Source: Lachnospiraceae bacterium (lineage in GTDB: Bacteria; Bacillota; Clostridia; Lachnospirales; Lachnospiraceae). From it: a stretch of DNA of 64,000 bases. Of this stretch, positions 1 to 64,000 are shown in pieces. Under the pieces are notes generated by a model. The model was not told the DNA's origin. It did not search any database and worked only from the letters and a program-made list of their open reading frames with translations. The position numbers and the translations under genes were made by a program. The stretch lies in NCBI GenBank assembly GCA_017624855.1, contig JAGAMF010000009.1, positions 1-64,000 of the forward strand, read 5' to 3'. Numbering within the stretch: position 1 is the stretch's first letter; every line of letters begins with the position of its first letter.

Positions 1-1
1 T

Positions 2-202
2 GCTTATGATGAATTAGACAAAATTCAGTGTCCGGTATTTGTAATTGGCGGTTTGCAGGATAAGGTAACCAGTGGAGAGGCTTCCATAGAAATAGCAGAA
101 AAGCTTGGATGTAAATGTTTCATATATGATGACTTGGGACATGCGGCGTATGAAGAAGCAAAGGACTTTAATCAAAGAGTATATGAATTTTTAAAGGAAT
201 AA
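2..202 (+). CDS. Alpha/beta hydrolase, C-terminal fragment (5' end outside window)
   Basis: The reading frame is open from base 2 and stops with TAA at 200-202, giving the last 66 residues of a protein that begins before the window. The pattern is the end of an alpha/beta-hydrolase fold: a strand CPVFVIGG followed by LQDKVTS, which carries the usual catalytic Asp position, then DDLGHAAYEE, which carries the usual catalytic His. The nucleophile Ser would lie upstream of the window, so the substrate cannot be inferred. It is separated from the next operon by a strong terminator and a new promoter, so it is probably not part of that unit. Confidence 0.7.
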   Translation, partial: AYDELDKIQCPVFVIGGLQDKVTSGEASIEIAEKLGCKCFIYDDLGHAAYEEAKDFNQRVYEFLKE

Positions 203-388
203 AAGTATTTTTAAACACTTGAAAATTTCAGTTTGCCGAAGTGATAAAAGTATGTACTTTTTCTTAATAAAATGGTATATCGTATTGGAAAGAGGATAAC
301 AAATTTATATTCGCACTGCTCGGCACACCGCAGCACAGGCAGCGATTAATAATAAATAATGATTTAAAAATGTAATATTAAATCAAAA

Positions 389-421
389 ACTCCTATGCAT
401 ATTTTGCATAGGAGTTTTTTA
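389..421 (+). terminator. Rho-independent terminator
   Basis: A perfect 11-bp stem (389-399 with 405-415), a 5-nt loop and a run of T form a textbook intrinsic terminator. It closes the hydrolase transcript and insulates the EAL/CARF operon promoter directly downstream. Between 203 and 388 I see no gene. Confidence 0.85.
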
Positions 422-429
422 TATTTCGT

Positions 430-458
430 TTGATATACATATCAAGCTTTGATATAAT
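430..458 (+). promoter_or_regulatory. Sigma-A promoter overlapped by a palindromic operator-like site
   Basis: TTGATA (430-435), a 17-bp spacer and TATAAT (453-458) form a near-consensus vegetative promoter about 40 bases before the EAL gene. The -35 box lies inside a perfect inverted repeat, TTGATAT-AC-ATATCAA (430-445). A third copy of the half site, TTGATAT, runs into the -10 box at 449-455. A repressor bound there would block RNA polymerase. The regulator is not identifiable from the window. Confidence 0.7.
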
Positions 459-498
459 TTTTAACAGGAGTAAATAAGAAATATAAGGCGGTATAAAA

Positions 499-2505
499 AT
501 GAGCAAATCAAAAGAAAAGCGAATTAAAAGATTAAAGAGAAAGCACATATGGCCTTCCATTGTGGGTTTGGCTTGTATGATGTTTATATTTGCGGTGCTT
601 TTAGGACTTATTTTGTCCGTGTCGATGGTAGATGTAGTACATAGAAAACTAAATATGGGAATGGAGCATGCTCAAGATATTGCAGCTTTGTATGTGGATT
701 ATTCAGAGGAGGAAAGTGAAGGAAATCTTTGGATAGAACAGACTGTTTTAAATTACATGGAATTTTCCGCTGAAACAGAAGCGGTGGTTCTTTTGGATGA
801 ACAATATGAAACTGTTTGGGCCGGTGGGACTGCATTTCCTAATATAAAAGAGATGCAAACCATTGAAATGTTTGGCAAAGATGCAAATACCGAAATGCAG
901 GTAATTATTGAAGAAGACCGGTATAATATTTTTAAATTTGAAAATGAAATGGTGGAAATAGACGATGATTTTATAAGCCATATTGATTTTTCCGAGATGT
1001 TGGCGGAAGAAGAGTTGTCAAATGAAGAAGGATTTATTGGAAAAATTGATTTTAAAATCTGGTATGTAATTCCGGTAGAAGGCTACAATGTATGCGTATT
1101 GTCGGTCATTAATATTTATGGTTACGACTTAATGATGCTTGTGGTCTGCGCTGTTATGTTTGTTATTTTTACCGGTATCTTTGTAATATATTATTTGATT
1201 TCTTTTTTCAGCCTTATTTTGGGTATGCATAAAACCACCAAACTTATTTATACCGATATGATTACCGGTGGTCATAACTGGTTGTATTTCATAAAAAAGG
1301 GCAATCAGTTATTGAAACGAAATCGTTCGGGTAAAAGACATTATGCTATGGTGCATTTAAAATTGCGTAAATATCGTAGTTTTTGTACTTGTTTTGGCGT
1401 CCGTGAAGCAGAAGAGTTGACGGAAAAGTTTTATGGTGTTCTTAAAAAATATATGAAAAAGCATGAAACTTTTGCGCTTCATGAGAATGCGGAGTTTGGC
1501 TTATTGGTTACTTACGCGGATGTGGATGAATTGGTTTCCCGTATCAAATCATGGGAAAAAGCATTGGATGCGGTTTTGCCCGGCATTAAATTACGGTTTG
1601 TTAGCGGCGTATATTTGGTAGAACCGAAAGAATTGGATGTTGATTTGTTGTATAACAATGCTCTGCTTGCCGGTGAAATGTCAGGCGAAGATGCTGAAAC
1701 CAATATTGCATTTTACAATATTGAAATGAATAAGCAGAGATTGTGGGAGCGTAAAGTGGAAGACGATATGGAACGCGCTCTTGCAAATAAGGAGTTTAAA
1801 GTTTACTTGCAGCCTAAAATCAGTACCGGTGAAGAAAAGCTTGCCGGTGCAGAGGCTTTGGTGAGATGGATTCATCCTACGGAAGGCTTTATTCCGCCCA
1901 ACAAATTTATTCCAATCTTTGAACAAAACGGTTTTATTTTAAAATTGGATGATTATATGCTGGAAGAAATAGCCCGACAGCAGGCAGAATGGATTGCACA
2001 GGGAAAGAATATTGTTCCTATTTCGGTGAATGTGTCCAGAGCACATTTTACAAGAGAAGATTTGGCAGAGCACATCGTTGGCATTGTAGATAAATATAAA
2101 GTGCCCCATAGCGTTATTGAGTTGGAATTGACGGAAAGTGCTTTCTTTGATGATAAGCAAACATTATTGAATACGGTAAAAAGCTTGCGCGAAGCAGGTT
2201 TTCCGGTATCCATGGATGATTTCGGCGCCGGTTATTCTTCGTTGAACTCCTTAAAAGAAATGCATTTGGATGTTCTTAAAATAGATGCGGATTTCTTCCG
2301 TGGAGTAGAAGAAGAAAAACGAGGCATGCTGATTGTTTCGGAAGTAATTGATTTGGCTAAAAAGCTTGATATGAAAATTGTGGCAGAAGGTATTGAAAAC
2401 AAAGAACAGGTTGATTTTCTGACAGAACTGGAATGTGATCTGATTCAAGGGTATTTCTTTGCAAAGCCTATGCCCATCAGCGAATTTGAAGAAAAATATA
2501 ATTAG
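499..2505 (+). CDS. Membrane c-di-GMP phosphodiesterase (degenerate GGDEF-EAL)
   Basis: This is a 668-residue membrane protein that probably hydrolyses c-di-GMP to pGpG. A first membrane helix lies at about 17-42, an extracytoplasmic region of about 160 residues follows (no family recognised), and a second helix lies at about 206-240. A GGDEF-like domain (about 245-410) has lost its signature, reading ENAEFGLLV where GGDEF should stand, so cyclase activity is unlikely. The EAL domain (about 420-668) looks intact: EAL at E452, N511 in SVNVSR, E543 in ELTES, D573-D574 in DDFGAG, K594 and E630 in AEGIE. The gene is first in the operon. Its stop is only 18 bases from the next start, and both starts are preceded by a similar GGCGGTATAA ribosome-binding region. 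Activity is inferred from conserved residues. Confidence 0.85.
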   Translation: MSKSKEKRIKRLKRKHIWPSIVGLACMMFIFAVLLGLILSVSMVDVVHRKLNMGMEHAQDIAALYVDYSEEESEGNLWIEQTVLNYMEFSAETEAVVLLDEQYETVWAGGTAFPNIKEMQTIEMFGKDANTEMQVIIEEDRYNIFKFENEMVEIDDDFISHIDFSEMLAEEELSNEEGFIGKIDFKIWYVIPVEGYNVCVLSVINIYGYDLMMLVVCAVMFVIFTGIFVIYYLISFFSLILGMHKTTKLIYTDMITGGHNWLYFIKKGNQLLKRNRSGKRHYAMVHLKLRKYRSFCTCFGVREAEELTEKFYGVLKKYMKKHETFALHENAEFGLLVTYADVDELVSRIKSWEKALDAVLPGIKLRFVSGVYLVEPKELDVDLLYNNALLAGEMSGEDAETNIAFYNIEMNKQRLWERKVEDDMERALANKEFKVYLQPKISTGEEKLAGAEALVRWIHPTEGFIPPNKFIPIFEQNGFILKLDDYMLEEIARQQAEWIAQGKNIVPISVNVSRAHFTREDLAEHIVGIVDKYKVPHSVIELELTESAFFDDKQTLLNTVKSLREAGFPVSMDDFGAGYSSLNSLKEMHLDVLKIDADFFRGVEEEKRGMLIVSEVIDLAKKLDMKIVAEGIENKEQVDFLTELECDLIQGYFFAKPMPISEFEEKYN

Positions 2506-2523
2506 GAACGGCGGTATAAGATA

Positions 2524-5358
2524 ATGTCGACAGTAAAAGAGAAAGAAAAAAATATATTGATTCTTAGTATGAGCACTTTACATCCCAATATGGAACTTTC
2601 TCATTACTATGGTGAGGGCGTAAACGGTGATTATCGTTTTGACGGAGTGAGCCAGTTAGAGGCAGGAACCAAATATTTACTTCACTATTTGGCGGATAAA
2701 GGACAAAAAATCCATCGCATTATTGTGTTGAATACATGTCAAACCCATGGCGAGGATGCAACAAAGTGGGATGTAACAAGGTTAGCGCCCTATCTTCATG
2801 AAGCTGAGAGTCTGAACGCGGCCGGCTTTTATGAGAAGCGTATCAGAGAGTATCTTCAGTTCGGAGATAAATTTGTTGATCCGGAAATGTTTTTACGAGA
2901 TGCGGGAGTGAACGAAGAACTTGCGGCTTCGATTCGTGATTATATTAAGTTGGATTCCTTTTCTGATGTGGAATATAACAATGCCAAGAGTTTGGTTGAT
3001 GGAGCAGAGAAAGATGTTTTTGATGCAGAGTTTAAAAAATATGTAGAGGATAAGAATAGAATAATTAAAGAGGAATGCCTTTCTGCTCTGGTCAGATATA
3101 CAAATAATGCAGGTGCAAAAAATATTGCCTTGGAAGAGGTTATTAAAAATTACGAAATTCAGGTGGCAAATGCATCAGGAGCAATCGAAAAAGAAAAGAG
3201 AGCAATTTCTGCTTTTATCAAAGAATATATTTATACTTTTTTAAATACTCATGACCATTTTAAGCATAAAAAAGCAGACAACCGAAAGGCATTGGAATTG
3301 TTATATCCGCAGGTGCCGGCTGAGTTATTTAAGCATATTGCGGTTGAATATAAAAATGCTGACGGCAAATATATGAAAGATGAAACAACGGTAAAAATGC
3401 TGTGCGATGATTTGTTGGAGCTGAAAGGAACCGCAGAGAATCTTCATGTGTATATTGACAGCCAGGGCGGTGATAGAACTTTTATACATACGGTAAATGC
3501 GGCAATTGATTTGCTTAGTAATCGTAATGTGACAGTAGAAGAAATTATTGCCACGAATTTTAGTCGGGACAAACTAATCAATAAAGTCCGCTTTGTAACG
3601 AAAGATTATGCAATTACGGATTTGGGCGCCGGTATGAAAGCATTCCTTCGTTATGGTAAGGCAGAGGAGTTGCTTAGTTATTTGGATAAAAAAGGCTTGG
3701 GCGAGAGCGCAAATGAAAAAAAGTTAATCGATATTATTACGGGTATTGATGAAAGTATTCAGGTTTCAAATCCGGTAGGTTTATATGATTATCTTAACGA
3801 GTTAAAAACACATCCTGAGTTATTGGATGAATCCGGTTATTGTGATGTGAATATTAAAATAGTAGTAGAGGATATAAAAAGGGATTATGCCCGACTGTTG
3901 GATCGAGACAGTGATATCGTAGATGTAATCGAGTGGCTTTGCAAGAAGTCTCTTATGATACAAACTCTCACTTTTATTGAAGATAAGATGCCGGGGTATA
4001 TTGTGGGAGATTCTCGGATTATTCGTTTGGTGCATTCCTATGAATCGGATTATGCTGCGCTGGTTGCAAACGGATGGAAGAAAAATGTTGAAAATCGACT
4101 TGCAAACGGTTTTATTAGGGAAATTAACGGAAATCTTTTGGAATGGGATAAAAAAGAATATATGAAATATGCGCCGAAAATTCTTTTGCGTACATATTTG
4201 AATGCACATTTTGAAGAGATTGCTCCCAAGGTGAATTTGGCATCTTTACAAACGAATATCGACGAAAAATCTACTTTGTGGAAGCCTTGCATTATGTCTA
4301 TGCCGGTAGATGTCTTGTTTAAAAAATATAATGCAGATATGGGGTTGAATTTGCAATATGCTGCGTTTTGCAGCAAACATAAAGTACCTCAATATGCAAC
4401 GGTAAGAGAATTGGTAGAGGAAACCAAAAAGAATGATATTGTTGCGGGACGAATCAGTTTCCGTCCGGACAAATTATTTAATGAAACAGTAGTCGCTTTT
4501 TTGGAAAAAACATATAAATCCGGTGATAAGCGATTATATGAAAGTTATGTATCTGCTACAATGGATTATATTTCTTCCGGTAAAATGTACACGAGCGGTG
4601 ATAAAAATATCGTTATCGATTTGTTGATGGATACAATATTTATACAGGCAATGACAGATGTGAAAAACGGAAAGAAAGCTAATTCCACCACATATGAAGA
4701 TGCTTGTGAATTTATGAAGCTGTTGGACATAGGTGAGAATACAGATTTTTCTGATGCGATACAAAGTGATGATAAAGTGTATTACAAAATATTGAGAATA
4801 TTGATAGAGGATTATCAGTGTTGTGTTAATCATAAGGAATTCTCTATAGAAGATTATGTGGCAACTAAGACTGTAGATTTGGGACAACGACTTTCCGATT
4901 TGGCAGAGGAATTGTCAGATGCTTCGCTTTCGGATGAAGAAGCAATTGAGAAATATGTAGAATACAGAGATGTAGCAGTTAATTATGAGCATAACAGCCT
5001 GTTTAAGGAGCAGTCCGCTTTGTATGAAAATCCGCTTTTTTATGCAGAAGAATTGGGCGGAGAATTTTTGGAAGTATATAAAAATAACAGTGTGTTTTTG
5101 TATGATGAAAACTATTTCTATCAAACCGTTGCAGGACTTCGTGATGCTCATAAATTGGGAGACGATATCGACTTGGATGCGATTCATATTTCCCAAAGCG
5201 TTGATCGAAGAAAGTTGGAAAGATTTCTTTTGTTGCATAAGGCATTGAAAAACGAACGAAACAACACAAACCATGCTTCGGAAAAAAGTTTGCGACTTCC
5301 TCTGTGGGTGGTAAAACGAATGATTTACCTTTATATTGATTTGGCTAGGGAATTGTAA
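2524..5358 (+). CDS. Large divergent CARF-like protein with C-terminal HEPN-type motif
   Basis: This 944-residue protein is not one I recognise by name. Its ends look like a CARF-HEPN ribonuclease. The N terminus has a Rossmann-like strand NILILSMSTLHPN and then RIIVLNTCQTHG. A helical stretch of about 240 residues follows before the strand LHVYIDSQGGDRTF (D312, G315, G316, R318), which sits where the DxTHG motif lies in TM1812/Csx1 proteins. After it come a DLGAGM segment and an FLRYGKAEELLSYL helix, also in the TM1812 order. The last 35 residues hold RNNTNH (R912 to H917), an Rx4H motif like the HEPN RNase site. The middle (about 380-880) is helical and unassigned. By analogy it would bind a cyclic oligonucleotide and cut RNA; ligand and activity are inference. 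It lies between the EAL gene and the MYG1-family gene. Confidence 0.65.
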   Translation: MSTVKEKEKNILILSMSTLHPNMELSHYYGEGVNGDYRFDGVSQLEAGTKYLLHYLADKGQKIHRIIVLNTCQTHGEDATKWDVTRLAPYLHEAESLNAAGFYEKRIREYLQFGDKFVDPEMFLRDAGVNEELAASIRDYIKLDSFSDVEYNNAKSLVDGAEKDVFDAEFKKYVEDKNRIIKEECLSALVRYTNNAGAKNIALEEVIKNYEIQVANASGAIEKEKRAISAFIKEYIYTFLNTHDHFKHKKADNRKALELLYPQVPAELFKHIAVEYKNADGKYMKDETTVKMLCDDLLELKGTAENLHVYIDSQGGDRTFIHTVNAAIDLLSNRNVTVEEIIATNFSRDKLINKVRFVTKDYAITDLGAGMKAFLRYGKAEELLSYLDKKGLGESANEKKLIDIITGIDESIQVSNPVGLYDYLNELKTHPELLDESGYCDVNIKIVVEDIKRDYARLLDRDSDIVDVIEWLCKKSLMIQTLTFIEDKMPGYIVGDSRIIRLVHSYESDYAALVANGWKKNVENRLANGFIREINGNLLEWDKKEYMKYAPKILLRTYLNAHFEEIAPKVNLASLQTNIDEKSTLWKPCIMSMPVDVLFKKYNADMGLNLQYAAFCSKHKVPQYATVRELVEETKKNDIVAGRISFRPDKLFNETVVAFLEKTYKSGDKRLYESYVSATMDYISSGKMYTSGDKNIVIDLLMDTIFIQAMTDVKNGKKANSTTYEDACEFMKLLDIGENTDFSDAIQSDDKVYYKILRILIEDYQCCVNHKEFSIEDYVATKTVDLGQRLSDLAEELSDASLSDEEAIEKYVEYRDVAVNYEHNSLFKEQSALYENPLFYAEELGGEFLEVYKNNSVFLYDENYFYQTVAGLRDAHKLGDDIDLDAIHISQSVDRRKLERFLLLHKALKNERNNTNHASEKSLRLPLWVVKRMIYLYIDLAREL

Positions 5359-5387
5359 AAATCATGCAGATGTAGAGAGGTGTCATT

Positions 5388-6227
5388 ATGAATACGGATA
5401 TTGCAAAAATAAACAAAGCGTTTACTCATGCCGGCTGTTTTCATGCCGACGATGTGTTTGCAACAGCTTTGCTTTTGTATTTGAATCCTGAAATAGAAGT
5501 GATAAGAGGATTTCTGGTGCCGGAAAATTTTGACGGTATTGTTTATGATATCGGATTTGGTGAGTTTGATCATCATCAGAAAGACAGAAGAGTTCGTGAA
5601 AATGGCGTGCCTTACGGAGCTTTCGGGCTTTTATGGGAGGCTTTCGGTAAGTTGATTCTTGATGCGGAAGATGCTAAGGCATTTGATGAGGAATTCGTAC
5701 AGAAGTTGGATTACACCGACAATATCGGAGAGATGAACCCCATGTCGGCGGCGATAAATGCTATGAATGCCAACTGGGACGAAGCGGACAGCGAAGGCTG
5801 TTTTAATGCTGCGGTAGAATTGGCGGAAACTATATTAAAGCGCTTTTTTATGATGTACAGGTCGGCGCAGAAAGCAAAGGAAGCCGTTGAAAGCAAAATA
5901 ACGAACAGTCCGGTTCTTGTGTTGGATGCATTTTTGCCTTGGAAGGATGCGGTAGATGGCAAAGCAATTGATTATGTAATTTTCCCTTCTACAAGAGGCG
6001 GATACAACATTCAGGCTGTGCCTTTGAATAAGAATACCATTGAATTGAAAAAAGCGTTTCCGGAAAGTTGGAGATGTGCAACAAAGGATGAACTGGTGGC
6101 GCAGACAGGAATTGAATCATTTTCATTCTGTCATGCATCGGGATTTTTATGCGCTACGGATACTTTGGAAGATGCGTTGAAAGTGGCGGAAGCTGCATTG
6201 AAATATCATGATAATAAAGATGAATAA
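5388..6227 (+). CDS. MYG1-family (UPF0160) DHH-type metal hydrolase
   Basis: This 279-residue protein matches the MYG1/UPF0160 family, part of the DHH phosphoesterase superfamily. Visible metal-site motifs are THAGCFHADDV (H14, H19, D21, D22), YDIGFGEFDHH (D54, D61, H62, H63) and TDNIGEMN (D111). Eukaryotic MYG1 has been reported as a 3'-5' RNA exonuclease, and other DHH proteins cleave short oligonucleotides or cyclic dinucleotides. It is somewhat shorter than eukaryotic MYG1 but appears complete. A GAGAGG ribosome binding site precedes the ATG. It lies 29 bases after the large CARF-like gene and 39 before the second CARF-HEPN gene, so a shared role is likely: either RNA decay with the two putative RNases, or removal of their activating oligonucleotide. 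The family call is firm; the role is inference. Confidence 0.8.
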   Translation: MNTDIAKINKAFTHAGCFHADDVFATALLLYLNPEIEVIRGFLVPENFDGIVYDIGFGEFDHHQKDRRVRENGVPYGAFGLLWEAFGKLILDAEDAKAFDEEFVQKLDYTDNIGEMNPMSAAINAMNANWDEADSEGCFNAAVELAETILKRFFMMYRSAQKAKEAVESKITNSPVLVLDAFLPWKDAVDGKAIDYVIFPSTRGGYNIQAVPLNKNTIELKKAFPESWRCATKDELVAQTGIESFSFCHASGFLCATDTLEDALKVAEAALKYHDNKDE

Positions 6228-6266
6228 GGAATTGAAATCATCAATGTACAAAAAGGAGTAAAAAGC

Positions 6267-7970
6267 ATGGCGAAGCATTTGATGTCATTTTTGGGAACTA
6301 CCGAATATAAAGAGACCGATTATTATGCGGGTGATATTTCTAATCATAAAAGCAGTAAGTATATTTTAGATGCTTTAATCGATGTGGTTTGTAAGGAATG
6401 GGACTGGAAAAACGATAAAATTTCTGTTTTTTTAACAGACAAAGCGAGAGAGAACAACTGGGAAAAAGCGGGAACCCTTAAAGATATTTTAATTTCGCGT
6501 GGGCTTGATAAAAATATATTTGGTGTTGATATTGTGGCCGGTGGCAGTGAAAACGAAATTTGGCAGATGTTTGAGCAGATGACCGAGGCGATTGGCGAGG
6601 GAGATGAGTTGTACATTGATATTACCAATTCTTTTCGTTTCGTGCCCCTCCTTATGACTTCCGTTGCCATATTTGCGAAAACGGTAAAGAATGCTGAAGT
6701 AAAAGCGGTTTATTATGGAGCTTTTGTGCCCGGAGAGAATAAAACGCCGATTCTTAATATTGCAGGTTTTGTGGATGTTATTGACTGGTCGCAGGGAAGC
6801 CAGCTGTTTGTTAAAACCGGTAATATTGAGGCTATCAATAATTCTGCTTTGGCTACTTTGGGAGAACATAAAAATGAAGGCGCCGAGATGGAGCGTATGA
6901 TGAAGAATCTTTTGGACATGATGAATGGTTTGGATAATTCGCAGGGGGTTGGAACTACCGGTGAGGATGAAGAAAAGATAACCATATTGAATGCTTATAA
7001 GGATTATGAATATAATAAAGTGCTTTTTATATCGAAATATAAAAACGATATAAAGATGGCACCTGTGTACAAGGTGTTAAAAGTGATTGATGAGGATGTG
7101 GAGATTTTCCGAAATGCTGCCCGTTTGGATTCGAATTTTTTGATGGGCATGTGTGCGGTGTCTTGGTACATTCGCAAAGGAAAGGCCCAGCAGGGTTTTA
7201 CGGCGTTGGATGAAACCATGAAAACATATGTATGTCAACGTTACGGTATCGACGAAATAGATTACAGTGTTCGCGAAGATACTGTGCAAAAATTGTGTCG
7301 CTATTTAAATAGAGCATTGGATAGGGGGACAAGTAAGCCGGAAAAAGAACGCCGTGAAAAAGCATATAAGAAATGGATTAATGATATCTGGAAAGAGGAT
7401 GTTTTAAGAGATTGGAAGATGAGCCGTTCGGAAGAGAAGAATGCGAATGTACCCTACACATCAAAAAATGACAGTTTGTCTACGGTAAAAGAAAATCAAA
7501 ATCTTATTGACTTTTTAGATGAGCTTTCTTATGGGGTTGAAACAGAAGAATTAATAAAAAAATATTTTAGTGAAAATATTTATCATGCTTGGAAAGAAAA
7601 AAAACGTGGCGGCTCAAAGGGAAAGGTTAATATTGAGAAAAACAAAGAAAAGTTGTGGAATTTGTTTGAAAATGGTGTTGTTGAAAAAATATTTTATGGA
7701 TTGTCGCATGAATTTACCAAGTTGAAATTAACAGTAGGCGATCAGCGTAACAGCATGAATCATTTCGGCTATACCGATAAAAAGCTTTCAGAGAAACCTT
7801 TGAAAGATTTGACAAATCATTTTGCAAATTTTGTTACAATTGTTGAAAAAGAAAACGGCGGCCAATATGTAAAAACAGATGATGATGGAATTGTGACAAA
7901 TTTGTCGGAAGATATTTTAAAAGAATTGCGTGCGCTTGTAGAGGAAGCCAAAAAGTTTGTCGAAATTTGA
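6267..7970 (+). CDS. TM1812/Csx1-like CARF-HEPN ribonuclease
   Basis: This 567-residue protein matches the TM1812 (Csx1/Csx2-like) family of CRISPR-associated CARF proteins. The N terminus reads MSFLGTTEYKETDYYAGD, the hallmark FLGT..Y start. VFLTDKARENNWEK and the segment ENEIWQMFEQM follow, then the CARF motif LYIDITNSFR (D118, T120, R124), a variant of DxTHG, and AVYYGAF. The C terminus carries QRNSMNH (R494 to H499), the Rx4H motif of HEPN RNases. Family members are activated by cyclic oligoadenylate made by Cas10 and then cleave RNA, but no cas10 or CRISPR array is visible here. AAGGAG precedes the ATG. It is the last gene of the operon and is followed by a terminator. Membership is clear; independence from CRISPR in this genome is inference. 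Confidence 0.85.
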   Translation: MAKHLMSFLGTTEYKETDYYAGDISNHKSSKYILDALIDVVCKEWDWKNDKISVFLTDKARENNWEKAGTLKDILISRGLDKNIFGVDIVAGGSENEIWQMFEQMTEAIGEGDELYIDITNSFRFVPLLMTSVAIFAKTVKNAEVKAVYYGAFVPGENKTPILNIAGFVDVIDWSQGSQLFVKTGNIEAINNSALATLGEHKNEGAEMERMMKNLLDMMNGLDNSQGVGTTGEDEEKITILNAYKDYEYNKVLFISKYKNDIKMAPVYKVLKVIDEDVEIFRNAARLDSNFLMGMCAVSWYIRKGKAQQGFTALDETMKTYVCQRYGIDEIDYSVREDTVQKLCRYLNRALDRGTSKPEKERREKAYKKWINDIWKEDVLRDWKMSRSEEKNANVPYTSKNDSLSTVKENQNLIDFLDELSYGVETEELIKKYFSENIYHAWKEKKRGGSKGKVNIEKNKEKLWNLFENGVVEKIFYGLSHEFTKLKLTVGDQRNSMNHFGYTDKKLSEKPLKDLTNHFANFVTIVEKENGGQYVKTDDDGIVTNLSEDILKELRALVEEAKKFVEI

Positions 7971-8033
7971 CGATGAAAAAAAGTTGCGTTTTAAATGCAG
8001 AAGTTCTAAAATTTAATTAATCTTATATAAGAG

Positions 8034-8064
8034 ATGCTCCTAACTTAGGTTGGGGGCATTTCTT
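8034..8064 (+). terminator. Rho-independent terminator of the CARF operon
   Basis: An 11-bp stem with G-T pairs (8034-8044 with 8049-8059), a TTAG loop and a short T run lie about 65 bases after the stop of the TM1812-like gene. The rest of 7971-8210 shows no gene. Confidence 0.65.
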
Positions 8065-8210
8065 GTCAGAATGATATCTTTTATTCTTAAGGTCTCGTAT
8101 CGTGGATCGTACTCAGATTTTGTAATTTTAAAGAAACAGGATATGGTTTAAAACCGTATTTTTATTTTAGTTGCATTAAAAAAACAGAATGTATTGGGAA
8201 AGGGGTTTGT

Positions 8211-9752
8211 ATGTACAGTTATGTAACAACGGGAGCACTTTCGGGAATTGAAAGTTATTTGGCAACCGTGGAAGTGGATGCTTCTGCGGGATTGCCGGGA
8301 TTTGAAATGGTAGGAATGTTAAATGCCGAGGTAAAAGAGGCAAAGGAGCGGGTTAGAGTGGCGCTTAAAAATACAGGGATATCCATACCTGCGCTCAGAA
8401 TTACCGTAAATATATCACCGGCCAATTTGCGTAAAAACGGTACGGCTTATGATTTACCCATCGCAATAGCGCTTTTGATTGCCATAGGAGAATTACCGCA
8501 GAAATGCGTGGATGACATTATGATTGTGGGGGAATTGGGCTTAAATGGTGAAGTGAAGTTTACAAAAGGGATTTTGCCAATGGTGATACAAGCTAAGGCA
8601 GAAGGAAAGAAAGTATGTCTGGTGCCGAAGGAAAATGAGGAAGAAGGAGCAGTGGTGGACGGAATTGATGTAATTGGAGTATCGTTTCTTGGAGAAGTGA
8701 GGGAATATCTTTTGGCTGATGAGAAGCAAAGGGCACAGTTGTTAAAACCGGGAAAAGTAGATTTGGAACAGCTTATGATGCAGTCGGCAGTTTATGATGA
8801 GCCGGATTTTGGAGATATCAGCGGGCAGGAAAATGTGAAAAAGGCAGTGGAAACTGCGGCCGCGGGTTTTCATCACATTCTTTTAATCGGAGCGCCCGGA
8901 GCCGGGAAGACTATGCTGGCCAAACGGATTCCTTCTGTTTTGCCGCCTTTATCTCTGGAGGATAGTTTGGAGGTGTCAAAAATATACAGCATTTCCGGCA
9001 TGTTGAACAATAAGCAGGCCCTGATTACTAAGCGTCCTTTTTGCAGTCCGCATCACACCATTAGCGAACAGGCTTTTGCCGGTGGCGGCAGAATACCTAA
9101 GCCGGGCGTGGTTTCGCTTTCTCATAAAGGAGTGCTTTTTCTGGATGAAGTAGTTCATTTTTCCAATGCGGCAATAGAAGTTTTAAGACAACCAATGGAA
9201 GATAAGAAGGTGCAAATTGCAAGGAGTTACGGCACATATACTTATCCGGCGGATTTTATGTTGGTGGCAGCTATGAATCCCTGTCCGTGTGGTTACTATC
9301 CGGACAGAAACAGATGTGCATGCAATGAAGCACAGGTTCGTAAATATCTTTCGGCTATTTCGGGACCTATTTTGGACCGTATTGATATTTGTGTAGAAGT
9401 ATCGCGTATGGAAATGAAGGATTTGGAGAGTAAACACGGTGAAAAAAGTGCCGCCATGCGTGAGCGCATACAAGGTGCAAGACAGATGCAACAGGAGCGG
9501 TTTGCAGGTATGAATATTTCTTTTAATGCTCAGATGGGGCCGGAGGAAATACGAAGATTTTGCGTTTTGGAAAAGAAAGAAAAGGATTTTGTGCAACAGG
9601 CTTTTGATGCATTAAAACTCAGCGCGAGGGCATATCATAAAATTCTTAAAGTGGCCCGCACTGTTGCAGATTTGGAAGGGAGCGAAAGGATTATGGAGGG
9701 ACATATAGCACAGGCAATTCATTATCGTAGCGTGGATCGAAAATATTGGTGA
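8211..9752 (+). CDS. YifB/ComM family Mg-chelatase-like AAA+ ATPase
   Basis: This 513-residue protein has the full YifB/ComM layout. An N-terminal Lon-protease-like fold opens with ALSGIESYLATVEVDASAGL. An AAA+ module follows with Walker A GAPGAGKT (227-234) and Walker B FLDEV (D312, E313). The family motif MNPCPCGYYPD and a C-terminal Mg-chelatase domain complete it. In Haemophilus and Vibrio, ComM is a branch-migration helicase that extends recombination during natural transformation; other bacterial homologues are less well studied. It is followed by dprA and type IV pilus genes, which fits a DNA-uptake role. Length matches the family (about 500). The start is supported by AAGGGG eight bases upstream. 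Confidence 0.9.
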   Translation: MYSYVTTGALSGIESYLATVEVDASAGLPGFEMVGMLNAEVKEAKERVRVALKNTGISIPALRITVNISPANLRKNGTAYDLPIAIALLIAIGELPQKCVDDIMIVGELGLNGEVKFTKGILPMVIQAKAEGKKVCLVPKENEEEGAVVDGIDVIGVSFLGEVREYLLADEKQRAQLLKPGKVDLEQLMMQSAVYDEPDFGDISGQENVKKAVETAAAGFHHILLIGAPGAGKTMLAKRIPSVLPPLSLEDSLEVSKIYSISGMLNNKQALITKRPFCSPHHTISEQAFAGGGRIPKPGVVSLSHKGVLFLDEVVHFSNAAIEVLRQPMEDKKVQIARSYGTYTYPADFMLVAAMNPCPCGYYPDRNRCACNEAQVRKYLSAISGPILDRIDICVEVSRMEMKDLESKHGEKSAAMRERIQGARQMQQERFAGMNISFNAQMGPEEIRRFCVLEKKEKDFVQQAFDALKLSARAYHKILKVARTVADLEGSERIMEGHIAQAIHYRSVDRKYW

Positions 9753-9819
9753 TGATATTGAAAAAAGTGCTTAAAAATGAATGACAATAAAATGAGTATA
9801 TCAATTGAGGAGCAAAACT

Positions 9820-11007
9820 ATGGGGTGTAATGCAGATGAATGGAATGCCGTTGAAGAAGCGGAGTGCTTGCGGCTGGCCAATATTCCGGGAGTAGGGAAC
9901 TTAAGTATATTCCGTTTATTGGAAAAAGGAAAAAACGCGCGTGGAGCTATGAAACTGTCTGAAAAAGATGTAATGGAAACATTGGATACTAAAAGTGCCA
10001 AAGCTTTTTTGCGTGCAAGAGAAGATATTCCGACAATCAACCTGACAGATTTTACAAAAAAGTATAAAATGGATTTTATTCCTTGGACTTCTCCTCAATA
10101 TCCTGAGCGACTCAGGCGTATTCCGGATCCGCCTTTTGCTTTGTATGTCAAAGGAGAGTTGCCGTGTGAAGAAGTCCCTACGGTGGCGATTATCGGAGCG
10201 AGAGCGTGTTCGGAGTATGGAAAGGCTGTGGCAGCACAATTCGGAAGACAATTGGGGGCTGTGGGGGTTCAGATTATCAGCGGAATGGCAAGAGGGATTG
10301 ATGGAATTGCGCAGAAGGCCGCGCTGGATATAAACGGTAAAAGTTATGCGGTATTGGGCTGCGGAGCGGATGTTTGTTATCCTCCGGAAAGCAATGTTTT
10401 GTATGAACAACTTTGTTTAAAAGGCGGTGTTATATCGGAATATCCCCCGGGGACGGAAGCAAAGAGTGGATTCTTTCCCCTGCGGAACCGCATCATAAGC
10501 GGATTGGCGGATTTGATTCTTGTGGTAGAGGCGAGAAAAAGAAGCGGTACGTATATTACCGTCACCCGGGCCTTGGAGCAGGGAAAGGATGTATATGTTG
10601 TGCCCGGAAGAATTACGGATGCGTTAAGTGAGGGGTGCAATTTTCTTTTGTCTCAAGGAGCAGGCGTTGCCTGCAGTCCGGAGATCCTTTTACAGGCATT
10701 GGCAGAACGGGGCGGATATGATTTTGTTAAAAAACAGGAGTCGTATAGTGGGGATTCGGCAAAGGATAATGTGATATGCAGGCAAGAAAAGGATAAATGT
10801 AGCAGAAATAATGATGAAAACGAGCTGGTTCGTATGATTTTACACCACCTAGAACTTACACCGCTGGAATTGCAACAAGTATATGAAGCTGTTAATCGTG
10901 AACAAGAGGTATCTTACGGTGATTTTATGCTTGAAATTACCAAAATGCAGATTGCAGGTCTGATAGAAGGAGAGGGAAATTATTTTCGTTTGCGTTGCGC
11001 TTTGTGA
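9820..11007 (+). CDS. dprA: DNA-processing protein DprA
   Basis: DprA protects incoming single-stranded DNA and loads RecA during transformation. This copy (395 residues) has an N-terminal helix-hairpin-like region (LANIPGVGNLSIFRLL), the Rossmann-like DprA core with GARACSEYG (from residue 126), SGMARGIDG, GCGADVCYPP, FPLRNRIISGLAD and VVEARKRSGT, and a C-terminal winged-helix region. A TTG at 9805 is also in frame, but it lies inside the TTGAGGAG ribosome binding site, so ATG 9820 is preferred. In many Firmicutes topA follows dprA; here a type IV pilus cluster does. It lies 67 bases after yifB and is probably cotranscribed with it. Confidence 0.93.
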   Translation: MGCNADEWNAVEEAECLRLANIPGVGNLSIFRLLEKGKNARGAMKLSEKDVMETLDTKSAKAFLRAREDIPTINLTDFTKKYKMDFIPWTSPQYPERLRRIPDPPFALYVKGELPCEEVPTVAIIGARACSEYGKAVAAQFGRQLGAVGVQIISGMARGIDGIAQKAALDINGKSYAVLGCGADVCYPPESNVLYEQLCLKGGVISEYPPGTEAKSGFFPLRNRIISGLADLILVVEARKRSGTYITVTRALEQGKDVYVVPGRITDALSEGCNFLLSQGAGVACSPEILLQALAERGGYDFVKKQESYSGDSAKDNVICRQEKDKCSRNNDENELVRMILHHLELTPLELQQVYEAVNREQEVSYGDFMLEITKMQIAGLIEGEGNYFRLRCAL

Positions 11008-11113
11008 TAAATGATAGTTATGAACGGAATATTTTGTTAAAAATGCACAATTTCTCAAAAAATAGGAACAAAACTATTTATTTATTGTGCCTTTTATGGC
11101 ATAATTGAAAATG

Positions 11114-11147
11114 TGTATGACTGGGCACTTTTATAGAAAGTCATACA
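11114..11147. repeat. Inverted repeat upstream of pilB
   Basis: A perfect 9-bp inverted repeat, TGTATGACT with AGTCATACA, separated by 16 bases, lies 30 bases before the pilB start. It has no T run after it, so it is more likely an operator or leader hairpin than a terminator. Its function is unknown. Confidence 0.5.
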
Positions 11148-11176
11148 GTGTTTAAAGGGAAAGAGGTTAACGAACA

Positions 11177-12883
11177 ATGGCATTATTTAGTAACAGAATT
11201 CGAATTGGTGATTTGCTCGTTCAGAAGGGCTATATCACAGATGATCAGTTATCTACTGCGTTGGATGAACAGCGCGAGAAGAAGCAGCGACTTGGTGAAG
11301 TCCTGATTGCTTTGGGATATGTAACGGAAGAACAATTTGCTACGGTATATTGTGATCAGTCAGGTATTGAGCCGGTTGATTTGAAGGAAATTAAGTTAAA
11401 TGAAGATCTTCTTCAGATGGTTGGTGAAGATGTTATGCGTAGACAAGAATTGATGCCGTTTGCGTATGACGAAGAAAACTTCAACTGCATTAAAGTGGCT
11501 ATGGCCGATCCCATGAACTTGGGAGCTATGGATGATATTCAGTTGATTACAGGTATGGAAGTTAAGCCTTTTTACTGTAGTGCGGCTCAGATTAACATTC
11601 AGTTGGATAAGTTATACGGTAAGAAGCAGGCTATGGAAGCGGCTGAGCAGTTCCAGGCGGAACATGCGGATGAGTATGCTGCTGATGAAGCCGGTGGTGA
11701 AGATGAATCTGTAAATGATGCGCCTATCGTTAAGATTGTTCGTACAATGCTTGATGAAGCGGTGCGTATGGGATCTTCCGATATTCATATTGAGCCTATG
11801 GAAAAATCTGTTCGCGTAAGATATCGTATTGACGGTGTTTTACAGCAGGTTATGGAATATAACACCAATGTCCTTTCGGCGATGGTTGCCCGTATTAAAA
11901 TTATTTCAGGTCTTGATATTTCAGAAAAGAGAAAACCTCAGGATGGTCGTATCACCCAGGTTGTAGACGGCGAAGAGTTCGATATCCGTGTATCTATTCT
12001 TCCTACCGTATACGGCGAAAAAACCGTTATGCGACTTACCAAGAAGAAAGGTTTGACCAGAGATAAGAAATTCCTGGGTCTGTATCCCGAAGATGAAAGA
12101 CGTCTTGATAACATTACTCATAATCCCCACGGTATTATCCTGATTACAGGACCTACAGGTTCCGGTAAGTCAACCACCTGTTATACCGTATTGAATGAAT
12201 TGAATAAAGAATCCGTTAATATTATTACAGTAGAGGACCCTGTAGAAGCAAATGTTCCCGGTGTTAATCAGGTACAGGTTAATGTCAAAGCGGAATTGAC
12301 CTTTGCGAGTGCATTACGTTCTATCTTGCGTCAGGACCCGGATATCATCATGATCGGTGAAATTCGAGACGGTGAGACGGCAGCTATCGCGGTTCAGGCT
12401 TCTATCACCGGTCACCTTGTAATTTCAACCTTACATACTAACTCAACATCAGCATCTATCACTCGTTTGATTGATATGGGTGTTGAACCTTACTTGATTG
12501 GTGATGCGGTTGTAGGTATTATTGCTCAGCGTCTTGTTCGTCGCCTTTGCCCGAAATGTAAGGTGGGAAGACAGGCAACAGAAGAAGAAAAGGGTATGTT
12601 AGGAGTTGACCCTTCCAAGGATCAGATTGTATACGATCCTTGCGGATGTGAAGAATGTAACCGTGGTTACAGAGGTCGAATTGCTATTTACGAGATTATG
12701 CCCATTACTTCTAAAATTCGTAGAGTGTTGCATGAAACCGTTACGGCGGATGAAATTCAGAAAGTTGCTGTATCAGAAGGTATGAACACACTTCGTATGG
12801 CAGGCGCCAACAATGTTATCGATGGCGTAACTTCCATTGAAGAAATGGTTCGTGTAGCTTATGATATGGATGAAGGTGTATAA
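11177..12883 (+). CDS. pilB: Type IV pilus assembly ATPase PilB (GspE family)
   Basis: This 568-residue hexameric ATPase drives pilus extension from the cytoplasmic side. An N-terminal MshEN-like domain (about 1-150; RIGDLLVQKGYITDDQL) precedes the GspE ATPase domain with DIHIEP, Walker A GPTGSGKS (325-332), the Asp box ITVEDPVE, Walker B IIMIGEIRD and the His box GHLVISTLHTN. A four-Cys zinc site (CPKC and CGCEEC) lies near the C terminus. It is complete and of usual length. pilC follows 29 bases later. MshEN domains in some PilB proteins bind c-di-GMP; whether this one does cannot be told from sequence alone. Confidence 0.93.
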   Translation: MALFSNRIRIGDLLVQKGYITDDQLSTALDEQREKKQRLGEVLIALGYVTEEQFATVYCDQSGIEPVDLKEIKLNEDLLQMVGEDVMRRQELMPFAYDEENFNCIKVAMADPMNLGAMDDIQLITGMEVKPFYCSAAQINIQLDKLYGKKQAMEAAEQFQAEHADEYAADEAGGEDESVNDAPIVKIVRTMLDEAVRMGSSDIHIEPMEKSVRVRYRIDGVLQQVMEYNTNVLSAMVARIKIISGLDISEKRKPQDGRITQVVDGEEFDIRVSILPTVYGEKTVMRLTKKKGLTRDKKFLGLYPEDERRLDNITHNPHGIILITGPTGSGKSTTCYTVLNELNKESVNIITVEDPVEANVPGVNQVQVNVKAELTFASALRSILRQDPDIIMIGEIRDGETAAIAVQASITGHLVISTLHTNSTSASITRLIDMGVEPYLIGDAVVGIIAQRLVRRLCPKCKVGRQATEEEKGMLGVDPSKDQIVYDPCGCEECNRGYRGRIAIYEIMPITSKIRRVLHETVTADEIQKVAVSEGMNTLRMAGANNVIDGVTSIEEMVRVAYDMDEGV

Positions 12884-12912
12884 AAATAAAACGAAAGTAA
12901 AGGTGGAAGAGT

Positions 12913-14121
12913 ATGGCTGAGTTTCAGTACAAAATGATTGGCCCTGACGGAAAAGAAAAGAAGGGCCATATGCAGGCGAAAAGCAAAGAAGCTGCTGTTG
13001 CTGCTTTGAAAGCAGAGAAGAATGTAGTTACTTCCATTCAGGAAGTAAACGGCTTGAAGAAAGGTATTAATCTTTCTTTTGGTAAAAAAGTTAAGGCGCG
13101 TGATTTTAGTGTATTTTGTCATCAGTTTGTAAGTATTGTTGGTGCCGGTGTTACTATTGTAGATGCTTTCAATATGTTGGCAGATCAGACAGAAAATGTA
13201 GCATTACAGGGAGCAATCAGAGCGGTTCACTCTGATATTTCCAAAGGTGATACTTTGGCTGTTTCCATGAGACGCCAGAATGGTGTATTCCCTATGATGC
13301 TTTGTAACATGGTTGAAGCCGGTGAAGCGTCCGGTAGTTTGGATAAGTCTTTCGGGCGTATGGCAATTCAGTTTGAGAAAGATGCAGCATTGGAATCGGC
13401 AGTTAAAAAAGCAATGATTTATCCTATTGTATTGATTGTAGTTATGATTGGTGTAGTTTTTGCAATGATGACTTTCGTTATTCCTAACTTTATGGGTATG
13501 TTTGCAGATATTGGTGGTGAACTTCCTGCGGTAACCAAAGCGTTAATTGCAGTCAGTGATTTCTTTGTTGCTTATTGGTGGGCTATTCTTTTGGGTGCCG
13601 GTGCGATTTTTGCCGCATATAAGTTTTTCTACTCAACGCCAACCGGACAGAGTGTAATTGACAAGATAAAATTAAAGGTTCCGGCATTGGGTCCTGTTCA
13701 GACAAAATCTGCTTGTGCAAGATTGGGTCGTACACTTTGTACACTGCTTGCTGCCGGTGTTCCCATGATTGATGCGCTTGATATTACTTCACGAAGCATG
13801 GATAATGTACATTATAAATCAGCGATGAAAGAAGCAAAGGATCAGGTTACGCGAGGTGTGCCTCTTTCCAGACCGCTTAAGACATGTGGTTTGTTCCCGC
13901 CCATGGTTATTCACATGGTATCCATCGGTGAAGAAACCGGTAATATTGAAGCGATGTTAGAGAATGTTGCGAACTATTATGAAGAAGATGTTCAGGCGGC
14001 AACCGAATCCATGATGGCACTTATGGAGCCTGCGATTATTATCGTTATGGCCGGCGTTGTTGGTTTCTTGGTTATTGCGATGCTTTCTCCTATGTTCAGC
14101 CTTTACGAGAACTTGGCATAA
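12913..14121 (+). CDS. pilC: Type IV pilus inner-membrane platform protein PilC (GspF family)
   Basis: PilC is the membrane platform that connects the PilB ATPase to pilin subunits. This 402-residue protein has two T2SSF domains (about 68-192 and 270-392), each with the repeated signature seen in MVEAGEASGSLD and VSIGEETGNIE. It has three membrane helices near 170-192, 217-237 and 372-395. The N terminus (FQYKMIGPDGKEKKGHM) is typical of the family. The ribosome binding site AGGTGG is seven bases upstream. A strong terminator follows, so the pilin is transcribed separately. Confidence 0.93.
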   Translation: MAEFQYKMIGPDGKEKKGHMQAKSKEAAVAALKAEKNVVTSIQEVNGLKKGINLSFGKKVKARDFSVFCHQFVSIVGAGVTIVDAFNMLADQTENVALQGAIRAVHSDISKGDTLAVSMRRQNGVFPMMLCNMVEAGEASGSLDKSFGRMAIQFEKDAALESAVKKAMIYPIVLIVVMIGVVFAMMTFVIPNFMGMFADIGGELPAVTKALIAVSDFFVAYWWAILLGAGAIFAAYKFFYSTPTGQSVIDKIKLKVPALGPVQTKSACARLGRTLCTLLAAGVPMIDALDITSRSMDNVHYKSAMKEAKDQVTRGVPLSRPLKTCGLFPPMVIHMVSIGEETGNIEAMLENVANYYEEDVQAATESMMALMEPAIIIVMAGVVGFLVIAMLSPMFSLYENLA

Positions 14122-14181
14122 GCGCGAGAAAAATGGCATTGAATTGTTCAAATATGAACGAAATGTAAATGTTCAAAATAG

Positions 14182-14219
14182 TCCACCGTTTTCCGGAAGG
14201 AGAACGGTGGATTTTAATT
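14182..14219 (+). terminator. Rho-independent terminator after pilC
   Basis: A perfect 9-bp stem (14182-14190 with 14203-14211), a 12-nt loop and a following T-rich stretch end the pilBC transcript. The pilin gene then has its own promoter. Confidence 0.8.
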
Positions 14220-14364
14220 TATATATAGTAATATAGATGAGGTATGCGCCCGATTGCATAAAAGAAGTGTTTAAATATTGTGTTTTGCTATTCATTTCAA
14301 ACATAAATAAGAAGAAAAACAGATTTCTACAAGTTGAAAAAACGCTTGATTTTTAAGACATTTG

Positions 14365-14394
14365 CATGAACTAGAAACAAAACGACATGAACTA
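14365..14394. repeat. Direct repeat upstream of the pilin promoter
   Basis: CATGAACTA occurs at 14365-14373 and again at 14386-14394, exactly 21 bp apart, or two turns of DNA. Similar flanks (an AAA run) follow each copy. It lies about 85-115 bp upstream of the pilin -35 box, a fitting place for an activator. The rest of the 14220-14570 gap shows no gene and no riboswitch that I recognise. Confidence 0.5.
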
Positions 14395-14478
14395 AAAAAC
14401 CCTATGTGCAATCTGCATAAAAGCCCAAACTTGTCTTTGTTCATTTGTACAAAATGCTAAAAAATAGCAAAAAAACAC

Positions 14479-14507
14479 TAGACGAACCCTTGCAACATTG
14501 CTATAAT
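14479..14507 (+). promoter_or_regulatory. Probable pilin promoter
   Basis: TATAAT (14502-14507) with a weak -35 TAGACG (14479-14484) at 17 bp. The leader then holds two copies of TGTCACAAAAA (about 14520-14541) and an AAAGGAG ribosome binding site before the pilin ATG. Confidence 0.55.
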
Positions 14508-14570
14508 GAGTTTACAGAAATGTCACAAAAATGTCACAAAAAAATGAATGAAAAAGGAGAATGAAAAGAC

Positions 14571-15035
14571 ATGAGAAACAACAAAGGTTTTTCCCTCGTG
14601 GAACTTATCATCGTTATTGCTATTATGGCAATCTTAGTTGGTGTTATGGCACCCCAGCTTATCAAGTACATTGAAAAGACAAATGTATCTTCTGATACAC
14701 AGCTTTGCGATTCAGTTAAGACTGCAATCACAACAGCTATGATGGATCCCGCTGTTATCGCTGACTCAAACGCTAAGATCCCTACAAACGATACAATGAA
14801 GGCTGTTAAGGGTAACTTAGGCGGCGGTTCTTTTGAGAAGGCTGTTGAAGAAATCTTAGGCGTACAGGATACTGACCTTGACAAGCAGATTAAGTCTACA
14901 TGTAACGGTACAGGTTCCGTTGAATTCTGCATCGCTAGTGCTAACTCAGTTCATGTTCAGATTAAGAACTCTGACTCTACAGGTAACAAGGGTAAGGGAA
15001 CTGATGCATGGAAGAAGCCCATCTATGTTGACTAA
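14571..15035 (+). CDS. Type IV major pilin (prepilin)
   Basis: This 154-residue type IV pilin has a 6-residue leader ending in Gly, cleavage expected in KG|FSLVEL, and the conserved Glu at position +5 of the mature protein. A hydrophobic helix follows (LIIVIAIMAILVGVMAP), then a soluble head of about 115 residues. It would be processed by a prepilin peptidase (not in the window) and assembled by PilB and PilC. Codon use is strongly biased (AAG for Lys, AAC for Asn, ATC for Ile), unlike pilB and pilC but like rpsB and tsf next door. That suggests a very abundant product, so this is probably the major subunit. It is monocistronic, with its own promoter and terminator. Confidence 0.9.
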   Translation: MRNNKGFSLVELIIVIAIMAILVGVMAPQLIKYIEKTNVSSDTQLCDSVKTAITTAMMDPAVIADSNAKIPTNDTMKAVKGNLGGGSFEKAVEEILGVQDTDLDKQIKSTCNGTGSVEFCIASANSVHVQIKNSDSTGNKGKGTDAWKKPIYVD

Positions 15036-15058
15036 TTTTAACTGAATAAGTTAACTTC

Positions 15059-15088
15059 AAGACGGAAGCTACGGCTTCCGTCTTTTTA
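15059..15088 (+). terminator. Rho-independent terminator after the pilin
   Basis: A perfect 11-bp stem (15059-15069 with 15074-15084) closed by a TACG tetraloop (UNCG type) and followed by five T. It is very strong, as expected for a highly expressed single gene. Confidence 0.92.
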
Positions 15089-15158
15089 TGTTCAAATCAC
15101 TTTTTTATGTGGTAATAAATATATAGTCGATTTTTTTGAAATATTTAATTAAAAACGC

Positions 15159-15187
15159 TTGCATACCATGTACATTTGTGGTAAACT
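15159..15187 (+). promoter_or_regulatory. Probable rpsB promoter
   Basis: TTGCAT (15159-15164), 17 bp, TAAACT (15182-15187), leaving a leader of about 115 bases before rpsB. Ribosomal protein S2 leaders are often self-regulated, but I cannot define a conserved fold here by eye. Confidence 0.55.
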
Positions 15188-15308
15188 TTTTGCGTTATGC
15201 TAAAACACACGCATTCTGATTTGAGACAGGTGCTTTCAATACGCGGGAAGTCGTTTTCAAAGTAGAGGGGTGCGGAGGCAAAAAAACCAAAAAACGGAGG
15301 ATTTTAAA

Positions 15309-16061
15309 ATGAGCGTAATTTCAATGAAACAGTTACTCGAAGCAGGTGTACATTTCGGACACCAGACAAGAAGATGGAACCCTAAGATGGCTCCTTATAT
15401 CTTCACAGAAAGAAACGGTATCTACATCATCGACTTACAGAAGTCTGTAGGTAAGGTAGACGAAGCTTACAATGCAATCTCTGAAATTGCAAGTGCAGGC
15501 GGTACTGTATTATTCGTTGGCACAAAGAAGCAGGCTCAGGATGCTGTTAAGACAGAAGCAGAGCGTTGCGGTATGTACTATGTAAATGAAAGATGGTTAG
15601 GTGGTATGCTTACTAACTTCAAGACCATCCGTACAAGAATCGAAAGATTAAAAGAAATCGAAAGAATGGCTGAAGACGGTACATTCGATGTTCTTCCCAA
15701 GAAGGAAGTTGCTAACTTAAAGAAAGAATGGGATAAGTTAGAGAAGAATCTTGGCGGTATTAAGAACATGACAAGAATTCCCGATGCAATCTTCGTAGTA
15801 GATCCTAAGAAGGAAAAGATTTGTGTTCAGGAAGCTCATACACTTGGTATTACTTTACTTGGTATCGCAGATACAAACTGCGATCCCGAAGAATTAGATT
15901 ATGTAATTCCCGGTAACGACGATGCAATTCGTGCCGTTAAGCTTATCGTAGCTAAGATGGCAGATGCTATTATCGAAGCAAACCAGGGTGAAGTTATGAC
16001 TGATGAAGTTGCTGAAGATGTTGAAGAAGCAGTTGAAGAAGTTGTAGCAGACGAAGAATAA
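15309..16061 (+). CDS. rpsB: 30S ribosomal protein S2
   Basis: Ribosomal protein S2, 250 residues, part of the small subunit. It shows the family signatures [33 protein letters not shown] and [10 protein letters not shown], and [12 protein letters not shown]. An upstream in-frame start exists at 15270, but GGAGG at 15296-15300 sits ideally before ATG 15309 and homologues begin at this point. The C terminus is a short acidic tail. tsf follows 31 bases later, the usual rpsB-tsf pair. Codon use is that of a highly expressed gene. Confidence 0.97.
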
Positions 16062-16092
16062 TTAAATCTAATTCAATAAGGAGGATAATATA

Positions 16093-17181
16093 ATGGCAAC
16101 TATTACAGCAGCTATGGTAAAAGAACTGCGTGAAATGTCAGGCGCAGGTATGATGGATTGTAAGAAAGCACTTACAGAGTGCGATGGTAATATGGAAGCA
16201 GCTGTCGAAGCATTACGTAAGAGTGGTGCGATGAAGGCTGAAAAGAAAGCGAGCCGTATCGCAGCAGAAGGTATCTGCCGTATCGCAAAAGCAGAAAGCA
16301 AGGCAGTTGTTGTTGAGGTAAACTCTGAAACAGACTTCGTTGCTAAGAACGAAGTGTTCCAGACTTTTGTTGAGAAGATTGCAGAGCAGGTTGTTTCTTC
16401 TGATGTAGCAGATGTAGAAGCTCTTCTTGCATCTACATGGATGGATGATACTTCTAAGACTGTAAACGATGCATTGGTAGAGAAGGTTGCTACCATCGGT
16501 GAAAAATTAAGCATCAGAAGATTTGAAAAGGTTGAAGCTCCTATCGTTGTTGGCTATATTCATGGTGGCGGACGTATCGGCGTTATCGTTGGTGCTGAAG
16601 GAACAAAGACAGACGCAACAGAAGAAGCTCTTACTAACATTGCAATGCAGATTGCAGCAATGAACCCTCAGTATGCAAGCAGAGAAGACATTTCTGCAGA
16701 TGAATTGGCTAAATTAAGAGAAATCACTATTGACAGTGCATTAAATGATCCTGCATCTCTTCCTAAGCCCATCTTAAACAAGTTGATTGAAAAGGCTATG
16801 ACAGAGAACCTTTGGAGCGATGAAGACAAGGCTATCTACGAAGAAAAGAAGAGCAATATGAATTTCTTATTCAACTTCCTTTCTAAGGAAGCTGCTGCAA
16901 CATTGGCTCAGCTTGCTATGGCAGGTAAGGACGACTATGTTGCTGATAAGATTTTCAGCGGACTTGTAGAAGGCCGTATTTCTAAGCAGGTAAAAGAAAT
17001 CTGCTTAATGGATCAGACATATGTAAAAGCAGAAGACGGAAAGCAGACAGTTGCTCAGTACTTAAAGAGCGTTTCTGCTGACTTGAAGGTTGTTAAGTTC
17101 GTTCGTTTCGAAACCGGTGAAGGTATGGAAAAGAAAGAAGAAGACTTTGCAGCTGAAGTTGCTAAGCAGATGGGTATGTAA
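16093..17181 (+). CDS. tsf: Elongation factor Ts, with an unusually long central region
   Basis: EF-Ts recycles EF-Tu by exchanging GDP for GTP. The N-terminal UBA-like domain (MVKELREMSGAGMMDCKKAL) and the core motif VNSETDFVAKN are intact, as is the C-terminal VEGRISKQVKEICLMDQ segment. The protein is 362 residues, longer than the roughly 280-310 usual for bacterial EF-Ts. The extra length lies about residues 216-285, between IDSALND and VEGRIS, where the standard sequence passes almost directly. The extra segment is helical in appearance and in frame, so it looks like a real insertion. A terminator follows. Confidence 0.95.
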   Translation: MATITAAMVKELREMSGAGMMDCKKALTECDGNMEAAVEALRKSGAMKAEKKASRIAAEGICRIAKAESKAVVVEVNSETDFVAKNEVFQTFVEKIAEQVVSSDVADVEALLASTWMDDTSKTVNDALVEKVATIGEKLSIRRFEKVEAPIVVGYIHGGGRIGVIVGAEGTKTDATEEALTNIAMQIAAMNPQYASREDISADELAKLREITIDSALNDPASLPKPILNKLIEKAMTENLWSDEDKAIYEEKKSNMNFLFNFLSKEAAATLAQLAMAGKDDYVADKIFSGLVEGRISKQVKEICLMDQTYVKAEDGKQTVAQYLKSVSADLKVVKFVRFETGEGMEKKEEDFAAEVAKQMGM

Positions 17182-17208
17182 TTATCTGTAAAAGAAGTAT
17201 AGAAACAG

Positions 17209-17244
17209 AGCCTGGCGGAATGTATTTTCCGTTCAGGCTTTTTC
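17209..17244 (+). terminator. Rho-independent terminator after tsf
   Basis: A two-part stem (AGCCTG with CAGGCT, CGGAA with TTCCG, one internal bulge) followed by five T ends the rpsB-tsf transcript. Confidence 0.85.
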
Positions 17245-17360
17245 TTTGAAAAATATTTATTTTAATGAATTATAATAAATATGAAACTTTTAGATTGTTT
17301 TAGTTGTCTAATAGTATGTAAACCTTAAAAAAAGCAATATTATAAAAGAGGAGAATGAAT

Positions 17361-18035
17361 ATGAAAAAATTGTTAGTAACATTATTATTTGTTTCCATGT
17401 CTTTTGCGTTGATCGGATGTGGTAAAGAGGATGTGGAAAATACCCCTTCCGAGGAGATTTCTGTAGAGCAGGAGTCTGAATCCATTTCAGAGGAAGTGTC
17501 AGAGGAAGAAAGCATGAGTGATTCCGAGGAAACAGGCTCTGATGAAGCTGTAGTTTCTGACAATGCAAGTGTATCCGTACTTGCCGATGTATGGAATGCA
17601 TTCGACGAAGCAGAAAAATTCCCTGTTATGGGCGGTGACTACAATACAATGGTAGACGGTGCTCCCGGCGCATTTGATGTATCCGATACAGAGAGTCTTG
17701 CATCTATGTTGTATGTACCTGCTGAGCTTGCGGGAAGTATTGACGAAGCTGCGTCTTTATTCCACGGAATGAATCTTAATACTTTTACCGGCGCGGCTCT
17801 TCATTTGACAGATGCTTCCGGTTCAGAGGCTTTTATCAATGATTTAAAAGAGAACATCATGGGTACACAGTGGATGTGCGGTTTTCCCGATACATTGGTT
17901 ATGTTTACCGTAAATGATGAGTATGTGGTTTATGCATTCGGTAATGTAGATGCTATTGCAAGTTTTAAGGCAAAAGTACTTGAAGTATATGGAGAAAATG
18001 CTATTCTTGTAGTAGAAGAAAATATTGCAGGTTAA
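17361..18035 (+). CDS. Acidic lipoprotein of unknown function
   Basis: This protein is exported and lipid-anchored: a Lys-Lys start, a hydrophobic core and a lipobox ALIGC at Cys20 form a lipoprotein signal peptide. A Ser/Glu-rich linker follows (about 25-65), then a compact domain of about 150 residues that I do not recognise (starting WNAFDEAEKFPVMGG). GAGGAG at 17348-17353 favours ATG 17361 over ATG 17355, which would be only one base away. It is set between terminators and is probably monocistronic. The Ser/Glu linker would let the domain reach into the cell wall. Confidence 0.8.
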   Translation: MKKLLVTLLFVSMSFALIGCGKEDVENTPSEEISVEQESESISEEVSEEESMSDSEETGSDEAVVSDNASVSVLADVWNAFDEAEKFPVMGGDYNTMVDGAPGAFDVSDTESLASMLYVPAELAGSIDEAASLFHGMNLNTFTGAALHLTDASGSEAFINDLKENIMGTQWMCGFPDTLVMFTVNDEYVVYAFGNVDAIASFKAKVLEVYGENAILVVEENIAG

Positions 18036-18055
18036 GTTTCTCATATGCATGAACA

Positions 18056-18089
18056 TTACAGGAGGGGTGCGTGCATTCCTCCTGTTATT
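18056..18089 (+). terminator. Rho-independent terminator after the lipoprotein
   Basis: An 8-bp stem ACAGGAGG with CCTCCTGT (18058-18065 with 18078-18085), a 12-nt loop and TTATTT. Moderately strong. Confidence 0.65.
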
Positions 18090-18120
18090 TATGTAAAAAT
18101 AAGCAAAGCAGAGGTGTAAA

Positions 18121-19581
18121 ATGTTATTTTCCAGTATACCGTTTTTATATTATTTTTTACCGGCGTTTTTAATCCTTTACTTTGTTGCACCCAAATGCTT
18201 AAAAAATACGGTGCTTTTAACAGGAAGTTTGTTTTTTTATGCATGGGGCGAACCTAAAATTGTTTTGATTATGATTGCCTCAATCCTGGTCGGATATGTG
18301 TCCGGCCTGTTGATTGAGGCTTTTTCTCATAAAAAGGTCGGGAAATATATTATGATTCTGTCCGTGTTGATTCAGGTGGGATGTCTTGTGTATTACAAAT
18401 ACATGGACTTTTTTATCGGAAATATCAATAATGTATTTGGAACCGGGATTCCCTTATTAAAAATTGCCCTGCCGATTGGTATCAGTTTCTATACATTTCA
18501 GATTCTCAGCTATACCGTGGATGTTTACAGAGGCGAAAAAGCACAAAAGAATCCCATTAATCTTGCAACATACATTGCTATGTTTCCGCAGTTAATTGCC
18601 GGACCCATTGTGCGATATAAGGATGTTGCACCTCAGCTTCCCGTAAAAGGTGCGGCAATATTGCAGTTAATAGACGGTAAGTGGAATAAAAAAGTACATT
18701 TGGAGGGGCGTAGTGCAAGTGTAGAAGATATTGCTTGCGGAATTCGTCGATTTGTCCTTGGTTTGGGTAAAAAAATACTTCTTGCCAACCAGTTGGGTGA
18801 ATTGTGTGATGTGATTCGAATGACAGACGAAAAGACTATTGTGCTTTACTGGCTATATGCCTTGGCTTTTTCATTGCATGTGTACTTTGATTTTTCGGGT
18901 TATAGTGATATGGCTATCGGTTTGGGAAAAATCTTCGGTTTTCATTTTATGGAGAACTTTAATTATCCTTTTATTTCCGGCAGTGTGACTGAGTTTTGGC
19001 GACGCTGGCATATTTCGCTGGGCAGTTGGTTTCGGGATTATGTGTATATTCCCTTGGGCGGTAATCGGGTCCCGAAATGGCGGTGGTTTTTTAATATATT
19101 TGTAGTATGGATGCTTACCGGTTTCTGGCATGGGGCAGCATGGAATTTTATTCTTTGGGGCTTGTTTTTTGCCATACTTCTGGTGTTTGAAAAATTATGC
19201 TTCTTAAAAGTGATTACAAAGCAAAAGGTGATTGGGCATATTTATGTTGTTGTTGCGGTGCTGATTAGTTTTGTGATTTTTAATGCTACGGATTTAACTG
19301 AGGCGGGGCAATATATCGGCGGAATGTTTGGCTTTGGTAAACTTTCGTTTATATCTGCAGAAACGGTATATTATCTTAGAAATTATATCGTGATTTTATT
19401 GTTTTCCGTGGTAGGAGCTACTCCTTTGGTGAAGCAGCTTGTTTCCCGTTTGTACCAAAAACCTGTGATAAAAAATATCATGGCGATTGCAGAACCTTTG
19501 ATTTTGGTGCTTCTTATGCTGGTTATGACGGCGTATCTTGTGGACGGGTCATTTAACCCCTTCTTATATTTTAGATTCTGA
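18121..19581 (+). CDS. MBOAT family O-acyltransferase (AlgI/DltB-like)
   Basis: This 486-residue multi-pass membrane protein is of the MBOAT family, which moves acyl groups across the membrane onto extracellular polymers. The family core is plain: an N-terminal FYAWGEPK, then YKDVAPQ, YFDFSGYSDMAIG, NFNYPFIS..EFWRRWHISLG and SWFRDYVYIPLGG. The catalytic His lies in GFWHGAAWN (H337). The next gene, 18 bases on, encodes a DHHW/AlgJ-like periplasmic-type partner, as in alginate and other polysaccharide O-acetylation systems. The acceptor polymer here is not known; peptidoglycan or a surface glycan are candidates. Confidence 0.92.
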   Translation: MLFSSIPFLYYFLPAFLILYFVAPKCLKNTVLLTGSLFFYAWGEPKIVLIMIASILVGYVSGLLIEAFSHKKVGKYIMILSVLIQVGCLVYYKYMDFFIGNINNVFGTGIPLLKIALPIGISFYTFQILSYTVDVYRGEKAQKNPINLATYIAMFPQLIAGPIVRYKDVAPQLPVKGAAILQLIDGKWNKKVHLEGRSASVEDIACGIRRFVLGLGKKILLANQLGELCDVIRMTDEKTIVLYWLYALAFSLHVYFDFSGYSDMAIGLGKIFGFHFMENFNYPFISGSVTEFWRRWHISLGSWFRDYVYIPLGGNRVPKWRWFFNIFVVWMLTGFWHGAAWNFILWGLFFAILLVFEKLCFLKVITKQKVIGHIYVVVAVLISFVIFNATDLTEAGQYIGGMFGFGKLSFISAETVYYLRNYIVILLFSVVGATPLVKQLVSRLYQKPVIKNIMAIAEPLILVLLMLVMTAYLVDGSFNPFLYFRF

Positions 19582-19599
19582 TGAAAGGAGGCTGTCGTT

Positions 19600-20700
19600 G
19601 TGTCAGATAAAAATAAAAATTTAATTTCAATTATTGTAATGTCAGTCTTCCTTTTTGGCACTGGTTTTATTTGCTGGTTTCATGGAGAGCAGGAGTATTC
19701 CTTGGCGGAGCGTCGTTATTTAAAAACCATGCCGGCAATTACATGGGAGAATGTGGTAAGCGGCAGATTTATGTCGGATTTTGAAAGCTATACCCAAGAC
19801 CAATTTCCTGCAAGGGACACATTTCGCAGCATAAAAAGCGGGGTGGCATTGTTTGCGTTTGGCAAGAAGGATAACAATGATTTATATCTTGCAGACGGAT
19901 ACATTAACAAATTGGAGTATCCTTATCGGCAGGAGTCTGCGGAACATGCCATAAAAGTGTTTTCTTCCGTATATGACAAATATCTGGAAGATACGGATTG
20001 CAAGGTATACTATGCTTTGATTCCTGATAAAGGGTATTATATGGCAGAAGCAAACGGCTATCCGGCTATGGATTATGCCGCTATGGAGCAGGATTTTATA
20101 AACGGCATGGAAAATATGACCTACATCGATCTTTTTGATGTAATGTCTTTAGAGGATTTTTATAAAACAGATACTCATTGGCGTCAGGAAAAAATTACGG
20201 ATGTGGCTGCGGTTATTGCTTCGGCTATGGGAAAAGAATTAAAGGCAGAATATGAATTGTGTAAAATAGAGGTGCCATTTTACGGTGTGTATCACGGTCA
20301 GCTTTCGTTGCCTGTTGCGGGAGAGGAGTTGTTTTACCTCAATAATGAGGAACTGGACGGATGTTATGTATATGATTATACCAATATGCGGGAAATAGAA
20401 ATCTACGACTTGGAGAAGGCGCAGGGGGCAGATCCTTATGAGATATATCTGTCCGGGCCTTTGTCGCTGATTACCATAGAGAATCCTAATGCGGATACCG
20501 ATGCGGAGCTGGTAGTTTTTCGTGATTCGTTCGGTAGCAGCATTGCGCCTTTGTGGGTAGAAAGTTACAGCAAGATTACTTTGATTGATATTCGTTACTT
20601 ATACAGCGGTATGGTTGGCAATTATGTTGCTTTTGAAAATCAGGATGTGTTGTTTTTATACAGTACAATGGTTTTGAATAACAGCGAAACCATAAAATAG
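19600..20700 (+). CDS. DHHW/AlgJ-like SGNH-type acetylation partner
   Basis: This 366-residue protein starts at GTG after AAAGGAGG. It has a membrane helix near 10-30 with the rest outside the cell. It belongs to the DHHW/AlgX-AlgJ type: the start of the domain reads EQEYSLAERRYLKTMP, the motif YKTDTHWRQ carries the Asp-His pair, and VFRDSFGSS carries the Ser of the SGNH-like site. Such proteins accept the acyl group exported by an MBOAT and move it to a polysaccharide. Its place directly after the MBOAT gene supports a two-protein acetylation pair. Confidence 0.85.
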   Translation: MSDKNKNLISIIVMSVFLFGTGFICWFHGEQEYSLAERRYLKTMPAITWENVVSGRFMSDFESYTQDQFPARDTFRSIKSGVALFAFGKKDNNDLYLADGYINKLEYPYRQESAEHAIKVFSSVYDKYLEDTDCKVYYALIPDKGYYMAEANGYPAMDYAAMEQDFINGMENMTYIDLFDVMSLEDFYKTDTHWRQEKITDVAAVIASAMGKELKAEYELCKIEVPFYGVYHGQLSLPVAGEELFYLNNEELDGCYVYDYTNMREIEIYDLEKAQGADPYEIYLSGPLSLITIENPNADTDAELVVFRDSFGSSIAPLWVESYSKITLIDIRYLYSGMVGNYVAFENQDVLFLYSTMVLNNSETIK

Positions 20701-20833
20701 TTGGTGAAATTTATTGAATTTAGGGTTTTTTAAATGCAAGGAATGTGGTAAAATAGATACGGTATTGTTATAACATGGGTAAAGAGTGTGCAATATCGTG
20801 ATAAAAACTATAGATGAAGCAAGAGGAACATAA

Positions 20834-21781
20834 ATGGAACAACAATCCGTCGATAAGGATTATTTGGAATACCGTAAAAAAAGAGTAAAACGAATTAAAC
20901 GGTTTTTATTGATTAGTTTGACTGTTTTATTGATTCTTCCCAATGTACTTTGTATTTATCTTTTGATTCAGGTAAATCATACAAATCGAATTTTGGAAGA
21001 GACACAAGAGAATCTTTGGGAATTGTCGGTACAGTTGGAAGATGCCAATGCTGCGGCTGCGGTGGAAATGGCAATGATTCCCATGCAGGTGGAAGATGAG
21101 ATGTTACAGGAGGTTATACCTGATTCACTGTTGTATGAAGGCAAGGAGCGGGTTTATCTTACATTTGATGACGGTCCCAGCGAATATACGGATGAGATTC
21201 TGGATATTTTGGATGAATATGAAGTAAAGGCAACTTTCTTCGTGTTGGCCAAGGATGGCTATGAAGAGCAGTATCAGCGTATTGTTGATGAAGGACATAC
21301 TCTGGCATTGCATTCATATACACATCAGTATGGGCAGATCTATGAAAGCCCGGAGGCATTTCGACAGGACATTACCATGTTATCGGACTATTTGTTTGAT
21401 ATTACCGGTTATCGATGTGAATTCTATCGTTTTCCGGGAGGAAGTTCCAATACGATCATACAGTTTGATAAAAATGAATGTTTTGATGTGTTGGAAGAAG
21501 AAAACTTGGTGTATTTTGATTGGAATGTTACCAGCAAGGATGCCAGTACTTATCGCCTTTCGGCGCAAAGTATTACTGACAATGTATTAAACGGAACGCA
21601 GCAGACAAATCCTTCAGTGGTATTGATGCATGATGCTTCGGACAAGTACACCACAGTACAGGCGTTACCGCAGATTATAGAAACTTTGTTGGCAGACGAG
21701 AATACGGTATTGTTACCGATTACAAACGGAACAGCACCGGTATGTCATGTTGTGCGAAGCGAAGAAGAAACAGAACAGTAA
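20834..21781 (+). CDS. Membrane-anchored polysaccharide deacetylase (NodB domain)
   Basis: This 315-residue protein has one N-terminal membrane helix (about 23-47), a short coiled coil and an extracellular NodB deacetylase domain. Catalytic and metal residues are visible: TFDDGPS (D112, D113), HSYTH (H160, H164), the motif RFPGGSSN, and LMHDAS with the final His. Such enzymes remove acetyl groups from peptidoglycan GlcNAc or other glycans, often giving lysozyme resistance. It lies downstream of an O-acetylation pair and just before a bactofilin, so this cluster looks concerned with wall or surface glycan modification. Substrate is inference. Confidence 0.9.
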   Translation: MEQQSVDKDYLEYRKKRVKRIKRFLLISLTVLLILPNVLCIYLLIQVNHTNRILEETQENLWELSVQLEDANAAAAVEMAMIPMQVEDEMLQEVIPDSLLYEGKERVYLTFDDGPSEYTDEILDILDEYEVKATFFVLAKDGYEEQYQRIVDEGHTLALHSYTHQYGQIYESPEAFRQDITMLSDYLFDITGYRCEFYRFPGGSSNTIIQFDKNECFDVLEEENLVYFDWNVTSKDASTYRLSAQSITDNVLNGTQQTNPSVVLMHDASDKYTTVQALPQIIETLLADENTVLLPITNGTAPVCHVVRSEEETEQ

Positions 21782-21816
21782 AAGGATATTATATAAACCG
21801 GAACGGAGGAATTTAA

Positions 21817-22893
21817 ATGGGTTTTTTTAGTGATTTAAAACAAGATTTGGCACAGGCAGTAAATGAATTGACGGAAGATAATGCAGAAAAGGAATTATTG
21901 GAAGAGGAAGAGAGACTGAGAGCAGAACTTTTACAGATGGAAGATGAATTCCAGGTTTCAGGAGTAGAGGAGCCGGAAGTTACAACGGAAGAGGAATATG
22001 CTCATTTCATGGCAGAGGAAGCCGTATATGAAGAAGTGCCGGAAGAAATTACAGAGGCACAGGATGAAGAAATTGCACAGGAAGATTTTACCGGTGTGAA
22101 TGAAGAGGTTATGGCATCATTATCGGAAGGGTATGCAAGTATAGCGGATACTTTGCCTGACGCGCAAGAGGATGCTTTGGCAGAAGAATTGGTAGCGGCT
22201 GTTGCAGAGTTGGATGAAGAAGCGGATGCCGTAAGCGCAACAGACGAAACTGTTGTTGAAGAAGATGCTGAAGGCGTGGATTCTTTTGGTGAAGTGGAAG
22301 AAATCGAAGAAATCAAAGAAGTTGAAGAGATAGAAGAAATCGAAGAAATCGAAAAAGTTGAGGAAGTAAAAGAAATGATGCAGGATGTGTTTACAGCAGT
22401 TCCCGAGATGAAAGATGAATATGTGTCCATGGCGGATGAAAATGCAGAAGTAGGTATTATTCCTGCGGGAATGATGATTACCGGTGATATTGCCACATCC
22501 GGTGCTTTGGATTTAAGAGGTACCGTGTTAGGCAATATTGAAATCGGCGGTAAATTAAATGTATCCGGTAGCATTCAGGGTAATGCAAAGGCAGTAGAGA
22601 TTTTTGCACAGGCTGCAAAGATTACTGGCGATATCGAATGTGACAACAGTGTTAAGATTGGTCCCAATACGGTAGTAATCGGTAATGTGAGCGCAAGATG
22701 TGCTGTTGTTGCCGGTGCCATTAAAGGCGATATCGATGTAAGAGGTCCCGTAATTTTGGATTCTTCGGCAGTGGTAAAGGGTAATATTAAGTCTAAATCC
22801 GTACAGATTAACAACGGTGCTATTATAGAAGGTATGTGCTCACAGTGCTATGCAGACGTAAATGCAAGCAGTTTCTTTGACGGACTTGAATAA
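21817..22893 (+). CDS. Bactofilin with a long acidic N-terminal region
   Basis: The C-terminal part (about 215-340) is a bactofilin domain, a right-handed beta helix that polymerises without nucleotide. Its short repeats are visible in MITGDIATSGALDLRGTV, GNIEIGGKLNVSG and later turns. The first 215 residues are highly acidic and include a Glu-Ile/Val repeat tract (about 155-190) such as VEEIEEIKEVEEIEEI; this part is probably disordered or coiled coil. Bactofilins often localise peptidoglycan enzymes; the deacetylase gene 35 bases upstream is a candidate client. A good AGGAGG-type ribosome binding site lies before the ATG, and pyrH starts 19 bases after the stop. Confidence 0.88.
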   Translation: MGFFSDLKQDLAQAVNELTEDNAEKELLEEEERLRAELLQMEDEFQVSGVEEPEVTTEEEYAHFMAEEAVYEEVPEEITEAQDEEIAQEDFTGVNEEVMASLSEGYASIADTLPDAQEDALAEELVAAVAELDEEADAVSATDETVVEEDAEGVDSFGEVEEIEEIKEVEEIEEIEEIEKVEEVKEMMQDVFTAVPEMKDEYVSMADENAEVGIIPAGMMITGDIATSGALDLRGTVLGNIEIGGKLNVSGSIQGNAKAVEIFAQAAKITGDIECDNSVKIGPNTVVIGNVSARCAVVAGAIKGDIDVRGPVILDSSAVVKGNIKSKSVQINNGAIIEGMCSQCYADVNASSFFDGLE

Positions 22894-22912
22894 TAGAGAC
22901 AGGAGGCTACAT

Positions 22913-23608
22913 ATGAAGCGAATTCTTTTAAAATTAAGTGGCGAAGCCCTGGCTGGGGAGAAGAAAACCGGCTTTGATGAGGAAACCGTAAGAAAGGTTG
23001 CATTACAGGTAAAACAGCTGACAGACGACGGTATACAGGTGGGAATCGTAATCGGCGGAGGAAACTTCTGGAGAGGCAGAACCAGTGAAAATATCGATCG
23101 TACCAAGGCAGATCAGATTGGTATGTTGGCAACCATCATGAACTGTATCTATGTTTCCGAGATATTCCGTTCGGTAGGTATGATGACCAATATTTTAACT
23201 CCCTTTGAGTGTGGTTCGTTTACCAAGCTTTTCTCGAAGGACAGAGCAAATAAGTACTTTGAAAAGGGCATGGTAGTGTTCTTTGCCGGTGGTACGGGAC
23301 ATCCTTATTTCAGTACCGATACAGGAGTTGTACTTCGTGCCATTGAAGTAGATGCGGAAGTAATTCTTCTTGCTAAGGCAATCGATGGTGTATACAATGA
23401 CGACCCTGCTAAAAATCCCGCAGCGGTTAAATATGATGAAGTATCTATCGATGAAGTGATTGCCAAGAACTTACAGGTTGTGGACATGACCGCTTCCATT
23501 TTGGCGAGAGACAACAAAATGCCTATGTGGGTATTCGGTTTAAATGAAGAAAACAGTATTGTAAATACCGTAAAAGGTGAATTTAAGGGCACCAAGGTAA
23601 CGGTATAG
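22913..23608 (+). CDS. pyrH: UMP kinase
   Basis: UMP kinase phosphorylates UMP to UDP using ATP in pyrimidine synthesis. This copy is 231 residues with the family motifs KLSGEALAG, GIVIGGGNFWRG, DQIGMLATIMN, GGTGHPYFSTD and VWVFGLNEENSI-like end (here PMWVFGLN). Upstream in-frame ATG 22862 lies inside the bactofilin gene; AGGAGG before ATG 22913 and homology of MKRILLKLSGEA fix the start. pyrH and frr are usually next to tsf; here an envelope cluster lies between. Confidence 0.97.
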   Translation: MKRILLKLSGEALAGEKKTGFDEETVRKVALQVKQLTDDGIQVGIVIGGGNFWRGRTSENIDRTKADQIGMLATIMNCIYVSEIFRSVGMMTNILTPFECGSFTKLFSKDRANKYFEKGMVVFFAGGTGHPYFSTDTGVVLRAIEVDAEVILLAKAIDGVYNDDPAKNPAAVKYDEVSIDEVIAKNLQVVDMTASILARDNKMPMWVFGLNEENSIVNTVKGEFKGTKVTV

Positions 23609-23682
23609 TTGTATTTTGGTTAAAAGAATGTAATGATGCAAAGACATGCATCCAAAAATAAACCTATTGGGAGGATATAACC

Positions 23683-24234
23683 ATGAATGAAAAAATTAAA
23701 GTATATGACGAGAAGATGAACAAGACATATGAGCACCTTGTAGCTGATTTTATGACTATCAGAGCAGGTAGAGCAAATCCTCATGTTTTGGATAAGCTTG
23801 CAGTGGATTACTATGGAGTAATGACACCCTTACAGCAGGTTGGTAACATTACCGTTCCCGAGGCAAGAATTATCCAGATTGCTCCTTGGGAGAAGAGCTT
23901 GATTAAGGCAATTGAAAAAGCAATCCTTGCTTCCGATATCGGAATTACACCCAGCAACGACGGTTCCGTAATCCGTCTTGTGTTCCCCGAATTAACAGAG
24001 GAAAGACGTAAAGATATCGTAAAAGATGTGCGCAAGAAAGGTGAAGACGCAAAGGTTGCGGTACGTAATATCAGAAGAGACGGTAATGATGCATTGAAGA
24101 AGCTTGCAAAGACTGAAATTTCAGAAGATGAAATCAAATCAATGGAAGAAGAATTGCAGAAGCTTACAGATAAGTATGTGAAGAACATTTCCGATCTTGT
24201 GGAAGAAAAATCGAAAGAAGTACTTACTGTATAA
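23683..24234 (+). CDS. frr: Ribosome recycling factor
   Basis: Ribosome recycling factor splits post-termination ribosomes together with EF-G. It has 183 residues, the normal length, with the family features RAGRANPHVLDKL, DYYG..TPLQQVGNI, PWEKS..KAIEKAI and a long helical bundle. GGGAGG lies before the ATG. It sits 74 bases after pyrH, the conserved order. Confidence 0.97.
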   Translation: MNEKIKVYDEKMNKTYEHLVADFMTIRAGRANPHVLDKLAVDYYGVMTPLQQVGNITVPEARIIQIAPWEKSLIKAIEKAILASDIGITPSNDGSVIRLVFPELTEERRKDIVKDVRKKGEDAKVAVRNIRRDGNDALKKLAKTEISEDEIKSMEEELQKLTDKYVKNISDLVEEKSKEVLTV

Positions 24235-24249
24235 TCAGAGTATAAAAGA

Positions 24250-24293
24250 AGGAAGAATCATGAAAAAAGTATGTGTTTTTTGTGATTCTTCTT
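24250..24293 (+). terminator. Possible terminator or leader hairpin between frr and uppS
   Basis: An 11-bp stem (24250-24260 with 24283-24293, one G-T pair) has a 22-nt A/T-rich loop and is followed by a T/G-rich stretch. It could be a weak terminator or attenuator separating frr from uppS. The large loop lowers my confidence. Confidence 0.4.
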
Positions 24294-24342
24294 GGTTGTT
24301 TATAAAAAATGTTTTATCATAACGGGAAACGGAGATTAAACA

Positions 24343-25044
24343 ATGAATATACCTAAGCATGTTGCCGTAATTTTGGACGGAAACGGAAGATGGGCCAAGA
24401 AAAGAGGACTTCCCCGTAAAATGGGTCATGTCCAGGGTGCCAAAAATGTAGAAGATATGTTATATATTGCAGGTGATGTGGGAATTGAATACTTCACCGT
24501 ATATGCTTTTTCTACGGAAAACTGGAAGCGCAGTGAAGAAGAAGTATCTGCCTTAATGGACCTCCTTCGTAAATATCTTTTAAGTGCATTTAAGAAAGCT
24601 GCAAAAAACAATGTGCGTTTTCGCGTAATCGGAGACAAGACCGGTCTTGCGGAAGATATTCAGGATACAATCCGGGAGTTGGAAGAGGATTCAAAGGATA
24701 ATACCGGATTATTCTTTCAGTTGGCCATTAATTATGGCGGCAGAGATGAAATGGTGCGCATGATGCAAAACATGGCTTCTGATGTAAAAGAAGGAAAGCT
24801 GTTGCCGGAAGATATAACCGAGCAGTATGTTTCGGATCATTTGGATACCGGCGGCGTTCCCGATCCGGATTTGATGATTCGTACCAGCGGAGAACAGCGA
24901 ATTTCCAATTTCCTTTTATGGCAGTTAGCTTATTCGGAGTTTTATTTTACCGATGTTCCCTGGCCTGATTTTAATCGCGATGAATTAATGAAAGCGATTG
25001 AAGCATATAATCAGAGAGACAGAAGATTCGGTAACGCAAAATAG
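24343..25044 (+). CDS. uppS: Undecaprenyl diphosphate synthase
   Basis: This cis-prenyltransferase makes the C55 lipid carrier for cell wall synthesis from farnesyl and isopentenyl diphosphate. It has 233 residues with the motifs HVAVILDGNGRWAKKRGLPR (catalytic Asp), GHVQGAKN, YTVYAFSTENWKR-like (here FTVYAFSTENWKR), NYGGRDE and RTSGEQRISNFLLWQ. It is complete. cdsA follows 37 bases downstream, so lipid-carrier and phospholipid synthesis are paired. Confidence 0.97.
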   Translation: MNIPKHVAVILDGNGRWAKKRGLPRKMGHVQGAKNVEDMLYIAGDVGIEYFTVYAFSTENWKRSEEEVSALMDLLRKYLLSAFKKAAKNNVRFRVIGDKTGLAEDIQDTIRELEEDSKDNTGLFFQLAINYGGRDEMVRMMQNMASDVKEGKLLPEDITEQYVSDHLDTGGVPDPDLMIRTSGEQRISNFLLWQLAYSEFYFTDVPWPDFNRDELMKAIEAYNQRDRRFGNAK

Positions 25045-25081
25045 AATCTTACGCATAAAAATATGCAAAGGGTGAAAGAGT

Positions 25082-25975
25082 ATGTTTAAAGCAAGATTTT
25101 GGAGTTCGGTAGTAATTGTAGCGGTAATTCTCCTTTTTGGCTTTGCGGGAGGACCTTTCTTGGCGCTGTTCCTGGGGGCTATCTCATGTATCGGATATTT
25201 GGAATTTACCAAGGCTACCAAAGTAAGACCGAATCCTGATAAAATTTCAGGTTTTGAAAAAATTGGATTGGCAGGAATCATTTTATATTATCTGTTATTG
25301 TTGACAACGGATGATTCTTTACCCCTGCGGGAAATGTTTTCGGATTGGTTGTTTAGAACCCAGGGAACATTTAACTATTTTACGGTATTGGTGCTGTTTA
25401 TTTTTGTGTTAAGCATTGTATCCATGTTTATGGTTTACATTTTTACATTCCCGAGACACAATATTACCCAGATCACCCATGCCGCGTTCGGCTTGATTTA
25501 TGTGGCACTTACTTTGTCGTTTATTTATTATATTCGTGAGTTGCCTCATGGAATCTTTTTGATGTGGCTGGTATTTATGAGTTCCTGGGTGTGTGATACC
25601 TGTGCTTATGTGGTAGGTGTGCTGTTTGGAAAGCATAAGCTGACACCGAAATTAAGCCCCAAGAAATCAATAGAGGGTTCTATCGGAGGTATTGTGGGTT
25701 CCAGTCTTGCAGGTGGTTTGTTTGGCTGGTTGTATGCGGCATGTACGGATTCTACATACGGAATTATAGCGGTATTTGCCATTATTTGTTGCGTGGGTTC
25801 TGTGGTGTCACAGTGCGGTGACTTGACGGCTTCCGCAATTAAAAGAAATTATGATGTAAAAGATTACGGCAAAATCATTCCGGGACACGGAGGTATTTTA
25901 GATCGCTTTGACAGTGTTATTTTTACCTCGCCCATGGTATTTTTCCTGGTAATGTTGATGATGCAGTTTAATTAG
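25082..25975 (+). CDS. cdsA: Phosphatidate cytidylyltransferase
   Basis: CdsA makes CDP-diacylglycerol from phosphatidic acid and CTP in the membrane. This 297-residue, multi-pass protein carries the family signature in its C-terminal third: SWVCDTCAYVVGVLFGKHKL, SPKKSIEGSIGG, and SQCGDLTASAIKR followed by KDYGKIIPGHGGILDRFDS. GGGTGAAAGAG precedes the ATG. dxr starts nine bases after the stop, so the two are tightly coupled. Confidence 0.95.
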   Translation: MFKARFWSSVVIVAVILLFGFAGGPFLALFLGAISCIGYLEFTKATKVRPNPDKISGFEKIGLAGIILYYLLLLTTDDSLPLREMFSDWLFRTQGTFNYFTVLVLFIFVLSIVSMFMVYIFTFPRHNITQITHAAFGLIYVALTLSFIYYIRELPHGIFLMWLVFMSSWVCDTCAYVVGVLFGKHKLTPKLSPKKSIEGSIGGIVGSSLAGGLFGWLYAACTDSTYGIIAVFAIICCVGSVVSQCGDLTASAIKRNYDVKDYGKIIPGHGGILDRFDSVIFTSPMVFFLVMLMMQFN

Positions 25976-25984
25976 GAGTAAAAA

Positions 25985-27127
25985 ATGAAAAACATAGTAG
26001 TTTTGGGTTCTACCGGTTCCATCGGTACTCAAACCTTGGAAATTGTCAGAGAGAATCCCGATTTAAAAGTGATTGCCCTTGCGGCGGGAACCAATGTAAA
26101 GCTCATGGAAGAACAGGTTCGTGAGTTTAATCCAAAGGTGGTCGTAATGTGGACGGAAGAAGCGGCAAAAGATTTAAAACTTCGCATTGCGGATTTACAG
26201 GTGGAAGTTTTAAGCGGTATGGAGGGGCTTCTTGCCATCTCTACTCATGAGGAGTGTGAAGTATTGGTTACCGCTATTGTGGGAATGATAGGAATACGAC
26301 CTACCATAGCTGCCATTGAAGCGGGAAAGACCATTGCTTTGGCCAATAAAGAGACATTGGTTACGGCAGGACATATCATTATGCCTCTTGCAAAAGAAAA
26401 GAATGTGGCAATTTTACCTGTGGACAGCGAGCACAGCGCTATTTTCCAGTCTTTACAGGGACAGCCCAAGGACAGATTAAGTAAAATTCTTTTAACTGCT
26501 TCCGGAGGTCCTTTCCGTGGAAGAAAAAGAGAAGAATTGTTGAATATTCAAGTGGAAGATGCATTAAAGCATCCCAACTGGGCAATGGGAAGAAAAATTA
26601 CCATTGACTCTGCGACTCTTTGCAATAAAGGTTTGGAAGTAATGGAAGCCAAATGGCTTTTTGATGTGGATTTGGACAGAATCGAAGTTGTGGTACATCC
26701 TCAGAGTATTATCCATTCTGCGGTAGAATATGTGGACGGCGGTATAATGGCACAGCTCGGTGCGCCGGATATGAAATTACCCATTCAGTATGCTTTGTTT
26801 TATCCGGACAGACGCCCTATGAGCGGCAAGCGTGTGAATTTCTTTGATTTGGGGACCATGACTTTTGAAAAGCCTGATATGGAAACATTCAGGGGATTGC
26901 AACTTGCTTATGATTCGGCGCGAATCGGCGGAAGTATGCCTACGGTATACAATGCGGCAAATGAAAAAGCGGTAAGTCTTTTCTTGGACAGAAAGATTAA
27001 GTTTTTACAGATTCCCGAGGTAATTGAGGCTTGTATGCAGAATCATAAGAAGATTGATTTGCCCACCGTTGAGGATATTCTGAATACGGAAGCAGAAGCA
27101 TATGATTATATTGCAAAGCATTTTTAA
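25985..27127 (+). CDS. dxr: 1-deoxy-D-xylulose 5-phosphate reductoisomerase
   Basis: Dxr turns deoxyxylulose phosphate into methylerythritol phosphate with NADPH, the first committed step of the MEP isoprenoid route. The 380-residue protein has the N-terminal NADPH motif GSTGSIGTQTL, ALANKETLV, the metal-site segment VDSEHSAIFQ, ASGGPFRG, HPNWAMGRKITIDSATLCNK and the NAANE segment. Together with ispG in the same window it shows that isoprenoids are made by the MEP pathway. Cotranscribed with cdsA and rseP. Confidence 0.97.
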   Translation: MKNIVVLGSTGSIGTQTLEIVRENPDLKVIALAAGTNVKLMEEQVREFNPKVVVMWTEEAAKDLKLRIADLQVEVLSGMEGLLAISTHEECEVLVTAIVGMIGIRPTIAAIEAGKTIALANKETLVTAGHIIMPLAKEKNVAILPVDSEHSAIFQSLQGQPKDRLSKILLTASGGPFRGRKREELLNIQVEDALKHPNWAMGRKITIDSATLCNKGLEVMEAKWLFDVDLDRIEVVVHPQSIIHSAVEYVDGGIMAQLGAPDMKLPIQYALFYPDRRPMSGKRVNFFDLGTMTFEKPDMETFRGLQLAYDSARIGGSMPTVYNAANEKAVSLFLDRKIKFLQIPEVIEACMQNHKKIDLPTVEDILNTEAEAYDYIAKHF

Positions 27128-27154
27128 AAGATTGAAGGAGAATGTGACATTCAG

Positions 27155-28255
27155 ATGAATTTTAATGTTTGGGCAATTCTTGCCTTTGTCATTATATTCG
27201 GTGTGGTAGTTGTTGCCCACGAGTTTGGCCATTTTATTGTAGCGAAAGCAAACGGCATTAAGGTGCTGGAATTTTCAATCGGTATGGGACCGAAGCTGGT
27301 AAAATTTACCAAGGGAGATACAGAGTATTCCTTGCGTTTGTTACCGATTGGCGGTGCGTGCATGTTTGAAGGAGAAGACGGACTTTTTGAAGAAGATGAG
27401 GAAACGGAACTTCAGCAGGAAGAGAATCCGTTGGAACGCCCCAAAACTTCTCAAGAAGGCTCTTTTCAGAATGCTTCCGTGTGGGCGCGTATTGCCACAG
27501 TGGTGGCAGGTCCTCTTTTTAACATTGTTTTAGGCTATGTTCTGGCAATTATTATTGTATTGACCTGCGGTTCCATTGTTTCCAGAATATATGAGGTTCA
27601 CGAAGGATATCCTGCGTACGAGGCCGGGCTTCGCGAAGGCGATATGATTACTGCGATTAACGGCGAAAATATTTATTTGTTCCGGGAAATTCAGTTAAAT
27701 GCCATGATTTACTCCGGCGGTGAGTGGGAGGTTGAATACGAGAGAGACGGTCAGCGCTATACCACAAGCTTTGAGCTTGCGGAGAATAATGGTTCCTATG
27801 TTATGGGTATTACCGGTGGCGAACTTCATATTTGTGAAGGTTTGGATATATTTGAGTATAGCTGGTACGAGGTGAGATATTGGCTGAATACTACCGTAAA
27901 AAGCTTGAAAATGCTGGTTACCGGGCAACTGACCAAGGATGATGTGGCGGGACCGGTAGGTGTTGCGGGAGTCATCAGCGATACCATCGAAGAAACCAAG
28001 CAGTATGGTTTTCTTACCGTATTGATTAACATGGTAAATATTGCACTTCTTTTAAGCATTAATTTGGGTATCATGAATCTACTGCCCATTCCGGCTTTGG
28101 ATGGTGGAAGATTAATCTTTTTACTGATAGAGGCAATTATTCGTAAGCCTGTACCGAAGAAAGCGGAGGCAATCATTCATATGATTGGATTTGCGTTGTT
28201 AATGCTTTTGATGGTTTTGGTGTTGTTTAACGACATTTCTAAATTTTTCAGATAA
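27155..28255 (+). CDS. rseP: Site-2 zinc metalloprotease RseP
   Basis: This intramembrane protease cuts membrane anchors such as anti-sigma factors. It has 366 residues, with the zinc motif HEFGH (22-26) in the first membrane helix, an acidic insert near 75-105, a PDZ domain (about 135-215), and the C-terminal LLPIPALDGGR motif carrying the third zinc ligand Asp. In spore formers a paralogue (SpoIVFB) handles pro-sigma-K, but the PDZ domain and the place after dxr fit RseP/RasP. A terminator follows, separating it from the PP2C-kinase unit. Confidence 0.95.
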   Translation: MNFNVWAILAFVIIFGVVVVAHEFGHFIVAKANGIKVLEFSIGMGPKLVKFTKGDTEYSLRLLPIGGACMFEGEDGLFEEDEETELQQEENPLERPKTSQEGSFQNASVWARIATVVAGPLFNIVLGYVLAIIIVLTCGSIVSRIYEVHEGYPAYEAGLREGDMITAINGENIYLFREIQLNAMIYSGGEWEVEYERDGQRYTTSFELAENNGSYVMGITGGELHICEGLDIFEYSWYEVRYWLNTTVKSLKMLVTGQLTKDDVAGPVGVAGVISDTIEETKQYGFLTVLINMVNIALLLSINLGIMNLLPIPALDGGRLIFLLIEAIIRKPVPKKAEAIIHMIGFALLMLLMVLVLFNDISKFFR

Positions 28256-28263
28256 AAATATGT

Positions 28264-28296
28264 AATGCCTTTCGCGTTTTGCGAAAGGCATTTTTA
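28264..28296 (+). terminator. Rho-independent terminator after rseP
   Basis: A perfect 12-bp stem (28264-28275 with 28281-28292), a 5-nt loop and a T run end the pyrH-rseP segment. Confidence 0.88.
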
Positions 28297-28462
28297 TGTG
28301 CATTTGTCGAAAAATGCGGTGAAAAGTTTGACCAAACATAACGGATTGTATTGTGTTTAAAAATAAATTGTGATATAGATAAAAGCAGATTAAAATCTTA
28401 AATTCTTGAAACGGTCGTTTCACTTTTTCACATAAAATAATCATTATAAAAGGCGGAAAAAT

Positions 28463-29173
28463 ATGCATTTTCAATATGCTTGCGTTTGGGATAAAGGGGA
28501 TTTTTATGCCGTAAATCAGGACAGTTTTTCTTTGCAGATTTTGTATACCGGAAGCGGACCTTATGCCATGGCTATGATTTGCGACGGCGTGGGAGGCTTA
28601 TATCGGGGAGAATTTGCCGGAGGATATGCAACGCAAAAAATGACGGAGTGGTTTTATGAAATGGCCTTGCCCATATTGTGCGAAGGGCAGTCCTTTTTGG
28701 TACTTCGACGAAGTTGTATCAGAGAATTAAAAGAAATACATGAACATTTGTACATTGAAGGGCATAAAAAGCAGGAGCCTATGGCTACAACTTTCACCAT
28801 GCTGATTTTAACATCAAAGCAATACTATGTATTTCATATAGGGGATTGTCACTGTTATAAAATCGGTGGCAAACCTAAGAGCCTGGTGCCAATCCAAACC
28901 AATAGAAAAGGCGAGTTGACAGGTGCTTTGGGCGTGGGTGTTTTTCCAAAGCCGGAGTTTCGTAAAGGCAGATATTCCATGAAAAACAGATTTTTGCTTT
29001 GCAGTGACGGTTATGCGGGATGTCTTAATACTCAGGGGATAAAAAGCTTTGGAAACAGGGAAATCACATCAGGAAATGAAGGTCTGGAAAGACTTATGAA
29101 GGAAATTCTTAAAAGAGGACGGAAAAAAGGAGAGAAGGATAATTGTACGGGGATTGTAATCGGACGAATATGA
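28463..29173 (+). CDS. PP2C-type Ser/Thr protein phosphatase
   Basis: This 236-residue protein is a PPM/PP2C-family phosphatase, normally Mn/Mg dependent. The metal-site motifs are NQDSF near the start, MICDGVGG and LLCSDGYAG, and the closing DNCTGIVI. It has no sensor domain. Its stop overlaps the start of a Ser/Thr kinase gene (ATGA), as in the prpC-prkC pair of Bacillus, so it probably reverses that kinase. Substrates are not evident. It lies between rseP and ispG, which are often adjacent in related genomes. Confidence 0.9.
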   Translation: MHFQYACVWDKGDFYAVNQDSFSLQILYTGSGPYAMAMICDGVGGLYRGEFAGGYATQKMTEWFYEMALPILCEGQSFLVLRRSCIRELKEIHEHLYIEGHKKQEPMATTFTMLILTSKQYYVFHIGDCHCYKIGGKPKSLVPIQTNRKGELTGALGVGVFPKPEFRKGRYSMKNRFLLCSDGYAGCLNTQGIKSFGNREITSGNEGLERLMKEILKRGRKKGEKDNCTGIVIGRI

Positions 29174-30150
29174 CGGTTGGAAAATACAGAATTTTAGAGT
29201 TGCTTGGACAAGGCGGATTTGCATCAGTGTACAAGGTGGAGGACGAGCATTTACATAAAGAATATGCAATGAAGATTATGGAAGGATGCAGTGCGGCGAA
29301 AGAGGAGGCTATGCGTTTAAACGAACTGCAACATCCGGGCCTGCCTCTTTTGCATGATATGTTTGAACTGGAAAACACTACCTATCTTGTTATGGAATTG
29401 TCTCATGGAGTAAATTTAAAAAATTATGTGAAAAAACATGGGAAACTGTCGGTTGAGGAAACCATTAAAATAGGTTTGCAAATCAGCGAAATTCTAAAAT
29501 ACCTGCATAGACAATCAGTACCGGTGATTCACGGTGATATAAAACCGGAAAATATTATGGTGGGGCCGGATAAAATACAGTTAATCGATTTCGGTGGATC
29601 TTATTTGATGTACAGCCGTCGGGAAATCTTTTATGGTACACCGGGGTATGCGGCGGAGGAATTGAGTAGGGGCGAAGTTTTGCCTCAAAGTGATATTTAT
29701 TCTTTCGGTAAGGTGTTACTTTATATGTTGACGGGGAGGGAAGGTGTTCTTATCGGGGGGCAGATAAATGTTGCAGAGTTAAAGCGTTACGGAATACCTA
29801 AGAATTTGCGTAAGGTAATTGTAAGGTGTTTAGAAAAAGAACCTTATATGCGATACCAAAGCGGAGCGGAACTTATGGAAGCTTTGCATAAACTAAGAAG
29901 AATAAACAGACAAATTCCGGGACAAGGGGTTGCAGCGCTTGCAACTATATGCAGGTTTATCGGGACAGCAGGGATTTTGTATGTATTATATGGAATCAAT
30001 GCGGGCGGAAACTTTCCGTCGCGAGACATTTTTGTTTTAAGCTCTTTAATCCTGATTCTGTCTTGTGTGATTGGAAGGTGTGCGGTAAGCATATATCACG
30101 AAGCGATATTGGAATGTGAGTGCAGTATGTTTGTTACAGAAGGATTATAA
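29170..30150 (+). CDS. Membrane Ser/Thr protein kinase, non-RD type, without PASTA domains
   Basis: This 326-residue protein has a Hanks-type kinase domain (about 1-245). It shows the glycine loop GQGGFASV (from residue 13), Lys35 in YAMKIM, the catalytic loop HGDIKPEN (H121, D123) and DFGG (D140). The usual HRD is HGD here, so the kinase is non-RD and may not depend on activation-loop phosphorylation. Two membrane helices follow at the C terminus, with no PASTA repeats, unlike PrkC. The ATG overlaps the phosphatase stop, so I prefer it over upstream TTG 29143. Its input signal and targets are unknown. Confidence 0.88.
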   Translation: MTVGKYRILELLGQGGFASVYKVEDEHLHKEYAMKIMEGCSAAKEEAMRLNELQHPGLPLLHDMFELENTTYLVMELSHGVNLKNYVKKHGKLSVEETIKIGLQISEILKYLHRQSVPVIHGDIKPENIMVGPDKIQLIDFGGSYLMYSRREIFYGTPGYAAEELSRGEVLPQSDIYSFGKVLLYMLTGREGVLIGGQINVAELKRYGIPKNLRKVIVRCLEKEPYMRYQSGAELMEALHKLRRINRQIPGQGVAALATICRFIGTAGILYVLYGINAGGNFPSRDIFVLSSLILILSCVIGRCAVSIYHEAILECECSMFVTEGL

Positions 30151-30170
30151 GATGTAAAGGGAAATATCGG

Positions 30171-30198
30171 TTGTAAATATGTGTCAACTTGTTATAAT
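30171..30198 (+). promoter_or_regulatory. Probable promoter for the small membrane protein gene
   Basis: TTGTAA (30171-30176), 16 bp, TATAAT (30193-30198), placed about 50 bases before the start of the next gene. Confidence 0.55.
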
Positions 30199-30248
30199 AA
30201 AGATGGTATTTTAATTACTGCATTTACATAGTGAAAAGGAGACATATG

Positions 30249-30683
30249 ATGGAACAGAACAGTGCAGATTATATTATTAAAAAATTAAAAAAGGAAATGG
30301 TAATTAACAGAATTATATCTTCCGTAACGCTGGCTCTTACGATTGCCATTCTTGTAGTAGCATGTTTGGCATATAACGAAATAAAGAGTTTTCTTGATGT
30401 GGCGGAGCCTGTGTTGGAGGAGTTATCTAAAATTGACATGGATGCATTAAATGAGTCCTTGGAGAATTTTAACGGAATCATGGAAACTTTTAATTTTAAA
30501 GAATTAAAAGAAACCTTGGACAACATAGATTTTGTGGGCTTGAATGACATTTTGGAAGGCCTTGATATGGATAAATTAACGGAAACGCTGGATAATATAA
30601 ATGAAGGCGCAGAACGGTTGGAAGGCATCGGAGAATGGTTCCAGAATTCACCTTTTAATATTTTTGGCTCAGGTGATGAATAA
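30249..30683 (+). CDS. Small membrane protein with leucine/aspartate-rich helical tail
   Basis: This is an unrecognised protein of 144 residues. One membrane helix lies at about 18-38, and a hydrophilic region of repeating short amphipathic helices follows (LENFNGIMETFNF, LKETLDNIDFVGLND, LTETLDNINEG). The repeat feels like a coiled coil or a MCP-like linker. AGGAG at 30237-30241 favours ATG 30249, though ATG 30246 and GTG 30231 are in frame. It follows the kinase and has its own promoter, so a role as kinase partner or substrate is only a guess. Confidence 0.7.
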   Translation: MEQNSADYIIKKLKKEMVINRIISSVTLALTIAILVVACLAYNEIKSFLDVAEPVLEELSKIDMDALNESLENFNGIMETFNFKELKETLDNIDFVGLNDILEGLDMDKLTETLDNINEGAERLEGIGEWFQNSPFNIFGSGDE

Positions 30684-30716
30684 AAGTTAAATTTCGCAAA
30701 ATTAAGTTTTTGCAAA

Positions 30717-30745
30717 TTGAATAATACAGGGTTGTGTGATAGAAT
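30717..30745 (+). promoter_or_regulatory. Probable ispG promoter
   Basis: TTGAAT (30717-30722), 17 bp, TAGAAT (30740-30745), about 80 bases upstream of ispG. Confidence 0.55.
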
Positions 30746-30826
30746 AAAACAAGATTCGATCGAGTTTTATGTATGGTTTATGCAGTGCCTGTACAATACG
30801 CATAAATGTAAGGGAGAGCAGGTATT

Positions 30827-31882
30827 ATGTTTAGAGACAATACGAAAGTAATACATATCGGTAACAGGGTAATCGGTGGCGGTAACCCGATTTTAATTCA
30901 GTCTATGACCAATACCAAAACAGAAGATGTTGCGGCAACGGTGGCGCAGATTAAAGAACTTGAAGAAGCAGGTTGTGAAATCGTGCGTTGTACCGTACCT
31001 ACTTTGGAAGCAGCGAAAGCGATTGCACAGATTAAGCCCCAGATTTCAATTCCGTTGGTGGCTGATATCCATTTTGATTATAAAATGGCGATTGCGGCTA
31101 TGGAGAACGGCGCGGACAAAATTCGTATCAACCCCGGTAATATCGGAGGTATTGATAAGGTAAAAGCTGTTGTGGATGTTGCCAAGGAACGCAACATTCC
31201 CATTCGTGTGGGCGTAAACAGCGGTTCACTTGAAAAAGAGTTGGTTAAGAAGTATAGCGGTGTAACTGCTGAGGGTATTGTTGAAAGTGCCTTGGATAAG
31301 GTGGCGATGATTGAAGGCCTTGGATATGATAATATGGTAATATCCATTAAATCTTCCGATGTTATGATGTGTATCAAAGCTCATGAACTGCTTGTTGAGA
31401 AAATAAACTATCCATTACATGTGGGTATTACAGAATCGGGAACCTATTTTTCCGGAAATATCAAATCTTCGGTTGGACTTGGTGTGATTTTATATCAGGG
31501 AATCGGAGATACCATTCGCGTTTCTTTAACGGGTAATCCCGTAGAAGAAATCAAAACAGCTAAGTTAATATTAAGAACATTGGGACTTCGCAAGGGCGGT
31601 ATTGAAGTGGTTAGCTGTCCTACTTGCGGTCGTACTCAGATTGATTTAATCGGTCTTGCCAATCAGGTGGAAACGCTTGTTGCCGGTTATCCTTTGGAAA
31701 TTAAGGTGGCGGTAATGGGTTGCGTTGTAAACGGACCCGGAGAGGCGAAAGAAGCAGATTTGGGTATTGCCGGAGGAATCGGAGAAGGCCTTTTGATCAA
31801 AAAAGGTGAAATTATTCGTAAGCTTCCAGAGGATCAGCTTTTATCCGCATTAAAATATGAGTTGGATCATTGGGAGAGTTAA
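30827..31882 (+). CDS. ispG: 4-hydroxy-3-methylbut-2-enyl diphosphate synthase (flavodoxin)
   Basis: IspG reduces methylerythritol cyclodiphosphate to HMBPP near the end of the MEP isoprenoid pathway and carries a 4Fe-4S cluster. The 351-residue protein has the N-terminal TIM-barrel motifs (IQSMTNTKTEDV, VADIHFDYKMA, RINPGNIGG) and cluster Cys in SCPTCGRTQ and VMGCVVNGPGEA. The length is that of the short, standard bacterial form. A terminator separates it from polC. Works in the same pathway as dxr about 4 kb upstream. Confidence 0.97.
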   Translation: MFRDNTKVIHIGNRVIGGGNPILIQSMTNTKTEDVAATVAQIKELEEAGCEIVRCTVPTLEAAKAIAQIKPQISIPLVADIHFDYKMAIAAMENGADKIRINPGNIGGIDKVKAVVDVAKERNIPIRVGVNSGSLEKELVKKYSGVTAEGIVESALDKVAMIEGLGYDNMVISIKSSDVMMCIKAHELLVEKINYPLHVGITESGTYFSGNIKSSVGLGVILYQGIGDTIRVSLTGNPVEEIKTAKLILRTLGLRKGGIEVVSCPTCGRTQIDLIGLANQVETLVAGYPLEIKVAVMGCVVNGPGEAKEADLGIAGGIGEGLLIKKGEIIRKLPEDQLLSALKYELDHWES

Positions 31883-31910
31883 TTTTGTAACTTGAGAAAT
31901 GAATCATGAG

Positions 31911-31935
31911 GAACCGGCTTTGGCCGGTTCTTTTA
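31911..31935 (+). terminator. Rho-independent terminator between ispG and polC
   Basis: An 8-bp perfect GC-rich stem GAACCGGC with GCCGGTTC, a 4-nt loop and TTTT lie only about 25 bases before polC. It may let only part of the transcription through to polC. Confidence 0.8.
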
Positions 31936-31957
31936 TACAAAGGGGATTGTAAATTAT

Positions 31958-34900
31958 ATGGCAATGAAGTTTTTTGAGGTCTTTCAGAGCGTAAAATTGG
32001 ATGAGCGTCTGACTGCGTTAATGGAAGATACAACTGTGGAGAAATTATCCACGAATTCATTAAAAACAATATTAAGAGTATATTTATCCAGTCCGCGCCT
32101 GATTGAGCGTAAGGATATTTTTACGGTGCAGGAAGCAATCCGTAAACAGAAAATGGTTGGTAGTGAAATGGAAGTAAAAGTGTATGAACGCTTTTGTTTG
32201 CCGGAGCATTTTACTGCCCCCAAAGTATACAGTGCCTATGAGGACAGCATTGTATTCAGCATTAAAGAAGTGGGAAATATGGATTATCGAATTTTTCATG
32301 ATGCAGATGTTGTGTTTGAAAGCGACAATGTTATGAAGGTGGTTTTGGCTGATACCATGATTGCTCACGAAAAAGAAAAAGAGCTTCGTGAAACATTGGA
32401 AAGCATTCTGAACATTCGCTGCGGCTTGGATGTTGATATCAGAATAACCTACAAAGAAGCCGTGACAAATAAATTTACGGAAGAGAACGAGCACAAAGTT
32501 AATTTGATGGTTCAGGAAATAACCCGCAGAGCCAAAACGGATAAAGGAAACGGAGACGCCGGAGCGGAATTTGCGGATTACGGAACTGAGAACAAAGAAA
32601 AAGATAATAAAGAGGCCGAGCAGAATGCCAAGGCGAACACATCCGATAAAAAGAGTGACAAAAAAGGCGATAAGAAGGGCAAGGATAATAAAGAAAAAGA
32701 TATTAAAGATAAAAAATTTGCTTCTCTTAAAAGAACCGACGCTCCGGATGTTATATACGGAAGAGATTTTATGGAATCTGCCATGCCGGTTAAAGATGTT
32801 GTGGACGAAATCGGCGAGGTGGTAATCAGTGGTCAGATTACGGAAACCGACGGAAGGGCATTAAACAGTGGAAAGTTTATTTTTACTTTTGCGGTTACCG
32901 ATTTCACGGATACGATTTCCGGAAAGATTTTCTGTTGGGCAGAACAGTCGGAGCAGCTGACTCCCCACATTAAGGTGGGAAATTTTATCTCAATCAAAGG
33001 TATTGCTAAGTTTGACGATTACGCAGGCGAGTTGATGATTTCCTCCATAGTGGGAATCAAGACGATTAAAGATTTCAGAAAGCCCAGAATGGATTACGCA
33101 TTCAAGAAGCGCGTGGAATTGCATGCACATACCAAGATGAGTGAAATGGATGCGGTTATTGATGTTAAGGATTTGGTAAATCGCGCCCATAAGTGGGGTA
33201 TGCCGGCGGTGGCAATCACCGATCATGGCGGAGTACAGGCTTTCCCTACGGCAAATCATGCAGTGCACGACATGGAAGATTTTAAGGTGATTTATGGCGT
33301 GGAAGCATATTTGGTAGATGATATGCGGGGCGCGGTCACAAATGATAAAGGACAGAATCTCAGGGATGACTTTGTTGTATTTGATATTGAAACAACAGGT
33401 TTTTCACCGGTAAAGAATCGTATTATCGAAATCGGTGCCGTAAAAGTGTGTAACGGAGAAATTACGGAACATTTTTCGAGTTTCGTGAATCCTCATACAC
33501 CGATTCCTTTTGAGATTGAGCGTTTAACCGGTATTAACGATAATATGGTTGCAAATGCCCCTGATATCGAAGATGTATTGCCGGCATTTTTGGAATTTGG
33601 CAAAGGTTGTGTTTTGGTTGCACATAATGCATCTTTTGATATGAGTTTTATCGTTGAAAATATGAAGAATCAGGGAATTGAAGCTGATTTAACATATGTG
33701 GATACAGTGGCTATTTCCAGAGCAGTATTGACGGATATGGCAAAACACACTTTGGATTCCATTTCAAAGAAACTTGGAATTGCTCTTGAAAATCATCATA
33801 GAGCGGTAGATGATGCAGAAGCCACGGCAAAGATTTTTGAAAAATTCATTGTCATGCTGGAAGAAAAGGACTTACATACTTTAAAAGACGTAAATGATTT
33901 TGCTACGGCCAGCGTGGATTTGATTCGTAAGCTTCCTGCTTACCATATCATTATTCTTGCCAAGAATGAAGAAGGCCGTAAGAATTTGTACCGCATGGTT
34001 TCGGAATCTCATGTAAAGTACTACAATCATGTGCCTAAGCTTCCCAGAAGTTTTATTGAAAAACATAGAGAAGGTGTTATTTTAGGCAGCGCTTGTGAAG
34101 CCGGAGAATTGTATAATGCAATCGTAAGAGAAAAGTCGGCGGAAGAAATTGCCGGTATTGTAGACTTTTATGACTATTTGGAAATTCAGCCCATCGGAAA
34201 CAATAATTTTATGATTCGTTCCGATGAATATCCCAATATCAACAGTGATGCGGATTTGCAGGAAATTAATCGCAGAATTGTAGCTTTGGGTGAGGAATAC
34301 AACAAGCCGGTCTGCGCTACCTGTGATGTGCATTTTATGGAGCCCGAAGATGAGCTGTATCGTCGTATTATTATGGCGGGCAGAGGATTTAAGGATGCAG
34401 ACAATCAGGCACCGTTGTATTTGCGTACAACGGAAGAGATGTTGGCGGAATTCGAATATTTAGGCAGCGAAAAAGCAGAAGAAGTGGTTATTACCAATAC
34501 AAATCTGATTGCGGACATGTGCGAAAAGATTTCGCCGGTAGATCCCAATAAGTGTGCACCTGTAATCGAAAACAGTGACGAAACCTTGCGTAAAATCTGT
34601 TATACCAAGGCTCATGAGTTGTATGGCGAGAATTTACCCGAAATCGTAGAAAAGCGTTTGGAGAAGGAGTTAAAATCCATCATCGGTAACGGTTTTGCCG
34701 TAATGTATATTATTGCGCAGAAGCTGGTATGGAAGTCTAATGAAGACGGATATTTGGTTGGCTCCAGAGGTTCGGTAGGTTCTTCCTTTGTTGCTACCAT
34801 GGCCGGAATTACAGAGGTAAATCCTTTATCGCCGCACTATTATTGTACGGAATGCTTTTATTCCGATTTTGAGTCGGATGAGGTAAAAGCTTATTCCGGT

Positions 34901-36475
34901 CGTGCAGGTTGTGATATGCCGGATAAAATATGTCCGGTGTGCGGCGCCAAATTAAAGAAGGACGGTTTTGATATTCCTTTCGAAACTTTCCTTGGTTTCA
35001 ACGGCGATAAGGAGCCGGATATTGACTTGAACTTCTCAGGTGAATATCAGTCGAAGGCTCACAAATACACAGAAGTTATTTTCGGTGCGGGACAGACCTT
35101 CCGTGCGGGAACCATTGGTACTTTGGCTGAAAAGACCGCATTCGGATATGTAAAGAAATACTACGAAGAGCGCGGTATTAAGAAAAGAACCGCGGAAATC
35201 AACCGTATCGTAAAAGGCTGTGTGGAAGTAAAGAGAACCACGGGACAGCACCCCGGCGGTATCATTGTTTTACCTTTGGGTTATGATATTAATCAGTTTA
35301 CTCCCGTACAGAGACCGGCCAATGATATGACCACGGATATTATTACAACACATTTTGATTATCATTCCATTGACCACAACCTCTTAAAACTGGATATTCT
35401 CGGACACGACGATCCTACCATGATTCGTATGTTACAGGATTTAACGGGAGTGGACCCTCTGACAATTCCTTTGGATGACCCTCAGGTTATGTCGTTGTTC
35501 CGGAGTACGGAAGCTTTGGGAATTACACCGGACCAGATTGGCGGTTGTAAGTTGGGTTCTTTGGGAATTCCCGAATTCGGAACGGACTTTGCTATGCAGA
35601 TGTTGGTAGACACTGAGCCTACCAGTTTTTCCGATTTGGTACGTATTGCCGGACTTTCCCATGGTACGGATGTTTGGCTGGGCAATGCTCAGACTTTGAT
35701 TGCCGAGAAGAAAGCAACAATTTCCACTGCAATTTGTACCCGTGATGATATCATGGTATATCTGATTAACATGGGCGTTGAGGCCGGATTATCTTTTAAA
35801 ATTATGGAGAGTGTCCGTAAGGGTAAAGGATTAAAGCCTGAATGGGAAGAAGAAATGGTTGCTCACAATGTACCGGATTGGTACATTTGGTCTTGTAAAA
35901 AAATTAAATACATGTTCCCGAAGGCACATGCTGCGGCTTATGTTATGATGGCATGGCGTGTTGCATATTGTAAGGTGAATTATCCTCTGGCATATTATTC
36001 CGCATATTTCAGTATTCGTGCGGTAGGAGGCTTCTCTTATGAAATTATGTGTCAGGGACAGAGACACTTGGAAAGAGTAATGGAAGAGTATCGTTCCAGA
36101 GCAGATTCCTTATCAAACAAAGAGGAAGATGTTATGAAGGTTATGCGTATTGTTCAGGAAATGTATGCCCGCGGCTTTGAATTCTGGCCGTTGGATATTA
36201 CCCGTGCTCATCCTACACATTTCCAGATTATTGACGGTAAAATTATGCCCGCCCTTGTCAGTGTTGACGGTCTTGCGGAAAAAGCTGCGGAAGGTATTGT
36301 GGAAGCCGTAAAAGGCGGTCCTTTTGTATCCAAAGATGATTTCCGTGAGCGTTCCAAGGTGACTAAGACGGTAGCAGATACTTTGGCAGATTTGGGCTTG
36401 CTGGGAGATTTGCCCGAAAGTAATCAGATTAGTTTGTTTGATTTGGTAAAGAAGGGTTCATCCGATGAAGAATAA
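31958..36475 (+). CDS. polC: DNA polymerase III alpha subunit, Gram-positive PolC type
   Basis: PolC is the main replicative polymerase of low-GC Gram-positives. It has 1505 residues: an N-terminal domain, an OB-fold (VVISGQITETDGR), a PHP domain (VELHAHTKMSEMDA), an inserted DEDD proofreading exonuclease (FVVFDIETTGF, then HNASFDMSFI and HHRAVDDAEAT), and the C-family polymerase with GSRGSVGSS and PDIDLNFSGEYQ. A zinc-type CxxC pair (CTEC, CPVC) is visible. A Lys/Asp/Glu-rich tract at about 211-254 links the N-terminal and OB parts and looks disordered. The gene stands alone, between a terminator and a tRNA gene. Confidence 0.97.
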   Translation: MAMKFFEVFQSVKLDERLTALMEDTTVEKLSTNSLKTILRVYLSSPRLIERKDIFTVQEAIRKQKMVGSEMEVKVYERFCLPEHFTAPKVYSAYEDSIVFSIKEVGNMDYRIFHDADVVFESDNVMKVVLADTMIAHEKEKELRETLESILNIRCGLDVDIRITYKEAVTNKFTEENEHKVNLMVQEITRRAKTDKGNGDAGAEFADYGTENKEKDNKEAEQNAKANTSDKKSDKKGDKKGKDNKEKDIKDKKFASLKRTDAPDVIYGRDFMESAMPVKDVVDEIGEVVISGQITETDGRALNSGKFIFTFAVTDFTDTISGKIFCWAEQSEQLTPHIKVGNFISIKGIAKFDDYAGELMISSIVGIKTIKDFRKPRMDYAFKKRVELHAHTKMSEMDAVIDVKDLVNRAHKWGMPAVAITDHGGVQAFPTANHAVHDMEDFKVIYGVEAYLVDDMRGAVTNDKGQNLRDDFVVFDIETTGFSPVKNRIIEIGAVKVCNGEITEHFSSFVNPHTPIPFEIERLTGINDNMVANAPDIEDVLPAFLEFGKGCVLVAHNASFDMSFIVENMKNQGIEADLTYVDTVAISRAVLTDMAKHTLDSISKKLGIALENHHRAVDDAEATAKIFEKFIVMLEEKDLHTLKDVNDFATASVDLIRKLPAYHIIILAKNEEGRKNLYRMVSESHVKYYNHVPKLPRSFIEKHREGVILGSACEAGELYNAIVREKSAEEIAGIVDFYDYLEIQPIGNNNFMIRSDEYPNINSDADLQEINRRIVALGEEYNKPVCATCDVHFMEPEDELYRRIIMAGRGFKDADNQAPLYLRTTEEMLAEFEYLGSEKAEEVVITNTNLIADMCEKISPVDPNKCAPVIENSDETLRKICYTKAHELYGENLPEIVEKRLEKELKSIIGNGFAVMYIIAQKLVWKSNEDGYLVGSRGSVGSSFVATMAGITEVNPLSPHYYCTECFYSDFESDEVKAYSGRAGCDMPDKICPVCGAKLKKDGFDIPFETFLGFNGDKEPDIDLNFSGEYQSKAHKYTEVIFGAGQTFRAGTIGTLAEKTAFGYVKKYYEERGIKKRTAEINRIVKGCVEVKRTTGQHPGGIIVLPLGYDINQFTPVQRPANDMTTDIITTHFDYHSIDHNLLKLDILGHDDPTMIRMLQDLTGVDPLTIPLDDPQVMSLFRSTEALGITPDQIGGCKLGSLGIPEFGTDFAMQMLVDTEPTSFSDLVRIAGLSHGTDVWLGNAQTLIAEKKATISTAICTRDDIMVYLINMGVEAGLSFKIMESVRKGKGLKPEWEEEMVAHNVPDWYIWSCKKIKYMFPKAHAAAYVMMAWRVAYCKVNYPLAYYSAYFSIRAVGGFSYEIMCQGQRHLERVMEEYRSRADSLSNKEEDVMKVMRIVQEMYARGFEFWPLDITRAHPTHFQIIDGKIMPALVSVDGLAEKAAEGIVEAVKGGPFVSKDDFRERSKVTKTVADTLADLGLLGDLPESNQISLFDLVKKGSSDEE

Positions 36476-36527
36476 ATAGTAGGAACAAGAATCCTAAAAA
36501 CAACTTTATAAAAAAACAAAAAAGTAC

Positions 36528-36556
36528 TTGCATTTTTTTAGATATTATACTAGAAT
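36528..36556 (+). promoter_or_regulatory. tRNA promoter
   Basis: TTGCAT (36528-36533), 17 bp, TAGAAT (36551-36556), about 34 bases before the mature tRNA. Confidence 0.6.
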
Positions 36557-36589
36557 AATCATTGCCTGTGAAAAACAGGCAGTGATGAT

Positions 36590-36661
36590 GCCTCGTTGGT
36601 CAAGCGGTTAAGACGCCGCCCTCTCACGGCGGAAACAGGGGTTCGATTCCCCTACGAGGTG
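36590..36661 (+). tRNA. tRNA-Glu (anticodon CTC)
   Basis: A full cloverleaf can be drawn. The acceptor arm is GCCTCGT with ACGAGGT (first pair G-T), the D stem GTC/GAC has an AAGCGGTTAA loop, the anticodon stem CCGCC/GGCGG has loop CTCTCAC, and the T arm AGGGG/CCCCT has loop TTCGATT. The anticodon is CTC, reading GAG. The anticodon arm is the typical Glu one. The discriminator is followed by TT, so CCA is not encoded. It has its own promoter and a terminator. Confidence 0.92.
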
Positions 36662-36693
36662 TTATTCTAAAAGAATAGCCCAACCCTAAAGAA

Positions 36694-36730
36694 GTATTGA
36701 AATCGTAAGATTTTGATGCTTTTTTTATTT
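36694..36730 (+). terminator. Rho-independent terminator after tRNA-Glu
   Basis: An 11-bp stem (36694-36704 with 36709-36719, including several G-T pairs) is capped by a GTAA tetraloop and followed by seven T. Confidence 0.75.
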
Positions 36731-37181
36731 TCGTTTTATGGACGGAATCGGAACGGACAAAAAGCTGTTATAGCATCAACATGTATTTATACTTTTATGA
36801 GGTGTCGAATTGTGCGATGTTTTATGTCGGAATATGCATGGACAAATAAAGGGAATACTGTTAAGATATACATAGTTCTTATCGCATTTCTACACATATT
36901 CTAACTGTCACATCTATAATTCCGAGAAGCCTATCTCTTACGGTATCTTGTCGAATGTTGAGAAGTATCTGTAAGAAATAACAGGTGCGTAAATGGATCA
37001 ATGTCTTTGTTTTTATATAAAGGGCAGAAGATTTACGAGAGACGCAAAGAGAAATTCTCTGTAAAAAAAGGAGAAATAGGAGCAAGGATGCGGCATGCCG
37101 ATATGAATTGTTCTTATCTGTGTATGCGTATCGATGCCGGATCCGTATATAGAAAGAGGAATAAATTATTTCTTAAAAAAC
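36731..37181. other. Gene-free gap between tRNA-Glu and the rimP operon
   Basis: About 450 bases in which I see no convincing gene. Short open frames exist (36713-36904 and 37001-37207, plus strand), but they lack a clear ribosome binding site or recognisable sequence, and the second runs through the rimP promoter. There is no riboswitch, array or mobile-element end that I recognise. Confidence 0.5.
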
Positions 37182-37210
37182 TTGACGGATATTATAAAAC
37201 ATGTTAAGAT
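37182..37210 (+). promoter_or_regulatory. Promoter of the rimP-nusA-infB operon
   Basis: TTGACG (37182-37187), 17 bp, TAAGAT (37205-37210). This near-consensus site would start a leader of about 115 bases before rimP. Confidence 0.7.
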
Positions 37211-37241
37211 ACATTCAGAATTTAATAATGCATGATGATAA

Positions 37242-37272
37242 AGAGTGGGCTGTGAAGTCCACTCTTGTTTGT
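37242..37272 (+). promoter_or_regulatory. Leader hairpin, terminator-like, before rimP
   Basis: A 9-bp stem (37242-37250 with 37257-37265, one G-T pair), a 6-nt loop and a T-rich tail (TGTTTGTT) lie in the operon leader. It may act as an attenuator, which would fit feedback by NusA encoded in the same operon. This is inference. Confidence 0.5.
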
Positions 37273-37332
37273 TAGTCAGATGAAAATGATGTTTTTTATG
37301 ATCATGCGAAACAGGAAAGGAAGTTGGTATTA

Positions 37333-37797
37333 ATGGCGAAAAGGGATACTTACGAACAAAAAACCGAAGAACTTCTGCTTCCGATTACAACCAAACACAA
37401 TGTGGAGATTTATGATGTGGAATTTGTCAAAGAGGCCGGAGAGTGGTACTTGCGAGCTTACATTGACAAAGAAGGCGGCGTGAATATATTAGATTGTGAG
37501 GCGGTAAGCAGGGAATTGTCGGATGCTTTGGATGTGGCTGATTATATTGAGGAATCTTATATTCTCGAAGTGAGCAGTCCCGGGTTGGGAAGAACCCTAA
37601 AAAAAGATAAGCATCTGGAAAAAAGTTTGGGCGAAGAAGTCGAAATAAAAACTTACAAACCCATCGATAAATGCAAAGAGTTTGCCGGTATTTTAAAAGC
37701 TTACGATAAAGATACCATCACAATAGAATGTAACGAACAGGAAATGATTTTCCAAAGAGCAGATATCGCAGTGGTGCGATTGGCTTTGGATTTTTAG
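37333..37797 (+). CDS. rimP: Ribosome maturation factor RimP
   Basis: RimP helps build the 30S ribosomal subunit. The 154-residue protein has the N-terminal domain with YDVEFVKEAGEWYLRAYIDKEGG and the motif CEAVSRELSDALD, then EVSSPGLGRTL, and a C-terminal SH3-like domain. ATG 37333 is chosen over TTG 37324 because AGGAAG lies about nine bases before the ATG and homologues start here. First gene of a long translation operon; nusA follows 20 bases on. Confidence 0.95.
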   Translation: MAKRDTYEQKTEELLLPITTKHNVEIYDVEFVKEAGEWYLRAYIDKEGGVNILDCEAVSRELSDALDVADYIEESYILEVSSPGLGRTLKKDKHLEKSLGEEVEIKTYKPIDKCKEFAGILKAYDKDTITIECNEQEMIFQRADIAVVRLALDF

Positions 37798-37817
37798 AAT
37801 AGGAGGAGAAAAATAAA

Positions 37818-38972
37818 ATGAACAAAGAATTAATGGAAGCGCTGAATATTCTTGAAAAAGAAAAGGAAATCAGCAAGGAGACACTTTTTGAGGCGATTGA
37901 GAATTCGCTTATGCTTGCTTGCAAGAATCATTTTGGTAAAGCAGATAACGTAAAAGTGGAAATTAATCGTGAAAACTGCGATTTTAAGGTATATGCAGAA
38001 AAAACTGTTGTGGAAACAGAAGATGATGTTATGGATAAAACCTTGGAAATTGCTTTGGAAGATGCAAAGAAAATTGCGAAAAAGGCAAAAGTCGGTGATA
38101 TCGTAAAAGTTGAAATCAAGTCTAAGGAATTCGGTCGTATTGCAACACAGAATGCAAAGAATGTTATTTTGCAGAAGATTCGCGAAGAAGAAAGAGCGGT
38201 TGTATACAATCAGTTCCATACAAAGGAAAAAGACATTATTACCGGTGTTGTGCAGAGATATATCGGAAAGAATATTTCAATTAATCTCGGTAAGGCAGAT
38301 GCAATTTTAAATGAATCCGAACAGGTAAAGACTGAGCATTTCAGACCCACAGACCGCATTAAGGTTTATATCCTTGAAGTAAAAGCAACATCAAAGGGTG
38401 CTCGCATTCTTGTAAGCCGTACACATCCTGATTTTGTAAAGAGACTCTTCGAAGAAGAAGTTGCGGAAATTAAGGATGGTACCGTAGAAATTATGAGTAT
38501 TGCAAGAGAGCCCGGAAGCAGAACCAAGATGGCTGTATGCTCACACGATCCCAATGTAGATCCCGTTGGTGCTTGCGTTGGTTTGAACGGTGCTCGTGTA
38601 AATGCGATTGTTGATGAATTGGGCGGTGAAAAAATCGATATTATTAACTGGGATGAAAACCCCGGTAACTTAATTCAGAATGCATTGTCCCCTGCACAGA
38701 TTGTTGCGGTATTTGCAGACCCTGATGAGAAGACAGCAAAAGTTGTTGTGCCTGATTTTCAGTTGTCTCTTGCAATCGGTAAGGAAGGACAGAATGCCCG
38801 TCTTGCAGCAAAGTTAACAGGATATAAGATTGATATTAAGAGTGAAACTCAGGCGAAGGACGCTTATGGCTTCCGTTACGAAGACTATATGGATGACGAT
38901 GAGTTTGAGGAAGAAGAATACGATGAAGAATATATCGAAGATTATTCTGAAGCTTCAGAGGATGAAGAATAA
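37818..38972 (+). CDS. nusA: Transcription termination/antitermination factor NusA
   Basis: NusA binds RNA polymerase and controls pausing, termination and antitermination. It has 384 residues: an N-terminal polymerase-binding domain (about 1-125), an S1 domain (about 130-200; ITGVVQRYIGKNISINLG), and two KH domains with REPGSRTKMAV, DPVGACVGLNGARVNAIV and LAIGKEGQNARLAAKLTGYKIDI. The C terminus ends in a short, very acidic tail. No C-terminal repeat domains as in enterobacteria, normal for Firmicutes. Confidence 0.97.
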   Translation: MNKELMEALNILEKEKEISKETLFEAIENSLMLACKNHFGKADNVKVEINRENCDFKVYAEKTVVETEDDVMDKTLEIALEDAKKIAKKAKVGDIVKVEIKSKEFGRIATQNAKNVILQKIREEERAVVYNQFHTKEKDIITGVVQRYIGKNISINLGKADAILNESEQVKTEHFRPTDRIKVYILEVKATSKGARILVSRTHPDFVKRLFEEEVAEIKDGTVEIMSIAREPGSRTKMAVCSHDPNVDPVGACVGLNGARVNAIVDELGGEKIDIINWDENPGNLIQNALSPAQIVAVFADPDEKTAKVVVPDFQLSLAIGKEGQNARLAAKLTGYKIDIKSETQAKDAYGFRYEDYMDDDEFEEEEYDEEYIEDYSEASEDEE

Positions 38973-39007
38973 TTCGATTTGATTCTTGATTGGAACAGGA
39001 GGTTGTT

Positions 39008-39277
39008 ATGAACAAGAAAACACCATTAAGACAATGTGTTGGTTGTATGGAAATGAAAGAGAAAAAATCCATGATGCGTGTGCTGAAAACTCCCATGGGA
39101 GAGATTGTTCTTGATACAACCGGAAAACAAAACGGAAGAGGTGCCTATCTTTGCAAATCTATGGATTGCTTACGAAAGTCACAGAAAAACAAAGGTTTGG
39201 AACGCTCTTTCAAAATGAGTCTTTCAGATGAAATATATGCTAACTTGGAAAAGGAGTTTACGAAACTTGAAGAGTGA
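39008..39277 (+). CDS. ylxR: YlxR family RNA-binding protein
   Basis: A small protein of 89 residues in the YlxR (DUF448) family, reported to bind RNA and, in some bacteria, RNase P RNA. It has RQCVGCMEMKEKKSMMRV, with a Cys pair, and the motif GKQNGRGAYLCKSMDCL. AGGAGG precedes ATG 39008, preferred over TTG 38990. It overlaps the next gene by about 10 bases. Confidence 0.9.
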   Translation: MNKKTPLRQCVGCMEMKEKKSMMRVLKTPMGEIVLDTTGKQNGRGAYLCKSMDCLRKSQKNKGLERSFKMSLSDEIYANLEKEFTKLEE

Positions 39278-39599
39278 TAAAATTCTGTCTCTATTGGGTT
39301 TGGCTGCCAAATCCGGAAACATTGTCAGCGGAGAATTTATGGTAGAAAAACTGGTAAAAGCAAAGAAAGCTTTTCTGGTAATTGTAGCTACGGATACTTC
39401 CGACAATTCAAAAAAAAGCTATACGGATATGTGTACATTTTATCATACACCGATTTACTTTTATGGTACAAAAGAAACTTTGGGCCATTTTATCGGAAAA
39501 GAAATGCGTGCATCTGTGGCAATTACGGATAAAGGATTTGCGGGAAGCATAGAGAAATTATTGAAAGATTCAACAACAAAAACGGAGGTAGTCAAATGA
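39267..39599 (+). CDS. ylxQ: YlxQ, L7Ae/L30e-family ribosomal-like protein
   Basis: A 110-residue protein of the L7Ae/L30e family, which bind kink-turn RNA. The core is visible: KILSLLGLAAKSGNIVSGEFMVEKLVKAKKA is family-like in its first part, then LVIVATDTSDNSKKS and a C-terminal AITDKGFAGSI. No good ATG is available. A TTG at 39267, with AAGGAG 11 bases upstream, matches where homologues begin. It overlaps ylxR at its start and infB at its end. Confidence 0.85.
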   Translation: MKSDKILSLLGLAAKSGNIVSGEFMVEKLVKAKKAFLVIVATDTSDNSKKSYTDMCTFYHTPIYFYGTKETLGHFIGKEMRASVAITDKGFAGSIEKLLKDSTTKTEVVK

Positions 39600-42523
39600 A
39601 GATAAGCGAACTTGCGAAAGATTTAAATATAACCAGCAAAGAAGTGATTGCATTCCTTCAGGGACAGGGATTTGATTATAAAAGCCCTCAGAAGATTTTG
39701 GATGCAGACACTGAAAACTTAGTCAGAAAAAATATGGGAGCAGCAAGCGCTCCGGCTGAAAAGAAAGAAGAAAAGCCTGAGAAAAAGGCAGTAGAGAAAA
39801 AGCCGGAAGAAAAAGCTGTCGTTAAGGAAGAAACAGAAAAGAAAGCAGAACCCGTAAAAGAAAATGACGGAGCGGATGCTAAGAAGAGTGAAAGCCCCAA
39901 GGGGGAAGAAAGACCCAAAAAGAAGAAAAACATTATTTTTGTCGGTAATCCCCAGAACAGTAAAATGGGTGGTCAGAATGCGGGAAGACCCCAGCAGAGA
40001 CCTCAGCAGCCTTCACAGGGCTCTCAGAATAAAAAGACTGCTGCAGGAGCAAATGTAGGACCTACAAGATTAATTCGTCCCACAACACCTCCTTCACCCA
40101 CACCTGCAATGAATTTTGTGCCTGCAGGTAACCCCAACAGCAGACATCAGAACAATGTGCCGAAGAAGGAAGTTACAGCAGAGGCAAATGAAACAAACAA
40201 AGTAAGAAATGAACAGCCTGCTCAGGATAACAGAGGTGAAAGAAACCAAGGCAACTTTAACCGCGAAAACAGAGGTGAAAGAAGCCAGGGCGGCTTTAAC
40301 CGCGAAAACAGAGGTGAAAGAAATCAGGGCGGCTTTAATCGTGACAAAAACGGCGAAAGAGGCCAGGGTGGCTTTAACCGCGACAGAAACGGCGAAAGAG
40401 GTCAGGGCGGCTTTAACCGCGACAGAAACGGCGAAAGAGGCCAGGGCGGTTTCCATAAAGACGGCGATGATAAAGGCGGCAGAAGAGATGACAACCGTTT
40501 TGCAAGAAAGCCTCAGGGCGGCGGCCGTATGTTTGGCGGAGATGCTCCCGTTGTAGAGCCTGAGAAGCATAGAGATGATGAAAAGCGTCGTATCAGTCAG
40601 GAGAAGGATAAAAAGAAAAAAGAGTCCAGCTATGAAGATGGCGATTTTAAGGGCAAAGGCAAAGGTAAGTTAAAGCCCGGAAGCTTTATTAAGCCTGAAA
40701 AGAAAGTGGAAGAAAAGGTTGAGGACGATATCAAGGTAATCACAATTCCTGATGTTCTTACTTTGAAAGATTTGGCAGACAAGATGAAGTTACAGCCTTC
40801 TGCCATCGTTAAGAAATTATTCTTAAAAGGCGAAATCCTTACCGTTAACTCAGAGATTTCTTTTGAAAAGGCTGAGGAAATCGCTATCGAGTATGATATT
40901 ATTTGTGAAAAAGAAGTTCAGGTGGACGTAATCGAAGAACTCTTAAAAGAGGACGAAGAAGACGAAGCAACCATGACAGAAAGACCTCCCGTTATCTGTG
41001 TAATGGGTCATGTTGACCATGGTAAAACTTCCCTTTTGGATGCAATTCGTAAAACACATGTTACCGACAGAGAAGCCGGTGGTATTACACAGCACATCGG
41101 TGCTTATATGGTAAGTGTTCAGGACAGAAAGATTACATTCCTTGATACACCGGGACATGAAGCGTTTACCGCAATGCGTATGCGTGGTGCTAACGCAACC
41201 GATATTGCGATCCTTGTAGTAGCGGCTGACGACGGTGTTATGCCTCAGACCAAGGAAGCGATTAACCATGCAAAAGCCGCAGGTGTACAGATTATTGTTG
41301 CGGTTAACAAGGTTGATAAAATCGGTTATGATTTTAATGATCCCAGCAGAAAAATGGATAGTTATCCCAGCATCAACAACCTTATGAGAGAGTTGGCTGA
41401 AGAACATGAACTTTTAAGCGAAGACTGGGGCGGTACCACTATTTTTGCACCTGTAAGTGCGAAGATGGGATTGGGTATCAATGAATTGTTGGATATGATT
41501 CTTTTATCCGCAGATATGCTTGAATTAAAAGCAAATGCCAAGAGACAGGCAAGAGGTCTTGTTATCGAGGCAGAGTTGGATAAGGGTAGAGGACCTGTTG
41601 CAACCATTCTGGTTCAGAAGGGTACATTGCATGTAGGTGACTTTATTTCTGCCGGTGAAGCACACGGTAAGGTGCGTGCCATGGTGGATGATAAGGGACG
41701 CAGAGTAAAAGAAGCGGCTCCTTCCACACCGGTTGAGATTCTTGGTTTGAACGGTGTTCCCAATGCCGGTGAAATTTTCATTTCCCATAAAAATGATAAG
41801 GAAGCCAAGAGTTTTGCGGAAACCTTTGTTGCTCAGAATAAAGTTAAATTAATTAGCGATACTAAGGCTAAGATGTCTTTGGACGATTTGTTCTCCAAGA
41901 TTCAGGAGGGCAACCTCAAAGAATTAAACTTGATTGTAAAAGCAGATGTGCAGGGTAGCGTAGAAGCTGTTAAGCAGAGTCTTGTGAAGCTTTCTAACGA
42001 AGAAGTTGCCGTTAAGGTTATTCACGGCGGTGTTGGTGCCATCAATGAATCCGATGTTATTCTTGCAAGTGCAGCCAAGGCAATTATTATCGGCTTCAAT
42101 GTAAGAGTTGATAATATGGCTAAGGATACCGTAGAAAAAGAAGGCGTGGATGTCAGACTTTACAGCGTAATTTACCAGGCAATCGAAGATGTGGAAGCTG
42201 CTATGAAGGGTATGCTGGATCCTATTTTCGAGGAGAAGGTAATCGGTCATGCTCAGGTTCGTCAGATTTTCAAAGCATCTGCAATCGGAAACATTGCCGG
42301 TTCTTATGTGCTTGACGGTGTATTCCAGAGAAATGCACTGGTACGTATTACCAGAGGCGACGAGCAGATTTACGAAGGAAAGCTTGCTTCCTTAAAGCGT
42401 TTTAAGGATGATGTAAAAGAAGTAAAAGCAGGCTTCGAATGTGGTCTTGTATTTGAAGACTTCGATAAGATGATGGAAGATGATATTGTAGAAGCTTACA
42501 TTATGGTAGAGGTACCCAGATAA
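39596..42523 (+). CDS. infB: Translation initiation factor IF-2
   Basis: IF-2 places initiator tRNA on the ribosome with GTP. It has 975 residues. An N-terminal IF2N domain ([20 protein letters not shown]) is followed by a long disordered, charged region (about 55-365) that contains a six-fold 13-residue repeat, a second IF2N-type domain ([20 protein letters not shown]), and the GTPase domain with [26 protein letters not shown] and NKVDK. Domains II to IV complete it. Its ATG overlaps ylxQ by four bases (ATGA) and its stop overlaps rbfA (TAATG). Confidence 0.97.
40229..40462 (+). repeat. Six tandem 39-bp repeats inside infB
   Basis: Six in-frame copies of a 39-base unit encode 13-residue repeats of the form N-R-G-E-R-x-Q-G-G-F-N-R-D/E (residues about 212-289). 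The first three and last three copies are most alike within each set, which suggests recent duplication. The repeat is RGG-like, rich in Arg, Gly and Asn with one Phe per unit. Confidence 0.92.
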
Positions 42524-42906
42524 TGAGAAAAAACAGTGTTAAAAATACCCGTGTCAATGGGGAAGTGCAGAAGGTTCTTGCGGAGATTATCCGCGGTGAA
42601 TTAAAAGATCCTCGCATTAACCCCATGACTACGGTCATGGCGGTAGAAGTTGCGCCGGATTTAAAGTCCTGCAAGGCATATATCAGTGTTTTGGGTGATG
42701 TAAAATCTCAGGAAGATACTTTGAAAGGTTTAAACAGTGCCATGGGATTTATCAGAACCCAGCTTGCCAGAAAAATTAATCTTCGTAACACACCGGAGAT
42801 TAAGTTCATCATGGATCAGAGCGTGGAATACGGTATCAATATGTCTAAATTGATTGATGAAGTAAATGCGGACATTCATAAAAGAGAAGAAGAGGAATCG
42901 GAATAG
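42523..42906 (+). CDS. rbfA: Ribosome-binding factor A
   Basis: RbfA helps the late maturation of the 30S subunit. The 127-residue protein has the KH-like fold signature: VQKVLAEIIRGELKDPRI, VEVAPDLKSCKAYISVLG and RTPEIKF-type end (here RNTPEIKFIMD). Start and stop overlap neighbours by one base each, so it is translationally coupled to infB and nrnA. Confidence 0.96.
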   Translation: MRKNSVKNTRVNGEVQKVLAEIIRGELKDPRINPMTTVMAVEVAPDLKSCKAYISVLGDVKSQEDTLKGLNSAMGFIRTQLARKINLRNTPEIKFIMDQSVEYGINMSKLIDEVNADIHKREEEESE

Positions 42907-43850
42907 TGATTGATATTGTAGCAGAATGCAGGGACGCCAAAACGATCGGTATTTGTGGTCATATTAAGCCCGACGGTGATTGTATCGGTGCTACTTTGGC
43001 ATTGTCTTTATATTTAAAAAAGAGATTGCCGGAAGCGGAGATAACCGTATTTTCCGATGAAATTGCCCCCTGCTTTGACTGTGTGGAAGGAATCAAAAAT
43101 TTTAATTATGCATTTGATAAGCCGCAGCCGGAGGTTTTTATTGTGGTAGATACTATGGATAATCGTACCGGTAGTGGAGAGAAGTATTTTAAAAATGCGC
43201 CCAAAACCATCAATATTGACCATCATATCAGCAATGCTGACGGATGTGCCATGGTTAATTATGTTGTACCTACCGCCAGCTCGGCCAGTGAATTGGTTTA
43301 TCGTTTAATCGATCCGGCTTATTTGGATAAAGAAATGGCGGAAGCGATTTATTTAGGAATTGCTCATGATACAGGCATTTTTAAATATTCCAATACATCG
43401 CCGGAAACATTGATGATTGTTGCAAAATTGATCCAATACGGTTTTGATTTTCCTACATTGTTGGATAAAACCTATTATGAGAAGACATATTTGCAGAATC
43501 TCGTATTGGGAAGAATTATTTTAGAAAGTCGACTTCATTTTGATGGAAAAGTAATTTCCGGAAGCATTGATTTGAAGACGATGACGGAAATGGGCATTAC
43601 AGGCAAAGATTTTGACGGTGTAATCAATCAGTTGAGAATTACCGAAGGGGTGGACTGTGCGATTTTTATGTATCAAATCAATGCGGTTACCTATAAGGTG
43701 AGTCTTCGTTCAAAAAAGATTGTGGATGTATCCAAGGTTGCCGAAAGCTTTGGCGGAGGCGGTCATGTCCGTGCCGCAGGCTTTTATTGCAAGGGCGAAC
43801 CGGATGAAATTTTGGCACGGATTCTTACTTTGGTTGAAGAGTATTTATAA
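42906..43850 (+). CDS. nrnA: DHH-DHHA1 oligoribonuclease/pAp phosphatase NrnA
   Basis: NrnA-type proteins degrade short RNAs and pAp, and several cleave pGpG or pApA. This 314-residue protein starts at GTG overlapping the rbfA stop. It has the DHH domain motifs HIKPDGDCIG, VVDTMDN and NIDHHISN, the D-containing GIAHDTGIF, and a DHHA1 domain ending GGGGHVRAAGF. It could finish the degradation of pGpG made by the EAL protein at the start of the window, though that is inference. Confidence 0.92.
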   Translation: MIDIVAECRDAKTIGICGHIKPDGDCIGATLALSLYLKKRLPEAEITVFSDEIAPCFDCVEGIKNFNYAFDKPQPEVFIVVDTMDNRTGSGEKYFKNAPKTINIDHHISNADGCAMVNYVVPTASSASELVYRLIDPAYLDKEMAEAIYLGIAHDTGIFKYSNTSPETLMIVAKLIQYGFDFPTLLDKTYYEKTYLQNLVLGRIILESRLHFDGKVISGSIDLKTMTEMGITGKDFDGVINQLRITEGVDCAIFMYQINAVTYKVSLRSKKIVDVSKVAESFGGGGHVRAAGFYCKGEPDEILARILTLVEEYL

Positions 43851-43861
43851 GAGGACAATCC

Positions 43862-44767
43862 ATGGATGGAATTATTGTAGTTCATAAAGAACAGGGATTT
43901 ACTTCCTTTGATGTGGTTGCCAAATTAAGAGGCATTTTAAAACAGAAAAAAATAGGACATACCGGAACACTTGACCCGGACGCAACGGGAGTGCTTCCGG
44001 TTTGTTTGGGTTGTGCCACAAAGTTATGTGATATGTTAACGGATACCACAAAGGTATACGAAGCGGAGCTTTTACTGGGTGTTGTAACGGATACTCAGGA
44101 TACAAGTGGCAGTGTTTTGGAAGAAAAAGCAGTAGAAGTGACGGAAGAAGAGGTACGGGAAGCAATCAAAGCTTTTGTTGGGCCGCAGTTACAGATTCCG
44201 CCTATGTATTCAGCCTTAAAAGTAGATGGTAAAAAACTCTATGAGTTGGCTCGAGAAGGCAAAACCGTTGAACGCAAAGCCAGGGAAATTACGATTGAAG
44301 ATATTGAAGTTTTGGATATCAATCTTCCGAAGGTGCGTATGCTCGTTACTTGTTCTAAGGGAACATATATCAGAACTTTATGTAATGATATCGGCGAAAA
44401 ACTTGGCTGCGGCGGCGCGATGGCATCCCTGATTCGTTGTAAAACCGCAGGTTTTACTTTGGAAGAGGCCAAAACGCTGTCGGAAATTGAGGCAATGGTA
44501 AAAGCGGGAGAAATTTCCGGTTTGATAAAAGGAGTTGATTCCGTCTTTGAAGTCTATCCCAAGGCATATGTAAAGGAGACTGCCTTAAAAGCGGCAAAAA
44601 ACGGCAACCATTTATTTTTAAATATGTTGGAAACCGATGAAAAAAACCGTGAGGCAGAAGATATTCGTATCTATGATTATGAAGGCATGTTTTATGGAAT
44701 TTATGGATATCAGCCTGAAAAGAAAGCCTTTGCGCCGAAGAAAATGTTTTTTTATAAGGCACCTTAA
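43862..44767 (+). CDS. truB: tRNA pseudouridine-55 synthase
   Basis: TruB makes pseudouridine 55 in the T loop of tRNAs. The 301-residue protein carries GIIVVHKEQGFTSFDVV, the region KKIGHTGTLDPDATGVLPV with the catalytic Asp, PPMYSALKVDG and a CSKGTYIRTLC segment. A C-terminal PUA-like extension is present. It lies 11 bases after nrnA, the conserved order before ribF. Confidence 0.96.
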   Translation: MDGIIVVHKEQGFTSFDVVAKLRGILKQKKIGHTGTLDPDATGVLPVCLGCATKLCDMLTDTTKVYEAELLLGVVTDTQDTSGSVLEEKAVEVTEEEVREAIKAFVGPQLQIPPMYSALKVDGKKLYELAREGKTVERKAREITIEDIEVLDINLPKVRMLVTCSKGTYIRTLCNDIGEKLGCGGAMASLIRCKTAGFTLEEAKTLSEIEAMVKAGEISGLIKGVDSVFEVYPKAYVKETALKAAKNGNHLFLNMLETDEKNREAEDIRIYDYEGMFYGIYGYQPEKKAFAPKKMFFYKAP

Positions 44768-44856
44768 TTCGTATGAAGGTGAAATATAAAACTGTTGATC
44801 GAAAATAAAAAAATGCAAATTGGTTTACATAAAACACAAAGAAAGGGACAGTTGCC

Positions 44857-45774
44857 ATGGAAATAATCAAGGCAAAGGAATTTCATATTGATGAACCTAC
44901 CGCCGTGGCAATGGGTAAGTTTGATTCTCTGCATTTGGGACATAAGGTGATTTTAGACCGATTAAAGTCCGAAGCGGAATGCAGTTTGAGAACGGCGGTG
45001 ATTTCTTTTGAACCCGGTCCGGAGGTGTTTTTTGGAAAGTACAGCGGTGGTTTTGTGCTAACGGATGAAGAAAAGCAGGAACTTTTGAAAGCTGCGGGAA
45101 TTGATTATTATATTCTGTATCCGTTTGACAGTCAGACCGCCGATACGGAACCGGAAATATTTTTAAAAGAAGTTCTTTTAAAACAAATGAATATGCAGGT
45201 TTTGGTTGCCGGTGAAGATTTGTCTTTCGGAAAAAAAGGGCAGGGTAATGCTGAATTTGTGAAAGAAGTAAGCCGGGAATTGGATTTTAAATTCTGTATG
45301 TGTTCCAAATTACATATAGATGGTGAAGAAGTAAGTGCAACGCTGGTAAGAGAAAGCCTTGTAAAAGGAGAGTTGGAGAAGTGTAGCGCTTTGTTGGGGC
45401 GGGCGTATCGCATTAGTGGTATCGTACAAAACGGTAACCGCTTGGGAAGAACCATTGGGGTACCTACCTGCAATTTAACTGTTTCCGCAGATAAGCTTTT
45501 GCCGCCTAATGGAGTTTATTTTACGAAAGTTAAGCATGGAAGCAGGGAATATTATGGCGTTACCAACATCGGAACCAAGCCTACGGTGGCGGACGGAACC
45601 GTAATTGGGGTAGAGACACATATTTTATTCTTTGATGAAGATATATACGGTGAAAACATAGAGTTGGATTTCTTACATTTTCACAGGCCGGAAAGAAAGT
45701 TTGACGGTATTGATGCTTTGAAGGGACAGTTAGGGCTGGATTTGGAGGCTGCAAAAGAATATTTTGGATTATAA
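44857..45774 (+). CDS. ribF: Bifunctional riboflavin kinase/FAD synthetase
   Basis: RibF phosphorylates riboflavin to FMN and adenylates it to FAD. The N-terminal nucleotidyltransferase domain (about 1-175) shows MGKFDSLHLGH and VAGEDLSFGKKGQGN. The C-terminal kinase domain has GNRLGRTIGVPTCNL, the PTxN-like motif, and GVTNIGTKPTV and VETHILFFDEDIYG. Length (305) is normal. The truB-ribF gap of about 90 bases has no terminator that I can see, so it probably ends the rimP operon. Confidence 0.95.
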   Translation: MEIIKAKEFHIDEPTAVAMGKFDSLHLGHKVILDRLKSEAECSLRTAVISFEPGPEVFFGKYSGGFVLTDEEKQELLKAAGIDYYILYPFDSQTADTEPEIFLKEVLLKQMNMQVLVAGEDLSFGKKGQGNAEFVKEVSRELDFKFCMCSKLHIDGEEVSATLVRESLVKGELEKCSALLGRAYRISGIVQNGNRLGRTIGVPTCNLTVSADKLLPPNGVYFTKVKHGSREYYGVTNIGTKPTVADGTVIGVETHILFFDEDIYGENIELDFLHFHRPERKFDGIDALKGQLGLDLEAAKEYFGL

Positions 45775-45807
45775 TTCACACTGCATTTTGCGGTGTGAAT
45801 TTTTTTG
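45773..45807 (+). terminator. Rho-independent terminator after ribF
   Basis: A 12-bp stem (45773-45784 with 45790-45801, one G-T pair), a 5-nt loop and seven T. It begins within the ribF stop codon. Confidence 0.9.
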
Positions 45808-45886
45808 TATAAAAAACACCGAAAAATGCTGAAAAATGTCAAAGTTATATGTATAAAAAGACGAAAAAAAATTACCTATTGAAATC

Positions 45887-45916
45887 TTGACACATCTTCC
45901 CATATAATTGTATTGT
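45887..45916 (+). promoter_or_regulatory. Possible promoter of the Na/Pi cotransporter gene
   Basis: A perfect -35 TTGACA (45887-45892) lies 18 bp before a weak -10 TATTGT (45911-45916). A TATAAT-like string also occurs, but too close to the -35. Confidence 0.4.
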
Positions 45917-45989
45917 ATGTAAATTTGGCGTAAAAATAATGTAAAAATACAACTAAAAAATATTTTCCATACGGGTAGAGGAGACACAG

Positions 45990-47639
45990 ATGAGTACAGA
46001 ACAAATTTTTGAGATGATTATGGGACTTGCAGGCGGCTTGGGATTGTTTCTTTTCGGTATGAAGTTGATGAGCGAATCCATTGAACGATTTGCAGGCGAC
46101 AAGCTTCGTAAAATTCTTGAATTTTTTACAAAGAACAAATTTATGGGCTTGATTGTTGGTATTGTTTTTACCGGTATTGTACAGTCATCATCGGCATGTA
46201 CCGTAATGGTTGTAAGTTTTGTTAACTCCGGTTTGATGAATCTGTATCAGGCTGTTGGTGTTATCTTTGGTGCCAATATCGGTACTACGGTAACTTCTTT
46301 GTTGGTATCTTTCAACTTATCTAAGTATGCACCTATGTTTTTACTTTTGGGCGTAATTATTATAATGTTTTTTAAAAAGCAGACATTGGTTAAATTCGGT
46401 GATGTTTTAGTAGGGTTTGGTGTTTTGTTTTTGGGTCTGTCTCTAATGAGTGGTTCTATGGACACATTAAAACAAAGTCCGGTTATTGAAAATATTTTTG
46501 CATCTTTAACCAATCCTTTACTTGCAGTGTTGGTGGGCTTTTTGGTTACCGCTGTTATTCAGAGTTCATCTGTTACCGTAAGTATTGTACTTTTGCTTGC
46601 ACAGCAGGGATTGCTTAATTTACCTATTTGTATGTTTATTATTTTGGGATGTAATATGGGTTCCTGCGTAACTGCATTGATTGCTTCTCTTGCAGGTATG
46701 AAGGATGCAAAGCGTGCGGCAATGATCCACTTCCTGTTCAACCTGGTTGGTTCTACGGTAGTGTTTATTATTTTAATGTTTGCCGGGGAGTGGGTGGTAA
46801 ATATTGTAATGAATGTTGCAGGAGGAGATCCCGGACGATTTGTGGCATTTTCACATACGACAATCAAGATTTTCCAGGTAATTATTTTATTCCCCTTCAG
46901 CAGCCTTTTGGTTAAGGCAACTTATCTTCTTATTCCCGGAGATGAGAAGAAGGTTGGTTATCACGATGCTCATCAGTTGCAGTTTATCGGTGATAAGGTG
47001 GTGTTCAACCCTGCAACCGCAGTTGTAGAAGTTGTGAATGAAATCGAGCGTATGGCAAGTCTTGCCAGCGATAACTTAAACCGTGCCATGAATGCGTTGG
47101 TTACATTGGACGAGGATGATATTAATGAAGTAAATGCGGTAGAAGAAAACATTAACTTCTTAAATAAATCCATTACCAATTACCTGGTAAAGATTAATCA
47201 GTCAACATTACCTATTGAAGACTTAAAGAGTTTGGGTGGATTGTTCCATGTGGTAAACGATATTGAACGTATCGGTGATCATGCGAAAAATATTGCAGAT
47301 TCCGCAGTCCTTCGTAAAGAGCGCAATATTAAATTCAGTGATGAATCATTTAATGAGTTGCGTGAAATGATGGAATTGATTAATGAGAATGTGCACCTTT
47401 GCATTGAAGTATTTGCTCATCATAAAGAAGAACATCTTGCACGAATCGAAGAATTGGAAGATCGTGTTGACCTTATGGAAAGACAGGTTCAGCAGGCTCA
47501 TATTGATCGTTTGAAGCGAAATGAGTGTACACCGGATGCGGGTATGTTGTTCTCCGATATAGTTTCCGGTTTGGAGCGAGTATCGGATCACGCGGTAAAT
47601 ATCGCATATTCTATGGTAAAGGAAAATACTACCGTATAA
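45990..47639 (+). CDS. Na/Pi cotransporter family protein with PhoU-like domain
   Basis: A 549-residue membrane protein of the NptA/PNaS family. The first 330 residues hold two related halves, each with the QSSS signature: GIVQSSSACTVMVV and AVIQSSSVTVSIVL, plus GANIGTTVTS and GCNMGSCVTA. The C-terminal 200 residues form a PhoU-like helical domain in the cytoplasm. It probably imports phosphate with sodium; some homologues affect phosphate tolerance or c-di-AMP phenotypes. It has its own promoter region. The exact ion and direction are inference. Confidence 0.9.
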   Translation: MSTEQIFEMIMGLAGGLGLFLFGMKLMSESIERFAGDKLRKILEFFTKNKFMGLIVGIVFTGIVQSSSACTVMVVSFVNSGLMNLYQAVGVIFGANIGTTVTSLLVSFNLSKYAPMFLLLGVIIIMFFKKQTLVKFGDVLVGFGVLFLGLSLMSGSMDTLKQSPVIENIFASLTNPLLAVLVGFLVTAVIQSSSVTVSIVLLLAQQGLLNLPICMFIILGCNMGSCVTALIASLAGMKDAKRAAMIHFLFNLVGSTVVFIILMFAGEWVVNIVMNVAGGDPGRFVAFSHTTIKIFQVIILFPFSSLLVKATYLLIPGDEKKVGYHDAHQLQFIGDKVVFNPATAVVEVVNEIERMASLASDNLNRAMNALVTLDEDDINEVNAVEENINFLNKSITNYLVKINQSTLPIEDLKSLGGLFHVVNDIERIGDHAKNIADSAVLRKERNIKFSDESFNELREMMELINENVHLCIEVFAHHKEEHLARIEELEDRVDLMERQVQQAHIDRLKRNECTPDAGMLFSDIVSGLERVSDHAVNIAYSMVKENTTV

Positions 47640-47656
47640 AAAACTTATATTTCAGA

Positions 47657-47684
47657 TTGACATAATTCTAAAAAGAGATATAAT
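47657..47684 (+). promoter_or_regulatory. Consensus promoter of the NlpC/P60 gene
   Basis: TTGACA (47657-47662), 16 bp, TATAAT (47679-47684): both boxes match the consensus exactly. Transcription would start near 47691. Confidence 0.8.
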
Positions 47685-47690
47685 TAGAAA

Positions 47691-47728
47691 CGTAACAATT
47701 TTGTAACATTTTAAATTGTTGCGTTTTT
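47691..47728 (+). terminator. Terminator-like hairpin at the start of the NlpC/P60 leader
   Basis: An 11-bp stem (47691-47701 with 47713-47723, one G-T pair), an 11-nt loop and five T follow. It starts almost exactly at the expected transcription start of the promoter just upstream. It could end the transporter transcript or attenuate the new one. Confidence 0.65.
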
Positions 47729-47766
47729 AATTTTACAAAAGTGGGTTTTATTTAGAGGAGATATAG

Positions 47767-48882
47767 ATGTTTTATAAAAAATTATTAAGGTACGGATTGC
47801 CGGTAATGGCAGGCGCGGTTGTACTGGGAACAATGGCTTTTACAAAGCCTTCGGAAACCGTTCAGTTTGTAGCCGGTGCAGAAAATGTATTGAATGTTTC
47901 CGCAAATACGGAAACTGTGCAGAAGTTAATAGAAGAAGCGGAAAAAAAGGCCATGAATGCCGGAGTTGCCACGGTTTTGGAATTATCCGGAGATGCAAGT
48001 CAAATTAGCAGGGAAGATATTGAACAAGTAGATTTTTGGGGATACAATAACATTGGTATTGCTCAGGTAGACAATCATTTGAATGTACGTAAGGAACCCA
48101 ATGAAAGCGGAAAATTGGTAGGAAAAATGTCTAACAATACCGCATGTGAAATTTTATCCATATCAGATGACGGAAGATGGGCACAGATTATATCCGGTGA
48201 AGTGGAAGGCTATGTGTGCACAGACTATCTTTTGATGGGAATGGATGCGGTTAAAGCGGCAGAAGCGATTGTTAAACCTATGGCGATTGTAGAAGCGGAT
48301 GCATTGAATATTCGAATTGAGCCAAACACGGAATGCGAGATTGTAACAACAATTCCTCACGGAGAGTCTTTGGAACTGTCACAGGTTTTAGAGGACGGTT
48401 GGGTAGAAATTCTGTTGGATGGAGATAAGGTGTATGCGGCCGCGGAATTTGTAACCATAGAAGAAAAGCTTGGTACGGCCATTACCATGACGGAGCTTCT
48501 GTATGGAGAAGGTGTGTCCGATGTACGCGTCGACCTTTGTCAGTATGCAAAGCAGTTTATCGGTAATCCCTATGTTTGGGGCGGAACAAGCCTGACGAAC
48601 GGAGCGGATTGTTCCGGATTTGTACTTAGCGTATTTAAGAATTATGGTGTTACTCTGCCTCATCACTCCGGATCTCAGGCACAGTATGGTACTTATGTTT
48701 CCATGAATGATATTCAGGCGGGAGATTTGGTGTTCTACGGTTACGGTAAAACCATTAACCATGTGGCAATTTATATCGGTAACGGACAGGTTGTGCATGC
48801 CAGTAGTCCTTCTACCGGAATTAAAATTTCCAGTGTATATTACAGAACGCCTATTACTCAGCGTTCTATCCTAATCGATTAA
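47767..48882 (+). CDS. Secreted SH3-NlpC/P60 peptidoglycan endopeptidase
   Basis: A 371-residue exported cell wall hydrolase. A signal peptide or anchor (about 1-30; KLLRYGLPVMAGAVVLGT) is followed by two bacterial SH3 domains (about 97-158 and 172-235; HLNVRKEPNESGKLV and ALNIRIEPNTECEIV) that bind cell wall. An NlpC/P60 domain (about 258-371) follows with the catalytic Cys in ADCSGFVL (C282), His in INHVAIYIG (H332) and His in VVHASS. Such enzymes cut between D-Glu and the diamino acid of stem peptides during growth, sporulation or germination. Confidence 0.93.
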   Translation: MFYKKLLRYGLPVMAGAVVLGTMAFTKPSETVQFVAGAENVLNVSANTETVQKLIEEAEKKAMNAGVATVLELSGDASQISREDIEQVDFWGYNNIGIAQVDNHLNVRKEPNESGKLVGKMSNNTACEILSISDDGRWAQIISGEVEGYVCTDYLLMGMDAVKAAEAIVKPMAIVEADALNIRIEPNTECEIVTTIPHGESLELSQVLEDGWVEILLDGDKVYAAAEFVTIEEKLGTAITMTELLYGEGVSDVRVDLCQYAKQFIGNPYVWGGTSLTNGADCSGFVLSVFKNYGVTLPHHSGSQAQYGTYVSMNDIQAGDLVFYGYGKTINHVAIYIGNGQVVHASSPSTGIKISSVYYRTPITQRSILID

Positions 48883-48905
48883 AGAAAAAGAGAGACAAGT
48901 AAATA

Positions 48906-50438
48906 ATGAAAATTTTAAAATGGAAGATAAATGAAAAAATTGTAGCGGTAATTGCTGTTGTGTTTTTTGCGGTACTTTGTTTGTTGCCCTTGTTATTGAT
49001 TGCCAGATACGATCATCCTTGTGCGGATGACTATGGATATGGCTATGAAGCTCATATGGCGTGGCGTTCTACCCATTCCATTACTGAGACTTTAAAAGCA
49101 GCAATACATACCATGAAGCATACCTATCATACCTGGCAGGGAACATTTACTTCCATTTTTTTGATGGCTTTAACCCCGGCGGTTTTCGGAGAGCAGTACT
49201 ATGTGATTGTGCCATACATTATGTTGGGAATACTGACATTGTCCATTCTGTATTTATCTAAGGTGGTAGTACATGATATTTTAAAAGGCAGTGTTGCTAA
49301 CAGCATTATTTTGGCGATTATACTTCTTTTTATGATGATTGAAGGGATTTATACTCCGGCATCGGCGTTTTTTTGGTATAATGCGGCGGTTCATTATACA
49401 TTTATGCAGGCATTTATGTTTCTGATGATTGCATTTGCTTTGCGCTCTGCAACTACGGATAAAAAAGCAATTGCAGTAGTAGCTTGTATCATGGCGTCAT
49501 TTAGTGCGTTTGTGGTATCCGGCGGTAATTATTTGAATGCTTTAATCGGTATGGTGCTGTTCGTGTCTTTGGTGGGATTGTTTGTGTTCCTTTTTGTATG
49601 GAACAAAAAGAAGCGTGTAGAGGAAGAGAAGAAGAATCCCTTTGGAAAGTTTTATTTATTATTTATTCCTTTTGCGGTATATACCATTGGTTTCGTGGTG
49701 AATGTAATTGCGCCCGGAAATTCCATCCGAGGTGAGAATTTCCCTGATACACCGGCGGTATCAGCAATACTTCAATCATTTGCGTCGGGATTTCAGTACT
49801 GCGGTGAATGGATGTCACTTTTTACTTTGGTATTGATGATTCTTGCCTTGCCGGCACTTTGGGCGGTAACCGGTAAAACAAAATTCCGTTTTCGCATGCC
49901 TTTGTTAGTATTGTTATTTAGTTTTTGCCTGTTTTCGGCTTCTTTTACATCCAGTCACTATGGCTTGGGATGTGCAGGTTTGCCCAGAACATTTAACAAT
50001 TGTAAAATGTTATATCACTTGTTGTTGGTGGTAAATGAAGCATATTTTATCGGTTGGTTGCAGGCTAAATTTAAGGCTTCCACCAAAGAGAAAGTAAAAG
50101 AATTCGTGATAATTCATGGTTTGGTGTTCTATGCGGTAGTATCCGTGGCTTTAGCCGGTGTTTTTCTTTCTTGCGACGATAAAGAGGCCTATTATCCTTC
50201 TTATGCATCTTTTAAATATATGCGTGAGGGATTTGCCTTACATTATCATGTGCAGTATTTAGAGAGAATCACCATTTTGAACGGACCCGAGAAAACGGTT
50301 TATTTAAAAGAAATTGAGCCGAAGTTAAATGTTTTATATGTAGATGATATAAAAACCAATTCCGGTGACTGGCGTAATCAACAATATGCAAGATGGCATG
50401 GAAAAGATGCGGTAATTCTAATCCCTACGGAAGAGTAG
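48906..50438 (+). CDS. Multi-pass membrane protein (DUF6056-like)
   Basis: A 510-residue protein with about ten membrane helices and a conserved-looking first loop, DHPCADDYGYGYE, with W-rich segments (TWQGTFTS). The pattern of an acidic pair after the first helix resembles GT-C glycosyltransferase-like membrane proteins, and I believe it belongs to the DUF6056 group, but I cannot confirm it by eye. The C-terminal part (about 420-510) is soluble. It lies 23 bases after the NlpC/P60 gene, so a cell-envelope role is plausible. Function unknown. Confidence 0.65.
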   Translation: MKILKWKINEKIVAVIAVVFFAVLCLLPLLLIARYDHPCADDYGYGYEAHMAWRSTHSITETLKAAIHTMKHTYHTWQGTFTSIFLMALTPAVFGEQYYVIVPYIMLGILTLSILYLSKVVVHDILKGSVANSIILAIILLFMMIEGIYTPASAFFWYNAAVHYTFMQAFMFLMIAFALRSATTDKKAIAVVACIMASFSAFVVSGGNYLNALIGMVLFVSLVGLFVFLFVWNKKKRVEEEKKNPFGKFYLLFIPFAVYTIGFVVNVIAPGNSIRGENFPDTPAVSAILQSFASGFQYCGEWMSLFTLVLMILALPALWAVTGKTKFRFRMPLLVLLFSFCLFSASFTSSHYGLGCAGLPRTFNNCKMLYHLLLVVNEAYFIGWLQAKFKASTKEKVKEFVIIHGLVFYAVVSVALAGVFLSCDDKEAYYPSYASFKYMREGFALHYHVQYLERITILNGPEKTVYLKEIEPKLNVLYVDDIKTNSGDWRNQQYARWHGKDAVILIPTEE

Positions 50439-50466
50439 AGAATCGGTGAAAAACCGTAAAAAAGGC

Positions 50467-50495
50467 TTTACATAATATTTTTGATGTGTTATACT
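50467..50495 (+). promoter_or_regulatory. Promoter of rpsO
   Basis: TTTACA (50467-50472), 17 bp, TATACT (50490-50495), about 90 bases before the rpsO start. Confidence 0.7.
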
Positions 50496-50501
50496 AACTC
50501 A

Positions 50502-50580
50502 GTATGAAATAAGCCGTTGCCAGGTGATTGGACACTCCGACCTGTGACTTAGCTGCGGCGGTAAAAAATATAGGAGGTAA
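50502..50580 (+). ncRNA. Structured rpsO leader, possible S15 autoregulatory element
   Basis: The 5' leader of rpsO can fold with an outer pairing of GCCGTTGC with GCTGCGGC and an inner pairing CAGGT with ACCTG enclosing an apical loop. S15 represses its own mRNA through leader structures in several Firmicutes. The exact fold here is my drawing, not a computed one. Confidence 0.45.
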
Positions 50581-50585
50581 TCAAA

Positions 50586-50852
50586 ATGATTTCAAAGGAA
50601 AAGAAACAGGCTATTATTGCTGAATATGCAAGATGCGCAGGTGACACAGGTTCACCCGAAGTACAGGTTGCTATTCTTACAGAAAGAATTCGCGAGCTTA
50701 CCGAGCATATGAAGCAGAATCCTAAGGATTATCACTCAGGAAGAGGTCTTCTTAAAATGGTTGGTCAGAGACGTGGTTTGCTTGACTACTTAAAGAAGAA
50801 TGACATTGAAAGATACCGTTCTCTGATTGAAAGACTTGGAATTAGAAAGTAA
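50586..50852 (+). CDS. rpsO: 30S ribosomal protein S15
   Basis: Ribosomal protein S15, 88 residues, a primary 16S-binding protein. It shows the family segments [34 protein letters not shown] and [20 protein letters not shown] is nine bases before the ATG. A terminator lies between it and pnp, but the pair is conserved in order. Confidence 0.97.
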
Positions 50853-50859
50853 TGAAAGT

Positions 50860-50887
50860 GGCGGACGATACTTCGTCCGCCTTTTTT
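50860..50887 (+). terminator. Rho-independent terminator after rpsO
   Basis: A perfect 9-bp GC-rich stem (50860-50868 with 50873-50881), a 4-nt loop and six T. Confidence 0.93.
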
Positions 50888-50947
50888 GCGCAGTTCGCGG
50901 CGGGGAAATCAGTTGCTTCGCAAACGAATTCCTATTTTAGTAGTAAC

Positions 50948-51026
50948 GGCAGAAGATGCTGCCGAGACCACTGCAAAGAATGAAATATAATATTTTGTTT
51001 TTTGCAGTAGTTTCGGGTCTTCTGCC
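50948..51026 (+). promoter_or_regulatory. Long stem-loop in the pnp leader
   Basis: The leader just before pnp forms a long imperfect hairpin. GGCAGAAGA (50948-50956) pairs with TCTTCTGCC (51018-51026), and ACTGCAAA (50970-50977) pairs with TTTGCAGT (51001-51008), around an A/T-rich loop. In E. coli a long pnp leader stem is cut by RNase III and lets PNPase control its own mRNA. This stem has a similar place and shape; the mechanism here is inference. Confidence 0.65.
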
Positions 51027-51060
51027 TCTAAATAATAAAATTTATTAAGGAGGAAACAAA

Positions 51061-53145
51061 ATGTTTAAGACTTTTAGTTTGGAACTGGCAGGTCGTACAC
51101 TTTCCGTAGATATCGGAAGAGTATCTGCACAGGCTAACGGTGCTGCTTTTATGCATTATGGCGACACCACAGTATTATCAACAGCAACAGCTAGTGAAAA
51201 GCCCAGAGACGGAATTGACTTTTTCCCTTTGAGCGTTGAGTATGAAGAGAAGTTATACTCAGTAGGTAAAATCCCCGGAGGATTCAATAAGAGAGAAGGT
51301 AAGGCGTCTGAAAATGCGATTTTAACAAGCCGTGTTATCGACCGTCCCATGCGTCCCTTATTCCCCAAGGATTACAGAAATGATGTAACATTAAACAACC
51401 TCGTAATGAGCGTTGATCCCGAGTGTCGTCCTGAACTTGTAGCTATGTTGGGTTCTGCAATTGCAACTTCTATTTCAGATATTCCTTTCTGCGGACCTTG
51501 CGCTACAACACAGATCGGTCTTGTTGACGGTGCTTTTATTGTTAACCCTAACCAGGAACAGTGGAAGAACGGTGACTTACAGTTAACCGTAGCTTCAACT
51601 TCCGAAAAGGTAATTATGATTGAAGCAGGTGCAAATGAAGTGCCTGAAGCAAAGATGATTGAAGCAATCTACATGGCTCATGAAGTGAACCAGAAGATTA
51701 TTGCTTGGATCAACGAAATCGTTGCAGAAGTAGGTAAGGCAAAGCATGAATATACAAGCTGTGCTATTCCTGAGGAAATGTTTGATGCAATTAAGGAAAT
51801 CGTTCCTCCCGTAGAAATGGAAGAAGCGGTTTTCACAGATGAAAAGCAGGTTAGAGAAGAAAATATCCGCAAGATTACAGATAAGTTGGAAGAAGCTTTT
51901 GCTGAGAAGGAAGAATGGCTTGCTGTTTTAGGTGAAGCTGTATATCAGTATCAGAAGAAGACTGTTCGTAAGATGATTTTAAAAGATCAGAAGCGTCCTG
52001 ACGGCAGAGCAATGAACCAGATTCGTAAGCTTGCAGCAGAAGTAGATATTATTCCTCGTGTACACGGTTCTGCTATGTTTACTCGTGGACAGACTCAGAT
52101 TTGTAATGTATGTACTTTGGCTCCTTTGTCAGAAGTACAGAAAATTGACGGTTTGGATGATAACGAGAAGGCTAAGAGATATATGCACCACTACAATTTC
52201 CCTGCATACTCTGTAGGTGAAACAAAGGTAAGCCGTGGACCCGGACGCCGTGAAATCGGTCATGGTGCTTTGGCTGAAAAGGCATTGGTTGCAGTACTTC
52301 CTTCAGAGGAAGAATTCCCTTATGCAATTCGTACCGTATCCGAAACATTTGAATCAAACGGTTCTACTTCAATGGCATCTACCTGTTCATCATGTATGTC
52401 ACTTATGGCTGCAGGTGTTCCCATTAAGAAGATGGTTGCAGGTATTTCATGTGGTTTGGTAACCGGTGATACAGATGACGATTTCGTACTTTTAACCGAT
52501 ATCCAGGGTCTTGAAGACTTCTTCGGCGATATGGACTTTAAGGTAACCGGTACAGAAGACGGTATTACAGCAATCCAGATGGATATTAAGATTCACGGTT
52601 TAACAAGACCTATTGTTGAAGGTGCTATTGCAAGATGTCGTGAAGCAAGAATGTTCATCATGGAAAACTGCATGAAGCCCGCTATTGCAGAGCCTCGTAA
52701 GACTGTAAACGAATATGCACCCAAGATTATTCAGATCAAGATTGATCCTGAGAAGATTGGTGAGGTTGTTGGTCAGAGAGGTAAGACCATCAACGAAATC
52801 ATTGCAAGAACCAATGTGAAGATTGATATCACAGATGAAGGCGCTGTAAGCGTATGCGGTACAGATGCTGCAATGATGGACAAGGCAATTGAAATGATTC
52901 AGACCATCGTAACCGACTTTGAAGAAGGTCAGGTATTCAAGGGTAAGGTAGTCAGCATCAAGGAATTCGGTGCATTTGTTGAGTTTGCTCCCGGAAAAGA
53001 AGGAATGGTTCACATTTCTAAGATTTCCAAGGAAAGAATTGAGCATGTAGAAGATGTACTTACATTAGGTGACGAAGTTAAGGTTGTTTGCCTTGGTAAG
53101 GACAAGATGGGAAGAATGAGCTTCTCCATTAAAGACTGCAAATAA
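51061..53145 (+). CDS. pnp: Polyribonucleotide nucleotidyltransferase (PNPase)
   Basis: PNPase degrades RNA 3' to 5' using phosphate. The 694-residue protein has two RNase PH domains (first about 1-230, with GGFNKREGKAS and RPLFP; second about 310-540, with DGRAMNQIRKL, GRREIGHGALAEKAL and MDIKIHG), an all-alpha linker between them, then a KH domain (IGEVVGQRGKTINEII) and an S1 domain (GKVVSIKEFGAFVEF). AAGGAGG lies before the ATG. Complete and of normal length; followed by two terminators. Confidence 0.97.
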   Translation: MFKTFSLELAGRTLSVDIGRVSAQANGAAFMHYGDTTVLSTATASEKPRDGIDFFPLSVEYEEKLYSVGKIPGGFNKREGKASENAILTSRVIDRPMRPLFPKDYRNDVTLNNLVMSVDPECRPELVAMLGSAIATSISDIPFCGPCATTQIGLVDGAFIVNPNQEQWKNGDLQLTVASTSEKVIMIEAGANEVPEAKMIEAIYMAHEVNQKIIAWINEIVAEVGKAKHEYTSCAIPEEMFDAIKEIVPPVEMEEAVFTDEKQVREENIRKITDKLEEAFAEKEEWLAVLGEAVYQYQKKTVRKMILKDQKRPDGRAMNQIRKLAAEVDIIPRVHGSAMFTRGQTQICNVCTLAPLSEVQKIDGLDDNEKAKRYMHHYNFPAYSVGETKVSRGPGRREIGHGALAEKALVAVLPSEEEFPYAIRTVSETFESNGSTSMASTCSSCMSLMAAGVPIKKMVAGISCGLVTGDTDDDFVLLTDIQGLEDFFGDMDFKVTGTEDGITAIQMDIKIHGLTRPIVEGAIARCREARMFIMENCMKPAIAEPRKTVNEYAPKIIQIKIDPEKIGEVVGQRGKTINEIIARTNVKIDITDEGAVSVCGTDAAMMDKAIEMIQTIVTDFEEGQVFKGKVVSIKEFGAFVEFAPGKEGMVHISKISKERIEHVEDVLTLGDEVKVVCLGKDKMGRMSFSIKDCK

Positions 53146-53153
53146 TTAAAGAT

Positions 53154-53186
53154 AAAAGATGTCGGTTTTGCCGACATCTTTTTTAT
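53154..53186 (+). terminator. Rho-independent terminator after pnp, first of two
   Basis: A perfect 12-bp stem (53154-53165 with 53171-53182), a 5-nt loop and a T run. Confidence 0.92.
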
Positions 53187-53211
53187 TACAATACAATATC
53201 TAAAAGTATTC

Positions 53212-53243
53212 AAGACAGACTTTCTAAAAGCCTGTCTTTTTTT
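53212..53243 (+). terminator. Second, tandem terminator after pnp
   Basis: A 12-position stem with one mismatch (AAGACAG and CTTT with AAAG and CTGTCTT), a short loop and a T run, 26 bases after the first. The pair shields the sporulation operon from pnp read-through. Confidence 0.8.
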
Positions 53244-53245
53244 AT

Positions 53246-53273
53246 GCATAAAAGAGGACAACGCTCATATATT
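53246..53273 (+). promoter_or_regulatory. Candidate sigma-E promoter of the spoIIIA operon
   Basis: GCATAAA (53246-53252), 13 bp, CATATATT (53266-53273) resembles the mother-cell sigma-E pattern (-35 like KMATATT, -10 like CATACAnT). It lies about 28 bases before spoIIIAA, and in Bacillus this operon is sigma-E dependent. The match is partial. Confidence 0.5.
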
Positions 53274-53300
53274 TAGATAAGCGGAAAGGACAAGAAGATT

Positions 53301-54263
53301 ATGAATGAAAAAATGTCTTATAAAAAGAATTGTGTGGCTGCCTTGTTTCCGGAAACCATGAAATCTTACTTTCATAAAATAATCGATACATATCAAAACA
53401 TTGCCGAAATCCGTATTCGTAAAAACGGTCCGGTGCAGATTCTTTGCAACGGTAAATTTACATATTTGAGCCGGGACGGAGAGCTTTGCCCTGATGCAGG
53501 CGGTGGAATTTGTCTTACGGCAGATGAATTTGATGAGTTGTTTCGTCATATTTGCAGACATTCCGTATATGCCTTTGAGCAGGAGTTGAAAAACGGTTAT
53601 CTTACCGTAGAAGGCGGGCATCGTATCGGTGTTGTGGGCCGGACTGTTTGGGAGGGCGATACCTTAATCGGCATTAAAAATTTTAACGCATTAAACATTC
53701 GAATTGCCCATGAAATAAAAGGTGCCGGCGATGGTGTGCTTCCCTTTATCTTTGAGGAAGGGGTACTGAAAAGTACCTTAATTGTTTCGCTGCCGGGATG
53801 TGGTAAAACAACATTGCTTCGGGATGTAATCCGCAAAATTTCCAATGGCAGCAAGTACTGTCTGCCGCTGAATGTAAGCCTTATTGATGAACGCTCCGAA
53901 ATTGCATCTTCTTATCTTGGAATAGCCCAGAATGATGTGGGTCGTCATACGGATGTTTTGGATTCCTGTCCAAAAGCGGCAGGTATTATGATGGTTTTGC
54001 GTTCCATGTCGCCTCAGGTAATTGCAGTGGACGAACTGGGGGGAGAAGCAGACTATAATGCTCTTTTGCAGGCCTTTTATCTGGGGTGCAGAATTGTGGC
54101 TACCATACACGGTGTGGATTACGAAACCCTTCGTAAAAATGTGCACATGCAGCAGTTATTGCAACAAGGCTGTTTTGAGAGGATTGTTTTTTTACAGCCG
54201 GGCGGGAGACCGGGAATTATAAAAGAAATATGTAATGAAAAAGGAGAAGTGATTTGGTCATGA
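53301..54263 (+). CDS. spoIIIAA: Stage III sporulation protein AA (ATPase)
   Basis: SpoIIIAA is the secretion-type ATPase of the SpoIIIA-SpoIIQ channel between mother cell and forespore. The 320-residue protein has an N-terminal domain (EIRIRKNGPVQI, then VEGGHRIGVVGR), Walker A in LPGCGKTTLL (K169) and the Walker B-like VIAVDELGGEAD. Its stop overlaps the next start (ATGA). Length matches the family. Confidence 0.95.
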   Translation: MNEKMSYKKNCVAALFPETMKSYFHKIIDTYQNIAEIRIRKNGPVQILCNGKFTYLSRDGELCPDAGGGICLTADEFDELFRHICRHSVYAFEQELKNGYLTVEGGHRIGVVGRTVWEGDTLIGIKNFNALNIRIAHEIKGAGDGVLPFIFEEGVLKSTLIVSLPGCGKTTLLRDVIRKISNGSKYCLPLNVSLIDERSEIASSYLGIAQNDVGRHTDVLDSCPKAAGIMMVLRSMSPQVIAVDELGGEADYNALLQAFYLGCRIVATIHGVDYETLRKNVHMQQLLQQGCFERIVFLQPGGRPGIIKEICNEKGEVIWS

Positions 54264-54778
54264 TAAAAGCAATGGTGTGTGGTTGTTTTCTTATAGGCTG
54301 CTGTGGATATGGCTTTTGTAAGTTGGTGGAATATAAAAAAAGATACGATGAAATGGTTTACATAAGATATATCATAAATGTGTTGCTGATGGAAATGGAG
54401 AATTTTAAAGGTACTTTCGGGGAAAACTGCCTTGTTTTATCACGAAAGATTAAACAACCTTACAGTGACATTTTTAAGGGACTGTATGTACTTCTGGAGA
54501 AAGAAAGAAAGGAAGCACCGGGAATATATTGGGAGCGACAAATGGAAGCGTTGGGAAAACATTTGTATTTACGAAAAGAAGAATTGAATATTCTGAAAGA
54601 AATGATACGGTGCGTTGAGGGAGACACCATTACCATGCCCATAGAATCATTGCGGCAAACCTTGGTGGAATGGGACAAGGTAATGAAGCAGGCGGAACGA
54701 ATCAGAACCGACAGAAGCAGGGTGACATTATGTTTAAGCATAACAGTTGGTCTGATTTTATGCATTACGATTTTATAA
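54260..54778 (+). CDS. spoIIIAB: Stage III sporulation protein AB
   Basis: A 172-residue membrane protein with an N-terminal helix (KAMVCGCFLIGCCGYGF) and a C-terminal helix, resembling a GspF-like half. Family features are LMEMENFKGTFGE-type early region and the amphipathic TLVEWDKVMKQAE segment. ATG 54260 overlaps the spoIIIAA stop by four bases; TTG 54254, nearer to GGAG, is an alternative start. Part of the conserved spoIIIA operon. Confidence 0.9.
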   Translation: MIKAMVCGCFLIGCCGYGFCKLVEYKKRYDEMVYIRYIINVLLMEMENFKGTFGENCLVLSRKIKQPYSDIFKGLYVLLEKERKEAPGIYWERQMEALGKHLYLRKEELNILKEMIRCVEGDTITMPIESLRQTLVEWDKVMKQAERIRTDRSRVTLCLSITVGLILCITIL

Positions 54779-54799
54779 AAAGATGCTTGGAGGAAAAAC

Positions 54800-54994
54800 A
54801 TGGGCGTAGGGATGATTTTTAAAATTGCAGCGGTGGGAATCCTGATTACGGTATTGAGTCAGGTGTTAAAACACAGCGGAAGAGAGGAACATGCTTTTTT
54901 GGCAAGTCTTGCCGGACTGATTCTGGTTTTGTCATGGATTGTGCCCTACATATACGACTTGTTTGAAACGGTGCAAAAACTGTTTGAATGGTAA
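54800..54994 (+). CDS. spoIIIAC: Stage III sporulation protein AC
   Basis: A 64-residue protein with two membrane helices (about 5-24 and 34-53), the usual size and layout of SpoIIIAC. It contains IAAVGILITVLSQVLKHSGR and a conserved helix pair. AGGAGG-like site (TTGGAGG) lies before the ATG. Its position between AB and AD confirms the identity. Confidence 0.92.
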   Translation: MGVGMIFKIAAVGILITVLSQVLKHSGREEHAFLASLAGLILVLSWIVPYIYDLFETVQKLFEW

Positions 54995-55007
54995 ATGAGG
55001 ATGAAAT

Positions 55008-55388
55008 ATGGATGTTTTTAAAATTGTAATGTTGGGAATTGCGGTGGTTTTACCCGGAGTTTTGCTGAAAAATCACAAGCCGGTAATAGGCATTTTATTG
55101 GGTATTGCAGGGGCTTTGCTTATTATGATGATTACCTTGCAAACCTTAGGACCTTTGCTTTTGCAAATCAATGCGTTGTTTTCTTTTTTGGGAGACGGCG
55201 CTTCTTATTTGACGATATTGCTGAAGGCCGTAGGGATTACTTATTTGTGTCAGTTTTCCTCCGGAATTTGCAGAGATTCGGGATTTCAAAATTTGGGAGA
55301 TCAGATTCAGATATTTGGAAAAATCTATATTATGATGTCCGGAATGCCTATATTACTGGCATTTGTGCAGATGATTCAGGAATTGTAG
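55008..55388 (+). CDS. spoIIIAD: Stage III sporulation protein AD
   Basis: A 126-residue membrane protein with three or four helices, normal for SpoIIIAD. It has FKIVMLGIAVVLPGVLLK near the start and QFSSGICRDSGFQNLGDQI, a well conserved family segment. Starts 13 bases after spoIIIAC. Confidence 0.93.
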   Translation: MDVFKIVMLGIAVVLPGVLLKNHKPVIGILLGIAGALLIMMITLQTLGPLLLQINALFSFLGDGASYLTILLKAVGITYLCQFSSGICRDSGFQNLGDQIQIFGKIYIMMSGMPILLAFVQMIQEL

Positions 55389-55418
55389 TTAGAGTGGGCG
55401 GAAGAAAAGAGGCTTGTT

Positions 55419-56450
55419 GTGGATTATAAAGATTTGATTCGGGATTTGGAAACATTTATGCCTACCTTCGGTGATTTGTTTACACGGTTTTACGAACAAT
55501 TGATTGCCGGAGAAGAAGTGCCGGGACTGGATATGATATGGACGGGCATTTTGGACACGATAAGAGCAAATGCGGAAGATGTAACAGGGATTTTTGTTTC
55601 TTTTATGGTAATTGGGGTACTGTCCTCGGTTCTGATACGATGGGGGGATATTTTTCGTAATCGGCAAATTTCGGAAATGGCATTTTATTTTACTTATCTC
55701 TACGGTGTGATTCTTTTGTTAAAAGTATTTTATGTCATGGCAGAAACTGCGGCAATTCTGGTAGAAAATATTATATCTTTTACGCAGATGCTGATACCGG
55801 CATTTTATATTGCGGTGGCAATGTGTTATTCTTCCGTTACCGCCGGGGCGTTTTACCAATTAAATCTTTTGCTTTTATATGCGGTGGAAATTATTTTTCC
55901 GGAGGTAATTCTGCCTATAATTTCCTGCTATGTATTTGTCTCTGTTATCAGCGGCGTTGATGAGGGAGATTCCTTTGCAGGAATTGCCGGTTTAATGAAA
56001 AGGTGTATCGGTTTATTAATCAAAATGTGTATTACTACCGTGGCAGGATTGGGTATCATAAAAGGTTTGATTCATCCTGCGGCAGACAACATGAAATACA
56101 CGGTTTTGCAAAAGACCATGGCCGCAATTCCGGGCATGGGTGATATTACGGAGTCTCTTGCCAAAATGATGTTGGGCTCAGCTGTATTGATTAAAAACAG
56201 TCTCGGTGTTGTGATTCTTTTGCTGATGCTTCTTTTGGTAAGCGGTCCCGTAACCAAAATATTTCTTTTGGCCGCAGTGATAAAAACCGCTGCTGCGGGA
56301 ATGGGAATATTCGGTGAAAAAAGATTGGCCCGGTGTGCGGATCGGGTGGCGGAAGGCGGTTTTATGCTGTTAAAATCCGTACTTGCAGTAGTCATCATCT
56401 TTTTTATTATTATTGCTCTGGTAACGGCAGTGGCGGGAAGAGGGATGTAA
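55419..56450 (+). CDS. spoIIIAE: Stage III sporulation protein AE
   Basis: A 343-residue multi-pass membrane protein starting at GTG after AGAGG. About seven helices follow a soluble N-terminal part. Recognised segments include LIPAFYIAVAMCYSSVTAGAF-like region, FAGIAGLMKRCIGL, and GSAVLIKNSLGVV. It is the largest membrane part of the SpoIIIA complex. Stops directly before spoIIIAF. Confidence 0.93.
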   Translation: MDYKDLIRDLETFMPTFGDLFTRFYEQLIAGEEVPGLDMIWTGILDTIRANAEDVTGIFVSFMVIGVLSSVLIRWGDIFRNRQISEMAFYFTYLYGVILLLKVFYVMAETAAILVENIISFTQMLIPAFYIAVAMCYSSVTAGAFYQLNLLLLYAVEIIFPEVILPIISCYVFVSVISGVDEGDSFAGIAGLMKRCIGLLIKMCITTVAGLGIIKGLIHPAADNMKYTVLQKTMAAIPGMGDITESLAKMMLGSAVLIKNSLGVVILLLMLLLVSGPVTKIFLLAAVIKTAAAGMGIFGEKRLARCADRVAEGGFMLLKSVLAVVIIFFIIIALVTAVAGRGM

Positions 56451-56747
56451 ATGTTTGAGAATGTTTTGGATGTTATAAAAAAAGCCGGCATTTTTATGGT
56501 GGTGGCGCAAACGCTGCTACATTTGTGCGGAGGCGAAGCCTATGAAAAATACATAAAAATGCTGATTCACATTATTATGGCGGTAATGTTGGCAGTGCCG
56601 ATTGCGGAAGGGCTAAAAGAAGGCAGTATCCAAAGCTTTGAAGCTTATGTGGAAGAATATGAGAAAACTTTTACACAGGAGAGTTTGGACTTTGAAAAAA
56701 TCAGGGATGAGGCATGGCAGAATGCAGCGTGGGAGGATGGCTTATGA
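56451..56747 (+). CDS. spoIIIAF: Stage III sporulation protein AF, short form
   Basis: Only 98 residues, where SpoIIIAF is usually about 200. The two membrane helices and the conserved YEKYIKMLIHIIMAVML segment are present, but the C-terminal ring-building domain of longer SpoIIIAF is missing after about residue 65. The stop overlaps spoIIIAG by four bases (ATGA), and no frameshifted remainder is seen after it, since spoIIIAG starts at once. This looks like a natural short form, not a broken gene. Confidence 0.8.
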   Translation: MFENVLDVIKKAGIFMVVAQTLLHLCGGEAYEKYIKMLIHIIMAVMLAVPIAEGLKEGSIQSFEAYVEEYEKTFTQESLDFEKIRDEAWQNAAWEDGL

Positions 56748-57307
56748 CAGAGAAATTAAAGGAAATATGGCAAAGTAAAAAAGCAAAAGATATTATGTTG
56801 ATTATTGTGATAATCGGCGGTTTGTTAGCCGTGTTGGCTCTGCCGGTACAAAAAGAAAGCAAGTCGGAAAACGAATCGGGCCAAGAGGTACCTTCGGAGG
56901 TGCAAAGTCATAAGCAGGAAGACTATGAAGCTAAATTAGAAGAACGGTTGGAACAGATTTTACGGAAGGTTGAGGGTGTAGGTGATGTGGAGGTGATGAT
57001 TACGCTGGAGGCTTCTTCCAAGGAAGTGGTGGAGAAGGATGTGACCTTGCAACAGACATTAACACAGAACGATGAACAAAACATCACGGATTCTGTTCGT
57101 GATAAAGAGGAAACTACGGTATATACAGACTTAGGAAGTGGGAATGCACCTTATGTGGTACAGGAAATTTATCCGGAAGTGCAGGGGGTATTGGTGGTGG
57201 CCGAAGGAGGAGACGACAGTCGCGTAAATCTTGCAATTGTGGAAGCAATTCAGGCATTATTTGATATCGATGTACATAAAATAAAAATAGTTAAAATGAA
57301 TACATAA
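56744..57307 (+). CDS. spoIIIAG: Stage III sporulation protein AG
   Basis: A 187-residue ring-forming protein of the sporulation channel. A single helix (about 16-38) is followed by a soluble domain with LEQILRKVEGVGDVEVMITLEAS, the ring-building motif region, and VYPEVQGVLVVAEGG-like segment (here EIYPEVQGVLVVAEGG). ATG 56744 is preferred since GGGAGG lies eight bases upstream and homologues start with the membrane helix. Confidence 0.93.
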   Translation: MTEKLKEIWQSKKAKDIMLIIVIIGGLLAVLALPVQKESKSENESGQEVPSEVQSHKQEDYEAKLEERLEQILRKVEGVGDVEVMITLEASSKEVVEKDVTLQQTLTQNDEQNITDSVRDKEETTVYTDLGSGNAPYVVQEIYPEVQGVLVVAEGGDDSRVNLAIVEAIQALFDIDVHKIKIVKMNT

Positions 57308-57324
57308 CAGAAGGGAAGAGAAGC

Positions 57325-58110
57325 GTGAAAAAAATATTTAAAAAAAATCAAGTTATGATTGTTGCTCTTGCACTGATGATAGCGGTTGCCGGATATTTGA
57401 ATTTTGCCGGAACGAATGTGGCGGAAGAGGAAGTTGCTTCTTTGGAAGAGAATATGGTGACGGACGAGAACGGAGTTGCCCTTCTTGATTTGTCGGAAGA
57501 GGATATTGCCAGTCTTGACAGCGAATATGTAGAGATGGGTGATTTATATACGGATGTGGTAATGGATGTGGAAAATAATGGAGAGTTGAGTGCTTTTATC
57601 AGTGAAACAGTTGAAAGTGCGGATGTGGAAGCACAGCTTGCCGCTCAGGAAACCACAGGGGAAGATGTCAGTGCACAGTTAGGGGAAGATGGGCTTACGG
57701 CAGAAAATGAAACCATTGATGAAGTTCCGGGAGAAGCTGTTTTTACTTCTTCGGGTGCGATTAATAATTTGGCCGATGCAAAGCTTTTAAAAGAACAAAC
57801 CAGAGCAAGAAATAATGAAAATCTGCTGGATATTATCAATAATGAGAATCTTTCCGAAGTACAGAAAACGGAAGCGATTCAGACAATGATTGCATTGACG
57901 GATATTGCAGAGCGGGAAATGTCGGCAGAAATTCTTTTGGAAGCCAAGGGCTTTACCAATGCGGTGGTTAGCATTACGGGAGACAGCGTCGATGTATGCG
58001 TGGCGGTATCTGAACTGACTGCGGTTCAGCAGGCACAGATTATTGATATTGTGCAGCGTAAAACCGGTATTTTAGCTGAAAATATTGTAATTACACCGAT
58101 ACAATCCTAA
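57325..58110 (+). CDS. spoIIIAH: Stage III sporulation protein AH
   Basis: SpoIIIAH bridges to SpoIIQ (or its clostridial counterpart) across the intermembrane space. The 261-residue protein starts at GTG, has one helix (about 10-28), an acidic spacer rich in Glu and Ser, and a C-terminal ring-building domain (about 165-258) with LEAKGFTNAVVSITGDSVDV and a final ILAENIVITP. It closes the operon. Confidence 0.92.
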   Translation: MKKIFKKNQVMIVALALMIAVAGYLNFAGTNVAEEEVASLEENMVTDENGVALLDLSEEDIASLDSEYVEMGDLYTDVVMDVENNGELSAFISETVESADVEAQLAAQETTGEDVSAQLGEDGLTAENETIDEVPGEAVFTSSGAINNLADAKLLKEQTRARNNENLLDIINNENLSEVQKTEAIQTMIALTDIAEREMSAEILLEAKGFTNAVVSITGDSVDVCVAVSELTAVQQAQIIDIVQRKTGILAENIVITPIQS

Positions 58111-58215
58111 AACAGTGGATGATTTTTATGCAAATTTGTGATAATATACTATGTTAGAGGGCATGTGCCCGGTGTTTAAATGAGATACAAAACAGACAGG
58201 GAAAGGAAGTACCGT

Positions 58216-59367
58216 ATGAAAAGAGTTTTTTTGGTCGTACTTGACAGTTTCGGCATCGGAGAATTACCGGATGCTGCAGAATATAACGATACCACCACCA
58301 ATACATTAAGGTCTGTATCAACAAGTGCCTTTTTTGCAATGCCCAATATGCAGAAATTTGGATTTTTCAATATTGACGGTGTTGAAGTGGGCGAGAAGAC
58401 AGAACATATAAAAGCTGTGATTGCAAGAATGCAGGAGGCTTCCAAGGGGAAGGATACCACAATCGGACATTGGGAGATTGCGGGCCTTATTTCCGGGAAG
58501 CCTATGCCTGTTTATCCCAATGGTTTTCCCAAGGAAGTAATTGATGAATTTGAGAAGCGTACCGGTTGTAAAACCTTGTGTAATCTTCCTTATTCCGGCA
58601 CCAAGGTTATTAACGATTACGGAGATGAACACAGAGAAACCGGAGCGTTGATTGTTTATACCTCTGCAGACAGTGTATTCCAGATTGCGGCCCATGAGGA
58701 TGTGGTTCCCGTGGAGAAGTTGTATGAGTATTGTAAAATTGCCAGAGAGCTTTTACAGGGCGAGCATGGCGTAGGTCGTGTGATTGCCAGACCTTTTATC
58801 GGAGAAAGCGGTAATTATACCCGTACCGCACGCCGCCATGATTATTCTCTTTTACCGCCCAAGACCACTATGTTGGATGTGTTAAAAGATGAGGGCATGG
58901 ATGTGCTTGCCGTAGGCAAAATTAATGATATTTTTGCGGGAAAAGGCATTACCGAATATGTGTATACCACATCAAATGCCGATGGCATGGATAAAATGTT
59001 AAATTGGATGGACAGAGATTTTAACGGACTTTGTTTCGTGAATCTGGTGGATTTTGATATGTTATACGGACACCGAAACGATATCGACGGATATGCCAGG
59101 GCATTGGCTGAGTTTGATGCAAAGCTTCCGGAAATGTTGGCAAAACTCGGTGAAGAAGATGTATTGATGATTACGGCAGACCACGGTTGCGATCCTGGCT
59201 ATATCGTATCTACGGATCATTCCAGAGAATATACACCTTTTGTAATGTACGGACCGGCAATAGAGCCTAAGAATATGGGCACAAGAGAAAGCTTTGCGGA
59301 TATTGCGGCCACCGTACTGGATTTGCTTGGTGTAAAGGGTGATATTGAAGGTAAATCCATGATATAA
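58216..59367 (+). CDS. deoB: Phosphopentomutase
   Basis: DeoB interconverts ribose 1- and 5-phosphate (and deoxyribose forms) in nucleoside salvage. The 383-residue protein of the alkaline phosphatase superfamily shows VVLDSFGIGELPDA (metal Asp), GKDTTIGHWEI with the catalytic Thr, and ITADHGCDPGY and TDHSREYTP with metal ligands. AAAGGAAG before ATG 58216 fixes the start over 58180. Its downstream neighbour prfC is unrelated in pathway. Confidence 0.95.
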   Translation: MKRVFLVVLDSFGIGELPDAAEYNDTTTNTLRSVSTSAFFAMPNMQKFGFFNIDGVEVGEKTEHIKAVIARMQEASKGKDTTIGHWEIAGLISGKPMPVYPNGFPKEVIDEFEKRTGCKTLCNLPYSGTKVINDYGDEHRETGALIVYTSADSVFQIAAHEDVVPVEKLYEYCKIARELLQGEHGVGRVIARPFIGESGNYTRTARRHDYSLLPPKTTMLDVLKDEGMDVLAVGKINDIFAGKGITEYVYTTSNADGMDKMLNWMDRDFNGLCFVNLVDFDMLYGHRNDIDGYARALAEFDAKLPEMLAKLGEEDVLMITADHGCDPGYIVSTDHSREYTPFVMYGPAIEPKNMGTRESFADIAATVLDLLGVKGDIEGKSMI

Positions 59368-59438
59368 AATATGTTTATAAGAGTACAGACCTGCTGTACC
59401 GTAAAAATACAAACGATTATTTGTCGGAGGAAAAAATT

Positions 59439-61034
59439 GTGAGCAACTTACAACATGAAGTAAATCGCAGAAGAACTTTTGCGATTATTTCCCACCCGGA
59501 TGCGGGTAAAACAACATTGACTGAAAAATTCCTTTTATACGGCGGCGCCATTAATCTTGCCGGTAGTGTAAAGGGTAAGGCAACTGCCAGACATGCGGTT
59601 TCCGACTGGATGGAAATTGAAAAGGAGAGAGGTATTTCCGTTACTTCTTCCGTGTTACAGTTTGAGTATGACGGATATTGCATCAATATTCTTGATACAC
59701 CGGGACATCAGGATTTCTCGGAAGATACTTACCGTACATTGATGGCAGCGGATTCGGCGGTGATGGTAATCGATGCGTCCAAAGGTGTGGAAGCCCAGAC
59801 CAGAAAGTTATTTAAGGTTTGCAGCATGCGTGGAATACCTATTTTTACATTTATCAATAAGTTGGACAGGGATGCCAACGATACTTTTGATTTATTGGAT
59901 GAAGTGGAAAAGGAATTGGGAATCGCTACCTGTCCCGTAAACTGGCCCATTGGCAGCGGTAAAGCTTTCAAAGGGGTTTATGACCGTGAAAACAAGGAAG
60001 TGGTGGTTTTCTCCGATACGGAAAAAGGTACCAAGGAAGGCCATGCAGAGCGTATATCCGTAGATGATAAGGATAAATTGCTGGAATACATCGGTGAAGA
60101 TGCATTTGCCACACTTTCCGATGAAATAGAATTGCTTGACGGAGCCAGCGCGGAATTTGATTTGGACAAGGTTCAGGACGGTAAACTGACACCGGTATTT
60201 TTCGGTTCTGCATTAACCAATTTCGGTGTTGAAATCTTTTTACAGAATTTCTTAAAAATGACTACACCGCCTCTGGCGCGTAAAGCCGACATCGGAGTAA
60301 TTGACCCTTGTGAAAATGATTTCAGTGCCTTTGTATTTAAGATTCAGGCAAATATGAATAAGGCCCATCGCGACCGAATTGCTTTTATGAGAATTTGTTC
60401 CGGTAAGTTTGAAGCGGACAGAGAAGTATATCATATGCAGGGAAATAAAAGTATGCGCTTGTCACAGCCTCAGCAGATTATGGCCAGTGAGCGTAAAATT
60501 CTGGATGAAGCATATGCCGGTGATATTATCGGCGTATTCGATCCCGGCATTTTCTCCATCGGTGACACTATAACCACGGCGAAAAATAAATTTTTATACG
60601 ACGGTATTCCCACTTTCGCGCCGGAGCATTTTGCCCGTGTTCGTCAGGTGGATACCATGAAGCGTAAGCAGTTTATGAAGGGTGTTACACAGATTGCCCA
60701 GGAAGGTGCAATTCAGATTTTCCAGGAGTTCAACACCGGTATGGAAGAAATCATTGTAGGTGTGGTAGGTGTGCTTCAGTTTGAAGTATTAAAATACCGA
60801 CTGGAAAACGAATATAATGTGGAAATCAGACTGGAACCCCTGCCTTATGAACATATTCGCTGGATTGAAAACAAGGACCGGGTGGATGTAGCCAAAATCG
60901 TAGGTACATCCGATATGAAGAAGGTAAAAGACATGCGTGGCAATCCGTTGCTTTTGTTTATCAATGCGTGGAGCGTAGGCATGACATTAGACCGTAACGA
61001 AGGCCTTGTTTTATCTGAATTCGGCAGGGAATAA
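59439..61034 (+). CDS. prfC: Peptide chain release factor 3
   Basis: RF3 is a GTPase that removes RF1/RF2 after termination. The 531-residue protein has the G domain (IISHPDAGKTTLTEK, DTPGHQDFSEDT, NKLDRD), the RF3-specific ERGISVTSSVLQFEYDG region, and domains II and III. GTG 59439 follows GGAGG at 59426-59430; the in-frame TTG 59421 lies before that site and is rejected. Complete. Confidence 0.96.
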   Translation: MSNLQHEVNRRRTFAIISHPDAGKTTLTEKFLLYGGAINLAGSVKGKATARHAVSDWMEIEKERGISVTSSVLQFEYDGYCINILDTPGHQDFSEDTYRTLMAADSAVMVIDASKGVEAQTRKLFKVCSMRGIPIFTFINKLDRDANDTFDLLDEVEKELGIATCPVNWPIGSGKAFKGVYDRENKEVVVFSDTEKGTKEGHAERISVDDKDKLLEYIGEDAFATLSDEIELLDGASAEFDLDKVQDGKLTPVFFGSALTNFGVEIFLQNFLKMTTPPLARKADIGVIDPCENDFSAFVFKIQANMNKAHRDRIAFMRICSGKFEADREVYHMQGNKSMRLSQPQQIMASERKILDEAYAGDIIGVFDPGIFSIGDTITTAKNKFLYDGIPTFAPEHFARVRQVDTMKRKQFMKGVTQIAQEGAIQIFQEFNTGMEEIIVGVVGVLQFEVLKYRLENEYNVEIRLEPLPYEHIRWIENKDRVDVAKIVGTSDMKKVKDMRGNPLLLFINAWSVGMTLDRNEGLVLSEFGRE

Positions 61035-61064
61035 AGTATATGCGGTAAAAGGGGAGAGCCCATA

Positions 61065-62399
61065 GTGAAGAAATATATTATACTTATAGGCGCTTTTGCG
61101 GTGTTTTTCATAGGCGTTTTAATTGCTATGCATGTGCTGGATGAAAAGTATGGCGTGGCAACTTCATCCGGACAAATTACCTCAGGCAGTGCTTCTACCG
61201 GCGATTCTGCATTGGGAAGTATCCAAGGCATGGGAAAAGACCAACTGCTGGGAGAAGGCGGCAACGGAACGGAAAATCCGGAGGGTGATTATGTAAACCA
61301 AATTGAAATTAAGATGGAGGGAAAATTAACTTCCGAAGACTGGTCAGTCAGACAAGCCGCAGGCTTAACCAATGAGGGCATTGCCACAGCAATGGCGCAA
61401 TGCAAAGGCCTTTACGGATATGATAATATCGGCGCGGACAAGCAGCAGTTATATGTTGAAATTATGCTTGCTTTAAAAAATCGCCACAACGGAGTACCGC
61501 TTTGCAGCATCAATGAAAAAGATGTGGAGCTGGCGGCTTCCTGCGTATTGCTGGATCACCCGGATATTTTCTATGTGGACGGTTATTCTTACGAACGCTA
61601 TATGTTTGCGGGAACCGTGGAAAAAATTGTATACAGCGCAAATTATATTATGTCGGAAGAAGAAATTGCCGCGGCTTGGGATACCATTAATCAATATGTG
61701 GATGCTTGTATGAAAGGCTTGCCCGCAGGAGCCGGAGAATATGAAAAAGTCAGGTATGTATATGATTTTGTTATTTTAAATACCGAATATAATGTAGAGG
61801 CGCCCAATAATCAGAATATTTGCTCCGTTTTTATTAACAGAGAATCTGTTTGTTTGGGATATGCCAAGGCGGTTCAGTATCTTTTACAAGAGATGGGAGT
61901 TGCCTGTACCGTTATTACGGGTGAAGTAACAAGCGGAGAAGGACATGCATGGAATCTGGTAAAAGTCAACGGCCAGTATTATTATGTGGATGCCACATGG
62001 GGAGATGCGTCCTATTTAAGCGACAGCGGTACTGCGGATGCATTATCTTCCATCAACTATGATTATTTATGCATAACTACTCAGGATTTGCAGAAAACTC
62101 ACATTATCGATCATCCCATATCCGTACCTACTTGTATGGGAACCTTTGATAATTACTATGTAAGAGAAGGGCTTTACATCAATGGTTTGGACAGTATGAC
62201 TTTGGCCGGAATCTTTGAAAGAGCCTATACAAGCGGTACAAGCTGTATATCGATTCGATGCGCAAATCAGGTTGTGTTTGACAGCGTACAAACCGAATTA
62301 ATCGATAATCAGCAGATCTTTCAGTATCTGCGAAGCGGTACCGAAACCATTGCCTATACATCCAATGAAAATATGTATACTTATACATTTATGTTGTAA
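61065..62399 (+). CDS. Extracytoplasmic transglutaminase-like protein
   Basis: A 444-residue protein with one N-terminal membrane helix (about 3-22), a Ser/Gly-rich linker and an outside domain. The transglutaminase-like triad is visible: Cys263 in ESVCLGYA, His294 in GEGHAWN and Asp309 in YVDATWGD. The layout is common in Firmicutes as TgpA/YebA-like cysteine protease or cross-linking proteins of the envelope. GTG start after GGGGAG. The last 100 residues are not assigned. Substrate unknown. Confidence 0.85.
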   Translation: MKKYIILIGAFAVFFIGVLIAMHVLDEKYGVATSSGQITSGSASTGDSALGSIQGMGKDQLLGEGGNGTENPEGDYVNQIEIKMEGKLTSEDWSVRQAAGLTNEGIATAMAQCKGLYGYDNIGADKQQLYVEIMLALKNRHNGVPLCSINEKDVELAASCVLLDHPDIFYVDGYSYERYMFAGTVEKIVYSANYIMSEEEIAAAWDTINQYVDACMKGLPAGAGEYEKVRYVYDFVILNTEYNVEAPNNQNICSVFINRESVCLGYAKAVQYLLQEMGVACTVITGEVTSGEGHAWNLVKVNGQYYYVDATWGDASYLSDSGTADALSSINYDYLCITTQDLQKTHIIDHPISVPTCMGTFDNYYVREGLYINGLDSMTLAGIFERAYTSGTSCISIRCANQVVFDSVQTELIDNQQIFQYLRSGTETIAYTSNENMYTYTFML

Positions 62400-62408
62400 A
62401 TATAGGAC

Positions 62409-62437
62409 TATGCAAAGTTTTTAAAATTTGGTATAAT
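62409..62437 (+). promoter_or_regulatory. Possible promoter of the Asp23 gene
   Basis: TATAAT (62432-62437) with a poor -35 TATGCA (62409-62414) at 17 bp, about 70 bases before the gene. Confidence 0.4.
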
Positions 62438-62505
62438 TTCAGATAGTGATAATATGCAGTTATTCTATATTTTATTATGGTTTTTTATAAAAGGAGGAAA
62501 TTGAA

Positions 62506-62862
62506 ATGGCAAAAGAAGCAAGTGAAAAAATCGGTGCAGTCAGAATAGCGGATGATGTTGTTCCTGTAATTGCAGCTTTGGCAGCGGCAGAGGTAGACGG
62601 CGTAGTAAGCATTGACAACTCACAGAATGATTTAATGAGCCGTATGGGCGTGCGTAAAGCTCCCAAGGGTGTAAAAGTTGATATTGTAGGAAGAACCGTT
62701 AAGGTTGATATGGCATTGGGAATCAACTCAGGCTATAAAGTACCTGAAACCTGCCGTAAGGTTCAGGAAAAAGTTAAGACTGCCATCGAAACAATGACCA
62801 ATCTGGAAGTTGTGGATGTAAATGTTAGAATTGCAACTGTTGTGGTACCTACAACAGTATAA
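62506..62862 (+). CDS. Asp23/Gls24 family envelope stress protein
   Basis: A 118-residue Asp23/Gls24 protein, linked in other Firmicutes to the membrane and to alkaline or envelope stress. The family core is present: VRIADDVVPVIAALAAAEV, GVVSI, KGVKVDIVGRTVKVDMAL and VNVRIATVVVP at the end. AGGAGG precedes the ATG. It often sits just before nusB, as here. Confidence 0.94.
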   Translation: MAKEASEKIGAVRIADDVVPVIAALAAAEVDGVVSIDNSQNDLMSRMGVRKAPKGVKVDIVGRTVKVDMALGINSGYKVPETCRKVQEKVKTAIETMTNLEVVDVNVRIATVVVPTTV

Positions 62863-62872
62863 AAATAAAGAT

Positions 62873-62899
62873 ATGTCTCCCTTATCGGGAGGCATTTCT
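62873..62899 (+). terminator. Possible terminator between asp23 and nusB
   Basis: A 9-bp stem ATGTCTCCC with GGGAGGCAT (one G-T pair), a 5-nt loop and TTTCT. It lies only 15 bases before nusB and is weak in T. Confidence 0.55.
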
Positions 62900-62913
62900 A
62901 TGATGGAGAGATT

Positions 62914-63312
62914 ATGGGAAGAAGAGAGCAGAGAGAACAGATTTTTAAGTTGGTATTTCAGCTGGAATTTAACGACAAATCGGAAATGCCGGAGCAGATG
63001 AAGTTGTATCTGGAACAGGAAGAAATTCAGGCAGAGAAGGATTGTGCATATATTTCTGAAAAGTTTGTACAGGTTCAGGAGAAACTGGAAGAAATTGATG
63101 CCTTAATCAATTCGCAGACGGTAGGCTGGAAGACAGAACGTATGGCTAAGGTGGACCTTGCCATTATCAGACTGGCTGTTTACGAAATGAAATATGACGA
63201 TTCCGTGCCTACATCCGTTGCAATCAACGAGGCAGTGGAACTGGCCAAGAAATTCGGTCAGGATGAATCATCCTCTTTTGTAAACGGTGTATTGGCGAAA
63301 TTATCCAAATAA
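62914..63312 (+). CDS. nusB: Transcription antitermination factor NusB
   Basis: NusB binds boxA RNA with S10 and promotes rRNA antitermination. The 132-residue protein has [17 protein letters not shown] at the start, [20 protein letters not shown] and [18 protein letters not shown], and the closing FVNGVLAKL. Length is normal. xseA starts 23 bases later, the usual nusB-xseA order. Confidence 0.96.
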
Positions 63313-63335
63313 GACAGTTTGGTGCAGGAGACAAA

Positions 63336-64000
63336 ATGGGAAATGTTTATTCTGTCGCACAGATTAACAATTACATAAAAAATATGTTTGCGCAGGACTA
63401 TCTTTTAAGTCGTGATGTATCCGTTCGTGGAGAGGTAAGCAACTGCAAATACCATTCCACCGGTCATATCTATTTTACCTTAAAAGAAAACGGTTCTGCC
63501 ATTTCCTGTGTTATGTTTTCTTCGCAACGGAAGAATTTGAACTTCCAAATGACAGACGGTCAGCAGGTTGTTGTAAAAGGTCGCATTGAGGTATTTGTCC
63601 GAGACGGAAAATATCAGATTTATGCTTCATCCGTTGAAAAAGACGGTGAAGGTGATTTATTTCTTGCTTTTGAGCAATTGAAGAAGCGACTGGAAGCAGA
63701 AGGCATGTTTGATCGGGAATACAAACGGGAATTACCTGCTCATGTTAAAACATTGGGTGTGGTCACAGCACCTACGGGAGCGGCGGTCAGAGATATCATT
63801 TCCGTTGCCAAGCGAAGAAATCCATATATTCAGATTGTATTGTTTCCTGCAATTGTGCAGGGAGAATATGCGGTTCCAAGCATTATTCAGGGCATCGAAG
63901 CACTGGAAAATTACGGTGTGGATGTTATGATTGTAGGGCGCGGAGGCGGTTCCATCGAGGATTTGTGGGCGTTTAACGAAGAGGCGGTGGCGCATGCCAT
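63336..64000 (+). CDS. xseA: Exodeoxyribonuclease VII large subunit (3' end outside window)
   Basis: The ATG at 63336 follows CAGGAG, and the frame stays open to the window end (221 codons seen of about 400). It has the N-terminal OB-fold (VSVRGEVSNCKYHSTGHIYF, VVVKGRIEVFVRDGKYQIY) and the beginning of the nuclease core (VVTAPTGAAVRDIISVAKRR and VIVGRGGGSIEDLWAFNEE). Exo VII degrades single-stranded DNA; xseB would be expected downstream. Confidence 0.96.
   Translation, partial: MGNVYSVAQINNYIKNMFAQDYLLSRDVSVRGEVSNCKYHSTGHIYFTLKENGSAISCVMFSSQRKNLNFQMTDGQQVVVKGRIEVFVRDGKYQIYASSVEKDGEGDLFLAFEQLKKRLEAEGMFDREYKRELPAHVKTLGVVTAPTGAAVRDIISVAKRRNPYIQIVLFPAIVQGEYAVPSIIQGIEALENYGVDVMIVGRGGGSIEDLWAFNEEAVAHA

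What the first reader, a model, noticed from the sequence alone, without database searches (positions are those of the whole stretch)
430..7970. A possible stand-alone CARF-HEPN defence operon: EAL, divergent CARF-like, MYG1 and TM1812 proteins
Four closely spaced genes (gaps of 18, 29 and 39 bases) between a promoter and a terminator encode a c-di-GMP phosphodiesterase, two proteins with CARF-type features and HEPN-type Rx4H motifs, and a DHH-type hydrolase between them. CARF-HEPN proteins normally answer cyclic oligoadenylate from Cas10, but no array or cas10 is in the window. An attractive model is an RNase pair switched on by a nucleotide signal, with MYG1 removing the signal or clearing RNA ends and the EAL protein linking it to c-di-GMP. 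I do not know of a described system with this set.
Basis: partly seen in the sequence, partly recalled or inferred. Interest (0 to 1): 0.88.

Follow-up and report, generated by a model that had tools for sequence, protein, structure and literature searches.

The report
CARF RNases with MYG1, without Cas10
Two signal-activated RNA-cutting immune proteins flank a MYG1-type nuclease in a Lachnospiraceae genome; related genes sit inside type III CRISPR loci elsewhere, so this looks like a CRISPR signalling module standing apart from its signal maker, with MYG1 as an apparently unreported partner.

Summary
Genes 2 and 4 are CARF-HEPN proteins, gene 3 is MYG1 (PF03690, DHH intact), gene 1 an EAL phosphodiesterase. 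Unexpected result: MYG1 recurs in type III CRISPR loci. Of 106 other distinct MYG1 loci, 10 lie in type III loci (7 III-D), in 8 of them within 81 bases of a cas6, cas10, cas7 or CARF/Csm6 gene. One carries a gene-2 homologue and the MYG1 that is the window's sister in the tree. Some MYG1s carry a Csx20-like domain; Csx20 is a proven cA4 ring nuclease. Of nine other family genomes with gene-2-like proteins, eight have Cas10-type hits. The window's genome shows no Cas10, RAMP or Cas1 but is 74.5% complete. Best reading: a type III signalling cassette (two RNases plus a MYG1 clean-up enzyme) detached from Cas10. The EAL link and a conserved Cas10-free system are not supported.

The parts
327..361 (+). 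remnant of the 3' end of the gene that lies before comM in sister species (labelled ppdK by recall); marks the junction of a variable locus
   Evidence: blastn from 330 to 359, 360 or 367 against the 3' end of that gene in L142, L143 and L144 at 93-95%; frame reads TAAQAAINNK*
385..419 (.). strong stem-loop, terminator-like on both strands
   Evidence: 15-pair stem with T run
430..458 (+). promoter-like site TTGATA-17-TATAAT with TG before the second hexamer
   Evidence: consensus scan, 11 of 12; the scan as a whole is not above chance
499..2505 (+). gene 1: EAL-type c-di-GMP phosphodiesterase with a degenerate GGDEF domain; probably a neighbour rather than part of the CARF-MYG1 module
   Evidence: PF00563 3.7e-68; motifs; best relative, in G027, lies elsewhere; no EAL match in 119 other stretches around MYG1
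2524..5358 (+). gene 2: long CARF-HEPN protein, 944 aa, C-terminal RNNTNH
   Evidence: PADLOC CARF-HEPN 2.3e-22; homologue in III-D locus L230, 30% over 717 aa, E 4e-74
5388..6227 (+). gene 3: MYG1-family (UPF0160) DHH nuclease, catalytic motifs intact
   Evidence: PF03690 2.8e-40; alignment; PDB chain named MYG1 exonuclease 5.5e-27 by profile
6267..7970 (+). gene 4: Csx1/TM1812-like CARF-HEPN protein, 567 aa, RNSMNH
   Evidence: TIGR02221 5.4e-26 above cut-off; PADLOC 9.5e-77; 28% over 388 aa to a CARF-HEPN of III-D locus L225

Best explanation
Genes 2-4 are an ancillary signalling cassette of a type III CRISPR system, standing apart from any Cas10 that can be seen in this incomplete genome. 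Inferred working: a cyclic oligoadenylate binds the CARF domains of the two CARF-HEPN proteins and switches on their HEPN RNases; MYG1, a DHH-family nuclease, removes what is left of the signal (most likely linear oligoadenylates after ring opening) and short RNA ends, so the alarm stops. The signal comes either from a Cas10 in the missing quarter of the genome or from one that this lineage has lost. Shown here: gene identities, intact motifs, recurrent placement of MYG1 and of gene-2-like proteins in type III loci, MYG1 proteins with a Csx20-like domain. Inferred: ligand, RNase activity, substrate of MYG1, function in trans. The EAL gene is most likely a hitch-hiker that may share the promoter.
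For: MYG1 in 10 of 106 other distinct MYG1 loci lies in a type III locus, in 8 of those 10 within 81 bases of or overlapping a cas6, cas10, cas7 or CARF/Csm6 gene (subtype and gene labels by PADLOC in part, otherwise by phmmer to proteins so labelled). In the family sample 3 of 38 MYG1 genes are near a type III Cas10, about 0.03 expected for 10 kb on each side and 3-Mb genomes. Locus L230 carries a gene-2 homologue, a Cas10d (3.1e-87) and the MYG1 that is sister to the window's (SH-aLRT 84; 97 for a set of 12 in which 6 of 11 others are type III-linked). Gene-2-like proteins in 10 of 397 family genomes; 8 of the 9 others have Cas10-type hits, Fisher 1.8e-7. MYG1 proteins with a C-terminal Csx20-like domain (3.8e-16, 1.7e-15), Csx20 being a confirmed cA4 ring nuclease (PMC12409355, abstract and passages). 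NrN, a DHH-family nuclease beside a type III effector, is needed for immunity in its active form, and CRISPR-associated phosphodiesterases degrade that signal (PMC10600005, abstract and passages).
Against: No Cas10, RAMP or Cas1 found in G000, so the source of signal is missing. Ninety-six of 106 other MYG1 loci show no type III gene by my references in the DNA held, and 29 of 38 MYG1 genomes are not on my Cas10 list (Fisher for co-occurrence only 0.03): MYG1 clearly has other jobs. By identity and path the window's MYG1 is closest to two Butyrivibrio MYG1s (53-54%) beside sugar-metabolism genes, not to a type III one. Only 3 of 12 family-sample genomes with the fused form are on the Cas10 list. 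The fused Csx20-like domains lack the NHP stretch and a C-terminal segment of stand-alone Csx20, so they may not be ring nucleases. One of the eight Cas10-type genomes (G083) has a palm hit that my references did not confirm (L366). No structure or assay.
Confidence: 0.58

Rival explanations
1. MYG1 in these loci trims the 3' ends of crRNAs, working with Cas6, and in the window is a leftover.
For: MYG1 is directly next to cas6 in L033, L202 and L211. Eukaryotic MYG1 is a 3'-5' RNA exonuclease (PMC11167044, abstract and passages). A CRISPR-associated NYN ribonuclease encoded next to cas6 is proposed to trim crRNA (PMC11346440, abstract and passages), and host exonucleases do so in S. epidermidis (PMC9762709, abstract and passages).
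Against: In the window there is no cas6 or array, yet MYG1 sits between two CARF-HEPN genes; in L225, L235, L252, L257 and L260 the neighbours are CARF/Csm6, cas10 or cas7 instead. Fusion to a Csx20-like domain points to signal turnover.
Confidence: 0.17
2. A true stand-alone defence unit: the CARF-HEPN pair answers a nucleotide signal that Cas10 does not make.
For: No Cas10, RAMP or Cas1 found in G000. CARF-HEPN proteins without cas genes in the DNA held (by my references) also occur in G409 (100% complete) and G040 (93%), neither with a Cas10 palm hit.
Against: Completeness 74.5%; 8 of 9 other genomes with gene-2-like proteins have Cas10-type hits; no second locus with the four genes; no cyclase gene in the set.
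Confidence: 0.14
3. Decaying or accidental cluster: genes dropped into a variable spot between ppdK and comM, without joint function.
For: Sister species have nothing there (G006) or three other genes (G027, G001); lower G+C of genes 1, 2 and 4 (0.365-0.370 against 0.408, sd 0.019), though not of MYG1 (0.419).
Against: All frames are open with catalytic motifs kept, gaps are short, and gene 2 and MYG1 both have relatives in one locus, L230.
Confidence: 0.08
4. EAL and MYG1 form a c-di-GMP breakdown pair: EAL makes pGpG and MYG1, like NrnA/NrnB, cleaves it.
For: DHH/DHHA1-family NrnA and NrnB degrade pGpG (PMC6256023, abstract and passages); the genes lie in one run.
Against: Gene 2 lies between them; no EAL match was seen in the 119 other stretches around MYG1 (longest-ORF selection); the EAL relative in G027 has no MYG1 beside it.
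Confidence: 0.03

Closest known systems
Csx1/Csm6-type CARF-HEPN ribonucleases of type III CRISPR
   Same: CARF plus HEPN, Rx4H motif, PADLOC and (gene 4) TIGR02221 models matched
   Different: two unlike copies together with MYG1 and no Cas10 seen; gene 2 is very long (944 aa) and below every Pfam and NCBIfam cut-off
NrN, DHH-family phosphodiesterase beside CorA in type III-B (SAM-AMP turnover; PMC10600005)
   Same: DHH-superfamily hydrolase encoded next to a type III effector, signal clean-up
   Different: MYG1 is PF03690, not NrN; partners are CARF-HEPN, not CorA; mostly III-D
Ring nuclease Csx20 (PMC12409355)
   Same: found in the same kinds of III-D locus, and a Csx20-like domain is fused to MYG1 in other genomes
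   Different: the window's MYG1 has no Csx20-like domain and belongs to another enzyme family
MYG1 exonuclease of eukaryotes
   Same: PF03690, DHH motif; PDB chain named MYG1 exonuclease matched at 5.5e-27; antiviral in yeast (PMC10089162, abstract and passages)
   Different: bacterial gene run with CARF-HEPN proteins; no CRISPR link found in the paper searches made
Csm6-2 (CARF-HEPN-CARF-HEPN, III-D; PMC11229360, passages)
   Same: long CARF-HEPN protein of III-D loci
   Different: gene 2 shows one CARF region by profile and one C-terminal RNxxNH; a second pair could not be tested by structure

Membership tests
CARF-HEPN (Csx1/Csm6-like) effector | CARF sensor domain | tested here: met
   gene 4 TIGR02221 above cut-off; gene 2 by PADLOC profiles only
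CARF-HEPN (Csx1/Csm6-like) effector | HEPN domain with Rx4-6H | tested here: met
   RNNTNH and RNSMNH, conserved in homologues; one CARF-HEPN of L225 has D in place of H
CARF-HEPN (Csx1/Csm6-like) effector | RNase switched on by cyclic oligoadenylate | not testable with these tools
   needs purified protein
type III CRISPR-Cas system | Cas10 and Cas7 (RAMP) in the genome | tested here: not met
   no Cas10d, Cas10 palm or RAMP match in G000, 74.5% complete; so not filed as a type III locus
type III CRISPR-Cas system | CRISPR array nearby and Cas1 (not universal) | tested here: not met
   no array in the window (arrays elsewhere in the genome not searched); no Cas1 in G000
MYG1 / UPF0160 | PF03690 over its length with DHH-family motifs | tested here: met
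   12-271 of 279 aa to 3-318 of 318; H19, D21, D22, DHH 61-63, D108, D111
ring nuclease (Crn/Csx type) | member of a known ring nuclease family | tested here: not met
   no PADLOC match for the window's MYG1
ring nuclease (Crn/Csx type) | cleaves cyclic oligoadenylate | not testable with these tools
   assay needed
Csm6-2 | two CARF and two HEPN domains in one chain | tested here: inconclusive

The most novel reading that the evidence does not exclude
MYG1-family DHH nucleases are an unrecognised class of type III CRISPR accessory enzyme that ends oligoadenylate signalling, alone or fused to a Csx20-like domain, recruited repeatedly in Bacillota; and the window is a detached module that keeps the RNase pair and the off-switch while taking its signal from a source other than a local Cas10.
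Probability: 0.22. Interest if true: 0.85.

Novelty: new variant of a known kind. Interest (0 to 1): 0.62.

Why it matters
Type III signalling needs an off-switch, and a 2025 classification says that loci departing from the usual pattern might lead to new sensors and nucleases (PMC12669027, section 8 read). MYG1 is a cheap, testable candidate: said to have homologues in all taxa and antiviral in yeast (PMC10089162, abstract and passages), a known RNA exonuclease in eukaryotes, and absent by term search from the main text of three type III papers. If it acts on oligoadenylate signals, a eukaryotic antiviral exonuclease would have a bacterial counterpart in CRISPR immunity.

Tried and rejected
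Genome-wide co-occurrence as the main proof: MYG1 and Cas10 overlap in 9 of 38 genomes, Fisher 0.03; too weak, so I rely on gene neighbourhood. The Cas10 list was drawn by hand (match from position 1-3 to 124 or more, E up to 3e-7; 47 of 397 genomes) because the palm model also rings for what look like GGDEF proteins; 12 of the 51 stretches of that list (50 loci plus G452:C116) had no Cas10 by my references, so 47 may be too high. G478 has a partial match and was left off. Six weak MYG1 genomes (E 5e-5 to 9e-4) were dropped from 44, leaving 38.

MYG1 displacing Csx20: Csx20 in 1 of 10 MYG1 type III loci against 7 of 12 III-D loci without MYG1; Fisher 0.03, or 0.07 for III-D alone. The two pools were gathered differently and stretches are cut, and only Csx20 among ring nucleases was looked for, so this is a trend. 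In the 51 stretches MYG1 is present in 3.

My first gene picking (longest ORF first) lost MYG1 in 22 distinct loci; I redid the screen with all ORFs and the tree with 107 rows. The counts of neighbours and of EAL and still rest on the first picking. I first called L230:1227-2012 Cas6; Pfam says DUF3658/DUF1835, so the label Cas6_L230 is wrong and is not counted. Labels ppdK, comM, jetD order and dprA are recalled, not from a call.

Phage origin: 20 viral contigs carry MYG1 relatives, none with Cas or CARF matches to my references in the stretch held; 1 phage record and 71 plasmid records match; not pursued. Close relatives of gene 2 in viral contigs: none.
Full report
Observation. The four ORFs, their strand and their gaps (18, 29, 39 bases) are as described. 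Gene 1 is an EAL protein with intact EAL motifs and a degenerate GGDEF domain. Gene 2 is found only by PADLOC CARF-HEPN profiles (2.3e-22, residues 246-502), gene 4 by TIGR02221 above its cut-off and PADLOC CARF-HEPN. Gene 3 is a full-length MYG1 protein with H19, D21, D22, D61-H62-H63, D108 and D111, which are invariant in 11 aligned MYG1s. The Rx4H motifs alone are weak evidence by chance, but gene 2's ERNNTNHASEK is identical in a homologue 30% identical over 717 aa.

The place. The window is the start of contig C2 of a 1.95-Mb, 74.5% complete assembly. The family is Lachnospiraceae: several of its members in the sample are identical in MYG1 to named Lachnospiraceae records. In sister species the gene before comM (ppdK by recall) is directly followed by comM (G006, about 280 bases apart) or separated from it by three other genes (G027, G001). 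The window keeps 30-38 bases of the ppdK 3' end at about 327-361 and then has the four genes. G+C of genes 1, 2 and 4 is about two standard deviations below the rest of the window; MYG1 is not low. This is a variable spot that took up a gene set.

Gene 1 is probably not part of the core. EAL proteins are many in this genus (8 matches in G000 alone), and the best relative, in G027 (57%), lies elsewhere with no CARF or MYG1 beside it. Among 120 stretches around MYG1 only the window shows an EAL match (longest-ORF selection).

Gene 2 relatives keep company with Cas10. In 145 relatives gene 2 matched G000 and 3 others; the same-genus one (G013) lies directly before cas10d in a III-D locus with cas7s, cas5, csx19, a second CARF-HEPN gene, a csx20 gene upstream and an array downstream. 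In 397 family genomes a two-row profile matched 10; 8 of the 9 others have Cas10-type hits, in 6 of these within the stretch held (L202, L319/L380, L320, L321, L322, L323). For G083 the palm hit was not confirmed by my references (L366). Exceptions exist: G409, 100% complete and without a Cas10 hit, has the protein alone (L317), and so has G040 (L027).

MYG1 is tied to type III CRISPR. Thirty-eight are shorter than 15 kb, so the count is a lower bound. Ten of 106 others lie in type III loci: G037 (III-D: MYG1-cas6-cas10d-cas7-cas5-cas7-csx19-cas7-CARF-HEPN-CARF-like), G452 (III-D: MYG1-cas6-CARF-HEPN-CARF-like-x-cas10d-cas7), G269 (III-A: MYG1-cas6-cas10-csm2-csm3-csm4-csm5-csm6), UBA7182 (III-D: CARF, CARF-HEPN, MYG1, cas10d, cas7s, CARF-HEPN, cas6), RGIG4033 (III-D: MYG1, array and cas1 fragments, gene-2 homologue, cas10d, cas7s), RUG13174 (III-A: csm3-5, array, cas1, cas2, csm6, MYG1), RUG11163 (III-D: MYG1-cas10d-cas7s-CARF), SUG17 (III-D: MYG1-csm6-cas10d-cas7s), NALB_7863_23 (III-D: cas10d-cas7-cas5-cas7-csx19-cas7-MYG1-CARF-HEPN) and RUI314 (array, csx20, cas6, x, MYG1, CARF-like; contig end, subtype open). 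Labels come from PADLOC where scanned and otherwise from phmmer to proteins so labelled. In the family sample three of 38 MYG1 genes lie near a type III Cas10; about 0.03 are expected within 10 kb in 3-Mb genomes, P 5e-6. In the reverse view MYG1 is present in 3 of 51 stretches of the Cas10 list: a minority accessory. Where III-A Cas10 has GGDD, Cas10 of eight III-D loci has AGDD, EGDD, AGDE or HGDE, so both acidic positions of the cyclase site are kept.

Descent. In a 107-row tree the window's MYG1 is sister to that of RGIG4033 (SH-aLRT 84), inside a set of 12 (97) where 6 of 11 others are type III-linked. The type III label needs 8 changes (shuffled mean 9.7, 23 of 500 as low), so recruitment probably happened more than once and clustering is modest. 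By path and identity the nearest rows are two Butyrivibrio MYG1s (53-54%) between a transaldolase and a phosphofructokinase gene. RGIG4033 is also the locus with the gene-2 homologue. A likely history is that genes 2 and 3 came from such a III-D locus; this is inference.

What MYG1 may do. MYG1 of eukaryotes is a 3'-5' RNA exonuclease (PMC11167044, abstract and passages) and antiviral in yeast, where the human gene can replace it (PMC10089162, abstract and passages). Some bacterial MYG1s, of a Roseburia/Blautia group and of G349, G423 and two other loci, carry a C-terminal extension that matches Csx20: 3.8e-16 and 1.7e-15 at best, 1.5e-4 to 8.3e-4 for three Roseburia/Blautia-group members in the same call; 13 distinct proteins at 1e-4 with a local profile. 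Csx20 cleaves cA4 to linear products (PMC12409355, abstract and passages). NrN, another DHH enzyme beside a type III effector, needs its DHH site for immunity, and CRISPR-associated phosphodiesterases degrade SAM-AMP (PMC10600005, abstract and passages). Hence the preferred reading is signal clean-up. Against it: the fused domains have lost the NHP stretch; 3 of 12 genomes with the fused form are on the Cas10 list; three loci put MYG1 next to cas6, as expected for crRNA trimming, for which NYN gives a precedent (PMC11346440, abstract and passages).

Is it stand-alone? In G000 no Cas10d, Cas10 palm, RAMP or Cas1 was found. With 74.5% completeness one missed locus is quite possible. I therefore call it detached, not proven Cas10-independent.

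In print. In the held library no paper has MYG1 with CARF and HEPN or EAL domain with CARF and HEPN; one paper, on human cell knock-outs, has MYG1 with CRISPR-associated; none since 2019 has both Csx20 and MYG1 (ranked by terms held). MYG1 and DHH do not occur in the main text of three type III papers. Makarova 2020 on CARF, Shah 2019 and Shmakov 2018 (identifiers recalled) are not held, and supplements were not read, so an earlier mention cannot be excluded.

Verdict. The finding is real and better than ordinary: its core is a type III signalling cassette away from Cas10, and it leads to MYG1 as a recurrent, apparently undescribed type III accessory gene. The kind of system is known, the partner is new. 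Interest 0.62.

Noticed in passing
L041 4971-11657 (G057; same as L276): A MYG1 gene with a weak Csx20-like domain lies directly after Wadjet jetA, jetB and jetC (PADLOC 3e-175, 3e-91, 0), where jetD would be expected (recalled order). No other screened locus has these genes.
   Followed up: partly
L201, L207, L258, L262 and the Roseburia/Blautia group: MYG1 proteins with a C-terminal Csx20-like domain; 3 of 12 such family-sample genomes are on my Cas10 list.
   Followed up: partly
L324-L343: Twenty viral contigs (about 5 to 274 kb) encode MYG1 relatives, none with Cas or CARF matches nearby.
   Followed up: partly
L107 2312-4837 (G058): An 841-aa CARF-type protein with a Csx20 match (2.6e-46) in a III-D locus: a sensor and likely ring nuclease in one chain.
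   Followed up: no
L253 3578-10001: A type I-C CRISPR locus (Cas8c, Cas7c) whose array ends about 600 bases before a MYG1-Csx20 gene.
   Followed up: no
L033 10567-12117 (G037): cas10d is split in two open pieces (one TAA in frame), so this III-D locus may be decaying or mis-sequenced.
   Followed up: no
window 487-496 and 2510-2519: Genes 1 and 2 are both preceded by the same GGCGGTATAA string just before the start codon.
   Followed up: no
L202 13943-15226; L275 9365-9904: Unassigned proteins (427 and 179 aa) inside MYG1 type III loci, no Pfam or PADLOC match.
   Followed up: partly
L317 7515-9146 (G409:C103): A lone gene-2-like CARF-HEPN protein in a 100% complete genome without a Cas10 palm hit.
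   Followed up: partly
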